This document shows, in pieces, positions 1 to 55,336 of a stretch of 55,336 bases of DNA (its first letter is position 1; the number at the start of each line of letters is the position of its first letter). The stretch lies in contig NZ_LT596207.1 of the NCBI RefSeq assembly GCF_900092335.1, positions 423,756-479,091 on the forward strand, read 5' to 3'. The stretch is from Corynebacterium phoceense. Lineage in GTDB: Bacteria > Actinomycetota > Actinomycetes > Mycobacteriales > Mycobacteriaceae. The notes beneath the pieces were generated by a model. The model had not been told where the DNA came from, did no database searches, and was given only the letters and a program-made list of their open reading frames with translations. Both the position numbers and the translations under genes were made by a program.

Positions 1-508
1 GGCCGCCCGGGGCAGCGCCGGCGCCGACGGGGCCGGAACCCTGGCCCTCGCCGCCTTCCTGTTGGTTGCCCTCGTAACCCGAGAGCAGCTGGATAACCTG
101 CTGGCGCACGCGCGGCAGATCGGCGCCGAGCTTAATAAGAACCTGTGCGGCCACGCCTTCACCCTCACGGATGAGGCCGAGAAGCAGGAACTCGGTGCCA
201 ATGTACTTGTGTCCCATCTGCAGGCCCTCGCGCAGGGACAGCTCGAGCACCTTCTTGGCGCGCGGGGTAAACGGAATGTGGCCCGTGGTCGGCTGCGTGC
301 CGTGGCCGATAATCTCTTCCACCTCACGGCGGACATCCTCGAGCGAGATGCCCATGGACTCCAACGCCTTGGCGGCGACACCCTCACCCTCGTGGATCAG
401 GCCGAGCAGGATGTGCTCCGTGCCGATGTAGTTGTGGTTGAGCATGCGTGCTTCCTCTTGCGCCAACACGATGACGCGTCGAGCACGGTCCGTAAACCTC
501 TCAAACAT
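1..508 (-). CDS. clpC: ATP-dependent Clp protease ATP-binding subunit ClpC, 5' part only
   Basis: This is the N-terminal ~169 residues of ClpC, the AAA+ unfoldase that feeds substrates to ClpP; the gene runs off the left edge. The protein starts [20 protein letters not shown] and shows the two Clp_N repeats, each with the [10 protein letters not shown] / [10 protein letters not shown] signature followed by REGEGVAA. The segment ends in a Gly/Gln-rich linker before the first ATPase domain, which lies outside the window. Start choice: an ATG two codons upstream (514) is possible, but AGAGG lies 8 nt before the ATG at 508 and family members begin MFERF. Both AAA domains are unseen, so intactness cannot be judged. 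Confidence 0.95.
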
Positions 509-544
509 GTCCATAACCTCTTTCGCTCTAATAGTTCTTTGCCC

Positions 545-603
545 ACTCTAACGCGCACCTCCTCCCCGACATTGCCCGCTGCCTCCACGTGTTCGCCCCG
601 AAC
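545..603 (-). promoter_or_regulatory. clpC upstream region: -10-like hexamer and GTTCG/CGAAC palindrome
   Basis: Upstream of clpC (minus strand), TAGAGT at 545-550 is a plausible -10 element that would give a leader of about 30 nt. A perfect palindrome, GTTCG-CCC-CGAAC, sits at 591-603, about 85 nt before the start codon. Corynebacterial clp genes are known to be under ClgR and heat-stress control, but this palindrome does not obviously match the ClgR motif as I remember it. The remainder of 509-880 holds only the hairpin listed separately. Low confidence. Confidence 0.25.
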
Positions 604-798
604 CCTCGTTCCCGCAGCTCACAGGGGTGTACGCCGGTAGCGAACAGGGCCTTTTCTGGCCCTGCTCGAAGCCTCAGTGTTGTCTTCTGAAGGCGGCCCC
701 ACACGGCTCTGCGTCGCCTGTACCAACCTGCCCCGCTTTCCGATGCCCCCTCTCATCGGCTCCCCTGCGATCGCCGCGTCGGCTCCCCTCAACGCACG

Positions 799-832
799 TG
801 TCCCCGCCGCGATGACCATCGTGGCGGGGACA
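799..832 (-). terminator. Strong hairpin downstream of the efflux gene
   Basis: TGTCCCCGCCGCGAT and ATCGTGGCGGGGACA form a 15-bp stem with one mismatch around the loop GACC. It lies about 50 nt past the stop of the DHA2 transporter and before clpC, both on the minus strand. No T-run follows on the minus strand, so it is a terminator-like hairpin rather than a textbook intrinsic terminator. Confidence 0.5.
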
Positions 833-880
833 GGCGTGTTTAGGCACGCTCAGCTGCAGCAGCCCGAGCGTGAAGGACTC

Positions 881-2305
881 CTAGTGGGCTTCCTCCGTGG
901 TCGGGATGCGCTTGACCATCGGCGCGAGGACGCACGCGACGATGCCCACGGCGCCAGCAAAGAGGAAGGCCCAGTGTGCGCCGTGGGCAGTGGCGGCATC
1001 GGCAGCCTGGCCTGCGGCCATGCTGGACTCGGTGCCGCGGGTGAGGAACACGACGAGGAAGGCCGTGCCGGCCGCGCCGGCGAGCTGCTGCAGGGTGTTC
1101 ATGATGGCGGAGCCGTGGCCGTAGAGGTCGCCCGGCAGGGAGGACAGCGCCGAGGTCATCAGCGGGGTCATCATAAGACCCATGCCGAAAGCAAGCAGGA
1201 TGTGCATGGCAACGACGTGCCAGATGGCGTCATTCTCATCGAGGGTGGACATGAGCCACAGCGAGGCGGTGAGCATGATGACGCCGGGGATAAGCAGCGG
1301 GCGCGGACCATAAGAGTCGAAGAGGCGGCCAACGAACGGCGAAATGAGGGCCTGGAGGATGCCGCCGGGCATGACCACAAGCCCGGTCATCGCCGCGGTG
1401 GCGCCCAGCGAGGTCTGCAGGTAGATGGGCAGGACGGTGACAGTGCCGAGCATCATGCCGAAAGAGAGCAGCATGATGGCGATGGCGAACGTGTAGTTGC
1501 GCACGCGGAACGGACGCAGATCCATAAGCGCCTGGTTGTCCTTCGCGAGGGCGTTCTGGCGGCGCACGAAGATGATGAGCGAGATTAGGCCCACGACGGT
1601 GATGATGATTTCCGTGGCGCCCTCGCCCTTGAGGATCGCGTTGATGGAGGACAGGCCGTAGACGAGGCCACCGAAGGCGAGGACGGAAAGGACGACGGAG
1701 AGGACGTCGAGCGGGATGGTGCGCTGCTCGCCGACGTTGGGCAGCTTAATGAGGCCGAAGACGAGGAGGAGCACGACCAGCGGCACCATAGCCCAGAAGA
1801 TGAAGTGCCACGTGAGCGAGTTAAGAATGAAGCCGCCCACCGTCGGACCGAGCGCGGGTGCCACGGAGATGACGATGGAGATAACGCCCATGACGGAGCC
1901 ACGGCGCTGCGGCGGCACGAGGGTCATGGTCACCGTCATGAGCAGCGGCATCATGAGCGCCGTGCCGGAGGCCTGAACAATGCGGCCGAGCAGCAACAGC
2001 GGGAAGACCGGAGCCGTGGCGGCGACGACGGTGCCGACGAGGAACGCGACGACCGCGAAGAGGAAGATCTGGCGGGTGCGCAGTCGCTCCAGCAGGTAGC
2101 CGGTCGCGGGGATGACCACGGCCATGGTGAGCATGAAGCCCGTGGTGAGCCACTGTGCCGAGGTCGCCGGAATGCCGAAGTCCGCCATAATGGCAGGCAA
2201 GGCAACGGACAGCGAGGTCTCGTTGAGGATCATGATCATCGCGCCGAGGACGAGCACGGCCAGCGTCATGCCCGTGCCCTTCGGCATGGTCTGTGGTTCA
2301 GCCAC
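881..2305 (-). CDS. MFS multidrug efflux transporter, DHA2 (EmrB/QacA) family
   Basis: A 474-residue polytopic membrane protein, probably a proton-driven drug or solute exporter. Family evidence: the opening segment LNETSLSVALPAIMADF, the motif-A-like loop GYLLERLRTRQIF after helix 2, and the APALGPTVGGFI motif C typical of MFS antiporters. The length and about 14 hydrophobic segments fit the DHA2 group. The ATG at 2305 was used. The gene stands alone: clpC is downstream behind a hairpin, and the upstream region carries a dyad that could be an operator. The substrate cannot be told from sequence. A copy of the window-wide GGCATCGGCA motif lies near its 3' end (995-1004), where it encodes Ala-Asp-Ala on the gene strand. 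Confidence 0.9.
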   Translation of the reverse strand: MAEPQTMPKGTGMTLAVLVLGAMIMILNETSLSVALPAIMADFGIPATSAQWLTTGFMLTMAVVIPATGYLLERLRTRQIFLFAVVAFLVGTVVAATAPVFPLLLLGRIVQASGTALMMPLLMTVTMTLVPPQRRGSVMGVISIVISVAPALGPTVGGFILNSLTWHFIFWAMVPLVVLLLVFGLIKLPNVGEQRTIPLDVLSVVLSVLAFGGLVYGLSSINAILKGEGATEIIITVVGLISLIIFVRRQNALAKDNQALMDLRPFRVRNYTFAIAIMLLSFGMMLGTVTVLPIYLQTSLGATAAMTGLVVMPGGILQALISPFVGRLFDSYGPRPLLIPGVIMLTASLWLMSTLDENDAIWHVVAMHILLAFGMGLMMTPLMTSALSSLPGDLYGHGSAIMNTLQQLAGAAGTAFLVVFLTRGTESSMAAGQAADAATAHGAHWAFLFAGAVGIVACVLAPMVKRIPTTEEAH

Positions 2306-2341
2306 GAAGTGTCACAACTTTCTTCTCACGCATTAAAAAGG

Positions 2342-2370
2342 GCGTATCCACGCACAAGGCGCAGATACGC
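2342..2370. promoter_or_regulatory. Inverted repeat upstream of the efflux gene, operator candidate
   Basis: GCGTATC (2342-2348) and GATACGC (2364-2370) form a perfect 7-bp dyad with a 15-nt spacer, 37-65 nt upstream of the transporter start. Such spacing suits a TetR- or MarR-type repressor site, but no regulator gene is adjacent. The rest of 2371-2530 shows nothing recognisable. Confidence 0.3.
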
Positions 2371-2530
2371 ATATTAAAAAGACAAGCGTCTACCTTAACC
2401 AGCGACAGCTACCGCTCGTAATTCGAGAATGTGAGTTTGTGAGCAAATCCACAGATAACCGCGGGAGTTAACAGGGTCCACGAGCTTCGCTGGGTAAGGT
2501 CACCAGCCACGAAAGCGATACCTGAGGTGA

Positions 2531-2644
2531 AAGCGCTTCATCGGAATTGGCGTGGCATATGACTCCAAGGGCGACATCTGGGTCGTCCAACGCCGTGGCG
2601 CCCCTGCGGCCTACAAAGACTTCAGGGACGCCATCGGCAGATAG
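2531..2644 (+). pseudogene. C-terminal remnant of a CAP/SCP-domain secreted protein
   Basis: A 37-codon open stretch, preceded directly by an in-frame TGA, reads KRFIGIGVAYDSKGDIWVVQ and continues to RDAIGR and a stop. The GIGVAYD...G..WVVQ pattern is the last strand pair of CAP (SCP/PR-1-like) domains, which are common as exported proteins in Corynebacterium. No start codon, signal peptide or the rest of the domain is present upstream, so it is a decayed fragment. It is too short for a firm family call. Confidence 0.45.
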
Positions 2645-2658
2645 CTGCGGCGCCGCGT

Positions 2659-3555
2659 CTACTTGATAAGGACGACGCGCTGCTGGCCGTTATCGGCCGA
2701 GCACGTAAAGTGGCGATTTTCCGGAGTGTCAGGCTGGCCGTCGAGAGCCGCAACCGAGCAGCCCCATCCGTTGCTCACCGGCGCGATAAGTGCCTGACCG
2801 CCCTTTTCGGCATCCTTGTACTCGTCGAGCGCCGCCATCGCCTCGTTACAGTTCGTGCCGTCCTGGGCGACGTAGACGAGGAAGTCCTGGTTGCCCATGG
2901 GGTTCGCCTGACCACAGACCGTGCCCACACGCGCAGTGCCGTCAGCCGCAGGCTTCGGTGGGAAAGTATCAGAGTGGTACTCGCCGCTGCCCGAGATGGT
3001 GAACTCGTGGCCGTCCTTCGTGCCCTTGAGGCCGCCATCAGCAAGGGCTTCGAAAGTCACGCCCTCGATGTCGACCGACTCGCCCGGCTGCAGCGCGCCG
3101 GCCGTGCGGTACTCGCCGCCCACGAATGCGGCTGGACTAAAACCGTAGTCGGACTCGTACTTCAAGCCATTGGATTCCCAGATGGGCATGCCCACCTGGG
3201 GGACGAGCGGCGGGTCATTGAAAGCCAGGCGGCAGGAGACGTGGTCATTGTCCGGGATGACCATGCACCCCGAAGAGCCGTCAGCGTTCGTCACGCCGTA
3301 GGAATCCATAGTCGAGTGGTCGAGCGGGGCGTTGAGGAATTCGTCCGCGGAGCGCTGGCCAGACTTGTCCTTGGACGTGGCGGAGGCGGCCTCTGCCGTC
3401 GAGCTGGGTGCCAGCGCGGACTCGCTGGACGCGGAAGCGGACTGGGACGGCTGGACGACGACGGTCGAGGTGACCGGCTCGCTGGTTCCGGACGAGCAGG
3501 CGCTCACAACGAGCGCCATGCCGATGACTGCACTAGGAAAGAGCAGGGATTTCAT
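2659..3555 (-). CDS. Putative secreted lipoprotein of unknown function
   Basis: A 298-residue protein with a lipoprotein signal: MKSLLF, a hydrophobic stretch and the lipobox VVSAC. It is followed by a Ser/Thr/Ala-rich linker to about residue 75 and then a globular, Cys-containing domain (motifs GCMVIPDNDHVSCRLAF and TVCGQANPMGNQDFLVY). It should be anchored to the outer face of the membrane. The reading frame stays open upstream to 3750, but the ATG at 3555 was chosen because it alone puts a signal peptide at the N-terminus. The family is not recognised; similar lipoproteins are common in corynebacteria. It sits between lysS and the CAP remnant and is probably monocistronic. Confidence 0.8.
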   Translation of the reverse strand: MKSLLFPSAVIGMALVVSACSSGTSEPVTSTVVVQPSQSASASSESALAPSSTAEAASATSKDKSGQRSADEFLNAPLDHSTMDSYGVTNADGSSGCMVIPDNDHVSCRLAFNDPPLVPQVGMPIWESNGLKYESDYGFSPAAFVGGEYRTAGALQPGESVDIEGVTFEALADGGLKGTKDGHEFTISGSGEYHSDTFPPKPAADGTARVGTVCGQANPMGNQDFLVYVAQDGTNCNEAMAALDEYKDAEKGGQALIAPVSNGWGCSVAALDGQPDTPENRHFTCSADNGQQRVVLIK

Positions 3556-3750
3556 ACGGTCATCTTTGCACACGCCCTCGACATAAACGGGAAAGCAGCG
3601 TTGTAGACCCGGCGGTGGGGGGTACTCCCCCACGACCGCCGCACCGAGCGAGTCGACGTCCGGGGCCACGACCTTGCCTCCCACGCGCGCGGCCAATTGA
3701 TTGTGGAAGCGCACGAGCCCGGGCTCCTCGTCGAGGTGGAAGAAGGTCAC
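3556..3750 (-). other. Open upstream extension of the lipoprotein frame, coding remnant?
   Basis: The frame of the lipoprotein gene continues 65 codons upstream as MTFFHLDEEPGLVRFHNQLA... with high-GC third positions typical of real coding sequence here. It has no ribosome-binding site and would bury the signal peptide. It may be a fragment of another gene fused by deletion. I do not recognise the peptide. The rest of 3751-3859 holds only the tandem duplication listed next. Confidence 0.25.
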
Positions 3751-3753
3751 AAT

Positions 3754-3783
3754 TCTTGCGCCTTATTCTCTTGCGCCTTATTC
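3754..3783. repeat. Perfect 15-bp tandem duplication
   Basis: TCTTGCGCCTTATTC occurs twice head-to-tail (3754-3768 and 3769-3783) in the short gap between lysS and the lipoprotein gene. It lies just upstream of the coding remnant at 3556-3750. It looks like a slipped-strand duplication. Confidence 0.7.
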
Positions 3784-3859
3784 GGACGTTGCGGCTATTT
3801 TCCTCAAGACACACGAAACCCGCCCCGGCACATGGCCGTAGACGGGTCGGCGTCGAAGA

Positions 3860-5455
3860 CTAACGTGCCTCCGGCTTCACCAGCGGGAAGAGCACGGTCT
3901 CGCGGATGCCCAGGCCGGTGACGGCCATGAGCAGGCGGTCGATGCCCATGCCGGTGCCGGCCGTCGGCGGCATGCCCTGTTCCATGGCGGCGAGGAAGTC
4001 CTCGTCGAGACGCATGGCCTCATCATCGCCGTTGGCGGCCAGACGGGCCTGGTCCTCGAAGCGCTCGCGCTGGATGACCGGGTCAACGAGCTCGGAGTAG
4101 CCGGTGGCCAGCTCGAAGCCGCGGACGTAGAGGTCCCACTTCTCGGTCACGCGCGGCTGCGAGCGGTGCTGACGGGTGAGCGGCGAGGTCTCGACCGGGA
4201 AGTTCTTCACGAAGATCGGGCCTTCGAGCTGGTCCTCGCAGAGCACCTCCCAGATTTCCTCGACGAGCTTGCCGTGGCCCCAGCCACCGTCCTTCGGGAC
4301 CTCGAGGCCAATGACGTCAGCGATCGCCTTGAGCTCCTCAACAGTGGAGTCGATGGTGACCTCCGGCTGGCCCGGGAACTTGCGCTGAAGTGCCTCGTTG
4401 AGCGAAGGATACATCTCGATTTCCTTCCACTCGCCGCCGAAGTCGTACACGGTGCCGTCGGCAAGCGTACGAGTGAGATCCTCCGGATCCTTGCCCTCAG
4501 CCTTATTGAGCTCACGGACGATGTACTGGATGGACTCGCGCGTGGTACGTGCGCAGTCGTTGTAGTCGCCCCACGCGGCGTAGGTCTCGAGCATGGCGAA
4601 CTCCGGCGAGTGCGACTTGTCCACGCCCTCGTTGCGGAAGTTGCGGTTGATCTCAAAGACGCGGTCGATGCCGCCCACGACGGCGCGCTTGAGGAAGAGC
4701 TCCGGCGCGATGCGCAGGTAAAGGTCAATGTCGAGCGCGTTGGAGTGCGTGACGAACGGACGGGCAGCCGCACCGCCGTGCAACGTCTGCAGCATGGGCG
4801 TCTCGATTTCCACGAAGTCCTGGCTTTCCAGGTAGTCGCGCAGCGCGCGCAGGACTCGGACGCGGGTCATCGCGTTCTTGCGGGCCTCCGGGCGCACGAT
4901 GAGGTCGTTGTAGCGCTGGCGCACGCGAGTCTCTTCGTTCATGTCCGCGAACGCAACCGGCAGCGGACGCAGGGACTTCGCAGCCATCGTCCACTCGGTG
5001 GCCATGACGGAGAGCTCACCGCGACGCGAGGCAATGACCTTGCCGGTCACGGAGATGAAGTCGCCCAAGTCGACGTCAGACTTCCACGCGGCCAGCGCCT
5101 CCTCGCCGACCTCGGCGAGGGAAAGCATGGCCTGCACCTGCGTGCCGTCGCCATCCTGCAGCGTCGCGAAGCAGAGCTTGCCGGTGTTGCGCATGAAGAT
5201 CAGGCGGCCGGCAATGGAGACGACATCCTCGGTCTCGTCGCCCGCGGCCAAGTAGGTCACGCCTTCCTGGGCACCCTTTTCCTCGCCCTCGGCGACCACG
5301 ACGTACTTGGCGCGCAGGTCAGCCAGGGAGGTAGAACGCGGCACGGTGACCGGGTAGGCCTCCACGCCAGAGTCGATCAGGCGCTCGCGCTTCTCGCGGC
5401 GGATGCGCAGCTGCTCCGGAACGTCATTTACTTCAGTATTCTTCTGCTCACTCAC
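3860..5455 (-). CDS. lysS: Lysyl-tRNA synthetase (class II)
   Basis: Charges tRNA-Lys with lysine in the cytoplasm. The 531-residue product has the N-terminal OB-fold anticodon-binding domain ([23 protein letters not shown], then [24 protein letters not shown]). The class II catalytic core follows: motif 2 [14 protein letters not shown], the [12 protein letters not shown] region, and motif 3 [15 protein letters not shown] near the C-terminus. The length is normal for the family. The frame is open upstream to 5641, but the GTG at 5455 ([15 protein letters not shown]) agrees with related enzymes, whereas the longer N-terminus is Arg-rich and unlike any synthetase. No other gene is co-directional immediately upstream. 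Confidence 0.96.
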
Positions 5456-5490
5456 GCAGACAAGGATAACCCATCGCTGCCGCAGCGACC

Positions 5491-5696
5491 GTGTTGAGGA
5501 CAGGCTTCTCACGGTCCGAGAACCACAACGTACCCCACGACGCTCAGCGTTACGACGACCCGGATCGAGACGCACGCCGCCCCTCCCCACCGCACGCCAG
5601 CACCTCGACCTGTCGCTCGAAGACGCCACGGACGAGCACATGGCCCTCGCGGATGAACTCTTCTGGCGCGAACACCAACAGAACTCACAACACTAA
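5491..5696 (+). pseudogene. Possible frameshifted small-gene remnant upstream of the PhoX-like gene
   Basis: Between lysS and the PhoX-like gene, one forward frame reads [20 protein letters not shown] and, after a frame change near 5585, another reads [20 protein letters not shown] followed by [13 protein letters not shown] and a stop at 5694-5696. Both pieces use the GC-rich third positions typical of genes here, which suggests an old coding sequence broken by a frameshift. No family was recognised, so this is a weak call. The remaining 5697-5837 holds the GGAG ribosome-binding site of the next gene and nothing else clear. Confidence 0.25.
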
Positions 5697-5837
5697 GACG
5701 CGGGGTTTACGGAAAATTCACGCATCTGACACCTCGTTTCCACGCGCTCGAAACTCACCCCTCCTTTAATAGATGCGTCCTACCCACGTCCCGCGCACCG
5801 ACCCCACCGCGCGGGCAATAATTTTTGGAGCGCACCC

Positions 5838-7934
5838 ATGGCCCTGCTTGGCAAGAATCTCTTTAGCAACCGTTTTACGTCCTCCCGTTCCTCGCTCACC
5901 TGCACCTACAAATGCGGTAACGCCTGCTTCGGGGAATGTGAGAACCCCTCGAGCAACGCCTACTTTGGCGACCAGTTCACTACACCGTTCTCGCGCCGCT
6001 CCGCCCTGCGCGCCGGCGGTCTCACCGTCGTCACCGTGGGCGGCGGCGCGGCCCTGGCGGCCTGCAGCCCGGCAGAGGAGGGGGCATCGGCAGGCTCGGG
6101 CTCCACGACGACGGCGAAGGTGGAGCTCACCTCGGCCGAGGGCATGCGCTTCGAGGCCGTCCAACCGAACACCAAGGACGAGGTCGTCATCCCGGCCGGC
6201 TACGCGCAGTCCATCCTCATCGCCTGGGGCGACCCGGTCATCGAAGGCGCGCCGGAGTTCGACGTCAACAACCAGACGGCCGAGGCCGCAGAGAAGCAGT
6301 TCGGTTTCAACAATGACTTCGCGGGCCTTATCGAGCACCCGGATGACCCGAACCGCATGATCTACATGTGCTCGCACGAGTACACGACCGAGCCGATGAT
6401 GTTCCCGAACTACGACGCAGACAACCCGACAGAGGAACAGGCCAAGATCGGCTGGGCAGGCCACGGCCACACCATCCTGGAGGTCTCCAAGGTCGAGGGC
6501 ACCGGCGAGCTCAAGCGCGAGTTCGGCCCGCTCAACCGCCGCATCACGGGCACGACGGAATTTAAGCTGGTGGGTCCCGCCAAGGGCACCGACCTGGTAA
6601 AGACCACAGCAGACCCGGCTGGCGAGACCGTCAAGGGCACCTTCAACAACTGCTCCGGTGGTGTGACCCCGTGGAACACCATGCTCTCCGGCGAGGAGAA
6701 CTTCGACCAGTACTTCGCCGCGGACGAGAATATGAAAGACGAGAAGGCGAAGAAGTCGCTCGAGCGCTTCGGCATCAAGGATCCGGAGACCGACCGCAAG
6801 TGGGAGCGCTTCGACGACCGCTTCGATGTCGCCAAGGAGCCCAACGAGCCCAACCGCTTCGGCTGGGTCGTAGAAATCAACCCGCTCGACCCGCAGTCCA
6901 CCCCGATTAAGCACACTGCGCTGGGCCGCTTCAAGCACGAGGCCGGCAATATCCATATCACGAAAGACGGCACCGTCGTGTGCTACTCGGGCGATGACTC
7001 CCGCTTCGAGTACATCTACAAGTTCGTCTCCACCAAGAAATTCGAGGAAGGCAACATCGAACACAACCTCTCCATCCTCGACCACGGCACCCTCTACGTA
7101 GCCAAGCTCGAAGGCAACTCCCCGGCAGACGAGATTGACGGCTCCGGCGTCCTGCCCGAGGACGGCGCTTTCGACGGCGAGGGCACCTGGGTCAAGCTGC
7201 TCACCTCGGACACGGAGAACAACACGTTCGTCTCCCACGTCGACGGTTTTACCGCCGAAGAGGTTGCGGTCTTTACCCGCGAGGCTGCCGATGCCGTCGG
7301 TGCGACCAAGATGGACCGCCCCGAGGACATGGAGGTCCATCCGGACACGGAGAAGGTCTACGTCGCGCTCACCAATAACTCGTACCGCGGCGCGACGGGC
7401 GAGAACGCCAAGAAGAACAAGGAAGAGCCCATGGAGTGGGCACCGGTCAAAGAAAACAAGAACGGCCTCGTCATGGAGTTGACCGACGACCACGCCGGCG
7501 AATCCCTCAAGTGGAACCTCTTCCTCGTCTGCGGTGACCCGAAGGAGGCCAACACCTACTTCGGCGGCTTCGACAAGGAGAAGGTCTCCCCCATCTCCTG
7601 CCCAGATAACCTGGCCTTCGATAACCACGGCAACCTGTGGATCTCCACCGACGGCAACGCGCTCGACACCAACGACGGCCTCTACGCCGTGACCACCGAG
7701 GGCGACACCCGCGGCGAGCTCAAGTGCTTCCTCACCGTCCCCGCCGGCGCGGAGACCTGCGGCCCCATCGTCGACGACGACCGCGTCATGGTCAACGTCC
7801 AACACCCAGGCGAAGCTGACGATGCCACCTTCGAGTCCCCCACCTCCCACTGGCCCGACGGCGGCAACTCCACCCCGCGCCCGGCCGTCGTGGTCGTTTG
7901 GAAGGAAGACGGCAAGATCGGCACCGACGCCTAA
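5838..7934 (+). CDS. PhoX-family (DUF839) Tat-exported phosphatase-like protein
   Basis: A 698-residue protein of the PhoX family, whose characterised members are Ca/Fe-dependent alkaline phosphatases outside the cytoplasm. The N-terminal ~55 residues form a cytoplasmic lead, then a twin-arginine signal, SRRSALRAGG, a hydrophobic stretch and a Cys (ALAAC) that could be lipidated. PhoX-type blocks follow: NNCSGGVTPWNTMLSGEENF, RFGWVVEINP, KHTALGRFKHEAGNI, RPEDMEVHPDTEKVYVALTN, and DNLAFDNHGNLWISTDG. The ATG at 5838 follows GGAG by 7 nt. The gene is monocistronic and closed by a 13-bp terminator stem. I could not pick out a clear PhoB/PhoR box. Whether this copy is a phosphatase is inferred from family only. 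Confidence 0.88.
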   Translation: MALLGKNLFSNRFTSSRSSLTCTYKCGNACFGECENPSSNAYFGDQFTTPFSRRSALRAGGLTVVTVGGGAALAACSPAEEGASAGSGSTTTAKVELTSAEGMRFEAVQPNTKDEVVIPAGYAQSILIAWGDPVIEGAPEFDVNNQTAEAAEKQFGFNNDFAGLIEHPDDPNRMIYMCSHEYTTEPMMFPNYDADNPTEEQAKIGWAGHGHTILEVSKVEGTGELKREFGPLNRRITGTTEFKLVGPAKGTDLVKTTADPAGETVKGTFNNCSGGVTPWNTMLSGEENFDQYFAADENMKDEKAKKSLERFGIKDPETDRKWERFDDRFDVAKEPNEPNRFGWVVEINPLDPQSTPIKHTALGRFKHEAGNIHITKDGTVVCYSGDDSRFEYIYKFVSTKKFEEGNIEHNLSILDHGTLYVAKLEGNSPADEIDGSGVLPEDGAFDGEGTWVKLLTSDTENNTFVSHVDGFTAEEVAVFTREAADAVGATKMDRPEDMEVHPDTEKVYVALTNNSYRGATGENAKKNKEEPMEWAPVKENKNGLVMELTDDHAGESLKWNLFLVCGDPKEANTYFGGFDKEKVSPISCPDNLAFDNHGNLWISTDGNALDTNDGLYAVTTEGDTRGELKCFLTVPAGAETCGPIVDDDRVMVNVQHPGEADDATFESPTSHWPDGGNSTPRPAVVVVWKEDGKIGTDA

Positions 7935-7967
7935 ATCGACGCCTCACACCGCTCACACACAACACAA

Positions 7968-7997
7968 ACCGCGCACCCGAATCGTCGGGTGCGCGGT
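7968..7997. terminator. 13-bp perfect hairpin between convergent genes
   Basis: ACCGCGCACCCGA and TCGGGTGCGCGGT pair perfectly around the loop ATCG. It lies between the 3' ends of the PhoX-like gene (plus) and the DMT transporter gene (minus), so it can serve both strands. No T-run is present. Confidence 0.7.
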
Positions 7998-8071
7998 GTA
8001 CTGAACTTAGTGGCCTGATGACCCCACGCCGGAGGGCACACAGTTCACACAACTCCAGCGCAGCGACCGGT

Positions 8072-8962
8072 TCAGACCAACCGAATAAGCACGACGCCCG
8101 CGAGCACGAGAGCGAGCCCCACACACTGCCGGACCGCCACGGTCTCGCCACGGGCGCGCTCGATAATGACAGACCCGACCATGGAGCCCAACAGCGTGGC
8201 GACGACCGTGAGCCCCGTGCCAATCTGCGGCACGAGCGAGGCCGTGGAGAAGACGAAGAGCGCGCCCAACACTCCGCCCAGCCACATCCACCACGGATTA
8301 CGCTCCCCGTGCGGACGGTCAAAGTGTGGACGCCACCGCAGCACGGCATTGATGAACAGCAACGTCGCGGTGCCAATAGCAAAGGACGCGAACGCCGCGG
8401 ACAGGGCCGAGCCTGCCAGCTGCCCCAGATGCCCATTGATGGCGGCCTGGCACGCGTTCAGGCAGCCGAAGACGAAGCCGGCTATCTGCCACGGCAGCAG
8501 GCCCCAGCCTGTCTCTTGGGCGCGCGGGCGCCCCACGGTGAGCATGACGCCGGCGAGCACGATGAGCGCGCCCAGCAGGCGTACCCACGTCAGCCGAGCG
8601 ACCGGCGAGCTAAACAGCCCACAGTGGTCGATGATCAGGCCCATGAGGATCTGCCCTGCGATGGGCAGCACGACGGTCTGCACCGCACCCAGGCGTGGAA
8701 AGAGCAGGATATTGCCGGTAAGAAACACCACGCCCAGGAGGCCACCGGCCCAGATCCACGGCGGGGCACCCCACGCGGCCGAGAGCCCAAAGTTCCCGCG
8801 CTGGAGCACGAGTACCGCCGTAAGCAGCGTTGCCGTGCCCACCACAAACGAGATCATGGACGACGAGAACGGCGTGCCAGTCGACTCACGCAGGCGCGTA
8901 TTAATGACAGTCTGGACCGGCACGACCAGCCCCGCCACGACGCCGAGTAGGATCCACAGCAC
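8072..8962 (-). CDS. DMT-family transporter, YdcZ (DUF606) type, two fused repeats
   Basis: A 296-residue membrane protein with about ten hydrophobic helices. It consists of two tandem DUF606/YdcZ units: the first begins LLGVVAGLVVPVQTVINTRL, the second LLPWQIAGFVFGCLNACQAAINGHL. In other bacteria these halves are often separate ~150-residue proteins. The GTG start at 8962 lies just past the OsmC gene stop with AAGG about 8 nt upstream, so the two genes form an operon. The substrate is unknown. Confidence 0.85.
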   Translation of the reverse strand: MLWILLGVVAGLVVPVQTVINTRLRESTGTPFSSSMISFVVGTATLLTAVLVLQRGNFGLSAAWGAPPWIWAGGLLGVVFLTGNILLFPRLGAVQTVVLPIAGQILMGLIIDHCGLFSSPVARLTWVRLLGALIVLAGVMLTVGRPRAQETGWGLLPWQIAGFVFGCLNACQAAINGHLGQLAGSALSAAFASFAIGTATLLFINAVLRWRPHFDRPHGERNPWWMWLGGVLGALFVFSTASLVPQIGTGLTVVATLLGSMVGSVIIERARGETVAVRQCVGLALVLAGVVLIRLV

Positions 8963-8965
8963 GCG

Positions 8966-9397
8966 CTAAACCTTAAACGTCACGTTCGTGGGGCACTCCA
9001 CCGTGCGCGAGACGGTGCAGTCCTTGTCGTGGCTTACCTGCACCAAGCGTCCCACCATGGCCTGCGCCTGGCGCCCCTCCGGCGTATCGGGGAAGGTGAC
9101 GTCGAAGGCGAGACGGACATCGGAAAGCCGGGACGCCCCGGCCTCGTTCACGCGGTCGCCCTCCGCGGTAATACGGAATGTCGAAGGCTCACCCCGGCGC
9201 GAGGTCACCACGTCCACGTCTACAGCGGTGCAGCCCGCCACCGCGGCGAGCAAGAGCTCCACGGGACTGAGCAGTCCCTCGCCCGCACCGAACTCCAGCG
9301 AGGCGCCCGCGGGGTTGGTTGCGCGGTAGTGCGTCTGGGCGAGGCGTTCGACCTCGACGCCGTAGGTTTTTACAACATTGGGTTCACTCATGCTCAT
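8966..9397 (-). CDS. OsmC-family protein
   Basis: A 143-residue cytoplasmic protein of the OsmC/Ohr fold, thiol peroxidases or related proteins of oxidative stress. Two Cys lie in the positions typical of the family: LLAAVAGCTAVDV near residue 57 and HDKDCTVSRTV near 127. The start could be Met1 or Met3 (MSMSEPN). It is the first gene of a two-gene unit with the DMT transporter and is divergent from pepC with only 26 nt between starts, so their promoters must overlap. The dyad TAGAAC-G-GTTCTA in that gap abuts the pepC start. Whether it reduces peroxides cannot be told. Confidence 0.88.
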   Translation of the reverse strand: MSMSEPNVVKTYGVEVERLAQTHYRATNPAGASLEFGAGEGLLSPVELLLAAVAGCTAVDVDVVTSRRGEPSTFRITAEGDRVNEAGASRLSDVRLAFDVTFPDTPEGRQAQAMVGRLVQVSHDKDCTVSRTVECPTNVTFKV

Positions 9398-9411
9398 CGA
9401 GCCTAGTATGT

Positions 9412-9424
9412 TAGAACGGTTCTA
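9412..9424 (+). promoter_or_regulatory. Dyad abutting the first pepC start codon
   Basis: TAGAAC-G-GTTCTA, a 6-bp dyad around one central base, ends on the A of the pepC ATG. TAGAAC also resembles a -10 element 6 nt from the start. The site lies in the 26-nt gap shared with the divergent OsmC gene, so a protein bound here could affect both. It is not an SOS box, because the half-site spacing is wrong. Confidence 0.35.
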
Positions 9425-10752
9425 TGACCCACATAACATCAGACTTACTCGCCGAGTTGCGTCACCAGGCAGTAAACGACCCGCAGCTGCACGCGGCCCG
9501 CAATGCCGTCACCCAGGTGGGCGTCGGCCGTGCCGCCCTCGATTATGACAAGCTCATCGCCGTCCAGCAGGCCACGCAGATTAAGCTCGACACCCTGCCG
9601 GTGACCAACCAGAAGCGCTCCGGGCGCTGCTGGATGTTCGCGGCGCTCAACGTCTTCCGCCACCGCGCGGCCAAGGAATTAAACGTCGAGAACTTCGAGT
9701 TTTCTTTTATCTACCTGCAGTACTTTGACAAGCTCGAGCGCGTCAACCTGGTGCTCCACGAGCTCATCGAGCACAAGGACGCTGACCTCGACGATCGCGT
9801 CGTCGCCCACATCCTGGACGACGCGAATGCGGACGGAGGCTGGTGGAACTTCTTTACCAGCCTCGTCGCCAAGTACGGCGCCGTGCCCGCCGAGGTCATG
9901 CCGGAGACCCACGCCGCCGGCGATACCCGCGAGATGAACCGCACGCTCGCCACCATCGTGCGCCGCGCCGCCCTCCAGGTTCGCGCGGGCGCGGACGCCC
10001 AGCAGGCTGCCGATGCCGCCATCGCGGACGCCCAGCGCGTCCTCGCCGTCTACCTCGGCTTCCCGCCCACCGAGTTCGAGTGGTCGTACCGTGATAAGGA
10101 CACTGAGTTCCACCGCTTGACCTCGACCCCGCGCGAGTTTGCCGCGAAGTTCCTGCCGGACCTCGACGACTACGTCATGCTCGGCGCTGACCCGCGTGAA
10201 GAAGCGCAGAACAACCAGCTCTACGTCTCCACCCCTAGCCGCAACGTCCTCGAGGACGAGGGCTACACGTACCTCAATATCGACGTCACGGAACTGCGCG
10301 CCGCCGCCCGCCGCAGCCTCGAGGCAGACGAGCCCGTCTGGTTCGCGTGCGACGTCAACCGCAACTTCTCGTTCAACGACGGCGTCTGGGATGAGGGCCT
10401 TCTCGCTATCGATCTGCTCTATGGCATCGACACCTCAACGACGAAGGCCGAACGCCTCGCCTCCGGCGACTCGACGCCCACGCACGGCATGGTGCTCACC
10501 GGCTTCGATGAGGACGCAGAGGGCCGCGGCCGCTGGCGCGTGGAGAACTCCTGGGGCACGAAGGTTCACGGACCGCACCGCTCCATCGATAACAAGGAGA
10601 TCCCCGGCAAGGGCTACGGCACCGCCACGGATGCCTGGGTGGACAATAACGTCTTCAGCGCCATCGTGCGCAAGAAATACCTCACGGAGGCTCAGCTCAA
10701 GGGCCTTAAGACCCAGCCCATCGAACTGCCCATCGACGACCGGATGATCTAG
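9424..10752 (+). CDS. pepC: Aminopeptidase C / bleomycin-hydrolase family cysteine peptidase (copy 1)
   Basis: A 442-residue peptidase of family C1B, a cytoplasmic papain-fold aminopeptidase that is usually a hexamer. The catalytic triad is visible: Gln/Cys in NQKRSGRCWMFAALN (Cys at about residue 69), His in THGMVLTGF, and Asn in RVENSWGTK. The length matches PepC. The next gene, 12 nt downstream, is a clear paralogue, so this is a tandem duplication within one operon (pepC-pepC-GNAT). The product likely processes small peptides. The C-terminal tail, which self-processes and blocks the active site in this family, is divergent here. Confidence 0.95.
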   Translation: MTHITSDLLAELRHQAVNDPQLHAARNAVTQVGVGRAALDYDKLIAVQQATQIKLDTLPVTNQKRSGRCWMFAALNVFRHRAAKELNVENFEFSFIYLQYFDKLERVNLVLHELIEHKDADLDDRVVAHILDDANADGGWWNFFTSLVAKYGAVPAEVMPETHAAGDTREMNRTLATIVRRAALQVRAGADAQQAADAAIADAQRVLAVYLGFPPTEFEWSYRDKDTEFHRLTSTPREFAAKFLPDLDDYVMLGADPREEAQNNQLYVSTPSRNVLEDEGYTYLNIDVTELRAAARRSLEADEPVWFACDVNRNFSFNDGVWDEGLLAIDLLYGIDTSTTKAERLASGDSTPTHGMVLTGFDEDAEGRGRWRVENSWGTKVHGPHRSIDNKEIPGKGYGTATDAWVDNNVFSAIVRKKYLTEAQLKGLKTQPIELPIDDRMI

Positions 10753-10764
10753 GAGACCACCCTC

Positions 10765-12078
10765 ATGAACAACGCACAACTAGATCCCCAGTCCATTGCC
10801 GCTCGCAACGCGGAACTGGCCCAGGACCCGACGCTCACGCTGCTGCGCAACGCTGCCGCTGGCACGTCGCTCGACCAGGTTCTCCTCGAGCACACGCTCG
10901 CCACCGAGCTCACTCCAGCCGTGGAGACCAAGGTGGACAAGTGGTCCGCCGCCAACCAGAAGCAATCCGGCCGCTGCTGGATCTTCGCTGGCCTGAACTC
11001 CTTGCGTGGCCCTGTCATGGATACCGCCAAGATCAAGGACTTCGAGTTCTCGCAGGCCTACATCCACTTCTTTGACAAGCTGGAGAAGGCCAACTATTTC
11101 CTCACGGCCATGGAGGAGCTCGCAGACCGCGACATCAATGACCGCACCATCAAGCAGCTTCTCGACTCCCCCATCGATGACGGTGGCCAGTGGCCCATGT
11201 TCATTGCCATCGTCGAGAAGTACGGCGTCGTGCCGCAGTACGCCATGCCGGAGACTGCCTCCTCCAACCAGACGCGCCTGATGAACCGCAACCTCGAGAC
11301 CGTCCTCCACCGCGCCGCGATGCGTCTGCGTGCGGCCGCCGAGACAGAGCGCGCCGGCATCCATGAGCAGGCGCTGCGCGACTGCTACCGCATCCTCGTC
11401 ACCAACCTCGGTGTCCCGCCGGAGAACTTCGAGTGGGCTTATCGCGACAAGGACAATGAGTTCCACCGCGAGGGCACGTTTACCCCGCAGGAGTTCGCCG
11501 CACGCATGCTGCCTGCGGATCTCTCCGAGTACGTCTGCGTGGTCAACGACCCGCGCAACGCCTACGGCGAGCTCTACACCGTGGACCACCTGGGCAACGT
11601 CGTGGGCAAGGACGTCACGTACCTGAACGCCCCGAGCGATGTCCTCCGCCAGGCCGCATTCGACTCGCTGCAGGACGGCGCCGCTGTGTGGTTCGGCTGC
11701 GATACTGACCAGCAATCCAACGGCGACGCCGGTATCTGGGCTGCGAAGCTCTACGACTATGAGTCGGCCTTCGGCATCAAGCTCGACATCGACAAGGCTG
11801 ACCGCCTGCGCACGCACGAGTCTCTCATGACACACGCCATGGTGCTCACCGGCGTCGATGCCCCGAACGGCCAACCCACCCGCTGGCGCGTGGAGAACTC
11901 CTGGGGCACGGACAAGGCCGACAAGGGCTTCTGGACCATGCGCGACGACTGGTTCGACGAGTACATCTTTGAGATTGCCGTCCACCCGTCCCGCCTGCCG
12001 GAGGAGTACCAGAAGGCGCTCTCCAGCGAGCACGTGAATACATTGCCTGCTTGGGACCCCATGGGTGCGCTAGCATAA
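10765..12078 (+). CDS. pepC: Aminopeptidase C / bleomycin-hydrolase family cysteine peptidase (copy 2)
   Basis: A 437-residue paralogue of the preceding gene with the same triad: NQKQSGRCWIFAGLN, THAMVLTGVD and WRVENSWGTD. Shared blocks such as EFxWxYRDKDxEFHR confirm duplication, but the copies have diverged clearly, so this is an old event. AGGAG lies about 9 nt before the ATG at 10765, and the start is 12 nt after the stop of copy 1. It is followed 4 nt later by the GNAT gene. Two non-identical C1B peptidases may form mixed or separate hexamers with different specificity; that is inference. Confidence 0.95.
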   Translation: MNNAQLDPQSIAARNAELAQDPTLTLLRNAAAGTSLDQVLLEHTLATELTPAVETKVDKWSAANQKQSGRCWIFAGLNSLRGPVMDTAKIKDFEFSQAYIHFFDKLEKANYFLTAMEELADRDINDRTIKQLLDSPIDDGGQWPMFIAIVEKYGVVPQYAMPETASSNQTRLMNRNLETVLHRAAMRLRAAAETERAGIHEQALRDCYRILVTNLGVPPENFEWAYRDKDNEFHREGTFTPQEFAARMLPADLSEYVCVVNDPRNAYGELYTVDHLGNVVGKDVTYLNAPSDVLRQAAFDSLQDGAAVWFGCDTDQQSNGDAGIWAAKLYDYESAFGIKLDIDKADRLRTHESLMTHAMVLTGVDAPNGQPTRWRVENSWGTDKADKGFWTMRDDWFDEYIFEIAVHPSRLPEEYQKALSSEHVNTLPAWDPMGALA

Positions 12079-12082
12079 TTTT

Positions 12083-12625
12083 GTGATTCGCCCCGCCCGT
12101 CCCGAGGACATTCCAGAAATCCACGAACTCATCTGTGAGCTCGCCGACTACGAGATGGAACCAGGCGCCGTGCGCGCCACGCCCACTGACCTGGAGCGCG
12201 CCCTCTTCGGCGCGAACCCGCAGGTCTTCTGTCATGTCGCGGAGACCCCTCGGGGCGTGCATCAGGACGGCGCACGCCGCGGCGAGCACGACAGTTTCTC
12301 CACTGGCACCTCGCTCGATGGCTTCGCATTGTGGTTCATTAGCTACTCCACGTGGGAAGGCGTCCACGGCATCCACCTCGAAGACATCTTCGTGCGCGAG
12401 AATCGCCGTGGCCGCGGCATCGGCGGCGACCTCCTCCGCGTACTCGCCCGCGTCGCCCACGAGCGGGACTACGCCCGCATCGAGTGGTCCGTGCTCAAGT
12501 GGAACAAGCCAGCCATCGGCTTCTACGAGCACATCGGCGCCGAAGTCCAAGATGACTGGGATACGTACCGTCTCACCGGCAACGAGCTCAAGGCCTTCGC
12601 GCGCTCCGCTGACGCCGCGTTCTAA
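12083..12625 (+). CDS. GNAT-family N-acetyltransferase (diamine acetyltransferase-like)
   Basis: A 180-residue GNAT protein. The start IRPARPEDIPEIHELICELADYE is typical of spermidine/spermine acetyltransferase-like members. The acetyl-CoA loop is visible as EDIFVRENRRGRGIGGDLL, followed by WSVLKWNKPAIGFYEHIGAE. It carries an unusual insertion, roughly residues 58-75 (TPRGVHQDGARRGEHDSFST), between two core strands. The GTG start at 12083 lies 4 nt after the pepC copy 2 stop, so it is translationally coupled. The acceptor could be a polyamine or amino compound; this is not provable here. 12626-12806 downstream shows no feature. Confidence 0.88.
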   Translation: MIRPARPEDIPEIHELICELADYEMEPGAVRATPTDLERALFGANPQVFCHVAETPRGVHQDGARRGEHDSFSTGTSLDGFALWFISYSTWEGVHGIHLEDIFVRENRRGRGIGGDLLRVLARVAHERDYARIEWSVLKWNKPAIGFYEHIGAEVQDDWDTYRLTGNELKAFARSADAAF

Positions 12626-12806
12626 CGCAGGTCAACCCGGCAGCGACAACCGTTTCGATTACTAGCTTCGACTCAGTCTCTGCCGGCAATCCCTGCCCGA
12701 GTTTCCCCAAACGCTCACCATCGTGACATCACTGTCGCGCTCCCCCGCCGCGCGATAAGGCCCCATCTCCTCACGGGACATCCCCACGGGCGGCAAGAAA
12801 ACGGGA

Positions 12807-12841
12807 ACGACCCCCAACCGACAGAAGTCGGTGGGGGTCGT
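12807..12841 (-). terminator. Intrinsic terminator of rplJ-rplL
   Basis: On the minus strand, a stem of about 15 bp with one mismatch (ACGACCCCC...GGGGGTCGT, loop AGAA on the plus strand) is followed by TTCCCGTTTTCTT. It lies 34 nt beyond the rplL stop and ends the ribosomal operon; rpoB does not follow. Confidence 0.8.
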
Positions 12842-12874
12842 GGCATTTAAGCCACAAGTAAGTCCGAAAGGAAA

Positions 12875-13261
12875 TTACTTGAGCTCGACGGAAGCGCCAG
12901 CCTCTTCGAGCTTAGCCTTAGCGGCCTCAGCGTCGTCCTTGGAAGCACCCTCGAGGATAGCCTTCGGAGCGGACTCAACGAGCTCCTTGGCTTCCTTCAG
13001 GCCCAGACCGGAGACGATCTCGCGGACGACCTTGATGACGCCGATCTTCTTTGCGCCAGCGTCGGTCAGAACGACGTCGAACTCGGTCTTCTCTTCCTCA
13101 GCAGCGCCGCCGGCAGCCGGGGCACCTGCAGCTGCAACTGCAACCGGAGCAGCAGCCTCAACGTCGAAGACCTCTTCGAATTCCTTGACGAACTCGGAGA
13201 GCTCGATGAGGGTCATTTCCTTGAAAGCTTCAATGAGCTCGTCCTTGGTGAGCTTAGCCAT
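12875..13261 (-). CDS. rplL: 50S ribosomal protein L7/L12
   Basis: A 128-residue ribosomal stalk protein that recruits translational GTPases. It shows the N-terminal dimerisation helix ([20 protein letters not shown]), an Ala/Gly-rich hinge near residues 45-65, and the conserved C-terminal domain ([20 protein letters not shown], then [20 protein letters not shown]). The start at 13261 has AAAGGA 8 nt upstream; in-frame Mets further up are not supported. It is the second gene of rplJ-rplL. Confidence 0.98.
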
Positions 13262-13340
13262 GATGGCCATCCTTTCTGTGCGGAACGCCGTGCGTTCCAA
13301 AGTGTGTGTGTTTTAATTGTGTGCGCGAGTATTCGCGACT

Positions 13341-13862
13341 TTAAGCCTCGGCAGCCTTCTTGTCCTGCAGGGCCGCAGCGGTGCGGACCATCTTGGTTGC
13401 AGGAGCGTTGAAGACTGCAGCAGCCTTTGCCATAGAACCCTTCATGGCACCAGCCAGCTTTGCGAGAGTGGTCTCGCGGTTGTCCAGCTCGGCGATGGCG
13501 TTGACCTGGTCGGCAGACAGTGCGTTGCCGTCCATGTAGCCACCCTTGACGACGAATGCCTTGTTATCATCAGCGAACTTCTTGATAACCTTAGCGGCAT
13601 CCACTGCCTCGCCCTTAATGAACGCAATAGCGGTCGGGCCGGTCAGCAGCTCGTCAAGACCTTCGATGCCAGCTTCAGCGGCAGCGATCTTGAAGAGGGT
13701 GTTCTTGGCGACGGAGTACTCAACGTCAAAGCCGAGATTGTTACGCAGCTCCTGGAGCTGAGCAACGGTCAGACCACGGTACTCGGTGAGCACGACGGAG
13801 TTTGCACCCTCGAGCTTCTCCTTCAGAGTAGCCAGGTCAGCGGTATTCTTCGGGTTTGCCAT
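13341..13862 (-). CDS. rplJ: 50S ribosomal protein L10
   Basis: A 173-residue stalk base protein that carries the L7/L12 dimers. It begins MANPKNTADLATLKEKLEGA with the L10 signature LTEYRGLTVAQLQELRNNLG. The ATG at 13862 follows AAAGGAGG; the longer open frame to 13928 runs into the leader and is not used. The gene is preceded by an L10 leader with an attenuator-type hairpin, the usual autoregulation in which L10-L12 binds its own mRNA. Confidence 0.98.
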   Translation of the reverse strand: MANPKNTADLATLKEKLEGANSVVLTEYRGLTVAQLQELRNNLGFDVEYSVAKNTLFKIAAAEAGIEGLDELLTGPTAIAFIKGEAVDAAKVIKKFADDNKAFVVKGGYMDGNALSADQVNAIAELDNRETTLAKLAGAMKGSMAKAAAVFNAPATKMVRTAAALQDKKAAEA

Positions 13863-13899
13863 TTTGTTCTCTCGCCTCCTTTCGAAACATCTCTTAATA

Positions 13900-14050
13900 T
13901 TTTCCGCCGGAGCCTTTTGCACAAACAAAAAGCCCCGTGCAAGAGCACGAGGCGCACGGCTTTAAGGCCATGTATCGCAAGTGTCTCCTGCGTGGGCCGT
14001 CCCTTTAAGCGGGAACCTTCGGCCTATTTCTAGGCGACCAACGGTCTTCG
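13900..14050 (-). ncRNA. L10 ribosomal-protein leader (autoregulatory 5' UTR)
   Basis: On the minus strand upstream of rplJ are the conserved blocks AGACCGTTGGT, AAGGTTCCCGC and GGGACGGCCCACGCAGGAGA, in the order expected of the bacterial L10 leader. That leader mimics the L10/L12 binding site on 23S rRNA. An attenuator-like hairpin and T-run follow before the rplJ ribosome-binding site. The boundaries are approximate. Confidence 0.8.
13924..13960 (-). terminator. Attenuator-like hairpin in the L10 leader
   Basis: On the minus strand, CCTCGTGC-TCTT-GCACGGGG is followed by CTTTTTGTTTG, a hairpin plus T-run inside the leader about 65-100 nt before the rplJ start. It could terminate a fraction of transcripts when L10-L12 is in excess. 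Confidence 0.6.
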
Positions 14051-14142
14051 GTGAAACTTGAGCTCGACCAATCGGTCGTTCAAACTTCTGGGATTACACT
14101 ACACCCGCTGCTCAAAACAACAAAATCCCGTTCCGCTGAGCC

Positions 14143-14155
14143 TGCCGATGCCGCC
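14143..14155 (-). repeat. Non-coding copy of the GGCATCGGCARSC motif
   Basis: The core on the minus strand is GGCATCGGCA (plus strand TGCCGATGCC at 14143-14152), continuing GGC. It lies between the rplJ leader and the first small membrane-protein gene, where no supported gene is present, so protein coding does not explain it. Confidence 0.6.
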
Positions 14156-14236
14156 TTTACTCCACCGCCGCTCCCGCCCTGCGCTGGGCTCGTTGGAGAT
14201 CATTGTCCCTACACAACCTCATATCAAGAAGCCTCC

Positions 14237-14521
14237 ATGGCCCATACTTCGTGCCGACTCCTCGGCGTCAAAGTCACCTGCGCAGTTACCGTGAGCACCG
14301 CCGGCATCGTGCTCGGCGTCGTGGGCGGACTGGCCGCTTACGCCCTCATCGCGACGGGTATTCGCTACCGCGATGAGAGTGCAACCACTGGCCAATATGC
14401 CATCGCAGCGACGTACACGAGCTCCGCTGCCAGCCAGGCTTTCACGCTGAGCGCGCTGCCAATCGTGAACCCGCAGGGATTCTGGTACTACATCCACAAC
14501 ATCCTCCCGCTGCGCACATGA
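14237..14521 (+). CDS. Small membrane protein of unknown function
   Basis: A 94-residue protein beginning MAHTSCRLLGVKVTCAV. It has a long hydrophobic segment (about residues 12-42, TVSTAGIVLGVVGGLAAYAL) and a short polar region (RYRDESATTGQ). A second Ala/Ser-rich, weakly hydrophobic segment follows, ending NPQGFWYYIHNILPLRT. The frame is open upstream to 14051, but the ATG at 14237 is preferred because AAGAAG lies 6 nt before it and the upstream part is low-complexity Pro/Ser. It is the first of five consecutive small membrane or exported proteins. I do not recognise the family. Confidence 0.55.
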   Translation: MAHTSCRLLGVKVTCAVTVSTAGIVLGVVGGLAAYALIATGIRYRDESATTGQYAIAATYTSSAASQAFTLSALPIVNPQGFWYYIHNILPLRT

Positions 14522-14698
14522 CACAGCGCAAGTTGCGCGCAACTGCGTTGCACGACAGGCGGACGGTTGACACCGCCAAGATCACATCTCATGTGGTTCC
14601 GCCCGTTCCTCCCGCGGCCTAATCTAGATGAAGAGGTTGTCTGTACAGCATCGTTTATGTAATTCCGGCGTCTCTTTCATTCTTTAACTCTTTCTTCT
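14522..14698 (+). promoter_or_regulatory. Gap before the DUF2892 gene with weak promoter elements
   Basis: This 177-nt gap is AT-richer at its right end. TTGTCT (14637-14642) and TAATTC (14660-14665), 17 nt apart, form a weak promoter candidate upstream of the four following small genes. No terminator is evident. Confidence 0.25.
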
Positions 14699-14926
14699 GT
14701 GAAAGGTCTCGTCATACAACGCAACGAGTCCATCACTGATCGCTCCGTACGCGGCGCAGGCGCCGTTGTCGCTTTCTTGCTTGCGTTCTTCGCAGTCAAG
14801 CCCAAGAGCCCAGCAGGAATCGCACTCATCGTCATGGGCACCATCCTCGGTGCCACCGCAGCACTGGGCTTCTGCCCGCTTTACAGGCTCTTTGGCCTCA
14901 ACACCTGCCCCATCAATCAGCGTTAA
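14699..14926 (+). CDS. DUF2892 (YgaP-like) small inner-membrane protein
   Basis: A 75-residue protein matching the DUF2892 pattern. It has the entry motif QRNESITDRSVRG, two hydrophobic helices (AVVAFLLAFFAV and GIALIVMGTILGATAAL) and the hallmark GFCPLYRLFGLNTCP with two Cys. Such domains occur alone or fused to rhodanese domains. Role unknown. The GTG at 14699 gives the best N-terminus, but no strong ribosome-binding site precedes it. It is the second of the small-protein series and the only one with a known domain. Confidence 0.8.
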   Translation: MKGLVIQRNESITDRSVRGAGAVVAFLLAFFAVKPKSPAGIALIVMGTILGATAALGFCPLYRLFGLNTCPINQR

Positions 14927-14954
14927 ACCCACCCCTCACGAAAGGCTCATTCTC

Positions 14955-15200
14955 ATGCGACGCATCTCTCAAGCGCTTACCGCTACCATGCTGGCCACTG
15001 CACTCACGGTCTCATCGCCAGCGCTCGCGCATGCACAGACTGCCCCTGTTATCCAGTCCGTAGAGCTCAAGGCCGACAACGACGCAAGCTCAGCCGCCAA
15101 AGACACGGCCATCGGTATCGTTGCCGCCATTCTTTTCATCGGCGCGCTCTTTTTGGGCGCCCACGCGAATAACGCCATGCTCGCTCGCAACGCTCAGTAA
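14955..15200 (+). CDS. Small exported or membrane-anchored protein
   Basis: An 81-residue protein with an N-terminal signal (MRRISQALTATMLATALTV, probable cleavage after AHA). A short polar segment (VELKADNDASSAAKD) and a C-terminal hydrophobic helix (IGIVAAILFIGALFLGA) follow, ending HANNAMLARNAQ. The product would be a tiny protein outside the membrane held by one C-terminal helix. AAAGG lies about 9 nt before the ATG at 14955. It is 28 nt after the DUF2892 gene, likely in the same transcript. No family is known to me. Confidence 0.65.
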   Translation: MRRISQALTATMLATALTVSSPALAHAQTAPVIQSVELKADNDASSAAKDTAIGIVAAILFIGALFLGAHANNAMLARNAQ

Positions 15201-15275
15201 ATCTTCACGCTACAGCCGGTTCACCCAGCTGGCTCGACCACGTCTCTCCCATCTCGCATCTTTCAAGGACCTTCC

Positions 15276-15743
15276 ATGTCACTTCATCTCCCCCGCCGTA
15301 TCACACTGCTTGTAGCTGCAATGACCGCCACGGCAAGCCTCACCACCACCGTCGTAGCTCCGGCTCCGACAGCCATCGCAGTAGAGGCGCACGCATACGC
15401 CACCGTAGAGGCAGCCCAGACCGCCGCGCACCAGGAGGCAGGCACGTCGCCCCAGACTGACGGCAAGAAGTCGGATGAGAGCTCAGACGGAAGTTCCGAG
15501 GCCGGTGCCGTCATCGGTTATGTTCTCCTCGGCCTCGTTGTCATGGACGTCTCGCTTAGCGGTCTGGCCTACAACACGTGCTACGCCGGCAACCCCGATG
15601 CCCAGTGCGACATCAGGTCGCTCACCAGCAGCTTCATCGGCTCGAGTCTGCTTGGCGGCTATAGCCTCGTCTCGGGTCTCGCCACGATGGCCAATGACTC
15701 GCTCGCTGCCAGCTCCTCGCGTCTCGGACTCGGCGCGCGCTAA
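15276..15743 (+). CDS. Small exported protein with CxxGNxDAxC motif (paralogue A)
   Basis: A 155-residue protein with a signal peptide (MSLHLPRRITLLVAAMTATA, then an Ala-rich cleavage region). A polar low-complexity linker follows, rich in Asp/Glu/Ser (KKSDESSDGSSEAG), then a hydrophobic helix (VIGYVLLGLVVMDVSLSGLA). Its C-terminal part contains YNTCYAGNPDAQC followed by SLTSSFIGSSLLGG. The CYAGNPDAQC block resembles CMQGNQDACG in the next gene, so the two are diverged paralogues. AAGGA precedes the ATG at 15276. Function unknown. Confidence 0.7.
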   Translation: MSLHLPRRITLLVAAMTATASLTTTVVAPAPTAIAVEAHAYATVEAAQTAAHQEAGTSPQTDGKKSDESSDGSSEAGAVIGYVLLGLVVMDVSLSGLAYNTCYAGNPDAQCDIRSLTSSFIGSSLLGGYSLVSGLATMANDSLAASSSRLGLGAR

Positions 15744-15755
15744 AAAGGACCCCGC

Positions 15756-16094
15756 ATGCACTACTCCTCACGCTTCGTCACGGTCGCGACCGCCACAGCA
15801 CTCGCATTAACCGTCCCCACGGCCACGGCCGACGACTCCTCCGAGAATTCCTCGAACGCCACAGGCACGCTGGGCATCCTCTCCGCAGGAGGCACTCTCA
15901 TCGGAGTCATGCTGTCCTCAGTAAGCCGCCAATCCGCGTGTATGCAAGGCAACCAGGACGCCTGCGGTTCTTCCCTTTTAGAGCTAAGCTCGGCAGGCAT
16001 GCCTCTCTCATCCGCAGCGATCAAGCCTGCTGTTGAGGGGATTGTCGCAGCCCGGGCACAACTGGAGAAACTCTCGTCCTCATTCCCACGCTGA
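15756..16094 (+). CDS. Small exported protein with CxxGNxDAxC-like motif (paralogue B)
   Basis: A 112-residue protein with a signal peptide (MHYSSRFVTVATATALALTV, cleavage probably after ATA). It continues with DDSSENSSNATG and a hydrophobic segment (LGILSAGGTLIGVMLSSV). The block SACMQGNQDACGSSLLELSS parallels the Cys-containing block of the previous gene. The C-terminus is helical and amphipathic (AAIKPAVEGIVAARAQLEKL). AAAAGGA lies just before the ATG, which is 12 nt after the previous stop, so the two are an operon. It is convergent with the DUF1990 gene. Function unknown. Confidence 0.7.
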   Translation: MHYSSRFVTVATATALALTVPTATADDSSENSSNATGTLGILSAGGTLIGVMLSSVSRQSACMQGNQDACGSSLLELSSAGMPLSSAAIKPAVEGIVAARAQLEKLSSSFPR

Positions 16095-16121
16095 CGCGTG
16101 GCTCGAACCGCTGTCCCTTCG

Positions 16122-16643
16122 TTATTCCTGCTTCGCCATGCCCGCGAGATAGCGCCGGGTGATGAGGCTCTGAGCGGCTGCCGCGAGGTGCGGGGCCAGC
16201 CGCGCGAACCAGCGCTCGGGGCGGGAAAACGCGACACACCTGCCTACGACACTGCCATCGGCGCGATGCTCGATGAGGAACGCCTCTTCGCCACACTCGA
16301 CGTGCCCGGGCAGCGTCCCGTAGACCAACGCGGTGCGCTGCGGCGTGCGCTCGACATGCAGAATGCGGCACGGCGAGAGCGTCGGACCCACGCGTAGCCA
16401 CACCACGTCTGGGTCCACAGGATCGCGGCGCACGCGCACCCCGGCATATCGGTGCGCACGAAACTCAAGCAGGTTCGCACTCGCACGCTGGAAGCACTCC
16501 TCCCCTGTTCCCAGGACGCGTGACTCATCGACCGCACGCCACGACGCGTTAAGTCCGAGTTCCTCGCGCATCCCGCCGTCGGCGAGAGCTAGGCTCGATA
16601 GACGCAGATCAGGCGGATACGACATCGAAGATGTTGCTGCCAT
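16122..16643 (-). CDS. DUF1990 family protein
   Basis: A 173-residue protein of the DUF1990 family, widespread in actinobacteria and of unknown role. Diagnostic blocks: ECFQRASANLLEFRAHRYAGV near residues 45-65, LSPCRILHVERTPQRTALVY, then GTLPGHVECGEEAFLIEH, and the C-terminal AFSRPERWFARLAPHLAAAA with ITRRYLAGM. The ATG at 16643 (MAATSSMSYPP) is preferred to the open extension to 16727. It stands alone. Confidence 0.85.
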   Translation of the reverse strand: MAATSSMSYPPDLRLSSLALADGGMREELGLNASWRAVDESRVLGTGEECFQRASANLLEFRAHRYAGVRVRRDPVDPDVVWLRVGPTLSPCRILHVERTPQRTALVYGTLPGHVECGEEAFLIEHRADGSVVGRCVAFSRPERWFARLAPHLAAAAQSLITRRYLAGMAKQE

Positions 16644-16723
16644 ACCCACGAGTATCCCATACGAGATTAGACACTTTCGAGCTACGGCGTGCCGAACACG
16701 GTAGGAAAGTACAAACGCATCCA

Positions 16724-17008
16724 TCAACTCAACGCACCTACGAAACCGCCTCCGCGCTGCGCGTTAGCTGGCGGATTCCCTGTCCGATGGCGCGCGCACC
16801 GCATTGTCCGGAAAATGTCGACCACGTTGCCATATTCATCAAACGGTGGACGCGTTAGCTCTGCTGTCTCAAGAACACCATTGCGCGCAATGTAACCCAC
16901 CAGCAGATCCACGAATTGAATCTGCACAGAATTCAGCGTGGTATCTGCCGGCACGGCAGAACATTCAGCGCGCACGGCCGGTTCATCCATCCCCACGATT
17001 CCGCGCAA
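16724..17008 (-). pseudogene. C-terminal fragment of a type I restriction enzyme R subunit (HsdR-like)
   Basis: The minus-strand frame reads RGIVGMDEPAVRAE..., then LNSVQIQFVDLLVGYIARNG and VLETAELTRPPFDEYGNVVDIF. In HsdR-type helicase/nuclease subunits the C-terminus has the same order: a (V)GLDR-A block, then LnxxQxxFvdlii, then GvxxxxxLyexPF. Nothing of the nuclease or helicase domains is left upstream, where frames are broken, and no HsdM or HsdS gene is nearby. It is therefore a decayed restriction locus. The rest of 17009-17389 has no supported gene; its base composition is more AT-rich than the flanks. Confidence 0.5.
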
Positions 17009-17389
17009 AAGCCTCCTATCGACTCATCGACATGAAAATCACGCAGTTGCTCAGCGCCGTCAACGTGGCAATCCACCACATCAATGGACTTGACCCCGTA
17101 GCCACGTGCCCCACCACAGATTCGAGCACGAAGCGCGCTTGGAACACGGAACCGCGCGGATTAGTGAGTGCATTTCACTCAACCAATCGGCAGTCGTTAA
17201 GCAGGTTCGGCCACACCACGCCGATAAAGCCGAAGTTGCTGGATCGGGGTGTTCCACCACTCATCGTCGCCACGGCGCTCCAGTTCCTCTCTACTAGTTC
17301 CGCATCTCATACTGCTTGGTTACAACCATTATGGTGTCTTTTCCGGCGAAAAGAACGCCATTTCACCATCCAACTCGATTTACAACCGT

Positions 17390-17460
17390 ACTGAATTCGT
17401 ACTGAATTTTCAGCACAATATTTCAGTCACATTTCAATCATATTTCAGTACGATTTCCGA
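17390..17460 (+). repeat. Helically phased repeat array at the promoter of the AlbA_2 gene
   Basis: Two ACTGAAT units at 17390 and 17401 (11 nt apart) are followed by units in the opposite sense: ATTTCAGT at 17420, ATTTCAAT at 17431, ATTTCAGT at 17442 and ATTTCC at 17453, each exactly 11 nt apart. A further TTTTCAGC lies at 17407. The array runs up to the -10 element of the gene that follows. One copy per helical turn, in two opposed blocks, looks like a cooperative operator; autoregulation by the downstream product is inference. Confidence 0.65.
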
Positions 17461-17471
17461 TCAAACTTGGG

Positions 17472-17477
17472 TACACT
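17472..17477 (+). promoter_or_regulatory. -10 element, leaderless promoter
   Basis: TACACT, preceded by GG, lies exactly 7 nt before the ATG at 17485. Transcription would start at or next to the ATG, giving a leaderless mRNA, and no ribosome-binding site is present. The phased repeats cover the -35 region. Confidence 0.5.
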
Positions 17478-17484
17478 GCTCCCC

Positions 17485-19257
17485 ATGAGCATCATCGACG
17501 TCCCAGAACTCATTGCGCTCCTCCGCGATACGCAAAATGATACGTGGAATGTCGAGGCCAAAGAAGCCTCTCACCAGATTCCCGAATCAATTGACGAGAC
17601 TCTCTGCGCCTTCGCCAATATGCCAGACGGCGGCACACTCATCCTCGGGGTCGCTGAAAATGGTGGCGCTTTTGATGTCACTGGAGTCTGGGATCCGAAA
17701 GCCGCACAGTCCGCAATCGCTTCAAAGGCCCGCGAGCGAATCACGCCGCCCTTGCAACTCGGTGCAGTTGAGGTGACCATCGTGGAGGGGAAACCCGTCG
17801 TTGCTGCGATTGTTCCTCCCCAGCCTTCAGAGCATCGTCCCTTCCGCGTCGGTAAGTTTGGCAAGGCCTACATTCGTTCCGGCGACGGCGACTACGACTT
17901 ATCGCCTCAAGAAGAGCTTTTCTTGGTCGGTGAGCGGCAGCAACCACACGCGGATCGCACACCAGTCGAGGGGGCCACGGTTCAACACGACTTGGTAGAC
18001 GACCTGCTCCAGCAATACCTCAGCGCGAAAAAGCGTGACTCTCGCCGGCTGCGTGACCTCGACGAACGCACGCTCCACATCCGCACCAACGTTATTGACC
18101 CGGACACTGGTTTCGTCACGACTGCAGCCCTTTACGCCTTCGGCGAGCAGCCGCAGCAGTTCCTACCCAACCTCGTGGTCAAAGCTCGCGCCATCAATCC
18201 CCAGGTCGACACTGCTCAACGGCTCACCGATCGTCGCGAATTCACGGGTCCCGTACCGGACCTCCTTGACTCGGCAAGGGAATGGGTCTCTGCGCAGCTA
18301 CGCGTCGGAGTAACCTTCCGCGATGGCAACGGGATCGATGTACCTGAGCTCCCTCCGATCGCCATTCGCGAGATCATCGCCAATGCCCTGGTTCACCGCG
18401 ATCTTTCCGCTGCAAGTTACGGCATGTATACGCAGCTCATCAAGCAGCCCACCAAGCTCATTGTGGAAAGCCCCGGCGGATTGTGGGGCATCACCAAAAA
18501 TCAGCTCGGCTACACCTCCCCTCGCGCCCGTAACGCGATCCTCTATTCCATGTGCGCCGCCCTCACAACCGACAATGGATACCGCGTTATCGAGGCTCAA
18601 GCTACTGGCATTCCTGCAGCTCGTGCCGCCCTTGCAGAGGCTTTCCTCCCCGCCCCGCACTTCGACGATCAGATTACTAAGTTCACCGCTATTCTCACCT
18701 CTTCGTCACTTCTCAGCGATACCGACCTTCGTTGGCTTGGGCAGCTCCCCGGCTCAGACACCCTATCCGTCGCTCAAAAGCACGCTCTCATCGCTATGCG
18801 TCACGGCGAGGAGATCACCAATAGCAGCTATCGAAGCGCCTTCCCCATGGACTCCGTTAATGCCCGCGCCGAGCTTCAGCAATTGGTGAAATACGGGCTT
18901 GCCGATGCCGCCGGCTCTGGCCGTGGCACCACCTACAGGGCCCCATCCGACAATGACGAAGCCCTAATCGAAACCGTGGCTTCCGGTGCCGCTCAGGCTG
19001 CCGCAGCTTCCGCCGACGACCATGCCAAGCGCAGCACATACCTGTCTGCAGCCGAGAAAGACAAGCGCATCTTGACAGCGTTACGTGCCGCGCAGCACGG
19101 GCTCACGCGCAAAGAGCTGGAGCGCGAAACAGGCCTAACTCGAGGGCAAATCAATCCGAGAATTGCAAAATTGAGCGAGAAAGAAATGATACGTAAGACG
19201 CCATCCAAATCCGACTCACGCTCCCAGATTTACTCCATTGGTCCAAGAGAATTTTAG
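17485..19257 (+). CDS. AlbA_2 / ATP-binding / winged-helix protein (Schlafen-type N-terminus)
   Basis: A 590-residue protein. Residues ~10-135 form an AlbA_2 domain (WNVEAKEASHQIPESIDETL, CAFANMPDGGTLILGVAENG, then KAYIRSGDGDYDLSPQEE). The middle has a GHKL-type ATPase block (IREIIANALVHRDLSAASYG and LIVESPGGLWG). The C-terminus holds helix-turn-helix-like segments (LTRKELERETGLTRGQINPR). Such proteins are usually called putative DNA-binding regulators and often sit near restriction-modification or defence genes; here an HsdR remnant lies just upstream. An upstream in-frame TTG exists at 17467, but the leaderless promoter supports 17485. The gene is less GC-rich than its neighbours, in keeping with transfer. 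Its actual role is unknown. Confidence 0.85.
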   Translation: MSIIDVPELIALLRDTQNDTWNVEAKEASHQIPESIDETLCAFANMPDGGTLILGVAENGGAFDVTGVWDPKAAQSAIASKARERITPPLQLGAVEVTIVEGKPVVAAIVPPQPSEHRPFRVGKFGKAYIRSGDGDYDLSPQEELFLVGERQQPHADRTPVEGATVQHDLVDDLLQQYLSAKKRDSRRLRDLDERTLHIRTNVIDPDTGFVTTAALYAFGEQPQQFLPNLVVKARAINPQVDTAQRLTDRREFTGPVPDLLDSAREWVSAQLRVGVTFRDGNGIDVPELPPIAIREIIANALVHRDLSAASYGMYTQLIKQPTKLIVESPGGLWGITKNQLGYTSPRARNAILYSMCAALTTDNGYRVIEAQATGIPAARAALAEAFLPAPHFDDQITKFTAILTSSSLLSDTDLRWLGQLPGSDTLSVAQKHALIAMRHGEEITNSSYRSAFPMDSVNARAELQQLVKYGLADAAGSGRGTTYRAPSDNDEALIETVASGAAQAAAASADDHAKRSTYLSAAEKDKRILTALRAAQHGLTRKELERETGLTRGQINPRIAKLSEKEMIRKTPSKSDSRSQIYSIGPREF

Positions 19258-19344
19258 AATACCAGTTTGGGCCTTCCCTCTAGTCATCGATAAGCACTTG
19301 AGGTCCTGACTGCATGGCATGGTTGCGGGCCTTCGGCTAGCGGG

Positions 19345-19357
19345 GGCATCGGCAAGC
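19345..19357 (+). repeat. Intergenic copy of the GGCATCGGCARSC motif
   Basis: The core GGCATCGGCA at 19345-19354 continues AGC, in the gap between the AlbA_2 gene and rplA (convergent 3' ends). It is outside any gene and next to the rplA terminator. The surrounding GGGGGCATCGGCA also occurs near 6083, 21588 and 50070. Confidence 0.7.
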
Positions 19358-19360
19358 TCA

Positions 19361-19397
19361 TACACAAACGCCCAGCCACCGTGAGGTGACTGGGCGC
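19361..19397 (-). terminator. Terminator of rplK-rplA
   Basis: CGCCCAGCCACC-GTGA-GGTGACTGGGCG forms a 12-bp stem with one mismatch. On the minus strand it is followed by TTTGTGT, about 25 nt after the rplA stop. Confidence 0.75.
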
Positions 19398-19419
19398 TTA
19401 AAAGAAGTGCGCTTAGAAA

Positions 19420-20124
19420 TTAAGCGGTGTAATCCTTGGTGACGGACGCGTCGACCGGGATGCCCGGGCCGGAGGTCGTGGTCATGGTGACCTTCTTGAC
19501 GTAGATGCCCTTGGAGGAGGACGGCTTCAGACGCAGGATCTCGTCGTAGAGAGCGCCGTAGTTCTCAGCCAGCTTCTCGGCGTCGAAGGATGCCTTGCCG
19601 ATGATGGCATGCAGGTTGGAAGCCTTCTCCACACGGAAGGAGATCTTGCCGCCCTTGACGTCGGCGACAGCCTTGGTGACGTCAGCGGTAACGGTGCCGG
19701 TCTTCGGGTTCGGCATGAGACCACGCGGGCCGAGGACGCGGGCCACGCGGCCCACCTTGGCCATCTGGTCCGGGGTAGCGATGGCGACATCGAAGTCGAT
19801 GTGGCCCTCGTTGATGGCCTCGATCAGCTCGGCGGTACCGACGATGTCGGCGCCAGCAGCCTTGGCCTCATCAGCCTTCGGGCCCTCGGCAAAGACGGCC
19901 ACGCGGACGTCCTTACCGGTGCCGTTCGGCAGGGAGACGGTGCCGCGAACGAGCTGGTCAGCCTTGCGCGGGTCAACGCCGAGGCGGAAGACGACGTCAA
20001 CGGTGGCGTCGTAGTTCTTGGAGGAGGTCTCCTTGGCCAGCCTCGCGGCCTCGAGCGGGGAGTACAGGCGGGACTTGTCGACCAGTTCGGCCGCAGCCTT
20101 GTAAGCCTTAGAGTTGGTGCTCAT
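19420..20124 (-). CDS. rplA: 50S ribosomal protein L1
   Basis: A 234-residue L1-stalk protein; L1 also represses its own operon in many bacteria. Signature blocks are present: [40 protein letters not shown] and [20 protein letters not shown]. The ATG at 20124 follows AAAAGGAATTGCTTAA. It is the second gene after rplK, 80 nt downstream. In this genome rplJ-rplL is about 5.5 kb away rather than next to it. Confidence 0.98.
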
Positions 20125-20204
20125 TTAAGCAATTCCTTTTCGTGGATTGTTGTGGTCTGTGCGGGCCGAAAGCTGGCCCTGCCACATGAAGTTGTTGGAG
20201 GTTT

Positions 20205-20657
20205 TTACTGCGGCATGTCGGCCGGAGCACCCTCGACGGTAATACCCATGGAGCGGGCGGTACCGGCGATGATGCGGGCAGCGTTCTCGATGTCGCGAGC
20301 GTTGAGGTCCTCGAACTTGGTCTGGCCGATCTCCTTGCACTGATCCCAGGTCACAGAAGCAACCTTGGTGGTGTGCGGGGTGCCGGAGCCCTTCTTCACG
20401 CCTGCGGCCTTGAGCAGCAGCTTGGCTGCCGGCGGGGTCTTCAGCTTGAAATCGAAGGAGCGATCCTCGTAGACGGTAATCTCAACCGGGACCACGTTGC
20501 CGCGCTGGGATTCCGTTGCAGCGTTGTACGCCTTGCAGAATTCCATGATGTTGACGCCGTGGGCACCCAGTGCCGGGCCGACCGGCGGAGCCGGGTTAGC
20601 GGCGCCAGCTTCGATCTGCAGCTTGATGAAGCCAGTAACCTTCTTCTTCGGAGCCAT
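20205..20657 (-). CDS. rplK: 50S ribosomal protein L11
   Basis: A 150-residue protein of the GTPase-associated centre. Typical blocks: [37 protein letters not shown], and [21 protein letters not shown] few residues longer than most L11 owing to the C-terminal tail EGAPADMPQ. It follows nusG after a 222-nt gap that contains a strong intrinsic hairpin, so rplK expression may depend on readthrough or its own promoter. Confidence 0.98.
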
Positions 20658-20766
20658 CGAATTACCTCAATTCCTGTGTTACCGGCACCCGCCACGATGA
20701 ATAACGGGCACCGTCCGGATGCCTGCTTTCGCAGGCCACCGGGGATAAACGATTTACTACGCGCGC

Positions 20767-20804
20767 AAAAAGCGCACGGTGTTCCATTTTAGAACACCGT
20801 GCGC
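20767..20804 (-). terminator. Intrinsic terminator or attenuator between nusG and rplK
   Basis: GCGCACGGTGTTC and GAACACCGTGCGC form a perfect 13-bp stem with a 7-nt loop. On the minus strand the stem is followed at once by TTTTTGCG. It separates secE-nusG from rplK-rplA. Confidence 0.85.
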
Positions 20805-20879
20805 CTGGGACAAAATCGCGTTTGCGCAGGTCGCCGCTTACGCGGCGAGAGTCAAACGAGAGCTCGCTTCCGGACTCGC

Positions 20880-21776
20880 TTAGGAGATGCGCTCGATTTC
20901 GTTCGGGGAGAGCTCGACCGGGGTCTCGCGACCGAAGATGGACACGAGGCCCTGCATCTTGCCGGTCTCCGGGTCGATCTCGGAGATAGTCGCGGAAACC
21001 GAAGCCAGTGGACCAGCCAGGATGGTGACGGCCTCGCCCACCTGGAAGTCGTGGTTGAGCTTCGGCGCAGCCTTCTCCTCCGGCATGGCGATGACCTGCT
21101 CGCCGTCGGCGGTGGCGGCAGCGGCCTCGCCGGTCGTAGTCGGAGCGACCTGCGGCATGAGGAACTTGGCTACGTCGCGCGGCTTGACCGGGGTGGCGTT
21201 GCCCTCGTTGCCCACGAAAGAGGTGACACCCGGGGTGTCGCGAACGACGGACCAAACAGCGTCGTTGATATCCATGCGGACGAGGACGTAACCCGGCAGC
21301 AGCTTGTGCTTGACGATCTTCTTCTTGCCGTCCTTGAGCTCCATGCGCTGCTCGATAGGAACGACAACCTCGTAGAGGGAGTCCTCGACCTCAAGGGTCT
21401 GGGCACGCATGTCGAGGTTGGTCTTCACCTTGTTCTCGTAACCCGAGTAGCACTGGATGATGTACCACTGGCCCGGCTGCTTTTTCAGCTCGCGGGTGAA
21501 CGCACGCAGGCGCGTCTTGTACTCGCTGTCGTCCTCAGCGGCAGCCTCGGCGCCGACGGCTGCGGCTGCCTCCTCGGCGGTAGCGGGGGCATCGGCAGCC
21601 TCAGCGGGCGCCTCGGCGTCTGCGGACTCTGCAGCTTCAGCGGCCTCGGCAGCTTCTGCCTCAGCGGCGGCCTGGGCCTGGGCGGTCTGGGCCTGGGCGG
21701 CCTGCAGATCGTCTTCGAAGCTCGTGCTCTCCGTAGTGGTTTCAGCAGTGTTGTCGGTGGTGTTCTCTTCGCTCAT
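20880..21776 (-). CDS. nusG: Transcription termination/antitermination factor NusG, long N-terminal extension
   Basis: A 298-residue NusG. The NGN domain begins around residue 110 (QPGQWYIIQCYSGYENKVKT, then LLPGYVLVRMDINDAVW). The KOW domain ends the protein (FQVGEAVTILAGPLASVSAT, then SIFGRETPVELSPNEIERIS). The first ~110 residues are an acidic Ala/Glu-rich extension, and about 20 Ala/Thr-rich residues are inserted between NGN and KOW; both are common in actinobacteria. NusG binds RNA polymerase and couples it to Rho or ribosomes. The ATG at 21776 (MSEENTTDNT) is preferred to the open frame to 21875. A copy of the GGCATCGGCA motif lies within the extension. Confidence 0.96.
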   Translation of the reverse strand: MSEENTTDNTAETTTESTSFEDDLQAAQAQTAQAQAAAEAEAAEAAEAAESADAEAPAEAADAPATAEEAAAAVGAEAAAEDDSEYKTRLRAFTRELKKQPGQWYIIQCYSGYENKVKTNLDMRAQTLEVEDSLYEVVVPIEQRMELKDGKKKIVKHKLLPGYVLVRMDINDAVWSVVRDTPGVTSFVGNEGNATPVKPRDVAKFLMPQVAPTTTGEAAAATADGEQVIAMPEEKAAPKLNHDFQVGEAVTILAGPLASVSATISEIDPETGKMQGLVSIFGRETPVELSPNEIERIS

Positions 21777-21884
21777 GGGGTGAGTCTCTCCTCTGCGTGC
21801 GGGCGTGTACTGCCCAGGGTAATGAATAATCCCGCCGTCCGGACCGGACAGCGGGATGATGAAGTCACTATGCAAGCAGTCTAC

Positions 21885-22214
21885 CTAAGGGGCAAGGACT
21901 GCTTCAACTCCCAGGCCGGTGAGCGAATCCACGCCCCACACAAGCGCCGTGAGAACGATGAGGAAGAGGAAGGTAATGAGCGTGTACTGCACCATTTCCT
22001 TCGCCGTGGGCCACACGACTTTCTTCATCTCAGAAACGACTTCGCCTGGGAACGCGGCGACGCCGCCGCCCGGCTTTTCGTCCTTCTCCGCCGCGGCGCG
22101 CTCCACGCGCTTGTTCTCATAAGCGGCAGAGGACGTGGTCGTCGCCGCGCCGGAGAGCTGGCGCTTGCCGGTCGGGCGGGCTGCGCCGGACTGCGGCTGC
22201 TGCTCATCACTCAT
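21885..22214 (-). CDS. secE: Preprotein translocase subunit SecE
   Basis: A 109-residue SecE, part of the SecYEG channel. Residues 1-55 are a polar, Ala/Lys/Glu-rich extension. The SecE core follows: FPGEVVSEMKKVVWPTAKEM, then one membrane helix (LITFLFLIVLTALVWGV). AGGAGG lies about 11 nt before the ATG at 22214. It sits upstream of nusG in the conserved secE-nusG pair. Confidence 0.97.
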   Translation of the reverse strand: MSDEQQPQSGAARPTGKRQLSGAATTTSSAAYENKRVERAAAEKDEKPGGGVAAFPGEVVSEMKKVVWPTAKEMVQYTLITFLFLIVLTALVWGVDSLTGLGVEAVLAP

Positions 22215-22300
22215 GGGTGAGATGTCCTCCTGGATTGAAAACCTATAACTTTGTCAACTCTAGCAAAGCTGATAGGAGCGTGAATAATTCCGCGCGGTCA

Positions 22301-22340
22301 ATAAAAAGCAAAGAACCCGGCGCGTGGCCGGGTTCTTTGC
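22301..22340 (-). terminator. Intrinsic terminator after tRNA-Trp
   Basis: GCAAAGAACCCGGC and GCCGGGTTCTTTGC pair perfectly (14 bp) around GCGTG. On the minus strand the stem is followed by TTTTTATT. It ends the tRNA transcript before secE. Confidence 0.85.
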
Positions 22341-22346
22341 GTTCTG

Positions 22347-22419
22347 CAGGGGCGACAGGACTCGAACCTGCAACCTACGGTTTTGGAGACCGTTGCGCTA
22401 CCAATTGCGCCACGCCCCT
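22347..22419 (-). tRNA. tRNA-Trp (CCA anticodon)
   Basis: A 73-nt cloverleaf on the minus strand: acceptor AGGGGCG/CGCCCCT, D-arm GCGCAATTGGTAGCGC, anticodon loop CTCCAAA giving CCA, and T-arm GCAGGTTCGAGTCCTGT. CCA is not encoded. It precedes secE as in many actinobacteria. Confidence 0.97.
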
Positions 22420-22488
22420 CTGGGCTTGTAGAAGTTGACTCTAGCAGAGCCCATGGCCCCTGCCCCCGCGTGCGGGGAAAGAAACCTG

Positions 22489-22560
22489 TAGCGATGGCGA
22501 GAATTGAACTCGCGACACAGCGATTATGAGTCGCTTGCTCTACCACTGAGCTACACCGCC
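22489..22560 (-). tRNA. tRNA-Met (CAT anticodon)
   Basis: A 72-nt cloverleaf on the minus strand: acceptor GGCGGTG/CATCGCT with two G-T pairs, D-arm GCTCAGTGGTAGAGC, anticodon stem GCGAC/ATCGC region with loop giving CAT, and T-arm GCGAGTTCAATTCTCGC. The features suggest the elongator rather than initiator type. Confidence 0.93.
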
Positions 22561-22614
22561 ATATTCACTTAGAACTCCACGCCCTGGGCCCGGATGAACC
22601 CTAGACATGAATGG

Positions 22615-22687
22615 AGCCCCCTGACAGAATCGAACTGTCGACCTTTTCCTTACCATGGAAACGCTCTGCCGACTGAGCTAAGGGGGC
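22615..22687 (-). tRNA. tRNA-Thr (GGT anticodon)
   Basis: A 73-nt cloverleaf on the minus strand: acceptor GCCCCCT/AGGGGGC, D-arm GCTCAGTCGGCAGAGC, anticodon stem TTTCC/GGAAA with loop ATGGTAA giving GGT, and T-arm GACAGTTCGATTCTGTC. It is the first of the three co-directional tRNA genes upstream of secE. Confidence 0.96.
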
Positions 22688-22841
22688 ACATCCTCGCCGT
22701 TGAAGCTGTGCGATATTTCGCGTGCTCTCCGTTGCGGACTTAGAAAGAGTAACCCACTTTCTTCTCGTTACACAAATCCGCTGTACAGGACGGAAAATAT
22801 CGGTTTTTAGCCGCCTGTATGCGGTGTGCTTGAATGGATTT

Positions 22842-23774
22842 ATGTTGGATGACAAAGACCGGCAATCAATCGACGCGGCGAAGCTCTATTACGGTTCCGG
22901 CCTCTCCCAGGCCGAGGTTGCCGCACGCCTGGGCTTGTCCCGCCCCACCGTCTCCAAACTGTTGGGCCACGCGCTCGAGCGCGGCTTTGTCACCATCACC
23001 ATCCACGATCCCCGCGAGCGTTCTGACGAACTCGTCGCCCAGCTCACCGCGCGCTTTAAGCTTGCCGATGCCCGCGTGGTCACCACCCCAGCCGGCGGCA
23101 CCCTCCTCACGGACCTGGGCAGCGCCGGCGCCACGCTCCTCGAGGAACTCGTCCACGACGGCATGACGGTGGGCCTGTCCTGGGGCACGACGATGTGCGC
23201 CGTCTCGGAGCATTTGCGCCAGCTACCCCTCCAGGGCGTGCGCGTGGTGCAGCTCAAGGGCGGGCACTCCCACTCGGAACGTTCGACACGCGACATGGAG
23301 ACCATGCGCGCTTTCGCCCGCGCCTTCAACGCAACGACGGAGCTCCTCCCGCTGCCCGTGATCTTCGACTCCGCAGAAGCCAAGGACTGGGTGACGCGCG
23401 ACCGTCACATCGCGAGCGTCCTCGAGCTGGGCCGCAGCGTGGACCTTGCCGTCTTTACCGCCGGCGCCATCGCCCCCGAGTCGCTCGCGCTCAACCTGGG
23501 CTATCTCTCCGCCGCGGAGACGCAGGAGATCTTGGACCACGCCGTGGGCGACGTGTGCTCGCGCTTCTTCACGCGCACCGGGAACATCGCGGCGTCTGAC
23601 GTCGACGCACGCACCGTGGGCATCACGCTCGCCGATCTCAAGGGCCGGCCCACCCGCGTACTCGTGGCCGGCGGCGCCGAAAAAGCCCAGGCCATCCGCG
23701 TTGCCTTGGAGATGGGACTGGCCACCCACCTCGTCATCGATCATCAGACGGCGCAACGGGTGCTCGACCTGTGA
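22842..23774 (+). CDS. SorC/DeoR-type sugar-binding transcriptional regulator
   Basis: A 310-residue regulator of the SorC family. The N-terminal helix-turn-helix reads AAKLYYGSGLSQAEVAARLG followed by LSRPTVSKLLGHALERGFV. The effector domain has GMTVGLSWGTTMCAVSEHL and LGDL-like elements typical of deoxyribose-phosphate or sugar-phosphate sensing. It directly precedes the deo genes, and members in Bacillus (DeoR) repress dra-nupC-pdp and respond to deoxyribose-5-phosphate. Repression of the operon beginning at 23891 is therefore likely. The ATG at 22842 was preferred over the open frame from 22722, which overlaps the tRNA-Thr flank. It carries a GGCATCGGCA motif copy at 23063. Confidence 0.88.
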   Translation: MLDDKDRQSIDAAKLYYGSGLSQAEVAARLGLSRPTVSKLLGHALERGFVTITIHDPRERSDELVAQLTARFKLADARVVTTPAGGTLLTDLGSAGATLLEELVHDGMTVGLSWGTTMCAVSEHLRQLPLQGVRVVQLKGGHSHSERSTRDMETMRAFARAFNATTELLPLPVIFDSAEAKDWVTRDRHIASVLELGRSVDLAVFTAGAIAPESLALNLGYLSAAETQEILDHAVGDVCSRFFTRTGNIAASDVDARTVGITLADLKGRPTRVLVAGGAEKAQAIRVALEMGLATHLVIDHQTAQRVLDL

Positions 23775-23791
23775 CGCACACGCTGCACAAC

Positions 23792-23833
23792 TGTCAATTT
23801 AGCTATTGACATTCGTTCTCCACGGTCTAGGCT
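23792..23833 (+). promoter_or_regulatory. deo operon promoter with palindromic operator over the -35
   Basis: TGTCAAT (23792-23798) and ATTGACA (23805-23811) form a perfect dyad with a 6-nt spacer. The right arm contains the -35 hexamer TTGACA (23806-23811), and 16 nt later lies TAGGCT (23828-23833) as -10. A repressor here, most likely the upstream SorC/DeoR-type protein, would block RNA polymerase directly. Confidence 0.65.
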
Positions 23834-23890
23834 TGAGGGTGACAGTACTTCTACTTCACCCCGCGTGATCGACTCAAGGAGACACACATC

Positions 23891-24628
23891 ATGGCCGCTT
23901 TGCACAGCACCGAAGGTCTTTCCACCCCGCACATCAACCCCAAGGGCGTCGACATCGCAGACACCATTCTGCTGCCCGGCGATCCCCTCCGTGCCAAGTT
24001 CATCGCAGACACCTTCCTCGAAGACGTCGTCCAGTTCAACGAGGTCCGCAACATCCTGGGCTTTACCGGCACCTACCAGGGCACGCCGGTCTCCGTCATG
24101 GGCACCGGCATGGGCATGCCCTCCATCGGCATTTACTCCTGGGAACTCATCCACACTTTCGGCGTGAAGAACCTCGTCCGCGTCGGTTCCATCGGCGCCA
24201 TGCAGGAAAACATCGACCTCCACGACGTCATCGTCGCCGCCTCCGTCTCCACCGATTCCAACTTCCTGTCGCAGTACAACCTGCCCGGCACCTGGGCGCC
24301 CACCGCCTCGTGGCGCCTGCTCAAGGGCCTCGTCGATGAGGCCGAGCGCCAGGACGCCCGCATCCACGTGGGCAACATCTTGAGCTCCGACATTTTCTAC
24401 AACTTTGACGACTCCGTCAACGCCCGCTGGGCCGCCATGGGTGTCCTCGGCGTCGAGATGGAATCCGCCGCCCTCTACGCCACCGCCGCCGAAGCCGGCG
24501 TCGACGCCCTCGGCCTCTTCACCGTCTCGGACAATCTCGTCTCCAACACGCACCTGTCCGCCGAGGAGCGCCAGACGGCCTTCCACACGATGATGAAGCT
24601 CGCCCTCCCGCTCGCAGCCCTCTCCTAG
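23891..24628 (+). CDS. deoD: Purine-nucleoside phosphorylase, DeoD type
   Basis: A 245-residue hexameric-type phosphorylase that cleaves purine (deoxy)ribonucleosides with phosphate to the base and (deoxy)ribose-1-phosphate. Signature blocks: ADTILLPGDPLRAKFIADTF, NEVRNILGFTGTYQGTPVSV, MGTGMGMPSIGIYSWELI, and GVLGVEMESAALYATAAEAG. AAGGAG lies about 9 nt before the ATG. It is the first gene of the catabolic operon; its sugar phosphate product passes to the mutase and DeoC encoded downstream. Confidence 0.97.
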   Translation: MAALHSTEGLSTPHINPKGVDIADTILLPGDPLRAKFIADTFLEDVVQFNEVRNILGFTGTYQGTPVSVMGTGMGMPSIGIYSWELIHTFGVKNLVRVGSIGAMQENIDLHDVIVAASVSTDSNFLSQYNLPGTWAPTASWRLLKGLVDEAERQDARIHVGNILSSDIFYNFDDSVNARWAAMGVLGVEMESAALYATAAEAGVDALGLFTVSDNLVSNTHLSAEERQTAFHTMMKLALPLAALS

Positions 24629-24651
24629 CCTTCCGCCTTCAAGGGAAAACC

Positions 24652-26010
24652 ATGTCCAACGTGCAAACCACCCCGGACGGCACTCGGGTCAATCCCAAGG
24701 CCGCCGTCCCCATCCTGCTCTTTGTCTTCGTCTTCTCGCTCGTCATTGACAACGGCTTTAAGACGATGACCATGCCCATGGCTGCGGGCCTGGGCATCTC
24801 CGATAACACCGCGAGCCTCCAGGCCTCGCTCGCCGGCGTCATCATCGGCATCGGCGCCGTCGTCTACTCGGCGCTCGCGGACTCCATCTCCATCCGCAAG
24901 CTCATGCTCACCGGCGTCATCCTCATCGCCGTGGGCTCGGCCATCGGCTTTATCTTCTCCGGCTCGTGGCCCATGGTCCTTGCCGGCCGCCTCATCCAGA
25001 CCACCGGCCTCGCCGCGGCGGAGACTCTCTACGTCATCTACGTCACCAAGCACCTGAGCGAAGACGACCAGAAGACCTACCTCGGTTTCTCCACCGCCGC
25101 TTTCCAGGCCGGCCTGCTCATCGGCGCGCTGACCTCCGGCTTCGTGTCCACGTATATCTCGTGGACCGCGATGTTCCTCATCCCGCTCGTCCTCCTGCTC
25201 ACCATCCCGCCGATCATCAAGATGGTTCCGGAGGACGAGGCCGTGGAGGGCCACCTCGATGCCCTCGGCCTGTTCTACATCGCGCTGTTCGCGACCTCGC
25301 TCATCATGTTCACCCAGGCGTTCAAGCCCCTGTGGCTCATCCCCACCGTGCTGGGCGTCGTCCTCTTTGCCATCCACATCCGCCGCGCACACTACCCGGT
25401 CGTAACCACGGAGTTCTTCACCAACGGCCGCTACATCTGGACCATCGTCATGGTCTTCTTCGTCTACTCCACGCAGATGGGTTACATCTTCCTGCTGCCC
25501 TACGCGGCCCAGGATTACCACGGTCTGAGCATTGACGAAGCCAGCCTGCTCATGATCCCGGGCTACGTGTGCGCCATCCTCGTGGGCATCTTCTCCGGCA
25601 AGATCGGCCACGTCATATCCTCGCGCGCCACGGTGTACACCGGCATGGCCATGATCATCGGCTCGCTCATCGTCAATGCTCTTTTCGCCCACGCCCATAT
25701 CGCGGTCCTCGTCGTTACCACCATCGCGTTCGCCTCCGGCTTCGCGCTGCAGTACGCGCCGCTGGTCAACACGGCTCTGCGCAACATCACCGCGCAGAAG
25801 TCCGGCATCGCCATCGGTTTCTACAACCTCACCATCAACATCGCCATACCGCTGGGCATCGCGTACACCGCGAAGCTGCTCGATGCGACCGAGGGCTACA
25901 CCACCGCGCTGTGGGTGCTCTCTGCCGTCGCCGCCCTCGGCGCCATCATCTACGTCCTCAGCGACCAGGCTATGGCTAAAAACGAATCTAAGGAGTCCCT
26001 CCATGTCTAA
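24652..26010 (+). CDS. MFS transporter, probable nucleoside or deoxynucleoside importer
   Basis: A 452-residue polytopic MFS protein with about 12-14 helices (for example [20 protein letters not shown] and [20 protein letters not shown]). The motif-A region after helix 2 is loose. Substrate assignment rests on context only: it lies between deoD and deoC, and its stop overlaps the deoC start by 8 nt, so it is translationally coupled to nucleoside breakdown. It is not a NupC or NupG homologue as far as I can see. Confidence 0.8.
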
Positions 26011-26668
26011 CCAGATTGCACAGCTCATCGACCACACCCTCCTCAAGCCCGAGGCCACCGCGGACCAGGTCAAGGACCTCATCAAGGAGGCCGCCGAGCT
26101 CGGCACCTACTCCGTGTGCATCTCGCCCTCCCAGCTGCCCGTTGAGGTCCCCGAGGGCCTCCACGTCGCCACCGTCGTCGGCTTCCCGTCCGGCGCCGTG
26201 AAGTCCGAGATCAAGGCCGCCGAGGCTGCCCGCGCCGTCCAGGACGGCGCCGAGGAAGTCGACATGGTCATCAACATTCCGCTCGCCGTCGAGGGCCGCT
26301 TCGACGAGCTGCAGGCCGATATCCAGGCCGTGCGCGACGCCATCCCCGGTAAGGTCCTCAAGGTCATCCTCGAAACCGCCGCGCTTTCCGATGCCGCCAT
26401 TGAGGGCGCTTGCCGCGCCGCCGAGGCCGCAGGGGCCGACTTCGTGAAGACCTCCACCGGCTTCCACCCGGCCGGTGGTGCCAGCGTTCACGCCATCGAG
26501 ATCATGCAGGCCACCGTGGGCGGCCGCCTGGGTATTAAGGCTTCCGGTGGTATCCGCACGGCTGCCGATGCCCTCGCCATGGTCAACGCCGGTGCCACCC
26601 GCCTGGGCCTGTCCGCGTCGAAGAAGATCCTCACAGAATTCGCAACACAGGACGCACAGGAGGCATAA
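26003..26668 (+). CDS. deoC: Deoxyribose-phosphate aldolase
   Basis: A 221-residue class I aldolase that splits 2-deoxyribose-5-phosphate into glyceraldehyde-3-phosphate and acetaldehyde. It shows [54 protein letters not shown], the Schiff-base lysine in DFVKTSTGF, and [20 protein letters not shown]. The ATG at 26003 follows AAGGAG and overlaps the end of the MFS gene by 8 nt. A frame open further upstream is a shadow of the transporter gene. Confidence 0.97.
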
Positions 26669-26669
26669 A

Positions 26670-28259
26670 ATGCCCATCTCCGAAGAGCTTCTCACCACCG
26701 CCTGCACCTGGGCCGAGCACGACCCGGACCCGGAAACCCGCGACCAGATCAACGCGTGGATCGCTGCCGAAGACGCTGAGGCTCTCGCCGCCGCCTTCGC
26801 CGGTCCCCTCACCTTCGGAACCGCCGGCCTGCGCGCCGCCGTGGGCGCGGGCGAGTCCCGCATGAACCGCGCCGTCGTCATCCGCACGACCCACGGCCTC
26901 GTGACGTGGCTCAAGAACCAGGTCGACACTCCTAAGGTCGTCATCGGCTGCGATGCTCGCCACGGCTCCGCACAGTTCCAGCAGGACGCCGCCGAGGTCA
27001 TCTCCGCCGCGGGCGGCCAAGCCCTCGTCCTCCCCGCGAAGAACCCGACGCCGCTCACAGCCTTTACGGTCAAGGCGCTCGGCGCCGACGCCGGCATCAT
27101 GGTCACCGCCTCGCACAACCCGCCAGCGGATAACGGCTACAAGGTCTACCTTGGTGGCCGCGTCGCCACCGGTGACGCGGAGGGCGTCCAGCTCGTCTCC
27201 CCCGCCGACACGGAGATCGCCGCCGCCATCGCCGCGGCGCCCTGTGCGGACGAGGTCGCCCGCGACGACGCCCGCATCGAGCACGTCGACACGCGCGCTG
27301 AATACCTCGCTCGTGCCGCCATGCTCGTCGGCCCCAACACGGATGTCACCATCGCACTCACCGCCATGCACGGCGTCGGCGCGACCCTCGGCGAGGCGCT
27401 GCTCACCCGGTGCGGATTCACTGTCTCCCTCGTGCCCGAGCAGGCCGAGCCGGACCCAGACTTCCCGACGGTCTCCTTCCCGAACCCCGAGGAGCCCGGC
27501 GCCCTCGACTTGGGCAAGGCACACGCGAAGAAGATCGGTGCCGACATCCTCATCGCCTACGACCCGGACGCTGACCGCTGCGCGGCTGCGGTTCCCGACG
27601 CCGCCGCCGAGGGCGGCTGGCGGCAGCTCACCGGCGACGAGACTGGCGCCCTCCTGGGCGATTACCTCGCCCGCCGCGGCGTCCCCGAAGGCGCCTCGTT
27701 CGCCAACTCGCTCGTGTCGTCCCGCCTGCTTGGCCGTGTCGCCGCGCATTACGGCATCCACCACGAGGAAACTCTCACGGGCTTCAAGTGGATCGCCCGC
27801 ACGCCGAGCCTCGCGTTCGGTTACGAGGAAGCCATCGGGTTCTGCCCCGACCCGCAGGCCGTGCGCGACAAGGACGGCATAGCGACTTCTGTCGTGCTCG
27901 CCAGCCTCGCCGCCGAATGCAAGACCGCCGGCATCACGTTGCTCGACCGTCTCGCCGAGATTCACGAGACCGTGGGGGCACTCTACACGCAGCCGCTCAC
28001 CTTCCGCGTCGAGGATCTCAGCATCATCTCCACCGCGATGGAGAAGGTTTCCACGACCCCGCCCACCGAGCTGGCCGGCTCCCCCATCGCCAAGGTCGAG
28101 AAGTTCGCCCAGGGTTCGAAGTTCTTCACGGAGAACGATGACCGTGTCATCGTCCGCCCGTCCGGCACCGAGCCCAAGCTCAAGTGCTACCTCGAGTCCC
28201 CCGACCGCGAGCGCCTCGACGCCATCGCCGCAGATCTGCGCGAGTACTTCGGCATCTAA
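26670..28259 (+). CDS. Phosphohexo/pentomutase (alpha-D-phosphohexomutase superfamily)
   Basis: A 529-residue mutase. Visible motifs: LTFGTAGLRAAVGAGESRMN at the start, the phospho-Ser loop VTASHNPPADNGYKVY, the metal-binding DPDADRCA, the sugar-binding YEEAIGFCPD, and the C-terminal phosphate loop RPSGTEPKLKCY. By sequence it is of the PgmB/ManB type. Its place in the operon suggests it converts (deoxy)ribose-1-phosphate to the 5-phosphate for DeoC, i.e. a functional phosphopentomutase; that is inference. It starts one nt after deoC ends, with AGGAGG upstream, and is the last gene before a 16-bp terminator. Confidence 0.9.
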   Translation: MPISEELLTTACTWAEHDPDPETRDQINAWIAAEDAEALAAAFAGPLTFGTAGLRAAVGAGESRMNRAVVIRTTHGLVTWLKNQVDTPKVVIGCDARHGSAQFQQDAAEVISAAGGQALVLPAKNPTPLTAFTVKALGADAGIMVTASHNPPADNGYKVYLGGRVATGDAEGVQLVSPADTEIAAAIAAAPCADEVARDDARIEHVDTRAEYLARAAMLVGPNTDVTIALTAMHGVGATLGEALLTRCGFTVSLVPEQAEPDPDFPTVSFPNPEEPGALDLGKAHAKKIGADILIAYDPDADRCAAAVPDAAAEGGWRQLTGDETGALLGDYLARRGVPEGASFANSLVSSRLLGRVAAHYGIHHEETLTGFKWIARTPSLAFGYEEAIGFCPDPQAVRDKDGIATSVVLASLAAECKTAGITLLDRLAEIHETVGALYTQPLTFRVEDLSIISTAMEKVSTTPPTELAGSPIAKVEKFAQGSKFFTENDDRVIVRPSGTEPKLKCYLESPDRERLDAIAADLREYFGI

Positions 28260-28266
28260 CGTCCTC

Positions 28267-28302
28267 GCATAAAATCCCCGGCTCTCGCCGGGGATTTTAT
28301 GC
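28267..28302 (+). terminator. Terminator of the deo operon
   Basis: GCATAAAATCCCCGGC and GCCGGGGATTTTATGC pair over 16 bp around TCTC, 7 nt after the mutase stop. The symmetric A/T ends make it usable in both directions. Confidence 0.9.
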
Positions 28303-28405
28303 GTCTAGGTCGCTCGTCAACTCCGAAATCCATTGCCGGGCCTCGGCTAAGCACTAAAGCGTTGAGCTCATCACGGAGTTCGGTATCAACGCGGATAGTC
28401 GTCAT
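28297..28405 (-). pseudogene. Remnant of a ribbon-helix-helix antitoxin gene
   Basis: On the minus strand the start reads MTTIRVDTELRDELNALVLS, a typical N-terminal strand and first helix of a CopG/VapB-like ribbon-helix-helix antitoxin. A different frame then gives LAEARQWISELTSDLDA and a stop within the deo terminator. The two halves fit one antitoxin broken by a frameshift and internal loss. No toxin gene follows. A perfect operator-like palindrome overlaps the start. Confidence 0.5.
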
Positions 28406-28425
28406 AGTCATACAAAAGTATGACT
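28406..28425. promoter_or_regulatory. Palindromic operator at the antitoxin remnant
   Basis: AGTCATAC-AAAA-GTATGACT, an 8-bp perfect dyad around AAAA, lies immediately upstream of the remnant ATG (28405). This matches the short palindromes bound by ribbon-helix-helix antitoxins. The remainder of 28426-28573 shows only the GGAGGA ribosome-binding site of the next gene. Confidence 0.55.
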
Positions 28426-28573
28426 CTGTCCCAGGTGATCGTCAATACGGTGTCATTATGTGTTGTCGTTGAAGTAGTCATGCCCCATTAGACTGAGCTT
28501 CGACGCCACAGGTTTCCGCCCTCGTAAGCCCGCTCTCACCCCACACCGTCGACGGCGCATTCCCGGAGGAAAT

Positions 28574-29275
28574 ATGAATTCACACCGTACAGCCTGGGCG
28601 TGGGTGCTCGCGACAGCCGCCCTCGCCCTCGCCGCCGGGCTAGCCATCGTCCTAGGCTGGGATGCGCTGCCTGACCCGCTCCCCCAGCACTTCAACGGGA
28701 GGGGCGAACCGGATGCGTGGATGGCCAAGACCTATCGCAACGCCGTAGGCATGGCGGTTCTCGTGCCCGCCATCCTCACCGTGGTCTCCGCAGGTGCCCT
28801 CGCGCTCACACAGCAAGCTGCACAGTCCGCAGAAGACTCCTACCCGAAACCTGACCCGGTCGATCTCGCCCGCACGCGCACCCAGACCGCGCTCCTTTTA
28901 CCGGTGATAGCGCGCTGGATGTTCGCTCTCGCCGCCATATGCACATCCGCCATCATGGCTGGACTCTTCGGCATTGGCAGCGCTCCTTTCAGCATGCCAG
29001 CCTTGCTCTTCGCGATCGTAGCGCTATGCGGATGGTTGCTCTGGGATATCAAGTCCATCAACGATCGTCTCGATACCGATTACCCCACCGCGCAGATGAC
29101 TGGGAAGATGAAGTGGGGAATGCTCTACTACGACCCCGCCGAGCCGCACGCGATGGTGCCCCACCCCAACGGTTCGTCCTCACTCAATTTTGCCCAGAAG
29201 AAAGCATGGTGGCTGCTCGCCGCGTTGCTTGCCCCAACGGCGTTCATACTTGTTCTCGTCATCGTCGCGGCGTGA
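28574..29275 (+). CDS. DUF1648 membrane protein with C-terminal DUF5808-like segment
   Basis: A 233-residue membrane protein. The N-terminal DUF1648 unit has a first helix followed by LPDPLPQHFNGRGEPDAWMA, the W/P/HFN pattern of the SdpI-like family. Three more hydrophobic helices follow. The segment MKWGMLYYDPAEPHAMVPHP plus SLNFAQ before the last helix resembles DUF5808. SdpI-type proteins can act in toxin immunity, but many DUF1648 proteins have no known role. GGAGGA lies just before the ATG. It is closed by its own terminator. Confidence 0.8.
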   Translation: MNSHRTAWAWVLATAALALAAGLAIVLGWDALPDPLPQHFNGRGEPDAWMAKTYRNAVGMAVLVPAILTVVSAGALALTQQAAQSAEDSYPKPDPVDLARTRTQTALLLPVIARWMFALAAICTSAIMAGLFGIGSAPFSMPALLFAIVALCGWLLWDIKSINDRLDTDYPTAQMTGKMKWGMLYYDPAEPHAMVPHPNGSSSLNFAQKKAWWLLAALLAPTAFILVLVIVAA

Positions 29276-29287
29276 GCGAACACGCAG

Positions 29288-29323
29288 AAACCCCGCGCCT
29301 TCCTGATGGAAAGCGCGGGGTTT
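29288..29323. terminator. Bidirectional terminator between DUF1648 gene and tRNA-Tyr
   Basis: AAACCCCGCGC and GCGCGGGGTTT pair (11 bp) with extra TCC/GGA pairing inside the loop, and T residues follow. It lies 12 nt after the DUF1648 stop and just beyond the 3' end of tRNA-Tyr on the other strand. Confidence 0.8.
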
Positions 29324-29328
29324 GTCTG

Positions 29329-29410
29329 TGCCAGGTAGAAGATTCGAACTTCTGAAGGCAATGCCGGCGGATTTACAGTCCGCTCCCTTTGGCCGCTCGG
29401 GCAACCTGGC
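29329..29410 (-). tRNA. tRNA-Tyr (GTA anticodon)
   Basis: An 82-nt class II tRNA on the minus strand with a long variable arm: acceptor GCCAGGT/ACCTGGC, D-arm GCCCGAGCGGCCAAAGGGAGC region, anticodon stem GCGGA/TCCGC with loop CTGTAAA (GTA), and T-arm AGAAGTTCGAATCTTCT. CCA is not encoded. Confidence 0.96.
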
Positions 29411-29514
29411 GTGCACCTTGCGGTGCGAGAGATAACTTTACTAAGTGCTGGGACGTTCGCCAAATCGGCAGGGTATCTGCCATTTCAATGCGTCTCCGCT
29501 GCGCTTTCAGCAAC

Positions 29515-30510
29515 CTAGCCCACGCGCTTGACGGTGTACTCCGCCAGCTGGCGCAGCGCTGCGGTAGCGGAATTCTGCGGCAGCGAATCGAGCTCGTGCT
29601 CCACCTCGTCGAGGTAACCCTGCACGGCGTCGAGCGCCTGCTGGCGTCCCGTGGAGGCATGGAGGAGCTCCAGGGCGCGGTCCACGGCGGCATCGGAAGT
29701 CAGCGGACCCGTAAGCAGACCACGCAACTCCTCACCCACCGGGGTGTCTTCCTCGAGCGCGTAGAGCACCGGCAGGGTGAACACGCCCTCGCGCAGGTCC
29801 GTGCCCGGGGTCTTACCGGAGTCCTTCGGATCGGAGAAGATGTCAATGATGTCGTCGACGATCTGGAAAATCATGCCCACGAGCGAGCCGATCTTGTGCA
29901 GCGCGGTGGCATGCTCCAGAGTGGCACCCGAGTGGTAGGCGCCAAGGTAGGCCGCCGAGGCGATAAGAACGGCGGTCTTCTCACGGATGACGGCCGTGTA
30001 GTGCTCGATGGCGTTGGCCTCGCCCGCGCCGATGGTCTCACGCATCTGGCCGGTGACGAGTTCCTCGAAGGTATCCGCGAAGTGCGCCACCGTGTGGGTG
30101 TCGAGCTGCGACATGAGGCGCGAGGCGTGCGCGAGCAGCGCGTCGCCAGCGAGGATAGCCACGGAATTCGACCACCGGGAGTTCGCGGACTGCACGCCAC
30201 GGCGGCGGTCAGCCTCGTCCATGACATCGTCGTGATAGAGCGTTGCCACGTGGACCATCTCCACCGACGTCGCCGCAGTAATGACGTCCGGGCACCCCGG
30301 ACGCTCGCCATACTCGGAAGCCAGCAGCGCCATCATGGGACGGAAACGCTTGCCGCCAGCGGCGGTAAGATGCAGAGCTTTCTCGCTCACAAAGCTCTCG
30401 CCGCGGTCGATCTCCTTATACAGGCGAGCTTCCACAGCAGCGACGCCTTCGGCCACACGCGCGGTAAGCTGCGGGTCACCCAGGTCCACGGTGTTGTCGC
30501 CGTTGCTCAT
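29515..30510 (-). CDS. grcC: Long-chain polyprenyl diphosphate synthase (menaquinone side chain)
   Basis: A 331-residue trans-prenyl synthase. The first Asp-rich motif is HDDVMDEADRRRG (DDxxD) and the second QIVDDIIDIFSD. FRPMMALLASEYG and GGKRFRP are also typical. It extends isoprenoid diphosphates; the position next to menJ, menG and menD implies it makes the octa/nonaprenyl tail of menaquinone. The ATG at 30510 has AAAGGA upstream, unlike the leaderless men genes. It is divergent from the MenJ-like reductase. Confidence 0.92.
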   Translation of the reverse strand: MSNGDNTVDLGDPQLTARVAEGVAAVEARLYKEIDRGESFVSEKALHLTAAGGKRFRPMMALLASEYGERPGCPDVITAATSVEMVHVATLYHDDVMDEADRRRGVQSANSRWSNSVAILAGDALLAHASRLMSQLDTHTVAHFADTFEELVTGQMRETIGAGEANAIEHYTAVIREKTAVLIASAAYLGAYHSGATLEHATALHKIGSLVGMIFQIVDDIIDIFSDPKDSGKTPGTDLREGVFTLPVLYALEEDTPVGEELRGLLTGPLTSDAAVDRALELLHASTGRQQALDAVQGYLDEVEHELDSLPQNSATAALRQLAEYTVKRVG

Positions 30511-30622
30511 ATCTGTAATGGTCCTTTTGTGGCAGTCGTTGACGTCAATAATCTCCTACTAACCTAGTCCACTCGCAGGGGTTAGACATAGTTGAGGTGC
30601 TCGCTCTGCCACAATGGGTTCC

Positions 30623-31858
30623 ATGCCCCAGCTTTTTGATGTAGCAATCGTCGGCTCCGGTCCTGCTGGCGCGGCGGCCGCCATCCACGCCGCCCGCGCC
30701 GGACACTCGGTGGCGCTCCTCGATTCCGCCGAATTCCCCCGCGATAAGACCTGCGGCGATGGACTTACCCCGCGCGCTATGCATCAACTGGATCTCCTCG
30801 GCATCAAGGTCAACCCGAGCTACCGCAACCACGGCCTCAAACTCCACGGCTACGGCGGCTCCGTCACGGCGCCCTGGCCCGACACGTACCCGACGAACGA
30901 GGGCACTGCGCTTCCCCGTCACGAGTTCGACGCGCTCCTCGTACGTGAGGCCGTCGCCGCCGGAGCAACACTGATCCACGGCACGGCCACCGCGCCTGAG
31001 CTGGCCGGAAACCGGATCGTCAGTTTTTCTGTCGTTGATGGGTCGGGCGCCACGGACACCATGAAAGCCCGCTGGATCATCGTCGCCGACGGCGTGCGCT
31101 CCACCTTCGGCAAGCAGCTCGGCCGCACGTGGCACAAAGACGAGGTGTACGGCATCGCGGCGCGCTCGTATTCCTCTTCCCCTCGCGCCAGCGAGGGCTG
31201 GATGCACTCGCACGTCGAGCTCAAGGACGCCGACGGCGTAGTCCAGCCCGGCTACGGCTGGATCTTCCCGCTGGGCGCGGAGCTCGGCCAAGTCAATATC
31301 GGCTTAGGCGCGCTGTCCACAAAGTCCCGCCCCGCGAAGATCAACACCAAGAAGCTCCTGGAGACCTACGCCGCGCAACAGCGCGCCGAGTGGGGTCTGG
31401 GACCGGTAGAAAAGGTGGCATCGGCAGCGTTGCCCATGGGCGGTGCCGTAAGCACCGTCGCGGGTGCGAACTGGATGCTCATCGGCGACGCCGCCGCGTG
31501 CGTCAACCCACTCAACGGCGAGGGCATCGACTACGGGCTGGAGACCGCCGCCATGGCCGTCTCCCTTTTGGGAGGAAAGGACTTCACGCTCGTGTGGCCG
31601 GACCGCCTGCGCGCTGCCTACGGCGAGGCTTTCGTGCTCGCCCGCACCGCCGCACGGCTGCTCACGTACCCGCAGTTCCTCCCCGTCGCGGGCCCTGTCG
31701 CCCTGCGCGGACCCGTGGGCCGCATGCTCATGCCCGCTGCGGCGCGGCTCATGGGCAACCTCATCACGGACGAGGACCGCGATCTCATCGCGCGCGCCTG
31801 GAAACTGGCGGGTCACGGCGTGGCGTGGGCGCGCCGTGACACCCCACTGTGGTCTTAA
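30623..31858 (+). CDS. menJ: FAD-dependent geranylgeranyl-reductase family protein, MenJ-like
   Basis: A 411-residue flavoprotein. It begins with a Rossmann FAD motif (FDVAIVGSGPAGAAAAIHAA), then the family block FPRDKTCGDGLTPRAMHQLD, and the later FAD site NWMLIGDAAACVNPLNGEGI. The homologue in mycobacteria, MenJ, saturates one isoprene unit of menaquinone and is encoded beside a polyprenyl synthase as here. Two in-frame ATGs are possible (30614 and 30623); CACAAT lies exactly 7 nt before 30623, which fits a leaderless start. The gene has no co-directional partner. Confidence 0.87.
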   Translation: MPQLFDVAIVGSGPAGAAAAIHAARAGHSVALLDSAEFPRDKTCGDGLTPRAMHQLDLLGIKVNPSYRNHGLKLHGYGGSVTAPWPDTYPTNEGTALPRHEFDALLVREAVAAGATLIHGTATAPELAGNRIVSFSVVDGSGATDTMKARWIIVADGVRSTFGKQLGRTWHKDEVYGIAARSYSSSPRASEGWMHSHVELKDADGVVQPGYGWIFPLGAELGQVNIGLGALSTKSRPAKINTKKLLETYAAQQRAEWGLGPVEKVASAALPMGGAVSTVAGANWMLIGDAAACVNPLNGEGIDYGLETAAMAVSLLGGKDFTLVWPDRLRAAYGEAFVLARTAARLLTYPQFLPVAGPVALRGPVGRMLMPAAARLMGNLITDEDRDLIARAWKLAGHGVAWARRDTPLWS

Positions 31859-31875
31859 GGGATTTCACATCAAAC

Positions 31876-31907
31876 AAGCCCTCAGATCCGCGTGGATCTG
31901 AGGGCTT
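31876..31907. terminator. Bidirectional terminator between menJ and menG
   Basis: AAGCCCTCAGATCC and GGATCTGAGGGCTT form a perfect 14-bp stem around GCGT. It lies between convergent gene ends; T-rich sequence follows on the minus strand (TTGTTTG). Confidence 0.85.
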
Positions 31908-31928
31908 CGTTGTCGTGAACTGCCGGAA

Positions 31929-32630
31929 CTACGCCGGTTTGACCGCGCTGTGCAACGCCACGATGCCGCCGGTGAGGTTCTGCCAATTGGCACCCGTCCA
32001 ACCGTTGCGGTTAATGGCAGCGGCGAGTTCCTTCTGTTCCGGCCAAGCGCGGATCGACTCGGCGAGGTAGACGTACGCGTCCGGATTCGAGGACACGAGG
32101 CGCGCGACCGGCGGGAGCAGGCGCATAAGGTATTCCTTGTACACCGTGCCAAAGACCGGAATGACGGGCTTGGAGAACTCCGCCACGGCCAGGCGGCCAC
32201 CGGGCTTGGTTACGCGAGCCATCTCACGCAGGCCGAGCTCGAAGTCGTGAATATTGCGCAGTCCATAAGAGATGGTCACGGCGTCAAACGTGTTGTCCGC
32301 GAAGGGCAGCTGCATGCCGTCACCCGCGACCTTGGGCACGTTACGGTCCTTGCCCGCCGCGAGCATGCCGCGCGAGAAATCGCAGGCCACACACCAGGCG
32401 CCAGACTTGGCCAGCTCCACCGTAGACACAGCGGTGCCAGCGGCAAGATCGAGGACCTTCTCCCCTGGCTGCAGGCCGAGACGCTCACGCGTGCGCTTAC
32501 GCCACAGGCGGTCCTGTCCGAAGGAGAGGACGGTGTTGGTGATGTCGTAGTTCTTGCCCACGCCATCGAACATCTTCGCCACGTCTGCGGGGTCTTTGTC
32601 GAGATCTGCCTTGAGGTTAAATTTCGCCAC
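31929..32630 (-). CDS. menG: Demethylmenaquinone methyltransferase (UbiE family)
   Basis: A 233-residue SAM-dependent methyltransferase for the last step of menaquinone synthesis. Markers: [20 protein letters not shown], the SAM motif [19 protein letters not shown], and [20 protein letters not shown]. The GTG start at 32630 is preceded by TAGACT with an 8-nt gap. The TAG of that hexamer is the stop codon of mgtA, so menG has its own promoter built into the end of the upstream gene. No ribosome-binding site is seen; the mRNA is probably leaderless. Confidence 0.95.
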
Positions 32631-32641
32631 GGAAAACCAGT

Positions 32642-33841
32642 CTATGCCACGCGCGCGCCCAGAGCGCGGGCGGCCCAGCGCGGCAGCTCCGGGCGCTGGC
32701 CGATGATGGTCAGCGGCACGCGGCGCGTGTCCTCAAGGACTTCCTCGTAGGAGTCCAGGAGCTGGCGGCACAGCGCGTCCCACGTCTTATTCGCAATGGA
32801 GGCGCGGGCGTTCTCGCGCAGTTCCGCGTGGATCTCCGGGTTAAGCAGCGCGTCCACGGCGCCGGGCAGATCCTCGACGAAGGTGTCGACGTCGAGGAGC
32901 AGGCCGTTGTAGCCTTCCTCAATCAAATCAATAGGGCCGCCAGCGCGCGGGCCGATGGTGGGCACGCCCGAGGCCTGCGCCTCCTGGATGGCCTGACAGA
33001 AGGTCTCGAACTCGCCAGCATGAACGAAGATATCGAGCGAGGCGTACGCATGCGCGAGCTCCTCGCCGCCGAGTGCGCCGAGGAAGATCGCGTGCGGCAG
33101 CTGGGCCTCGAGGAGCGGGCGCTCGGGACCATCGCCGACGATGACGACCTGAATATCGGAACGCTCATCGAGCCCGGCCAAGCGGTGCACGCCCTTCTCC
33201 GCGGCGAGGCGACCAACGAAGCCCACAATCTTCTTCGAGCCCGTGGGATCCCACTGGCGGCGCAGTTCTTCCGAGCGCTTGAAGGGATGGAAACGCACCG
33301 CGTCCACGCCGCGGCCCCAGTGGCGCACGTTCTTGATGTTATGTTCTTCCAGGTCCGCGATGGTGGGCGAGGACGGCGCAAGCGTCATCTGGCAGGAATT
33401 GTGGATGGTGCGCAGCCACTCCCACACGCCGTGGGCCAGTGCGGAGGCGTGGTACTTCGTGGCGAAGCCGGCCACGTCCGTTTGGTAGAGCGCCACGGCC
33501 GGGATGCGCTGCTGACGCGCGACGAAGGCGCCGGCCGCGCCGAGCACGAACGGGCTGGCCAGGTGAATGATGTCCGGCTGAAAGTCACGAATGGCGCCAT
33601 CCACGGCGGAGGTGGGCACGCCCACCGGCAGGGAATCTACGAGCGGAACCTTCACCGTGGGCACGCGATGGATGGGAAAGCCCAGGTAATCCGGGATTTC
33701 TTCCTGACCCTCGCGCGCGCCCGGCGCCACAACGATGGCCTCGTGTCCCTCCGCATGCAGGTGCTCCAGGACGCGCAGCACAGAGTTGGTTACTCCGTTG
33801 ACGTTGGGCAAGAAAGATTCAGCAACAATGGCGACACGCAT
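32642..33841 (-). CDS. mgtA: GDP-mannose-dependent alpha-mannosyltransferase, MgtA type (GT4)
   Basis: A 399-residue GT-B glycosyltransferase. It begins [20 protein letters not shown] with SVLRVLEHL, has the donor-domain motif [20 protein letters not shown], and the GT4 signature [20 protein letters not shown]. The gene neighbourhood (menG, DUF3592 protein, menD) is that of actinobacterial mgtA, whose product transfers mannose onto glucuronosyl diacylglycerol for lipomannan-type lipoglycans. AAAGG lies 8 nt before the ATG. Confidence 0.9.
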
Positions 33842-33887
33842 GTGTTATACCTTTACACGTCGAAGAAACCAGTGGGTGAACTCAACA

Positions 33888-34265
33888 TTAATTCTTTTTC
33901 AGGCTCGTTCCCCGCCAGGCTAGCCCAAAAATGAGGCTCGCTACCACGGCGACGGAGAGCGCCGGGATGATAGACAGCGTCCATTCGCGCCCTTCCACCT
34001 TGACCAGGTCCGGATTCGACAGCTTATACGTCACCCAGACCTTTTGGCCCTCGCCCAGGCCCGTGGGATAGATGAGTCCCGTCGGCGGCGAATGGTAAAG
34101 ACCCTGCGAGTCCTGGAAGTCGACCGAGGTGCGCAGCCAGCCCACGTTCGTCACCGTCGCCAGCGCTCGGCCCGGCTCCACCGCAATGGAGCGGTCATTC
34201 ATGAAGGGGCCTGCGACCATGGCAAAGGCTCCCAGGAGTGCCACCGCGTAGACCGCGAGCAGCAC
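33888..34265 (-). CDS. DUF3592-like membrane protein
   Basis: A 125-residue protein with two membrane helices (LLAVYAVALLGAFAMVAGPF at the start and LSIIPALSVAVVASLIFGLA near the end). They flank an external beta-rich segment, EPGRALATVTNVGWLRTSVD...GEGQKVWVTYKLSNPDLV, the DUF3592 pattern. A homologue lies between menD and mgtA in mycobacteria too. The GTG at 34265 was chosen; AGGAGG lies 12 nt upstream and overlaps the end of menD, so translation is probably coupled. The open frame further upstream is a menD shadow. Function unknown. Confidence 0.7.
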   Translation of the reverse strand: MLLAVYAVALLGAFAMVAGPFMNDRSIAVEPGRALATVTNVGWLRTSVDFQDSQGLYHSPPTGLIYPTGLGEGQKVWVTYKLSNPDLVKVEGREWTLSIIPALSVAVVASLIFGLAWRGTSLKKN

Positions 34266-34281
34266 CTGCCGTACGCGCCTC

Positions 34282-35922
34282 CTAGACACTGGTCTTCGCG
34301 GCGAGCTCGGCATGAAGCGCCCGGCGCGTGCCGCGCGTCGTGTGGGCGTCCACAACGGTAATCCCCGTCGAAGTTTCCTTGAGCTCCGCGAGCAGGTCGA
34401 GCAGCTCCTGCGCCGAGTTCGCCTCACGGTAGTCTGCGCCGTAGGCCTCGCACAGCTGGCCGATGCCCACCTCCTGCGGCGTTCCAAAAGCCCGCTCGAA
34501 GGCAGGGCGCAGGGATTCCTGTCCGATTTCCAGGGTCTCGAAGATGCCGCCACCGTTATCGTCCGCGACAACGATGGTGAGGTTCTCCGGGCGCGGGTCA
34601 CCCGGCGAGATGAGCAGAGCAGAAGCGTCGTGGAGGAACGTGATGTCCCCCATGAGCGCGACGGTGCGCGGCGCGCGAATCTCCGTGGCCTCGCGGGACT
34701 GGGTGGCCAGCGCCACGCCGATGGACTGGGCCACCGTGCCGTCGATGCCAGCGGCGCCGCGCGGCGAGTAGGTCTCCACGCCGTCGAAAGGAAGACCCAC
34801 GAAGCTGGCGTCGCGCACCGGATTCGAGGCGCCGAGGACGAGCGCGTCACCCACGGCGAGTGTATCCGCCACGGCGGCCGCCACGTGCAGGCCGGTAAAT
34901 CCATAGTCCTTATTTTCTAGGACTTCGCGCACCGCGGCGCCGCCCATCTCGGCCGCGCCCTCGCAGACCTTCATCCAGTCGCGCGTGGGCTCGCCGCTCA
35001 CCTTGACGCGGGTACCCTTCCGGGCGGCCTCGCCGCGCGGGTTCGTGAAGTCCGCCGTGCGCGAGAGCGTCACGAACTCGATATCGGGATCGCTGAGGAG
35101 CGCCAGCACCCCGCGGTGCAGCGTCGGATGGCCGACAACGATGACCTGCTCGACACGCGTATTGACCACATAGTCGTTCGCACTCACGTGGTCCTTGCGG
35201 AAGATGCTCGCCGCGAGCGGGTGCACCGGATGGTACGGCGCGGGCGCCGTGGGCTCTGCGATGGTGGGCACGTCTTCAAGGCCCTCGACGTCCCAGGCCT
35301 CGTCGCCCGCGATGACCAACGTATTGCGGGTGAGGTCGAGCTCGACCTCGCCGTGGTCCACGAAGCGGACGGACGGCGCGCGGCGCAGGGTTCGATCATC
35401 CGGCGTAGAGGGAAGCTCCGTGCCCACGAGCGGCACGTCGAGCGCGACATTGATATGCACCGCAAAGTCCTGGGTAAAGCGCTGCGCCATCGCCGGAATA
35501 TCCTCCGGCGACGCGACCTGCGTCGTGTCCGCGAAGTTGCTAAAGATGCCCTGCTGCTCGATGGTTTGCGAGGCACCCGTGCCCACGAGGCGCTCCGGGC
35601 GATCCGCAGAGACCACCGCGAGCGGGGTGTGCGAGTGGCGCGCCTCGACCAGCGCCGGCAACGCGTTGGCCACGGCCGTGCCTGAGGTCATGACGACCGC
35701 GACGTGGCGGCGCTGCACTCGCGCCAGGCCCAACGCGAGGAACGCGGCGGAGCGCTCATCGATGCGCGTGTGCACCTTGAGATCCGGGCGGGCGAGCAGC
35801 GCCAAGTTGAGCGGCGCGTTGCGCGAGCCTGGGCAAATGACAACGTCAGTACAGTGGCGCGCGAGCTGCGCGGCGACGGCCTGCGCCAGCTCAATGGATT
35901 CGGTCTGTGCGGTCTGGTCCAT
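34282..35922 (-). CDS. menD: 2-succinyl-5-enolpyruvyl-6-hydroxy-3-cyclohexene-1-carboxylate synthase
   Basis: A 546-residue thiamine-diphosphate enzyme joining 2-oxoglutarate and isochorismate. Markers: [75 protein letters not shown], and in the cofactor domain [17 protein letters not shown] and [12 protein letters not shown]. The full length is normal. The ATG at 35922 is preceded by TAGACT with 8 nt between, consistent with a leaderless mRNA. The DUF3592 protein follows closely. Confidence 0.96.
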
Positions 35923-35945
35923 AGCAGCCCAGTCTAGCCCGTGCC

Positions 35946-36482
35946 CTAATTTCCGCCGCGGCCGTTGCCGTTATTGCCGCCAAAGATCTCGTTAAGAAGA
36001 TCGTCGACGTTATCAGCGCCCTCGCCCAAGTCGCTGGGCAACGAGGTAGGCAGCTCCCGGGTGAGATCCGGCGTCTCCGTCACTGTCTCGGTGACGGTCT
36101 CCGTCTGGGTCTGCGTGACGGGGCTCGGGGTGTCCGTCACCGTCGCCGTGGCCGTCTGCGTAATGGTCTCCGGAGCAGGCGGCTCCTGGTTTGCGGCGCG
36201 CGTATACATATAGGCCAACGCCGCGAGCGCGATGAGCGCCAACACGAGCAGGCCGACGAGAATGCCCGTCAAGCCACTTCCCGAGGAGCGCTCCTCCGGC
36301 ACGTCATAGGAGCGCGGCGGCTCTTGCCGTGGTGCCTGCTGGGACGCCGGTTGGGGTGCCGGTTGCGGTGCTGGCTGCTGGTACTGATAGTTCTGATACT
36401 GCGGCTGCGCTGGCTGCACACGCGTCTCGTCTTCCGGGAAGACCTGGCGCGGACGCTCGAACTGCTGAGTCTCGTCGCTCAT
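35946..36482 (-). CDS. Single-pass membrane protein with Gln/Pro- and Thr-rich regions
   Basis: A 178-residue protein with the layout cytoplasmic-membrane-external. Residues 1-75 are rich in Gln, Pro and Tyr ([20 protein letters not shown]). One helix follows ([20 protein letters not shown]), then an external Thr/Val/Glu repeat region ([20 protein letters not shown]) and a Gly/Asn tail. Such proteins may link cell wall and membrane in corynebacteria, but no family is recognised. An alternative start at 36521 adds 13 residues; the -10-like TATACA right at that ATG argues for the downstream start. It lies just before menD on the same strand. Confidence 0.7.
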
Positions 36483-36709
36483 CCGCTCGTTCCGGCCATT
36501 ATTGGGGGTGTTAGTAGGCATGTATAAAGAGGTACACGGTCAACCTGTGAGTCGGCTGAAAAGTCATCCCCCTTAAAAGCATGCATAAATATGTAAAGCG
36601 TCGAGTCTTCCGTTATTGACAGACTGACCGTCCTAGTGTGAACTAGCCACTTAGCCTAGGACCGAGAGATGTGCTGACCTCCCACTCCCCCGCGATAGCT
36701 AAAGCCCAC

Positions 36710-36835
36710 ACCCCACCCAAACATGGAAATTTCGTACAGGTACCGAGAGTTTGGGTCGGCTCTGGGCGCCAACCCCACACCACACCCCACCCGTACTGTG
36801 GATTGCTGTACAGAATCCGTGAGTTCGGGTGGGGT
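36710..36835. repeat. Two related ~50-bp dyad elements, 74 bp apart, upstream of the AbiEi-like gene
   Basis: Copy 1 (36710-36756) has arms ACCCAAAC and GTTTGGGT. Copy 2 (36784-36835) has arms ACCCCACCCG and CGGGTGGGGT. Aligned at a 74-nt offset they share ACCCCACCC, then GTACAG, then CCG, GAGTT and GGGT. The cores lie in the same place between the arms. This region, 50-175 nt before the start of the AbiEi-like gene, is the only ordered structure in 36483-36884; the rest shows nothing I can name. AbiEi-type antitoxins are known to bind paired inverted repeats in their own promoter. Confidence 0.65.
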
Positions 36836-36884
36836 TTCGGCATGCGCGTGGAACCTCCACGCTGCTGGCTCAGTCCAATAGGTC

Positions 36885-37775
36885 ATGACGATCTACACGA
36901 CGCGACAACTCCGAGAGCTCGGTACAACCAAGACTCGCCAGAACAAGGCGGTAGCCGATGGCCGACTCATTAAACTCAAGGCCGGTATCTACTCAACTAC
37001 GGGAAGCCTCGCCGACATCGCGAGTCTGTATCCCGAAGGCGCGGTCACCGGTCTCAACGCCCTGGCCCTCCATGACTTGACGGAAGAATCTCGCCCCGTC
37101 TTCCTGCGCGTGCCGCACATCAGAACGCCATTGGCGAATTCACACATCCGCCTCATCCGCTCCGAGGCCCCAAGCAGATCCATCAACGACATAAGGACAG
37201 TCAACGTCGCGCAAGCCCTCTCTGACGCGCTCGCCCATGAGAAGCTCGAGAATCCGGGAAATCTCCTGCTCAATCACTACACAGGCGTCCGCGGCGGTGA
37301 GCGTCTCGAAGCAGATTTAGCCCAACTAAAGCGCCCCAGCGCCATTCGAGGACTTGCGTTTAAGGCAGGCGTGGGCACCGCCTCCAAGTGGGAACGCACA
37401 ATGCTGTTTCACTTGCGCAAGGCTGGCCTCGAGCCTGTGCCCAATTTCAAGCTCGAGGCCTATTACTGGGACCTCGCCTTCCCCGCAGCCCGCGTCGTCA
37501 TCGACTGGGATTCGCTGCATTATCACTTGCCGCACAACAACAATGACACCTTTTATATCGGCCTGTGGAAATCCATTCAGGCCGTGCAGCTCGGCTGGGC
37601 GCCTCTGAAATTCACCGATACATGCACGAACTATCACTTCGAGTTAGTGCGCGACGTTATCAAGGAGACCGTTGCACACCGCACCACACTGCGCCCGCAC
37701 TCGCCGGTCCCGGGGACGTTGAAGAGTCCGGCCTGGCAATTCCACGAGGGGATTAGTTTTGGCACAAGCTTCTAG
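36885..37775 (+). CDS. AbiEi-like antitoxin-domain protein with C-terminal nuclease-like domain
   Basis: A 296-residue protein. The N-terminus (IYTTRQLRELGTTKTRQNKA, then LIKLKAGIYSTTG) is the winged-helix AbiEi_4-type antitoxin/DNA-binding unit. The C-terminal ~130 residues (SKWERTMLFHLRKAGLEPVP, then YWDLAFPAARVVIDWDSLHY) resemble the DUF559/Vsr-like endonuclease fold. It has the spaced acidic residues (E...D...D) expected of a PD-(D/E)XK core, though the usual ExK-type step is not obvious. No AbiEii toxin gene is adjacent. Two dyad elements precede it. It is convergent with menC and the coding ends overlap by 4 bp. Base composition is lower in GC than its neighbours. Confidence 0.7.
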   Translation: MTIYTTRQLRELGTTKTRQNKAVADGRLIKLKAGIYSTTGSLADIASLYPEGAVTGLNALALHDLTEESRPVFLRVPHIRTPLANSHIRLIRSEAPSRSINDIRTVNVAQALSDALAHEKLENPGNLLLNHYTGVRGGERLEADLAQLKRPSAIRGLAFKAGVGTASKWERTMLFHLRKAGLEPVPNFKLEAYYWDLAFPAARVVIDWDSLHYHLPHNNNDTFYIGLWKSIQAVQLGWAPLKFTDTCTNYHFELVRDVIKETVAHRTTLRPHSPVPGTLKSPAWQFHEGISFGTSF

Positions 37776-38788
37776 AGATACTGCCAGCTCTCGCGGACAC
37801 GGTTGAACCACCAGTCGCGACGCTCAGCAGAGGCGGCCAACTCAGTGAGGCGGTCCTCCGACGGCGCGGGGTGCTCCACGCGCAGGAAGCCGTCCACGAG
37901 CTCGCGCGGCGGACAGACGTCCTCGATAAAGAGCGAGCCGGTGGCCAGGCCGGCGGCGGCCGGGGTGACGTCGATGTCTTCATCGTCGAGGATCTTGGGG
38001 AGCGCGGCCACGGCAGCGAGGCCCATGGAGATTCCCACCGACGTGTCGAGCGCCGAGGCCACCGTGATGTCCATATGGTGTGCACGCAAGTCGTGGGCGA
38101 TCTGCAACAGTCGCTTAACCCCGCCGAGGGGCGCGGCCTTGACCACGGCGACATCGGCAGCTTGAAGTTCGGCAACGCGGTAGGGGTCTGCGACCTTGCG
38201 AATGGATTCATCGGCAGCAACGCGCACAAAAAGCCCAGAGCGCATGAGGCGCGAGCGGACCTCGGCGAGTTCCTCGGCGGTGCGGCAGGGCTGCTCCATG
38301 TAGTCAAGCGGCATGAGCGCCTTGGCGGCCTCGATGGCCTCGTCGACGCTCCAGCCGCCGTTGGCGTCCACGCGCAGGACGGGAACGCGGCCCATGTCGT
38401 GGACTGCCTCGCGCACGGCCTGAACGCGCGCGACGTCGTCCGCGAGCGTCTGGCCCGGCTCGGCAACCTTGATTTTGAAGGTGCGGCAGCCCGGATAGCG
38501 CTGCATGACCTCGGGCACCATCTCCGCCGGCACGGCCGGAATGGTTCCGTTGACCTCGACCTCGGAGCGGACGGGCGAAGGGAAGCCCTCGTACGCGGCC
38601 TCGAGGCCAGCGGCCAGCCAGTGCGCGGACTCTTCGGGGCCGTATTCGAGGAAGGGCGCAAACTCGCCCCAGCCGGCGGGCCCCTCGATGAGGAGAGCCT
38701 CGCGGGTGGTCACGCCGCGGAATTGTACGGCCAGCGGAAGGGCAACCACGCGCGCGCGGTCAAGGACGTCGTCAACGTTAATCTGCAT
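37772..38788 (-). CDS. menC: o-Succinylbenzoate synthase
   Basis: A 338-residue enolase-superfamily enzyme that dehydrates SHCHC to o-succinylbenzoate. The catalytic Lys pair is in TFKIKVAEPG, metal ligands are in VLRVDANGGW, YMEQPC and VAADES, and the second Lys is in DVAVVKAAPLGGV. The ATG at 38788 (MQINVDDVLDRARV) is preferred over the longer frame because TATTCT lies 7 nt upstream, the spacing of a leaderless start. Confidence 0.94.
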   Translation of the reverse strand: MQINVDDVLDRARVVALPLAVQFRGVTTREALLIEGPAGWGEFAPFLEYGPEESAHWLAAGLEAAYEGFPSPVRSEVEVNGTIPAVPAEMVPEVMQRYPGCRTFKIKVAEPGQTLADDVARVQAVREAVHDMGRVPVLRVDANGGWSVDEAIEAAKALMPLDYMEQPCRTAEELAEVRSRLMRSGLFVRVAADESIRKVADPYRVAELQAADVAVVKAAPLGGVKRLLQIAHDLRAHHMDITVASALDTSVGISMGLAAVAALPKILDDEDIDVTPAAAGLATGSLFIEDVCPPRELVDGFLRVEHPAPSEDRLTELAASAERRDWWFNRVRESWQYL

Positions 38789-38838
38789 ACGGCCCAGAAT
38801 AATGCATCCCACGAGGTGCGACTGGTCCACACAGGGTG

Positions 38839-38874
38839 ATAACCTAACCAGGAAAGGTTATAACAACCGCGGTT
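38839..38874. promoter_or_regulatory. Dyads between menC and the dcuC-type gene
   Basis: ATAACCT (38839-38845) and AGGTTAT (38855-38861) form a 7-bp dyad with a 9-nt spacer. A perfect 10-bp palindrome, AACCGCGGTT, follows at 38865-38874. They lie about 50-85 nt downstream of the menC start and upstream of the carrier gene, and could act on either. The half-site ACCTAACC recalls iron-regulator (DtxR) boxes, but a full box is not present. Confidence 0.4.
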
Positions 38875-38959
38875 AGCCTTCTATCGCTCCTCGGAGCCCC
38901 ACCGCCAGCAGCGCATGCCAGGCGGCAGCTCTTCGTACCAGTGAAGGAATTGACTTACC

Positions 38960-40375
38960 GTGCTCTATCTCATCATCGCCCTCGCGGCCATCGCGGCCGT
39001 CGTGTGGCTCATCTATAAAAAGGTTCATGCGGCCGCCGCCATCTTCGGAGTAGGCGTCGCCCTCCTCATGCTCGCCGCACTCACCGGCCGCGCAGACATG
39101 CGCACCACCGAAATCGAAGCCACCGGCAACGCCTTCTACGACCAGCTCCTCGTGGTCGACGCCCTGTTCAAGGCTCGTTTCAGCGGCATCGGCATGGCGA
39201 TTATGGTGCTCTTCGGCTTCGTGTCCTACATGCGTCACATCGGCGCGGACGCGAAGACCGTCGTCGTGCTCTCCTCGCCGCTCAAGCGCTTTAATGGCTC
39301 CTATTGGTTGGTGCCCGTCGGCTTCGTCATTGGCTCGCTGCTCTCACTCGTCATCCCGTCCGCCGCAGCGCTTTCCCTGCTCCTTGTGGCGACACTTCTG
39401 CCGGCGCTCATCGCCGCAGGGCTCACGCCGCTCACCGTCGCCGCCATCGTCGTGACCTCCTCGACCATCATGCCGACGCCGCTCGAGGCTGGTCTCATTC
39501 AAGGCGCGGATCTCACGGACATGTCCGTCACCGAATTCGTCTACGGCTCCGTCGCCCGCGCCACCGTGCCCACCCTGCTCATTACCGCGTTCGTCCACAT
39601 GTGGTGGCAACACCGCTGCGACAAGTCGGACCGCAAGCACTACATGGAAGAACACGCCGGAGAAACCACCGAGGAGAGCGAATCCGAACGCACTGCCCGC
39701 GAAGCCATCGAGCGCGCCGCCGGACTGCCGGGTTTCTACGCTGTCCTGCCTCTGCTCCCGCTGCTACTTATCATCATCTCGGCCATTCTCAATCGCACCG
39801 GCGTCATCCCCTTCGAGGCTGACATCCTGCCTGTCACGGTCGTCTCCCTCTTCATTGCGATGATCATCGAGGCTATCCGCGGCCGCTCCATCGAGACCGC
39901 CATGGACTCCACCAAGTCCTTCTTCAAGGGAATGGGCGAAGGCGCAGCCGGCGTAGTCGCCCTCCTTGTGGCCGCCGCAGTCCTCGTCGAGGGCATTACC
40001 CAAATGGGCGTCATCGACATGCTCATCGACGCCACCAAGGGTTCGTCCGGCGCCGCCGTCATTATCGTGCTCATCTTCGTCGCCGCGACCGCCGCGATGT
40101 CCGCGCTCACCGGCTCCGGCACCGCTCCGTACTTCGCCTTCTCTGAGGTCGTCCCTGGCCTCGCAGCCGAGACGTCCATTCACGCGCCGCAGATGCTCAC
40201 CGCGATTTGGGGCACCTCCAACCTCATGCGCCAGGTCTCCCCGGTCAACGCCGCGGTCCTTATCGTCTCCGGCGCCATCAAGGTCAACCCCATTCGCCTG
40301 GTCAAGCGCACTTCTGTACCGATGATCACCGCGACCATCCTCAACACGCTCTTCGCGTTCATGTTTATTGGATAA
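38960..40375 (+). CDS. dcuC: DcuC-family C4-dicarboxylate (anaerobic) transporter
   Basis: A 471-residue carrier with about 12 helices. It opens LYLIIALAAIAAVVWLIYKK and contains the DcuC-like SGIGMAIMVLFGFVSYMRHI, a substrate-region block ALTGSGTAPYFAFSEVVPGL and SNLMRQVSPVNAAVLIVSGA. DcuC members exchange or export succinate and fumarate during fermentation, which would pair with menaquinone-linked fumarate reduction, but the substrate here is inferred. The GTG at 38960 has GAAGGAA about 10 nt upstream. Confidence 0.88.
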   Translation: MLYLIIALAAIAAVVWLIYKKVHAAAAIFGVGVALLMLAALTGRADMRTTEIEATGNAFYDQLLVVDALFKARFSGIGMAIMVLFGFVSYMRHIGADAKTVVVLSSPLKRFNGSYWLVPVGFVIGSLLSLVIPSAAALSLLLVATLLPALIAAGLTPLTVAAIVVTSSTIMPTPLEAGLIQGADLTDMSVTEFVYGSVARATVPTLLITAFVHMWWQHRCDKSDRKHYMEEHAGETTEESESERTAREAIERAAGLPGFYAVLPLLPLLLIIISAILNRTGVIPFEADILPVTVVSLFIAMIIEAIRGRSIETAMDSTKSFFKGMGEGAAGVVALLVAAAVLVEGITQMGVIDMLIDATKGSSGAAVIIVLIFVAATAAMSALTGSGTAPYFAFSEVVPGLAAETSIHAPQMLTAIWGTSNLMRQVSPVNAAVLIVSGAIKVNPIRLVKRTSVPMITATILNTLFAFMFIG

Positions 40376-40436
40376 TCGTGTGTAACGATACGCTCCCCAC
40401 AGACCACAAGCGAGGGAGAAAGGAAAGGAACTCACC

Positions 40437-40892
40437 ATGTTGTTAGCTGAAGCCCTCGCCGAGCGCGCCGAAGCCCAGGCCCGCCTCGACGAACTACGCT
40501 CACGCATCGTCGCCGTGGCCCGCGTCCAAGAGGGCGATACCCCGGACGAGGATCCGGCAGAGCTCCTCGCGGAGGCGGAACACCTCGTGGACCGCATCGA
40601 CGAGCTGGTCAAAGCAATCAACGCAACAAACTCGGCCACCGCGTTCGACGCTGAGCGCAACCTCACCGCGGCGCTCGCGGACCGCGACGGACTCATCCGG
40701 CGTCGCCGCCTGCTTGCCGATGCCGCCGAAGCCGCCGCCGCGCGCCAAGACCGGTTCTCCCGCAGCGAGATTAAGTTCGTCTCCACCCTCGACGTCGCGG
40801 CGTTGCGAAAGAAGATCGACGAAGTCTCCAAGGCCTACCGGGAGCTCGACACAAAGATTCAGCAGAAGAACTGGAGCACCGAAGTCGTCTAA
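40437..40892 (+). CDS. DIP1984-family protein
   Basis: A 151-residue all-helical protein of the family named after C. diphtheriae DIP1984. Blocks: LLAEALAERAEAQARLDELR, the DEDPAELLAEAEHLVDRIDE helix, INATNSATAF, LTAALADRDGLIRRRRLLAD and the C-terminal FVSTLDVAALRKKIDEVSKA. Much of it should be coiled coil. Function unknown to me. A strong site, GAAAGGAA, precedes the ATG. About 260 nt of structured non-coding sequence follows before a terminator, so the mRNA carries a long 3' part or a separate RNA. Contains a copy of the GGCATCGGCA motif (40715). Confidence 0.87.
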   Translation: MLLAEALAERAEAQARLDELRSRIVAVARVQEGDTPDEDPAELLAEAEHLVDRIDELVKAINATNSATAFDAERNLTAALADRDGLIRRRRLLADAAEAAAARQDRFSRSEIKFVSTLDVAALRKKIDEVSKAYRELDTKIQQKNWSTEVV

Positions 40893-40928
40893 ACGTAGTT
40901 GGTAGTCCACGCCACCCCACATCAGCGA

Positions 40929-41024
40929 GCGCACCTCGGCCTTGGACGAGAAAACCCAAGGATTCTGTTGGCAGCCTGGTAGCGGAGCAGGCTGGGAAGT
41001 TCAAGTCTTCCCACCGTATTGCGC
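40929..41024 (+). ncRNA. Possible tRNA-like structured RNA downstream of the DIP1984 gene
   Basis: Between the DIP1984 stop and a terminator lies a series of hairpins: CCTTGG/CCAAGG (40940-40961), CAGCCTG/CAGGCTG with loop GTAGCGGAG (40972-40994), and directly after it GGAAG-TTCAAGT-CTTCC (40995-41011). The last is a perfect tRNA T-arm by stem length, loop length and TTCRA sequence. GCGCA (40929-40933) and TGCGC (41020-41024) can close the set. There is no room for a normal anticodon arm and no CCA, so it is not an ordinary tRNA. The boundaries are my guess. Confidence 0.35.
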
Positions 41025-41152
41025 AGTCCGCCGCACATGTCACAGGAGCACAAGCGGGTAACAACCCCGCGCACCGCTCACATATCACCACCACCGCGCT
41101 GGGATGAGGGAACGTGGACGAGGGTTGGGCAAGGGGACTACACGTTCAAAAC

Positions 41153-41183
41153 AGCGGGGACGCGATGACGCGTCCCCGCTTTT
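41153..41183 (+). terminator. Intrinsic terminator after the DIP1984/RNA unit
   Basis: AGCGGGGACGCG and CGCGTCCCCGCT pair perfectly (12 bp) around ATGA and are followed by TTTT. It lies 261 nt after the DIP1984 stop, so the intervening region is transcribed. Confidence 0.85.
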
Positions 41184-41249
41184 CGCATACTCACGGGGTC
41201 TAAATCACAATCACTTGCAATAAGTGTCGGGAGTATGTACATTTTTCAA

Positions 41250-41267
41250 TGTTCAACAGATTGAACT
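41250..41267 (+). promoter_or_regulatory. MntR-like operator upstream of mntA
   Basis: TGTTCAACAGATTGAACT is a GTTCAA/TTGAAC dyad with a 4-nt spacer, 36 nt before the start of the metal-binding protein gene. It fits the pattern TGTTCAA-N4-TTGAACA that I recall for the manganese regulator MntR of C. glutamicum, with one mismatch. Manganese-dependent repression of mntABCD is the expected role. Confidence 0.6.
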
Positions 41268-41303
41268 CTTTACTTCAATTTTAGAGAAATGAGAGATACG
41301 CAC

Positions 41304-42230
41304 GTGAAACGCATTCCTGCGCTCGTCACCCTGTGCGCCGCCGCGCTGGCCTTGAGCGCGTGTTCGAGCGATGCGAGCGCCGACAAACCGAAGGACCACC
41401 TCACCGTTTTTGCCACGACGGGCTACCTGGCTGACGCCGTGCACAACATCGCGCCGGACGCCGAGATCACCACGATGGTCGGCCCGGGCGGCGACCCGCA
41501 CACGTACCAACCCACGACGAAAGACATCGAGGCCATGCAGTCCGCGGACCTCGTCGTGTGGAACGGCCTGCACCTCGAGGCACAGATGATCGACCAACTC
41601 GAGTCGCTGGGCGACAAGCAGATCGCGGTCGGCGACAAGGTGGACCAGGCGGGTCTGCTGCCCTGGCCGGAGCGCAGCGCGGACGGCGAGAAGCTCTACG
41701 ATCCGCACATCTGGAACAGCCCGGAGCTGTGGACCCAGGTCGTCGACGCGCTGGGCGCCAAGCTCGGCGAGGTCGATAAGGACAACGCCGCCGCCTACGT
41801 CCAGGCCGCGGATGACTATGAGAAGCAGATTCAGGCCGCCGAGGACAAGGCGCGTGCCGAGCTGGAAAACGCCACGCCCCGCGTCCTCATCACCGGCCAC
41901 GACGCCTTCAACTACTTCGGTAAGACCTTCGACTTCGAGATTCACGCGACGGACTTCGTGACCTCCGAGGCTGCGAAGTCCCCGACGGAAATCTCGGAGC
42001 TCGCCGATACCATCGCGGAGAAGAAGATCCCCGTCATCTTCCAGGACAACCTGGCGAACCCGCAGGCGGTGACCTCCCTCAAGGAGGCCGTGCACGCCCG
42101 CGGCTGGAACGTCACGGTCTCCTCGGAAGAGCTGTTCGCGGACACGCTGGGCCCCGACGCCCCGAATGACACCTACTTGGGCGCCTTTGAGCACAACGCT
42201 CACGCCGTCGCGGAGGCGCTCACCAAGTGA
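41304..42230 (+). CDS. mntA: Manganese/zinc ABC transporter substrate-binding lipoprotein
   Basis: A 308-residue cluster A-I metal-binding protein. The signal is MKRIPALVTLCAAALALSAC with lipobox LSAC. Metal ligands expected in the family are visible: His in GGDPHTYQP, His in YDPHIWNSPELW, His in TGHDAFNYFG, and Asp in FQDNLANPQAV. No His-rich loop is present, and the GDPHxYxP form is usual for Mn/Fe-type (SitA/PsaA) rather than Zn-type proteins. The GTG at 41304 has GAGAG at 7-8 nt; an ATG at 41289 is the alternative. It is first of four overlapping genes, and an MntR-like site precedes it. Confidence 0.92.
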   Translation: MKRIPALVTLCAAALALSACSSDASADKPKDHLTVFATTGYLADAVHNIAPDAEITTMVGPGGDPHTYQPTTKDIEAMQSADLVVWNGLHLEAQMIDQLESLGDKQIAVGDKVDQAGLLPWPERSADGEKLYDPHIWNSPELWTQVVDALGAKLGEVDKDNAAAYVQAADDYEKQIQAAEDKARAELENATPRVLITGHDAFNYFGKTFDFEIHATDFVTSEAAKSPTEISELADTIAEKKIPVIFQDNLANPQAVTSLKEAVHARGWNVTVSSEELFADTLGPDAPNDTYLGAFEHNAHAVAEALTK

Positions 42231-42907
42231 TAAGACTTGCAGGTCTCACCGTCGCCTACGGGTACACACCGGTGCTCGAGGATGTAGCCATTACCTTTCG
42301 CACTGGAGCGATGACGGGGCTCATTGGCGCCAATGGCGCTGGTAAGTCCACTCTCATCAAGGCGGCGGTGGGCCTGCTACCCGCTCCCGGCGCGCAAATC
42401 GACATAGACGGCACCGTGGGCTATATGCCGCAACATGCAGATATCGATTGGGACTTCCCCGCCACGCTTATTGACGTCGCGCTCATGGGCCGCACGCCCC
42501 ACCTACGCTGGTGGCAGTGGCCGAGCCGCAACGACAAGCAGATCGCGGAGCACATGCTCGAACGCGTCGGCCTAGCTGACAAGCGCAACGATCCCATCAG
42601 CGCCCTGTCCGGGGGCCAGCGCCAGCGCACGCTGCTTGCGCGCACCCTCGCATGTGAGCCGGACATCCTCATCCTCGACGAGCCCTTCGCCGGCGTCGAC
42701 CAACAGAGCCAGGCCACGATCACAACAATCCTCCGGGAGCTGCGAGACCAGGGCACGACCATCATCCTCGTCCACCACGACCTCGCCGAGGTCGCCGAGC
42801 TCTGCGATGACGTCGTCCTCGTGGCGAATCGCAAAATCCTCGCCGCGGGCCCCACTGAGACCACGCTCACCGAGTCCGCCATCTCTGAGTTGTTTAGTCT
42901 GCCATGA
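42227..42907 (+). CDS. mntB: Metal ABC transporter ATP-binding protein
   Basis: A 226-residue ATPase energising Mn/Zn import. Walker A GANGAGKST, signature LSGGQRQRTLLARTLA, Walker B ILILDEPFAGVDQQ and the H-loop VHHDLAEV are all intact. The GTG at 42227 overlaps the mntA stop by 4 nt (GTGA) and its own stop overlaps mntC in the same way, so the genes are translationally coupled. Confidence 0.95.
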   Translation: MIRLAGLTVAYGYTPVLEDVAITFRTGAMTGLIGANGAGKSTLIKAAVGLLPAPGAQIDIDGTVGYMPQHADIDWDFPATLIDVALMGRTPHLRWWQWPSRNDKQIAEHMLERVGLADKRNDPISALSGGQRQRTLLARTLACEPDILILDEPFAGVDQQSQATITTILRELRDQGTTIILVHHDLAEVAELCDDVVLVANRKILAAGPTETTLTESAISELFSLP

Positions 42908-43767
42908 TCCTCACCGAGCTCTTCACCAACTACACCTACCAGCAGGCGCTCGCGGGCACCGTCACCATCGGTGCGTGCGCCGGGGCGCTCGGCCCGCTGG
43001 TCTATCTGCGCCGGCAATCCTTGCTTGCCGATGCCGTCTCCCACTCCAGCCTGCCCGGCCTCCTCATCGCCTTTGTCACGGCGACCGCGCTTGGCATGAA
43101 CGGCCGCACTGTCGGAGTCCTCGTGTGCGGCGCCGTGGCCACCGGACTGCTCGCCGTCGCCGCCATCCACACCCTCCCCAAGGTCACCCCCTTGAAACAG
43201 GATGCCGTCATGGCCGCTGTGCTCACCACGTTCTTCTCCGTGGGCATGCTCATCCTGCAGTACGTCTCGCGCACGCCGTTGCCGGGCAAGGCTGGCATCC
43301 AGGACTTCTTACTCGGCAACGCCTCGACGCTCACCCGCGCCGACGTCGTTACCTCCCTCGTCATCGGCGTGGGCATCCTCGTCGTGCTTGCCGTCGTGCA
43401 CAACCATCACTCCGTCATGATTTTCGATCCCGCCTTCGCCCGCGTCACCGGCACGCGTACAAGAATCATCAACACACTCGCCTTCGTCGCCATCACGGTC
43501 ATCACCGTCCTCGGCGTCAAGGTCGTGGGCGTCGTCCTCATGGTCGCCGTCGTCGTGAGCCCCGCCGCCGCGGCCCGTCAGTGGATCCACCGCCTCCCCA
43601 CCTTCATAGGTCTCGCCTCCTTTCTCGGCGCCGCCTGCGCCGTCCTAGGAACTGCACTGTCAATCCACTTCGCCATTCCCACCGGCCCCACCATCGTCCT
43701 CGTGCAGGCGGCCGTTGTCGCCGTGTCGCTCGCCGTCTCCCCGCGCCGCCGGGCGGTGATCGCATGA
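42904..43767 (+). CDS. mntC: Metal ABC transporter permease (first)
   Basis: A 287-residue ABC-3 family permease with about eight helices. Family blocks: PLVYLRRQSLLADAVSHSSL, the coupling-region sequence NTLAFVAITVITVLGVKVVG, and VVLMVAVVVSPAAAARQWI. It overlaps mntB and mntD by 4 nt each (ATGA). It should pair with the next permease. The motif copy TGCCGATGCC (43026) falls in LLADAVSHS, part of the conserved ABC-3 start. Confidence 0.93.
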   Translation: MILTELFTNYTYQQALAGTVTIGACAGALGPLVYLRRQSLLADAVSHSSLPGLLIAFVTATALGMNGRTVGVLVCGAVATGLLAVAAIHTLPKVTPLKQDAVMAAVLTTFFSVGMLILQYVSRTPLPGKAGIQDFLLGNASTLTRADVVTSLVIGVGILVVLAVVHNHHSVMIFDPAFARVTGTRTRIINTLAFVAITVITVLGVKVVGVVLMVAVVVSPAAAARQWIHRLPTFIGLASFLGAACAVLGTALSIHFAIPTGPTIVLVQAAVVAVSLAVSPRRRAVIA

Positions 43768-44648
43768 GTCTCGCACTTGCCGCCTGCCTCCTCGCCGTTG
43801 CCACGGCTCTCGCCTGCGCGCTGCCCGGCGTCTTCGTCGTACTCAAGCGCGAATCCATGGTCATCGACGGCATCGGCCACGCGGTCCTGCCCGGCATCGC
43901 CGTGGGCTACCTGTTTACTGCGGACATTGACTCGCCAGTCCTGCTCGTGACGGCGGCATCGGCAGGCTTAGCCGTCGCCCTCGGTACGGAATGGCTGGGA
44001 CGCTCCGGCCTGCTTGCGGGCGATGCCCCGCTGGGCCTTATCTTCCCGGCGCTCTTTGCCGCCGGCGTCATCCTCATCTCCACGCGCATGAGCCACGTCC
44101 ACCTCGACGTGCATGCGGTCCTGGTGGGCGATCTCAACCTCGTCGCGCTCACGCATCCGGGCTACGCGCTCGTCATGGCCATCATCGCGATTCTCAACGT
44201 CACTTTTTGTGCCGTTGCCCTCCCGCGGCTTACAACCAGCACCTTCGATCCCGCCTTCGCACACAGCGCAGGCCTGCGCACTCGCGGACTCCACGTCGCC
44301 TTCATGGCGCTCGTCTCACTCACCGCGACGGCCGCCTTTCAGGCCGCCGGCGCCATGCTCGTCATCGCACTCATGGTCATTCCTGCGTGTGCCGCACGCC
44401 TGCTCACCACGCGCGTGATGACCATGCTCGCCACCGCGTGCGGGATTGGCATCCTGGGTGCCCTGGGCGGATTCTGGTTGGCCTATCACCTCAACGCGGC
44501 GACGTCCGCAGGCATGGCCGTCACCAACGCGGGGCTGGGTGTCCTCGCTTTCCTGATCTCACGGCTGCGAACGACTAGATTTGTCAGTCATGAGCGAGCA
44601 GAGAACTTACAGCACGGACAACCCGTTCAAGCCGGAATTGTGGACTAA
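43764..44648 (+). CDS. mntD: Metal ABC transporter permease (second)
   Basis: A 294-residue ABC-3 permease, paralogous to the preceding one. Blocks: VFVVLKRESMVIDGIGHAVL near the start and FMALVSLTATAAFQAAGAML with VIALMVIPACAARLL in the core. About nine helices. Its 3' end runs 59 nt into the menB coding region in another frame, so the last ~20 residues (from RTTRFVSHERAEN) may be little constrained. Two permeases imply a heterodimeric channel. Confidence 0.93.
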   Translation: MSLALAACLLAVATALACALPGVFVVLKRESMVIDGIGHAVLPGIAVGYLFTADIDSPVLLVTAASAGLAVALGTEWLGRSGLLAGDAPLGLIFPALFAAGVILISTRMSHVHLDVHAVLVGDLNLVALTHPGYALVMAIIAILNVTFCAVALPRLTTSTFDPAFAHSAGLRTRGLHVAFMALVSLTATAAFQAAGAMLVIALMVIPACAARLLTTRVMTMLATACGIGILGALGGFWLAYHLNAATSAGMAVTNAGLGVLAFLISRLRTTRFVSHERAENLQHGQPVQAGIVD

Positions 44649-45537
44649 GGTCCCCGGCTTCGAGGACCTCACGGACATCACGTATCACCGCTTGATCGGT
44701 GAGAGCCGCGCCGACGGCATCGTCCGTATCGCCTTCGACCGCCCGGAAGTGCGCAATGCCTTCCGCCCGCACACCGTGGACGAGCTCTACCACGTCCTCG
44801 ACCACGCGCGCCGCACCCCCGATGTGGGCACGGTTCTGCTCACCGGCAACGGCCCCTCCGTGAAAGACGGCGGCTGGGCCTTCTGCTCCGGCGGCGACCA
44901 GCGTATTCGCGGCCGCTCGGGCTACCGCTACGCGGATGGTGAGACCGCGGACACCGTCGATACCGCCCGCGAGAAGGTCGAGGGCGGCCGCCTCCACATC
45001 CTGGAGGTCCAGCGGCTTATCCGCACCATGCCCAAGGTTGTCATCGCCGTGGTCAACGGCTGGGCCGCGGGCGGCGGGCACTCCCTCCACGTCGTCTGCG
45101 ACATGACGGTCGCCTCGCGCCAGGAGGCCCGCTTCAAGCAAACCGACGCGGACGTGGGATCCTTCGACGCCGGCTACGGCTCCGCCTACCTCGCAAAGAT
45201 GGTGGGTCAGAAATACGCCCGCGAGATCTTCTTCTTAGGCCGCACCTACGACGCCCAGCGCATGTACGAGATGGGCGCCGTCAACGAGGTCGTCGACCAC
45301 GCCGACCTTGAAGACGCCGCCATCCAGATGGGCCGCGAGATCAATATGAAGTCCCCCACCGCCCAGCGCATGCTCAAGTTCGCCTTCAACCTCACCGACG
45401 ATGGACTTATGGGCCAGCAGGTCTTCGCCGGCGAGGCCACCCGCCTGGCCTACATGACGGACGAGGCCGTCGAGGGCAAGAACGCCTTCCTCGAGAAGCG
45501 CGACCCGAACTGGGACGAGTTCCCGTATTACTACTAG
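44590..45537 (+). CDS. menB: 1,4-Dihydroxy-2-naphthoyl-CoA synthase
   Basis: A 315-residue crotonase-fold enzyme that closes the naphthoate ring of menaquinone. Markers: IAFDRPEVRNAFRPHTVDEL, WAFCSGGDQRIRGRSGY, VVNGWAAGGGHSLHVVCDMT, TDADVGSFDAGYGSAYLAKM, and the C-terminal ending DPNWDEFPYYY seen in MenB. TAGATT lies 8 nt before the ATG at 44590, inside the end of mntD, suggesting its own leaderless promoter. Confidence 0.97.
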   Translation: MSEQRTYSTDNPFKPELWTKVPGFEDLTDITYHRLIGESRADGIVRIAFDRPEVRNAFRPHTVDELYHVLDHARRTPDVGTVLLTGNGPSVKDGGWAFCSGGDQRIRGRSGYRYADGETADTVDTAREKVEGGRLHILEVQRLIRTMPKVVIAVVNGWAAGGGHSLHVVCDMTVASRQEARFKQTDADVGSFDAGYGSAYLAKMVGQKYAREIFFLGRTYDAQRMYEMGAVNEVVDHADLEDAAIQMGREINMKSPTAQRMLKFAFNLTDDGLMGQQVFAGEATRLAYMTDEAVEGKNAFLEKRDPNWDEFPYYY

Positions 45538-45556
45538 TCAGGTTCCACAGACTGCC

Positions 45557-45706
45557 ATGGTTTATCTCGCCATCGCCTTCGCCGTCGTTGCCCTCTGCGG
45601 CATCATCGGCGCCCGCGTCTGGATGATCAAAGGATTGCGCGACGCCCGCGACACGGACGAGCGCCCTTTTGATCACGACGATGAGCTGGGAAATCCCTAC
45701 CAATAG
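45557..45706 (+). CDS. 49-residue single-pass membrane protein
   Basis: A short gene just after menB: MVYLAIAFAVVALCGIIGAR as one membrane helix, then VWMIKGLRDARDTDERPFDH and a polar tail ending LGNPYQ. Codon use matches neighbouring genes, and the 19-nt gap to menB suggests one transcript. No good ribosome-binding site is visible. Family not recognised. Judged real from helix pattern and codon use; not verified. Confidence 0.55.
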   Translation: MVYLAIAFAVVALCGIIGARVWMIKGLRDARDTDERPFDHDDELGNPYQ

Positions 45707-45790
45707 GGACACGAGTCACTTTATCTTTAAAGTAAAAATCCCGCACAAGGATTGGACGTTGCCCTTACTTCAAGGTTAAAGTCACTCCCC

Positions 45791-46234
45791 GTGAAGTATT
45801 CCGGCATTTCCGTATCGACCATGAACCTCGCGAGCTCGTTTGTCATGCTCGCCGCTCGTCTCATCGTGGGCATCGTCCTCGCTGCCCACGGCTGGCAGAA
45901 GTTCACCGAGTGGACCATCGCGGGCACCACCACCGCCTTCGAGGGCATGGGCGTTCCGGCCCCGGGCATCGCCGCTCCGGTCGCGGCCATCATCGAGCTC
46001 GTCGGCGGCATCCTGCTCATCATCGGCCTGCTCACCCGCTGGGTTGCTGGCCTCGTCGCCGTCGACATGATCGGCGCCTGGGCCATCGCCCACGCCGGCA
46101 ACGGCATCTTCGTCGACGGCGGCGGCTGGGAGCTCGTCGGCATGATTCTTGCCGCAGCCCTCATGCTCATCGCCGCGGGCCCTGGCATGCACTCCGCTGA
46201 CCAGTTCATCGCAAAGGCGCGCGCCCGCGCCTAA
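45791..46234 (+). CDS. DoxX-family membrane protein
   Basis: A protein of about 147 residues with four helices. Typical DoxX blocks: LAARLIVGIVLAAHGWQKFT, GMGVPAPGIAAPVAAIIELV and GGILLIIGLLTRWVAG. Members have been linked to thiol and redox stress in mycobacteria, but most are uncharacterised. Start uncertain: GTG 45791 has TAAAGT about 9 nt upstream; ATG 45821 (MNLASSFVML) fits the family equally well. Confidence 0.85.
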   Translation: MKYSGISVSTMNLASSFVMLAARLIVGIVLAAHGWQKFTEWTIAGTTTAFEGMGVPAPGIAAPVAAIIELVGGILLIIGLLTRWVAGLVAVDMIGAWAIAHAGNGIFVDGGGWELVGMILAAALMLIAAGPGMHSADQFIAKARARA

Positions 46235-46264
46235 ACACTTACTGCTCGCGGTAGCCTACATACC

Positions 46265-47398
46265 GTGACTCATCTTCTCGCCCCGCTATCTGTTAGTCTC
46301 CGCGACCCGTCGGCCATCCTGGACGATCTGGAGACAGCGATAGCGGGGCGACATTCCTATGTGCCCGTCCCCGCCGACGATAAGACGAAGGCAGAGCTGC
46401 TGCGCAACCACATGCGAGTCGGCGAACCCATCGCCGAGGACATCGCCCTCGTCGTCCCCACCTCCGGCTCCACGGGCACGCCGAAGGGCGCACAACTTAC
46501 CGCCGCCAACCTCGTCGCGAGCGCCGATGCCACCCACGAGCGCCTCGGCGGCCCTGGCCAGTGGCTGCTCGCCATGCCCGCCCACCACATCGCAGGGATC
46601 CAGGTCCTCGTCCGCTCGCTCGTCGCCGGCGTCGAGCCGCTCTGTCTCGATCTCAGCCACGGCTTCGACGTCCCCGCCTTCGCGAAGGCCGCAGCCGAGC
46701 TCGCCGCCACAGGCGACCGCATGTACACGGGACTGACCCCCATGCAGCTCGCCAAGGCCATGGATTCCCTCCAAGGCATCGACGCGCTGCGCGAATTCGA
46801 CGCCATCCTCGTCGGCGGCGCCGCCACGCCCCCTCAGCTCCTCGAATCCGCCCGCAAACTGCGCATTCGTCCCGTCACCACCTACGGTTCCTCGGAGACC
46901 GCCGGCGGCTGCGTCTACGATGGCGTCTCACTTCGTGATACGGAAATCCAGATCGACGATGACGGTCGCATCCTCTTGGGCGGCCCCACCATCGCGCACG
47001 GCTACCGCAATGTGCCTTCCGATGCCTTCCACGACGGGTGGTTCGCCACCTCCGACGCTGGCTACCTCAACGGCGACACCCTCACCGTCACCGGGCGCCT
47101 GGACAACATCATCAATTCGGGCGGGCTCAAACTCCACCCCGAGGCCCTCGAGCAGCTCCTCCTCCACATCCCCGGCGTCGACGCCGCCTGCGTCGTGGGC
47201 ATCCCCGATAAGCGCCTGGGTCAGATGATCGTCGCTGCCTACACCGGCTGGGCCTCCCGTACAGACATCCTCATCGCCCTCGACGACCTGCCCCGCTGGC
47301 AGGTGCCGAAGGACGTAAAACGCCTGCCCGAGATGCCACTCACTGGCCCCGGCAAGGTCGACCGCCGCGCCGTCACCGCCCTTTTTCAGAAAGCGTAG
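46265..47398 (+). CDS. menE: o-Succinylbenzoate-CoA ligase
   Basis: A 377-residue AMP-forming ligase activating o-succinylbenzoate. Motifs: the phosphate loop VVPTSGSTGTPKGAQLTAAN, TTYGSSETAGGCVYDG, the hinge GRLDNIINSGGLKLHPEALE, and the catalytic Lys in GPGKVDRRAVT at the C-terminus. Short but normal for actinobacterial MenE. The GTG at 46265 has TAGCCT exactly 7 nt upstream and no ribosome-binding site. Confidence 0.94.
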   Translation: MTHLLAPLSVSLRDPSAILDDLETAIAGRHSYVPVPADDKTKAELLRNHMRVGEPIAEDIALVVPTSGSTGTPKGAQLTAANLVASADATHERLGGPGQWLLAMPAHHIAGIQVLVRSLVAGVEPLCLDLSHGFDVPAFAKAAAELAATGDRMYTGLTPMQLAKAMDSLQGIDALREFDAILVGGAATPPQLLESARKLRIRPVTTYGSSETAGGCVYDGVSLRDTEIQIDDDGRILLGGPTIAHGYRNVPSDAFHDGWFATSDAGYLNGDTLTVTGRLDNIINSGGLKLHPEALEQLLLHIPGVDAACVVGIPDKRLGQMIVAAYTGWASRTDILIALDDLPRWQVPKDVKRLPEMPLTGPGKVDRRAVTALFQKA

Positions 47399-47431
47399 AC
47401 ACGACCCACAGCTTTTACTAAGGTTACGGGA

Positions 47432-47470
47432 GTGAAATTTGCTAACTTCTGAGGCCGCGCGAAGACAGCC
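47432..47470 (+). other. Upstream signal-peptide start interrupted by an in-frame TGA
   Basis: Seven codons upstream in the esterase frame, GTG AAA TTT GCT AAC TTC is followed by TGA (47450-47452), then GRAKTA and the ATG at 47471. GGGA precedes the GTG. Read through, this would give a positively charged n-region that the annotated signal peptide lacks. One base change (CGA to TGA) would explain it. Confidence 0.45.
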
Positions 47471-48472
47471 ATGCTCTTCACCGGCCTCCTCTCCCTCGCC
47501 GCCCCAATCGCCACCCCCATCGCCACTGCCGCGCCCCTCGATGATCTGCAGCACATGAGCAGCCAAACGGCAAACCAGCTCAACCGAGCCGCCGCCGACC
47601 TCACCGCGCAGGTCAACGAGCAGCTCGGCGCCATCCCCGGAAGTTCCCAGGCGCAGCTTCCTGCCGCGCCGGCCCCGCGCGTGGGTAACGCGAAGCCCGC
47701 CCCGTTCTTCATCAACGGCACCGGCGGCCAGGTCTTCACTCAATCCACCGGCCGCACGCGGCGCTACCTCATCGAGATGCCCACGCACTATAACCCGGCG
47801 CGCCCCGCCCCGGTCATCTTCGGCTTCGACGGCTGGCGCGATAGCCCGGAGAATTTCCGCCGCTACTCACGCCTCAACGAGACGGGTGCAGCGCGTGAGG
47901 CCATCCGCATCTACCCCGAGTCCATCAACCACGGCTGGGAGGGCGCGCCCTACGCGGTCGTGCGACCCGGCGAGGACCTCGCGTTCATCACGCAAATCAT
48001 CGATGAGCTCGACCGCACCTACAACGTGGACCGCCGGCGCATCTACGCCACGGGTCACTCCAACGGCGGCGGCATGACCGCGGTCGTCGCGTGCCACCTG
48101 CCCCACGTCTTCGCGGGCGTGGCCGCCGTGGGCGGCGCTTACTACGACCCCGTCAACATGAATTGCCGGAACGAGGCCATCCCGTTCCTCATCATGCATG
48201 GCACCGGCGACACGATGATGTTCTATCACGGCGGCTACCGCCACAACGGCGCGCACTTCCTCGACGTGGACCACCTCATGAGCAGCTACATCAAGCGCAA
48301 TGCCTGCGCGTTCCCGCCACGCATCGAGAACATCCCCGGCGGCCAGCGCCACGTCTACGCGTGTGCGAAGGAAGAACTGCAGCTCATCACGAACTCACAG
48401 AATCATACGTGGAATCGGACGCCGGACGCGTCGCAGGAGGTGTGGAACTTCCTGTCGCGCCAGCGCCTCTAA
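47471..48472 (+). CDS. Secreted PHB-depolymerase/feruloyl-esterase family alpha/beta hydrolase
   Basis: A 333-residue exported hydrolase of the LpqC/PhaZ-like esterase family. The signal is MLFTGLLSLAAPIATPIATA, followed by a helical linker (residues 25-80). The hydrolase domain has the nucleophile elbow GHSNGGGMT, RIYPESINHGWEGAP, and IPFLIMHGTGDTMMFYHGG with acid and oxyanion elements; the catalytic His is likely in SQNHTWNRTPD near the C-terminus. The signal peptide as annotated has no N-terminal positive charge; an interrupted upstream start is listed separately. Convergent and overlapping by 86 bp with the PepSY gene. Confidence 0.82.
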   Translation: MLFTGLLSLAAPIATPIATAAPLDDLQHMSSQTANQLNRAAADLTAQVNEQLGAIPGSSQAQLPAAPAPRVGNAKPAPFFINGTGGQVFTQSTGRTRRYLIEMPTHYNPARPAPVIFGFDGWRDSPENFRRYSRLNETGAAREAIRIYPESINHGWEGAPYAVVRPGEDLAFITQIIDELDRTYNVDRRRIYATGHSNGGGMTAVVACHLPHVFAGVAAVGGAYYDPVNMNCRNEAIPFLIMHGTGDTMMFYHGGYRHNGAHFLDVDHLMSSYIKRNACAFPPRIENIPGGQRHVYACAKEELQLITNSQNHTWNRTPDASQEVWNFLSRQRL

Positions 48473-49712
48473 TAGCCCGCCACACGGCGTCCACGACGAG
48501 GAAGACCACGAGCGAGATGCCAAAGAGCGGCGCGATAATGGCGTAGATGACCAGGCACAGCACGAGCGTCACCAGCGCCGGCTTCGAGAGCTTGCCGAAG
48601 CCCTGGGGGCCCGCGAAGCGCCGCCCCCTCCGGAACCACATGACAAGGCCCAGAATGCTCACGACGAGCAGCGCGAGCGCGATAAGCGCCAGCACAATCT
48701 GATTGACCAGTCCAAAGAGGAAGCCCATGTGGAGATTGATAAGCCACTCGGTGAGCTTCGCCGCGAGCGGCCACTCAGAGAAATTGACACGCTCCACAAC
48801 GTGGCCGTCCACCACGGCGATGGCGTCGTTATGGAAGACAAAGGGAGCGCGCGCCTCCGTGATATTCCACGCGGCACCGTTCGGCTGCAGGTTGAGGATT
48901 CCGCGCAGCCCAGCCTCGCGCGCCACGTCATAGGCGCCATCAAGCGACGCAAGATCCGGCCCCATGTCCATGTGCTCCATGGAACCCGCACCGTGACCAG
49001 CATGCTCGCTGGCCGAGGCCGAGAGCTGCGGCGCCTTCCAGTGGAGCAGTGTGCGTAGCTTGCCAATGTTCCCGCCGGCCACGGAGGACCATGTCAGTCC
49101 CGTCACCGTGAGGAAGAGAAATCCAGCAGAGCACAGGGCACCCAACCACGCATGCGTGCGCAGCGTGCCGCGAGTGCGCTTCCGGCGGCCAAGCCAGAGC
49201 ACAAGTCCGCCGATGGTGAGTGCGCCCATCCAGCTCGCGGCGAGCTCCGAGTAGAGCCGGCCTGGCTCGCCGAGCCACAGCGAGCGGTGGCCATTGGATA
49301 GCCACGCGCGCAGCGGCAGCGCACGGGAGCTGCCGTACTGGACCTTTTCGCCGCGCACCTCACCCGTCGCCGGGTCCACGAAGACCGCGTGCGTGTAGCT
49401 CTTCGAGGGCAGCGCGTCATCCGCAAACAGCACGCGAGTGTTCTCCCCCGGGATGACCTGGACGGTGTTGAGCGCGAGATCCGGATACACCTCGCGCGCT
49501 GCCTCGACCTGGTCCTCGAGCGAGACAACTGCTTCACCCGAGGGCCGGGTGAGGTCGGCATAGACGATCTTCTCCAGGCTCGGCGCGAGCGCATAGAGCA
49601 CGCCTGTGAGCGCGGCAACGATGAGAAAGGGCGCAACGATGACGCCCACGACAGTGTGGAGCCTTCTGAGAACGCCGAAGCTCCTCGGCGACAAATGAAT
49701 TATTGAAATCAC
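48387..49712 (-). CDS. PepSY-associated transmembrane protein with His/Met-rich loop
   Basis: A 441-residue membrane protein of the PepSY_TM family, often reductases or metal-linked proteins. The first helix carries RRLHTVVGVIVAPFLIVAAL with the family His, then LSNGHRSLWLGEPGRLYSEL, another His block THAWLGALCSAGFLFLTVTG, and NLHMGFLFGLVNQIVLALIA. A loop near residues 235-255, SEHAGHGAGSMEHMDMGPD, has three His and three Met and looks able to bind a metal. An MntR-like dyad lies 68 nt upstream of the start. The C-terminal tail overlaps the convergent esterase gene. Confidence 0.83.
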   Translation of the reverse strand: MISIIHLSPRSFGVLRRLHTVVGVIVAPFLIVAALTGVLYALAPSLEKIVYADLTRPSGEAVVSLEDQVEAAREVYPDLALNTVQVIPGENTRVLFADDALPSKSYTHAVFVDPATGEVRGEKVQYGSSRALPLRAWLSNGHRSLWLGEPGRLYSELAASWMGALTIGGLVLWLGRRKRTRGTLRTHAWLGALCSAGFLFLTVTGLTWSSVAGGNIGKLRTLLHWKAPQLSASASEHAGHGAGSMEHMDMGPDLASLDGAYDVAREAGLRGILNLQPNGAAWNITEARAPFVFHNDAIAVVDGHVVERVNFSEWPLAAKLTEWLINLHMGFLFGLVNQIVLALIALALLVVSILGLVMWFRRGRRFAGPQGFGKLSKPALVTLVLCLVIYAIIAPLFGISLVVFLVVDAVWRAIRGAGATGSSTPPATRPASDSTYDSVSS

Positions 49713-49779
49713 GTGTCAGTTGTCGACAGGGAAACCCCAATGGTTCCCAACAATTTTCCTCTATTAACCCCCACCGCAT

Positions 49780-49797
49780 AGTTCAACGTGCTGAACA
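49780..49797 (-). promoter_or_regulatory. MntR-like dyad upstream of the PepSY gene
   Basis: AGTTCAACGTGCTGAACA has the arms GTTCA and TGAAC with a 6-nt centre, the same geometry as the site before mntA (TGTTCA-N6-TGAACT). It lies between the 3' end of mntR and the PepSY gene start, 68 nt upstream of the latter. Confidence 0.45.
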
Positions 49798-49865
49798 CCC
49801 TACTTCAAACATGGATAACCTGCAGGTATAAGCGGCACACGAGGAACCGTGCAGCCGCAAAAAAT

Positions 49866-50543
49866 CTACATTCCCGAGACCGTAATCTCGCGTGCCGCGT
49901 CAAGCGCGAGCGGCATCACGGCGTCTCCGACCCGTACCCGCACGAGTCCCGCGACGACCGCCTCAACGGTCACGCTCTCGCCCACGCGCACCCCATGTTC
50001 CTGGAGATAGCGCAGCAACTCGGCGTCCTCGTCGCGGACCCGCTCGATGGCGACGGTGGCGCCCACGGGGGCATCGGCAAGCGTGGCTGTGCCCAGGTCC
50101 TCGATGCGACCCTCCGGATCTGGGATGGGATCGCCATGCGGGTCGCGCGCGGGCGAGCCGAGCAGCGCGTCGAGACGCTCAACGAAGAGATCCGAGCACG
50201 CATGCTCGAGCTGGTCCGCGTCCTCGTGGACCTCGTCCCACGTGTAGCCCAGCGTCGTGACGAGGAAGGTCTCCAGCAGCCGGTGGCGGCGCACCATCCC
50301 CATCGCGAGGCGGCGGCCTTCCTCCGTGAGCTGCACGCCCGAGTAGCGCTCGTGATAGACGAGCCGCTGCGCCGCCAGACGCTTCACCGCCTCCGAGGCC
50401 GTGGGCAGCTTCTGCCCCGTGCGCCGCGCCAGTTCGCCCAGCGGCACCGCGTCCCCGCCGGTATGCTCCGCAATATCCCACAGGACCTTGAGATAATCCT
50501 GGGTGCGCTCGGGCAAGTCCGCCAGCCGAAGGTGTTCATCCAT
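49866..50543 (-). CDS. mntR: DtxR/MntR-family metal-dependent regulator
   Basis: A 225-residue regulator with the DtxR layout. The winged helix is LPERTQDYLKVLWDIAEHTG with LARRTGQKLPTASEAVKRLA. The metal/dimer domain follows (RLAMGMVRRHRLLETFLVTT, then WDEVHEDADQLEHACSDLFV with E, H and C ligands), then a C-terminal SH3-like/FeoA-type domain (RDEDAELLRYLQEHGVRVGE). The ligand set and context (mntABCD, MntR-like boxes) point to manganese rather than iron sensing; this is inference. The ATG at 50543 lies inside a 16-bp palindrome. A GGCATCGGCA copy lies at 50070. Confidence 0.85.
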   Translation of the reverse strand: MDEHLRLADLPERTQDYLKVLWDIAEHTGGDAVPLGELARRTGQKLPTASEAVKRLAAQRLVYHERYSGVQLTEEGRRLAMGMVRRHRLLETFLVTTLGYTWDEVHEDADQLEHACSDLFVERLDALLGSPARDPHGDPIPDPEGRIEDLGTATLADAPVGATVAIERVRDEDAELLRYLQEHGVRVGESVTVEAVVAGLVRVRVGDAVMPLALDAAREITVSGM

Positions 50544-50548
50544 GAACA
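50533..50548. promoter_or_regulatory. 16-bp perfect palindrome over the mntR start codon
   Basis: TGTTCATCCATGAACA is fully symmetric and covers the mntR ATG (50541-50543 on the minus strand). It shares the TGTTCA/TGAACA arms of the MntR-like sites but with a 4-nt rather than 6-nt centre. Binding here would block mntR translation start or transcription; autoregulation is a guess. Confidence 0.4.
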
Positions 50549-50604
50549 ACAGTCTAGCGATCCTGCATTCAGAGCCCGCACCCACGCGTGGCACAATATG
50601 TTCC

Positions 50605-51501
50605 ATGACCACACCCGCTCAGAAGTATCCCGCGACCGCTCATGACTGGCTCGAAGGCGCCCGCCCACACACATGGGCCAACGCCTTCGCCCCCGTCGTC
50701 GCGGGCACGGGCGCTGCCGCAGCACTCGGTGGATTCCACATCGGCCGCGCGCTCCTCGCGCTCATCGTTGCGTGGGCTCTTATCGTGGGTGTCAACTACG
50801 CGAACGACTACTCGGACGGCATCCGCGGCACGGACGAAGACCGCACCGGCCCGCAGCGCCTTATCGGTGGCGGATTAGCGAAACCGCAACACGTCAAGTA
50901 CGCGGCCTTCGCCTGCTTCGGCGTCGCCGCACTCGCGGGTATCGCGCTGTCTATCTCCGCGGACGCCTGGTGGTTCATCCTCGTCGGCGCCCTGTGTATC
51001 GCGGGCGCGTGGTTCTACACCGGCGGCAAGAACCCCTACGGCTACATGGGACTGGGCGAGGTCGCCGTCTTCGTCTTCTTCGGCCTCGTCGCCGTCCTCG
51101 GCACGCAGTTCACGCAGGCTCACGCCACCTCCTGGACCGGCGTGCTCCTCGCCATCGGTGTGGGCGGCATGAGCTCCGCAGTAAACCTGGCGAACAATAT
51201 CCGCGACATCCCCTCGGACACCGAGGCCGGCAAGATCACCCTCGCGGTGCGCCTCGGCGACCAGAAATCTCGCCTGCTCTTTACCGCGCTGCTGCTCTTG
51301 CCCACCGTGTACACGATCATCATTGCGTTCGGTTCCTGGGCAGCGCTCGCGGGCCTGCTCTACTTCCCGTTCGCGCTGCAGGCGGTGCGCACCGTCAACC
51401 GTGGCGCCCGCGGCCCCCAGCTCATCCCGGTCCTCGGCCTCGCTGGCCGCGCGATGCTCATCTGGGCACTGCTCACCGCAATCGCCGTGGCTTTCATCTA
51501 G
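50605..51501 (+). CDS. menA: 1,4-Dihydroxy-2-naphthoate polyprenyltransferase
   Basis: A 298-residue UbiA-family membrane prenyltransferase that attaches the polyprenyl chain to DHNA. Asp-rich motif 1 is NYANDYSDGIRGTDEDR and motif 2 NLANNIRDIPSDTEAGK; about nine helices. CACAAT lies exactly 7 nt before the ATG at 50605, as for menJ, so a leaderless mRNA is likely. It is divergent from mntR with 61 nt between starts. Confidence 0.95.
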   Translation: MTTPAQKYPATAHDWLEGARPHTWANAFAPVVAGTGAAAALGGFHIGRALLALIVAWALIVGVNYANDYSDGIRGTDEDRTGPQRLIGGGLAKPQHVKYAAFACFGVAALAGIALSISADAWWFILVGALCIAGAWFYTGGKNPYGYMGLGEVAVFVFFGLVAVLGTQFTQAHATSWTGVLLAIGVGGMSSAVNLANNIRDIPSDTEAGKITLAVRLGDQKSRLLFTALLLLPTVYTIIIAFGSWAALAGLLYFPFALQAVRTVNRGARGPQLIPVLGLAGRAMLIWALLTAIAVAFI

Positions 51502-51504
51502 CGC

Positions 51505-52404
51505 ATGCAGGGCGTTCTCACGGGCTTCGCCATCATCCTGGCGGTCATCTTCATTGGTTGGTTCCTCGCCGTGCGCGGGGTCATTGCCAGCGACCGAGAG
51601 CGTCTCATGTTCAACCGCGTGGCGTTCTACGCGGCGACCCCGGCGCTTCTCTTTGACTCCGTCGCGCGTTCCGATCCGGCGAACGTCTTCACACCGGTCA
51701 CACTCATTATCATCGTGACGACCGTCATCGTCTCCGGGCTCTACCTTGCGCTCTTCTGGCGCAAGGGCCTCGCCAACGCCACCTCCGGCGCCGCCGCCGC
51801 GAGCTACTTCAACTCGGTCAACATTGGCCTGCCGGTCTCCATTTACGTCCTCGGCGACTCGACGTACGCCATCCCCATGGTCTTTATCCAGATGGTGCTC
51901 TTCACGCCCATCATCCTGGGCGCGCTGGGCGGAAAGTCGCTCCTCGGCGCGGTGAAAACCGGACTGCTCTCCCCCATGGTCGTGGCGAGCATCCTCGGCT
52001 TCATCGTCGCTTACACAGGCATCCACGTCCCCGAACCCATTACGGAACCCATTCATCTGCTGGGCGGCGCCTCCATCCCCATGATCCTCATGAGCTTCGG
52101 CGCCTCGCTCAAGACCTCCGGTGTGCTTTCCGATGCCACCGTGCGCACCCAGGTGCTCGTCTCTTCTGGTCTCAAGCTCGCTGGCATGCCCGCCATCGCC
52201 TTCGCCGTAGCCACCCTCGTTGGCCTCGACGCTGACGCGGTCTATGCGGCCACGATCCTCGCCGCGCTACCGACGGCGCAGCAGGTCTACAACTATGCGG
52301 CGACCTTCCAAGCGGGCCAGACTGTCGCGCGCGACACCGTCTTCATCACGACCTTCGGCGCGCTGCCGGTCATGCTCATTATCGCCGCACTCTTCGGACG
52401 TTAG
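51505..52404 (+). CDS. AEC-family (auxin efflux carrier-like) transporter
   Basis: A 299-residue membrane protein with about ten helices. Family blocks: GFAIILAVIFIGWFLAVRGV, NRVAFYAATPALLFDSVARS, ASYFNSVNIGLPVSIYVLGD and the C-terminal ILAALPTAQQVYNYAATFQA. In bacteria such carriers often move malate, malonate or other organic acids. It starts 3 nt after menA and is probably co-transcribed. Substrate unknown. Confidence 0.88.
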   Translation: MQGVLTGFAIILAVIFIGWFLAVRGVIASDRERLMFNRVAFYAATPALLFDSVARSDPANVFTPVTLIIIVTTVIVSGLYLALFWRKGLANATSGAAAASYFNSVNIGLPVSIYVLGDSTYAIPMVFIQMVLFTPIILGALGGKSLLGAVKTGLLSPMVVASILGFIVAYTGIHVPEPITEPIHLLGGASIPMILMSFGASLKTSGVLSDATVRTQVLVSSGLKLAGMPAIAFAVATLVGLDADAVYAATILAALPTAQQVYNYAATFQAGQTVARDTVFITTFGALPVMLIIAALFGR

Positions 52405-52539
52405 TTTTTCTGTTCGGTCGCGCCCGCGAAAGTAAAAGGTGTACCTGAGAAGGTGTAATTCATCTTCTAAGGACCACAATGCACCATCTCAATGACACCC
52501 TCTTGGGCTCCACGCTTGGGTTCCACGCGGAAGCCAGGT

Positions 52540-52863
52540 TTAACGGCCCGCGAGCTCCTGTTCGACCCACGCCTTGTGCGCCTTGCGCTGCGCGGAGTAC
52601 GCGGCGAGCGATTCGGTGGCCTCCACGCGCCACCTGGTGAACATGAGCATGGACAGCGGCAGCGCAAGGAAGAGCGCAAGCATCGCCGAGATGAGCAACA
52701 TGACGGGGGCGTTCACGAGCAGCACGATGCCGTGAATGATAACCGTGAGCACGAGGAAGAGTCCCAGGCGGGCCAGGCCGTATTTCACCATGGCGCGACG
52801 CGACTTCTTACGCAGCTCCGGATCCGGTGCCGGCGGCTCGGGGTTCGTATTCTCCTCAATCAT
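52540..52863 (-). CDS. DUF4229 membrane protein
   Basis: A 107-residue protein with a polar Glu/Pro N-terminus, two helices (RLGLFLVLTVIIHGIVLLVN and LLISAMLALFLALPLSMLMF) and a charged tail (AYSAQRKAHKAWVEQELAGR). This is the DUF4229 pattern, conserved near menA and ccs genes in actinobacteria. TAGAAT lies 7 nt before the ATG at 52863, so it is likely leaderless. 52405-52539 downstream holds nothing clear. Confidence 0.8.
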   Translation of the reverse strand: MIEENTNPEPPAPDPELRKKSRRAMVKYGLARLGLFLVLTVIIHGIVLLVNAPVMLLISAMLALFLALPLSMLMFTRWRVEATESLAAYSAQRKAHKAWVEQELAGR

Positions 52864-52870
52864 TCGTATG

Positions 52871-52908
52871 ATTCTACGCGCCCCGCGCGAAACCCGAAAA
52901 GCTAGAAT
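52871..52908. promoter_or_regulatory. Divergent pair of TAGAAT -10 elements, each 7 nt from its ATG
   Basis: On the minus strand TAGAAT (52871-52876) is 7 nt from the DUF4229 start; on the plus strand TAGAAT (52903-52908) is 7 nt from the start at 52916. Only 26 nt separate the two hexamers, so the -35 region of each promoter overlies the other. Confidence 0.6.
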
Positions 52909-52915
52909 GGCCCCC

Positions 52916-53146
52916 ATGGGTAGAATCCTCCTCCTCGTCCTCATCGTCGTTGCCGTCATCCTCGTCTGGAAGGCCTTTGGCCCCGGCACGTGGAACAACA
53001 ACCGGAAAAACGTGCAAGGCCCGGCCACCCCGCAGATCAAGGGGCCGGACGATGATGAGAACTTTTTGTGGGAGCTCGACAAGAAGCGCTTCAAGGAGCG
53101 CCGCGCACGCGAACGGGAGCAGAAGAAGAACGAAGACGAAAAATAG
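52916..53146 (+). CDS. Small membrane-anchored charged protein
   Basis: A 76-residue protein with one N-terminal helix (MGRILLLVLIVVAVILVWKA) and a hydrophilic tail. The tail moves from GPGTWNNN to a very charged helix (WELDKKRFKERRAREREQKK). This layout is typical of small PLD-nuclease-N-like or assembly-factor anchors in actinobacteria, but I cannot assign a family. Leaderless start. It is convergent with the XRE regulator gene. Confidence 0.75.
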   Translation: MGRILLLVLIVVAVILVWKAFGPGTWNNNRKNVQGPATPQIKGPDDDENFLWELDKKRFKERRAREREQKKNEDEK

Positions 53147-53155
53147 CGCTGAAGA

Positions 53156-53419
53156 TTAGCGCTGTGTGAAGGTCATCTCGAGGCCCAGCGCATCTGCAAC
53201 GGCCACGACTTTTTCCCAGCGCACGCCCGTGCCACCATGCTCGATGGTGTGGAGGGTGGAGCGGGAGATACCGGCGGCATCGGCAAGCTGTTGCTGCAAA
53301 ATGCCCAGTTCACGGCGGCGCGCGGCGAGCTGCGCGCCAAGGTCAAGCAACGCCGGATTATCGCCAGCAGGCTTGCCTTGTTTATTGCGCGTACGGTTTA
53401 ACGGGCTTTCCTCAGACAC
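53156..53419 (-). CDS. XRE-family helix-turn-helix regulator (HipB-like)
   Basis: An 87-residue protein. After a basic lead (NRTRNKQGKPAGDNP) lies one Xre/Cro helix-turn-helix: LGAQLAARRRELGILQQQLA, DAAGISRSTLHTIEHGGTGV, ending VVAVADALGLEMTFTQR. The ending is typical of HipB-like antitoxins or orphan regulators. No HipA-like kinase lies next to it. The GTG at 53419 has GAGG 6 nt upstream. A copy of the GGCATCGGCA motif encodes the LADAAG turn (53276). Confidence 0.85.
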   Translation of the reverse strand: MSEESPLNRTRNKQGKPAGDNPALLDLGAQLAARRRELGILQQQLADAAGISRSTLHTIEHGGTGVRWEKVVAVADALGLEMTFTQR

Positions 53420-53442
53420 GGGGAACCTCACTCAAGCAGAAG

Positions 53443-54429
53443 CTAGTTCAGGCCCGCGTAGGAATGCAGGCCGGAGACGACCATGTTGATAAAGAACAGG
53501 TTAAAGACCATCGTAGCCATAGCCACGATATTTATCCACGGAGCAGCCTTCCGCATTGATGGAGTAGCGCGTGCGTGGAGGTACGCGGCGTACAGAACCC
53601 ACGTCGCAAAGGAGACGGTTTCCTTCGGGTCCCAACCCCAGTAGCGGCCCCAGGCGGCCTCGGCCCAGATGGCGCCGAGCACGATACCCAGGCCCAGCGT
53701 GGGCAGCGTAATGACAGCGGTACGGTACGCGAGAGTATCCAGCTTCGTCGCGGTGGGCAACGGCTTGACGATGCCCCCAATAAAGCCATGCTCCTTCCCC
53801 TTCGGCTGCCAGCTGCGCAGCATGCTCAGCAGCGAGGACAGACCAGAGAAGAGGCCGATGGCAGCGCCGAGGGAGACGACGGTGACGTGCACCGGCAGCC
53901 AGTAGGAGCGCAGCGCCGGGACGACGGGGGCGGACTCGGCGTAGAGCTTCGTGCCGCCGAAGAACATGAGTGCCAGGACCGGGACGAGGATCCACGGCCA
54001 CAGGGTGCGCCACTCCTTGCGCTGCAGCGCGATGGAGGAGACGATCATGACGCCCGCGGTGACCATGAGGACGTACTCGTAGAGGTTGCCGAACGGGAAG
54101 CGGTGCGCAGACAGGCCGCGCAGCACGATGGCGACGACGTGGACGGCAATGCCGATCCACAGCAGCGACTGCAGCATGCCACCAATCTTGTTCGCGGTAG
54201 CCTCGGCCTTCTCCGCATTTTCTTGCAGGTTGCTGGGGCGTTCCTCAAGGAGAACGCCGCCCGACTGACCCGCGGCGGGCACCGCCGCCTTCAGGGCGCG
54301 CCGTGCGTCGATGACGGCTTGGATGCGCACGTAGTAAAAGAGGGACAGGAACAGAGAAATCACGTAAAGGACCAGCGCAGTCCTAAACGATAAGTCCGAG
54401 AAATTGGACAGGTTCTGATCGACGAGCAT
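53443..54429 (-). CDS. ccsB: Cytochrome c maturation protein CcsB (ResC/CcsA type)
   Basis: A 328-residue membrane protein of System II cytochrome c biogenesis; with ResB it exports haem and attaches it to apocytochrome c. The haem-handling WWD-type motif is present as AAWGRYWGWDPKETVSFATW. Conserved external or intramembrane His lie in IAVHVVAIVLRGLSAHRFPF and WLPVHVTVV. The length and helix pattern are normal. The ATG is at 54429. It follows resB, with 90 nt between. Confidence 0.93.
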   Translation of the reverse strand: MLVDQNLSNFSDLSFRTALVLYVISLFLSLFYYVRIQAVIDARRALKAAVPAAGQSGGVLLEERPSNLQENAEKAEATANKIGGMLQSLLWIGIAVHVVAIVLRGLSAHRFPFGNLYEYVLMVTAGVMIVSSIALQRKEWRTLWPWILVPVLALMFFGGTKLYAESAPVVPALRSYWLPVHVTVVSLGAAIGLFSGLSSLLSMLRSWQPKGKEHGFIGGIVKPLPTATKLDTLAYRTAVITLPTLGLGIVLGAIWAEAAWGRYWGWDPKETVSFATWVLYAAYLHARATPSMRKAAPWINIVAMATMVFNLFFINMVVSGLHSYAGLN

Positions 54430-54519
54430 GGTTACACAGGCTACCCCGCCCCGGCGACCGAGTCCAACTTTTGACGGAGTTTTATATCCTGCTAATGACC
54501 TGGATACGGGGGTAAGACG

Positions 54520-55336
54520 CTAGTCGTCGACCCAGATATCGTCTTCTTCAACCTCGTCCGCGTCCGGCAGCTCCATGAGGATGCGGTAGAGTTTGTCGAA
54601 TTCTTCGGACCAGCCAGCGCGGTCCGTGCGCGCGAGACCGCCCATCTCGACTTGGGTGGTGCCATCATCGTTCGGGCGCAGGCGCACCCACACGCGGCGG
54701 CGCTTGATGACGAGCGAGCCCACGAGCGAGAGCAGCATGGCGAGCGCCGCAATGAGCAGCGGTGTCTGGGCCGGGTTGTGAGAAATCTGGTAATTCGCGA
54801 ACTCGGAGGCGCCGTCGAAGGTGAGCTTCGTGCCGTCGTCGAGCGTGACCGACTCGCCCTGTGTGAGGTTGACGCGGTCGACTTTCTGGAGCTGACCCGA
54901 GTGCATGAGCGATGAGTCGAGCGAGAAGATGGACTGCGCGACACCTGTGTCGAGGCCCGCGTCGCCGCGGTAGATGTCAATAGCGAGCGCCGGGTCTGTC
55001 AGTGCCGGGTATGCCGAGGCGAGCATCTTGCCGTTCTCGCCGGTCCACTCGGCCGTCGGTGCAAAAAGGCCCTGCAGCGCGATCTGGTTCTGGCGACGCT
55101 CATAGAGGTCCGGGTACATGCCCGCCGGCGGGTCGAAGCGCATAGCGCCCGAAGAGAGGAAGCGGGTCGTCTCCGTGGGCTGGAACTGCATGGTCTGCGT
55201 GCGCTTTTCGCCATTCGGCCATTCGATGGTCACGGTTGGTGCGTAGCCGTGCCCCTGCAGGTAGACGCGGTCCGTGGACAGGCGCAGCGGGTGATTGACC
55301 TGCAGCTGGTAGTCCTGCCACTCAGACTCGTCCTTG
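54520..55336 (-). CDS. resB: Cytochrome c biogenesis protein ResB, 3' part only
   Basis: The C-terminal ~271 residues of ResB; the start is beyond the right edge. The large external domain is visible (QLQVNHPLRLSTDRVYLQGH, then GMYPDLYERRQNQIALQGLF), followed by the last helix (PLLIAALAMLLSLVGSLVI) and a cytoplasmic tail ending DEVEEDDIWVDD. ISHNPAQTP before the helix is the usual ResB site with a conserved His. It pairs with CcsB downstream for haem delivery to cytochromes of the menaquinol branch. Confidence 0.92.
   Translation of the reverse strand, partial: KDESEWQDYQLQVNHPLRLSTDRVYLQGHGYAPTVTIEWPNGEKRTQTMQFQPTETTRFLSSGAMRFDPPAGMYPDLYERRQNQIALQGLFAPTAEWTGENGKMLASAYPALTDPALAIDIYRGDAGLDTGVAQSIFSLDSSLMHSGQLQKVDRVNLTQGESVTLDDGTKLTFDGASEFANYQISHNPAQTPLLIAALAMLLSLVGSLVIKRRRVWVRLRPNDDGTTQVEMGGLARTDRAGWSEEFDKLYRILMELPDADEVEEDDIWVDD

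Follow-up and report, generated by a model that had tools for sequence, protein, structure and literature searches.

One described family close to this locus is PF11127 (YgaP-like_TM, DUF2892), to which gene B belongs by score as a stand-alone 75-codon protein; its relatives adjoin rplQ in three inspected loci, whereas B adjoins rplJ. Genes D and E can be compared with the VirB2/TrbC-type pilins, with which they share a signal peptide and a possible helix hairpin. D and E have no family match, and no secretion-system genes were recognised in the interval. D can also be set beside an unnamed group of small exported proteins from four genomes of the genus (G183, G025, G076 and G188, here the G183-type group), which are 84-108 aa long with a tail like FSPYNPNGxxANAxR. 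With these D shares a signal-peptide-like start, a polar linker and the pattern SS-x-x-G-x-x-IG before the hydrophobic segment, and it differs from them by an added Cys loop and a second weak segment.

Genes A to E point away from rplJ in a window of 55,336 nucleotides of Corynebacterium phoceense DNA (the whole stretch analysed, positions 423756-479091 of contig 1, in a genome of 2.79 Mb and 14 contigs). A sequence-only reading had taken them for five consecutive small membrane or exported proteins between rplJ and rplA with one envelope-associated function. Their position between these genes is right, but a DUF1990 gene, a restriction-subunit remnant and an SLFN_AlbA_2 gene share the interval (the names rplJ, rplA, rpoA, rplQ, truA and HtaA were assigned by eye throughout). 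Our preferred reading, to which we give a probability of about 0.52, is that B-E make up an accessory stretch, some 1.6 kb long, within an rplJ-rplA interval that has been rearranged, with D and E a diverged tandem pair, and that they are not one five-part machine.

Table 1. Features of the A-E locus and its surroundings (positions in the window)
Feature	Position	Strand	Description
Gene A, 94 codons	14237-14521	+	one strong hydrophobic segment; counterpart in G238 has an interrupted frame
Palindrome	14531-14544		perfect, 14 bp, AGTTGCGCGCAACT, in the A-B gap
Gene B, 75 codons	14699-14926	+	YgaP-like_TM/DUF2892; GTG start, RBS not clear
Gene C, 81 codons	14955-15200	+	signal-peptide-like start, polar linker, single hydrophobic segment near the C end
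Gene D, 155 codons	15276-15743	+	signal-peptide-like start, long polar linker, SSEAGAVIG, hydrophobic segment, C..GN.DA..C loop, weaker segment
Gene E, 112 codons	15756-16094	+	feature order as in D; shorter relative of D
Restriction remnant	16724-17008	-	what is left of the C-terminal part (EcoEI_R_C, E 1.9e-6) of a type I restriction-type subunit
SLFN gene	17467-19257	+	SLFN_AlbA_2/HATPase_c_4/MarR_2 gene; PADLOC matches too, best 4.2e-13

All five frames, on one strand and of the lengths first read, were confirmed. For each of A to E the own frame has the best codon log-odds of the six (0.39, 0.35, 0.29, 0.23 and 0.04, respectively), the 25 alternative frames being negative throughout, and a score on synonymous codons only again favours the own frame of each, at values of -0.04 to 0.11. 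These scores all lie below the training mean (0.61, sd 0.24; synonymous 0.30, sd 0.17), obtained from 33 window ORFs picked by eye and scored in 100-codon chunks. Clear ribosome-binding sites had been seen for most of the genes; by eye this applies to C, D and E, the site being weak for A and absent for B. Short gaps separate B from C, C from D and D from E (28, 75 and 12 nt), but A and B lie 177 nt apart, and because of this gap A is detached from B-E. The three proteins described as having a signal peptide plus a hydrophobic helix are C, D and E, which fit that description as judged by eye without a predictor, while A and B have hydrophobic segments and no signal-peptide-like part. Over 14521-16136 the G+C content is 60.0%, compared with 63.4% (sd 2.6) in 1600-base windows, which leaves the B-E stretch without a clear mark of foreign origin. 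Rfam at gathering thresholds gave nothing at the locus and three tRNAs elsewhere in the window. The palindrome of the A-B gap is the sole match to its sequence in the window at two mismatches or fewer (0.38 expected) and, by eye, is not retained in G238.

It is the comparison with G238 that brings out the rearranged nature of the interval. Window segments 12872-14117, 13927-14512, 16136-17079, 17096-19186 and 19442-20185 are found there in order on one contig at 82-91%, and the flanks are retained, namely the rplJ side, A, the DUF1990 gene, the SLFN gene and rplA. The place of B-E is taken in G238 by genes of the PALP and decarboxylase families and by one more long frame. As the flanks are collinear but other genes replace B-E, we place B-E in an exchangeable stretch; the locus is known from these two genomes only, and either state may be the ancestral one. 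G238 also has a longer type I restriction-type gene, the C-terminal part of which (EcoEI_R_C, E 6.6e-16) has no counterpart here beyond the remnant listed in Table 1. A transposase-type gene lies between rplJ and A in G238 (L061), in an inserted stretch of roughly 5.4 kb, on both sides of which some 190 bases from upstream of rplJ are present.

Gene B is an ordinary DUF2892 membrane protein, as had been recognised from the outset; it covers positions 2-64 of the 66 of PF11127 (E 4.5e-16, 59.2 bits against a curated cut-off of 25.3). With a threshold of E<=1e-6 the family has one match in each of 41 among the 242 genomes of the genus, our own included, and none in G238. Three neighbourhoods (L115, L116 and L119) were inspected from the twenty longer stretches around B relatives, and in two of them the relative sits directly between rplQ and truA. 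In these Corynebacterium-like genomes the DUF2892 gene is by rplQ, and the single match of our own genome is by rplJ.

Gene A has one clear relative among the 242 genomes, in G238 (77% over residues 19-92, E 1.4e-31). There the frame that opens at the matching start codon is closed by a stop 11 codons on, next to 41 extra bases, and the last 74 codons remain open. Those codons carry 36 changes, of which 11 are at codon position 1, 8 at position 2 and 17 at position 3, with a dN/dS of 0.33 in the A frame against 0.59-1.62 in the other five, a pattern that suggests a modest coding signal. Because the frame is interrupted in G238, the standing of A as an intact conserved gene is doubtful. Another 41 of the 242 genomes were counted for A at E<=0.05, the best at 7.7e-4; these were set aside, the one locus inspected (L043) having the frame of a membrane enzyme that looks like a MenA-type prenyltransferase. 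A-E look like a neighbourhood of narrowly distributed genes and not like one set. The idea of a five-gene unit with one function lacks support, since G238 has A but not B-E, and the B family is found in 40 other genomes of the 242. A would be a backbone frame, and both A and B would be present independently of the remaining genes. The locus as a whole gives no pointer to a new system; what it offers is lineage-restricted membrane microproteins in a part of the chromosome that is exchangeable and adjoins genes for ribosomal proteins.

Within the stretch, D and E, separated by 12 nt, are probably paralogues. Using shuffles that preserve hydrophobic and polar positions, their mature parts align at a score of 66 against a shuffle mean of 33.1 (sd 6.3), with 1 of 5000 shuffles as high; for a second cut of the sequences none of 1000 reached the observed score. 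BLASTP of D against E gave only E 0.085, and the two DNAs show no likeness. Common to both are SS..SS.A ahead of the hydrophobic segment, followed by C..GN.DA and GSSLL. Among the ten A-E pairs B-D also exceeded most shuffles (16 of 1000 as high), which we take as chance among ten tests. E has no convincing relative among the 242 genomes (34 counted at E<=0.05 including our own, the best other at E 0.003), and a D-E profile run over 180 genomes of the order gave a single match outside our own genome, which spans 44 positions at E 0.003. The predicted fold of D, at a mean pLDDT of 40.6, is uninformative.

Gene C resembles the pair in layout only. Its likeness to D and to E does not exceed that of shuffles (258 and 111 of 1000, respectively, score as high), and its 10.9 bits against the G183-type profile lie inside the shuffle range (4 of 300 C shuffles higher); pairwise against the G183 protein, 8 of 2000 shuffles were as high. 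Matches at E<=0.01 occur in 16 of 242 genomes including our own, the best other (2.9e-5) covering residues 1-53, mostly signal peptide, and we count no convincing relative of C among them. Four of the 15 non-own loci were inspected. Those near HtaA-like genes (L011, L014 and L020) were rejected, 158 of 2000 shuffles scoring as well with C, and L017 was set aside as lying opposite a long frame. Conservation of the five frames, an issue raised with the first description, is uneven: the B family is found in 41 of 242 genomes, A has its one clear relative, an interrupted one, in G238, and C and E have no convincing relative.

These results also bear on whether C, D and E, perhaps with B, are one operon whose products assemble into a small complex in the membrane and serve one envelope function, which we hold to be unlikely. 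The gaps downstream of B on a single strand, the layout common to C, D and E and the D-E likeness all speak for it, but the set has no relative in the 242 genomes of the genus, C does not resemble its neighbours beyond shuffles, terminator-like sites on the + strand fall inside B and inside C, and no promoter-like site was found on the + strand. A shared envelope function of all five genes is not supported, and what survives of it is that D and E could have an envelope role in common and that C may be transcribed with them.

Under the preferred reading of B-E as an accessory stretch, C, D and E would be exported by their signal peptides, D and E probably via the general secretion route. One helix, or two, may then anchor D and E in the cytoplasmic membrane and leave the polar N-terminal part outside, the Cys-pair loop and second weak segment following the hydrophobic helix; C has the same layout. 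The likeliest role would be structural or modulatory at the cell envelope, for each protein alone or for the D-E pair.

It is improbable, in our judgement, that C, D and E are frames of narrow distribution that now serve little or no function, heading for loss beside a decayed restriction gene. Such an end would suit the nearby remnant, the interrupted A of G238, the codon scores below average and the lack of relatives for C and E. Against this, the frames are open, their ribosome-binding sites are good and the coding bias favours the correct frame, and D and E are alike as protein but not as DNA, which retention of the protein would predict.

The sequence-only reading had offered a secreted peptide system and an immunity set as two of its options. 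A bacteriocin-like system of secreted peptides together with immunity partners, for which the small sizes, signal-peptide-like starts and very narrow distribution speak, is very improbable, as A, C, D and E match no named family above a curated cut-off or at E<=0.01 in four libraries, no transporter, processing enzyme or immunity gene was recognised between rplJ and rplA, and the hydrophobic segments resemble anchors. For these four proteins Pfam, NCBIfam, PHROGs and PADLOC gave no more than sub-threshold matches, and none of the bacteriocin or VirB2-type pilin models of the first three was matched; the PADLOC phage-defence models gave no match for any of A-E at E up to 1. Further searches found no match in the plasmid collection for C, D or E, in the phage collection and the viral contigs for D or E, or in the genome contig collection for D or the D-E alignment, and among PDB sequences none for D and one for E at E 0.49. 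At the level of listings, with no claim on what is in print, a literature search on the A-E genes found nothing.

D alone of the three leads outwards. It matches 13 of 242 genomes at E 0.01 or better including our own, with G183 (6.3e-5) and G025 (2.7e-4) at the top, and scores 34.2 bits against a G183-type profile, compared with 11.3 for the best of 300 D shuffles; the profile was made of five sequences from G183, G025, G076 and G188, two of them nearly identical. Pairwise against the G183 protein, 0 of 2000 shuffles were as high for D and 40 of 2000 for E, and E scored 4.9 bits with the profile, not above its own shuffles. The helix region of D stands out from most shuffles in two other comparisons as well, with an unrelated protein of the window (1 of 2000 as high) and with an HtaA-like tail (8 of 2000), so part of the likeness of D is a common Ser/Gly juxtamembrane pattern. 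The conserved tail PYNxNGxxANA of the group is absent from C, D and E on inspection of the sequences, and D is for that reason called a relative and not a member. We place D as an outlier related to a microprotein group that is narrow and confined to the level of the genus. As far as tested this family has no Pfam or NCBIfam name; its reach, with the G183 protein as query, is 25 of 242 genomes at E<=0.01, four of them at 1e-10 or better (G183, G025, G076 and G188). The relatives of D are one small exported protein group open to definition and testing.

The neighbourhoods of these relatives are unlike one another, which argues against a fixed partner set: the relative in G025 adjoins JetA/JetB (Wadjet) genes and a glutamate symporter gene, that in G076 a HipA-like gene and that in G188 an amino-acid permease gene. 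The defence-like neighbours of some are a lead only. It would be a long shot to read D and E as corynebacterial membrane microproteins of a new kind, in which tandem proteins carrying a Cys/GN-DA loop are exported, serve competition or abortive responses at the membrane and have kin that tend to adjoin defence or stress genes; such genes are the restriction remnant and SLFN gene here, the Wadjet genes in G025 and the HipA-like gene in G076, while the relative in G188 does not fit this pattern. Exported proteins of 84-108 aa ending FSPYNPNGxxANA are present at L157, L158, L159, L160 and L062, and G183 carries further partial copies.
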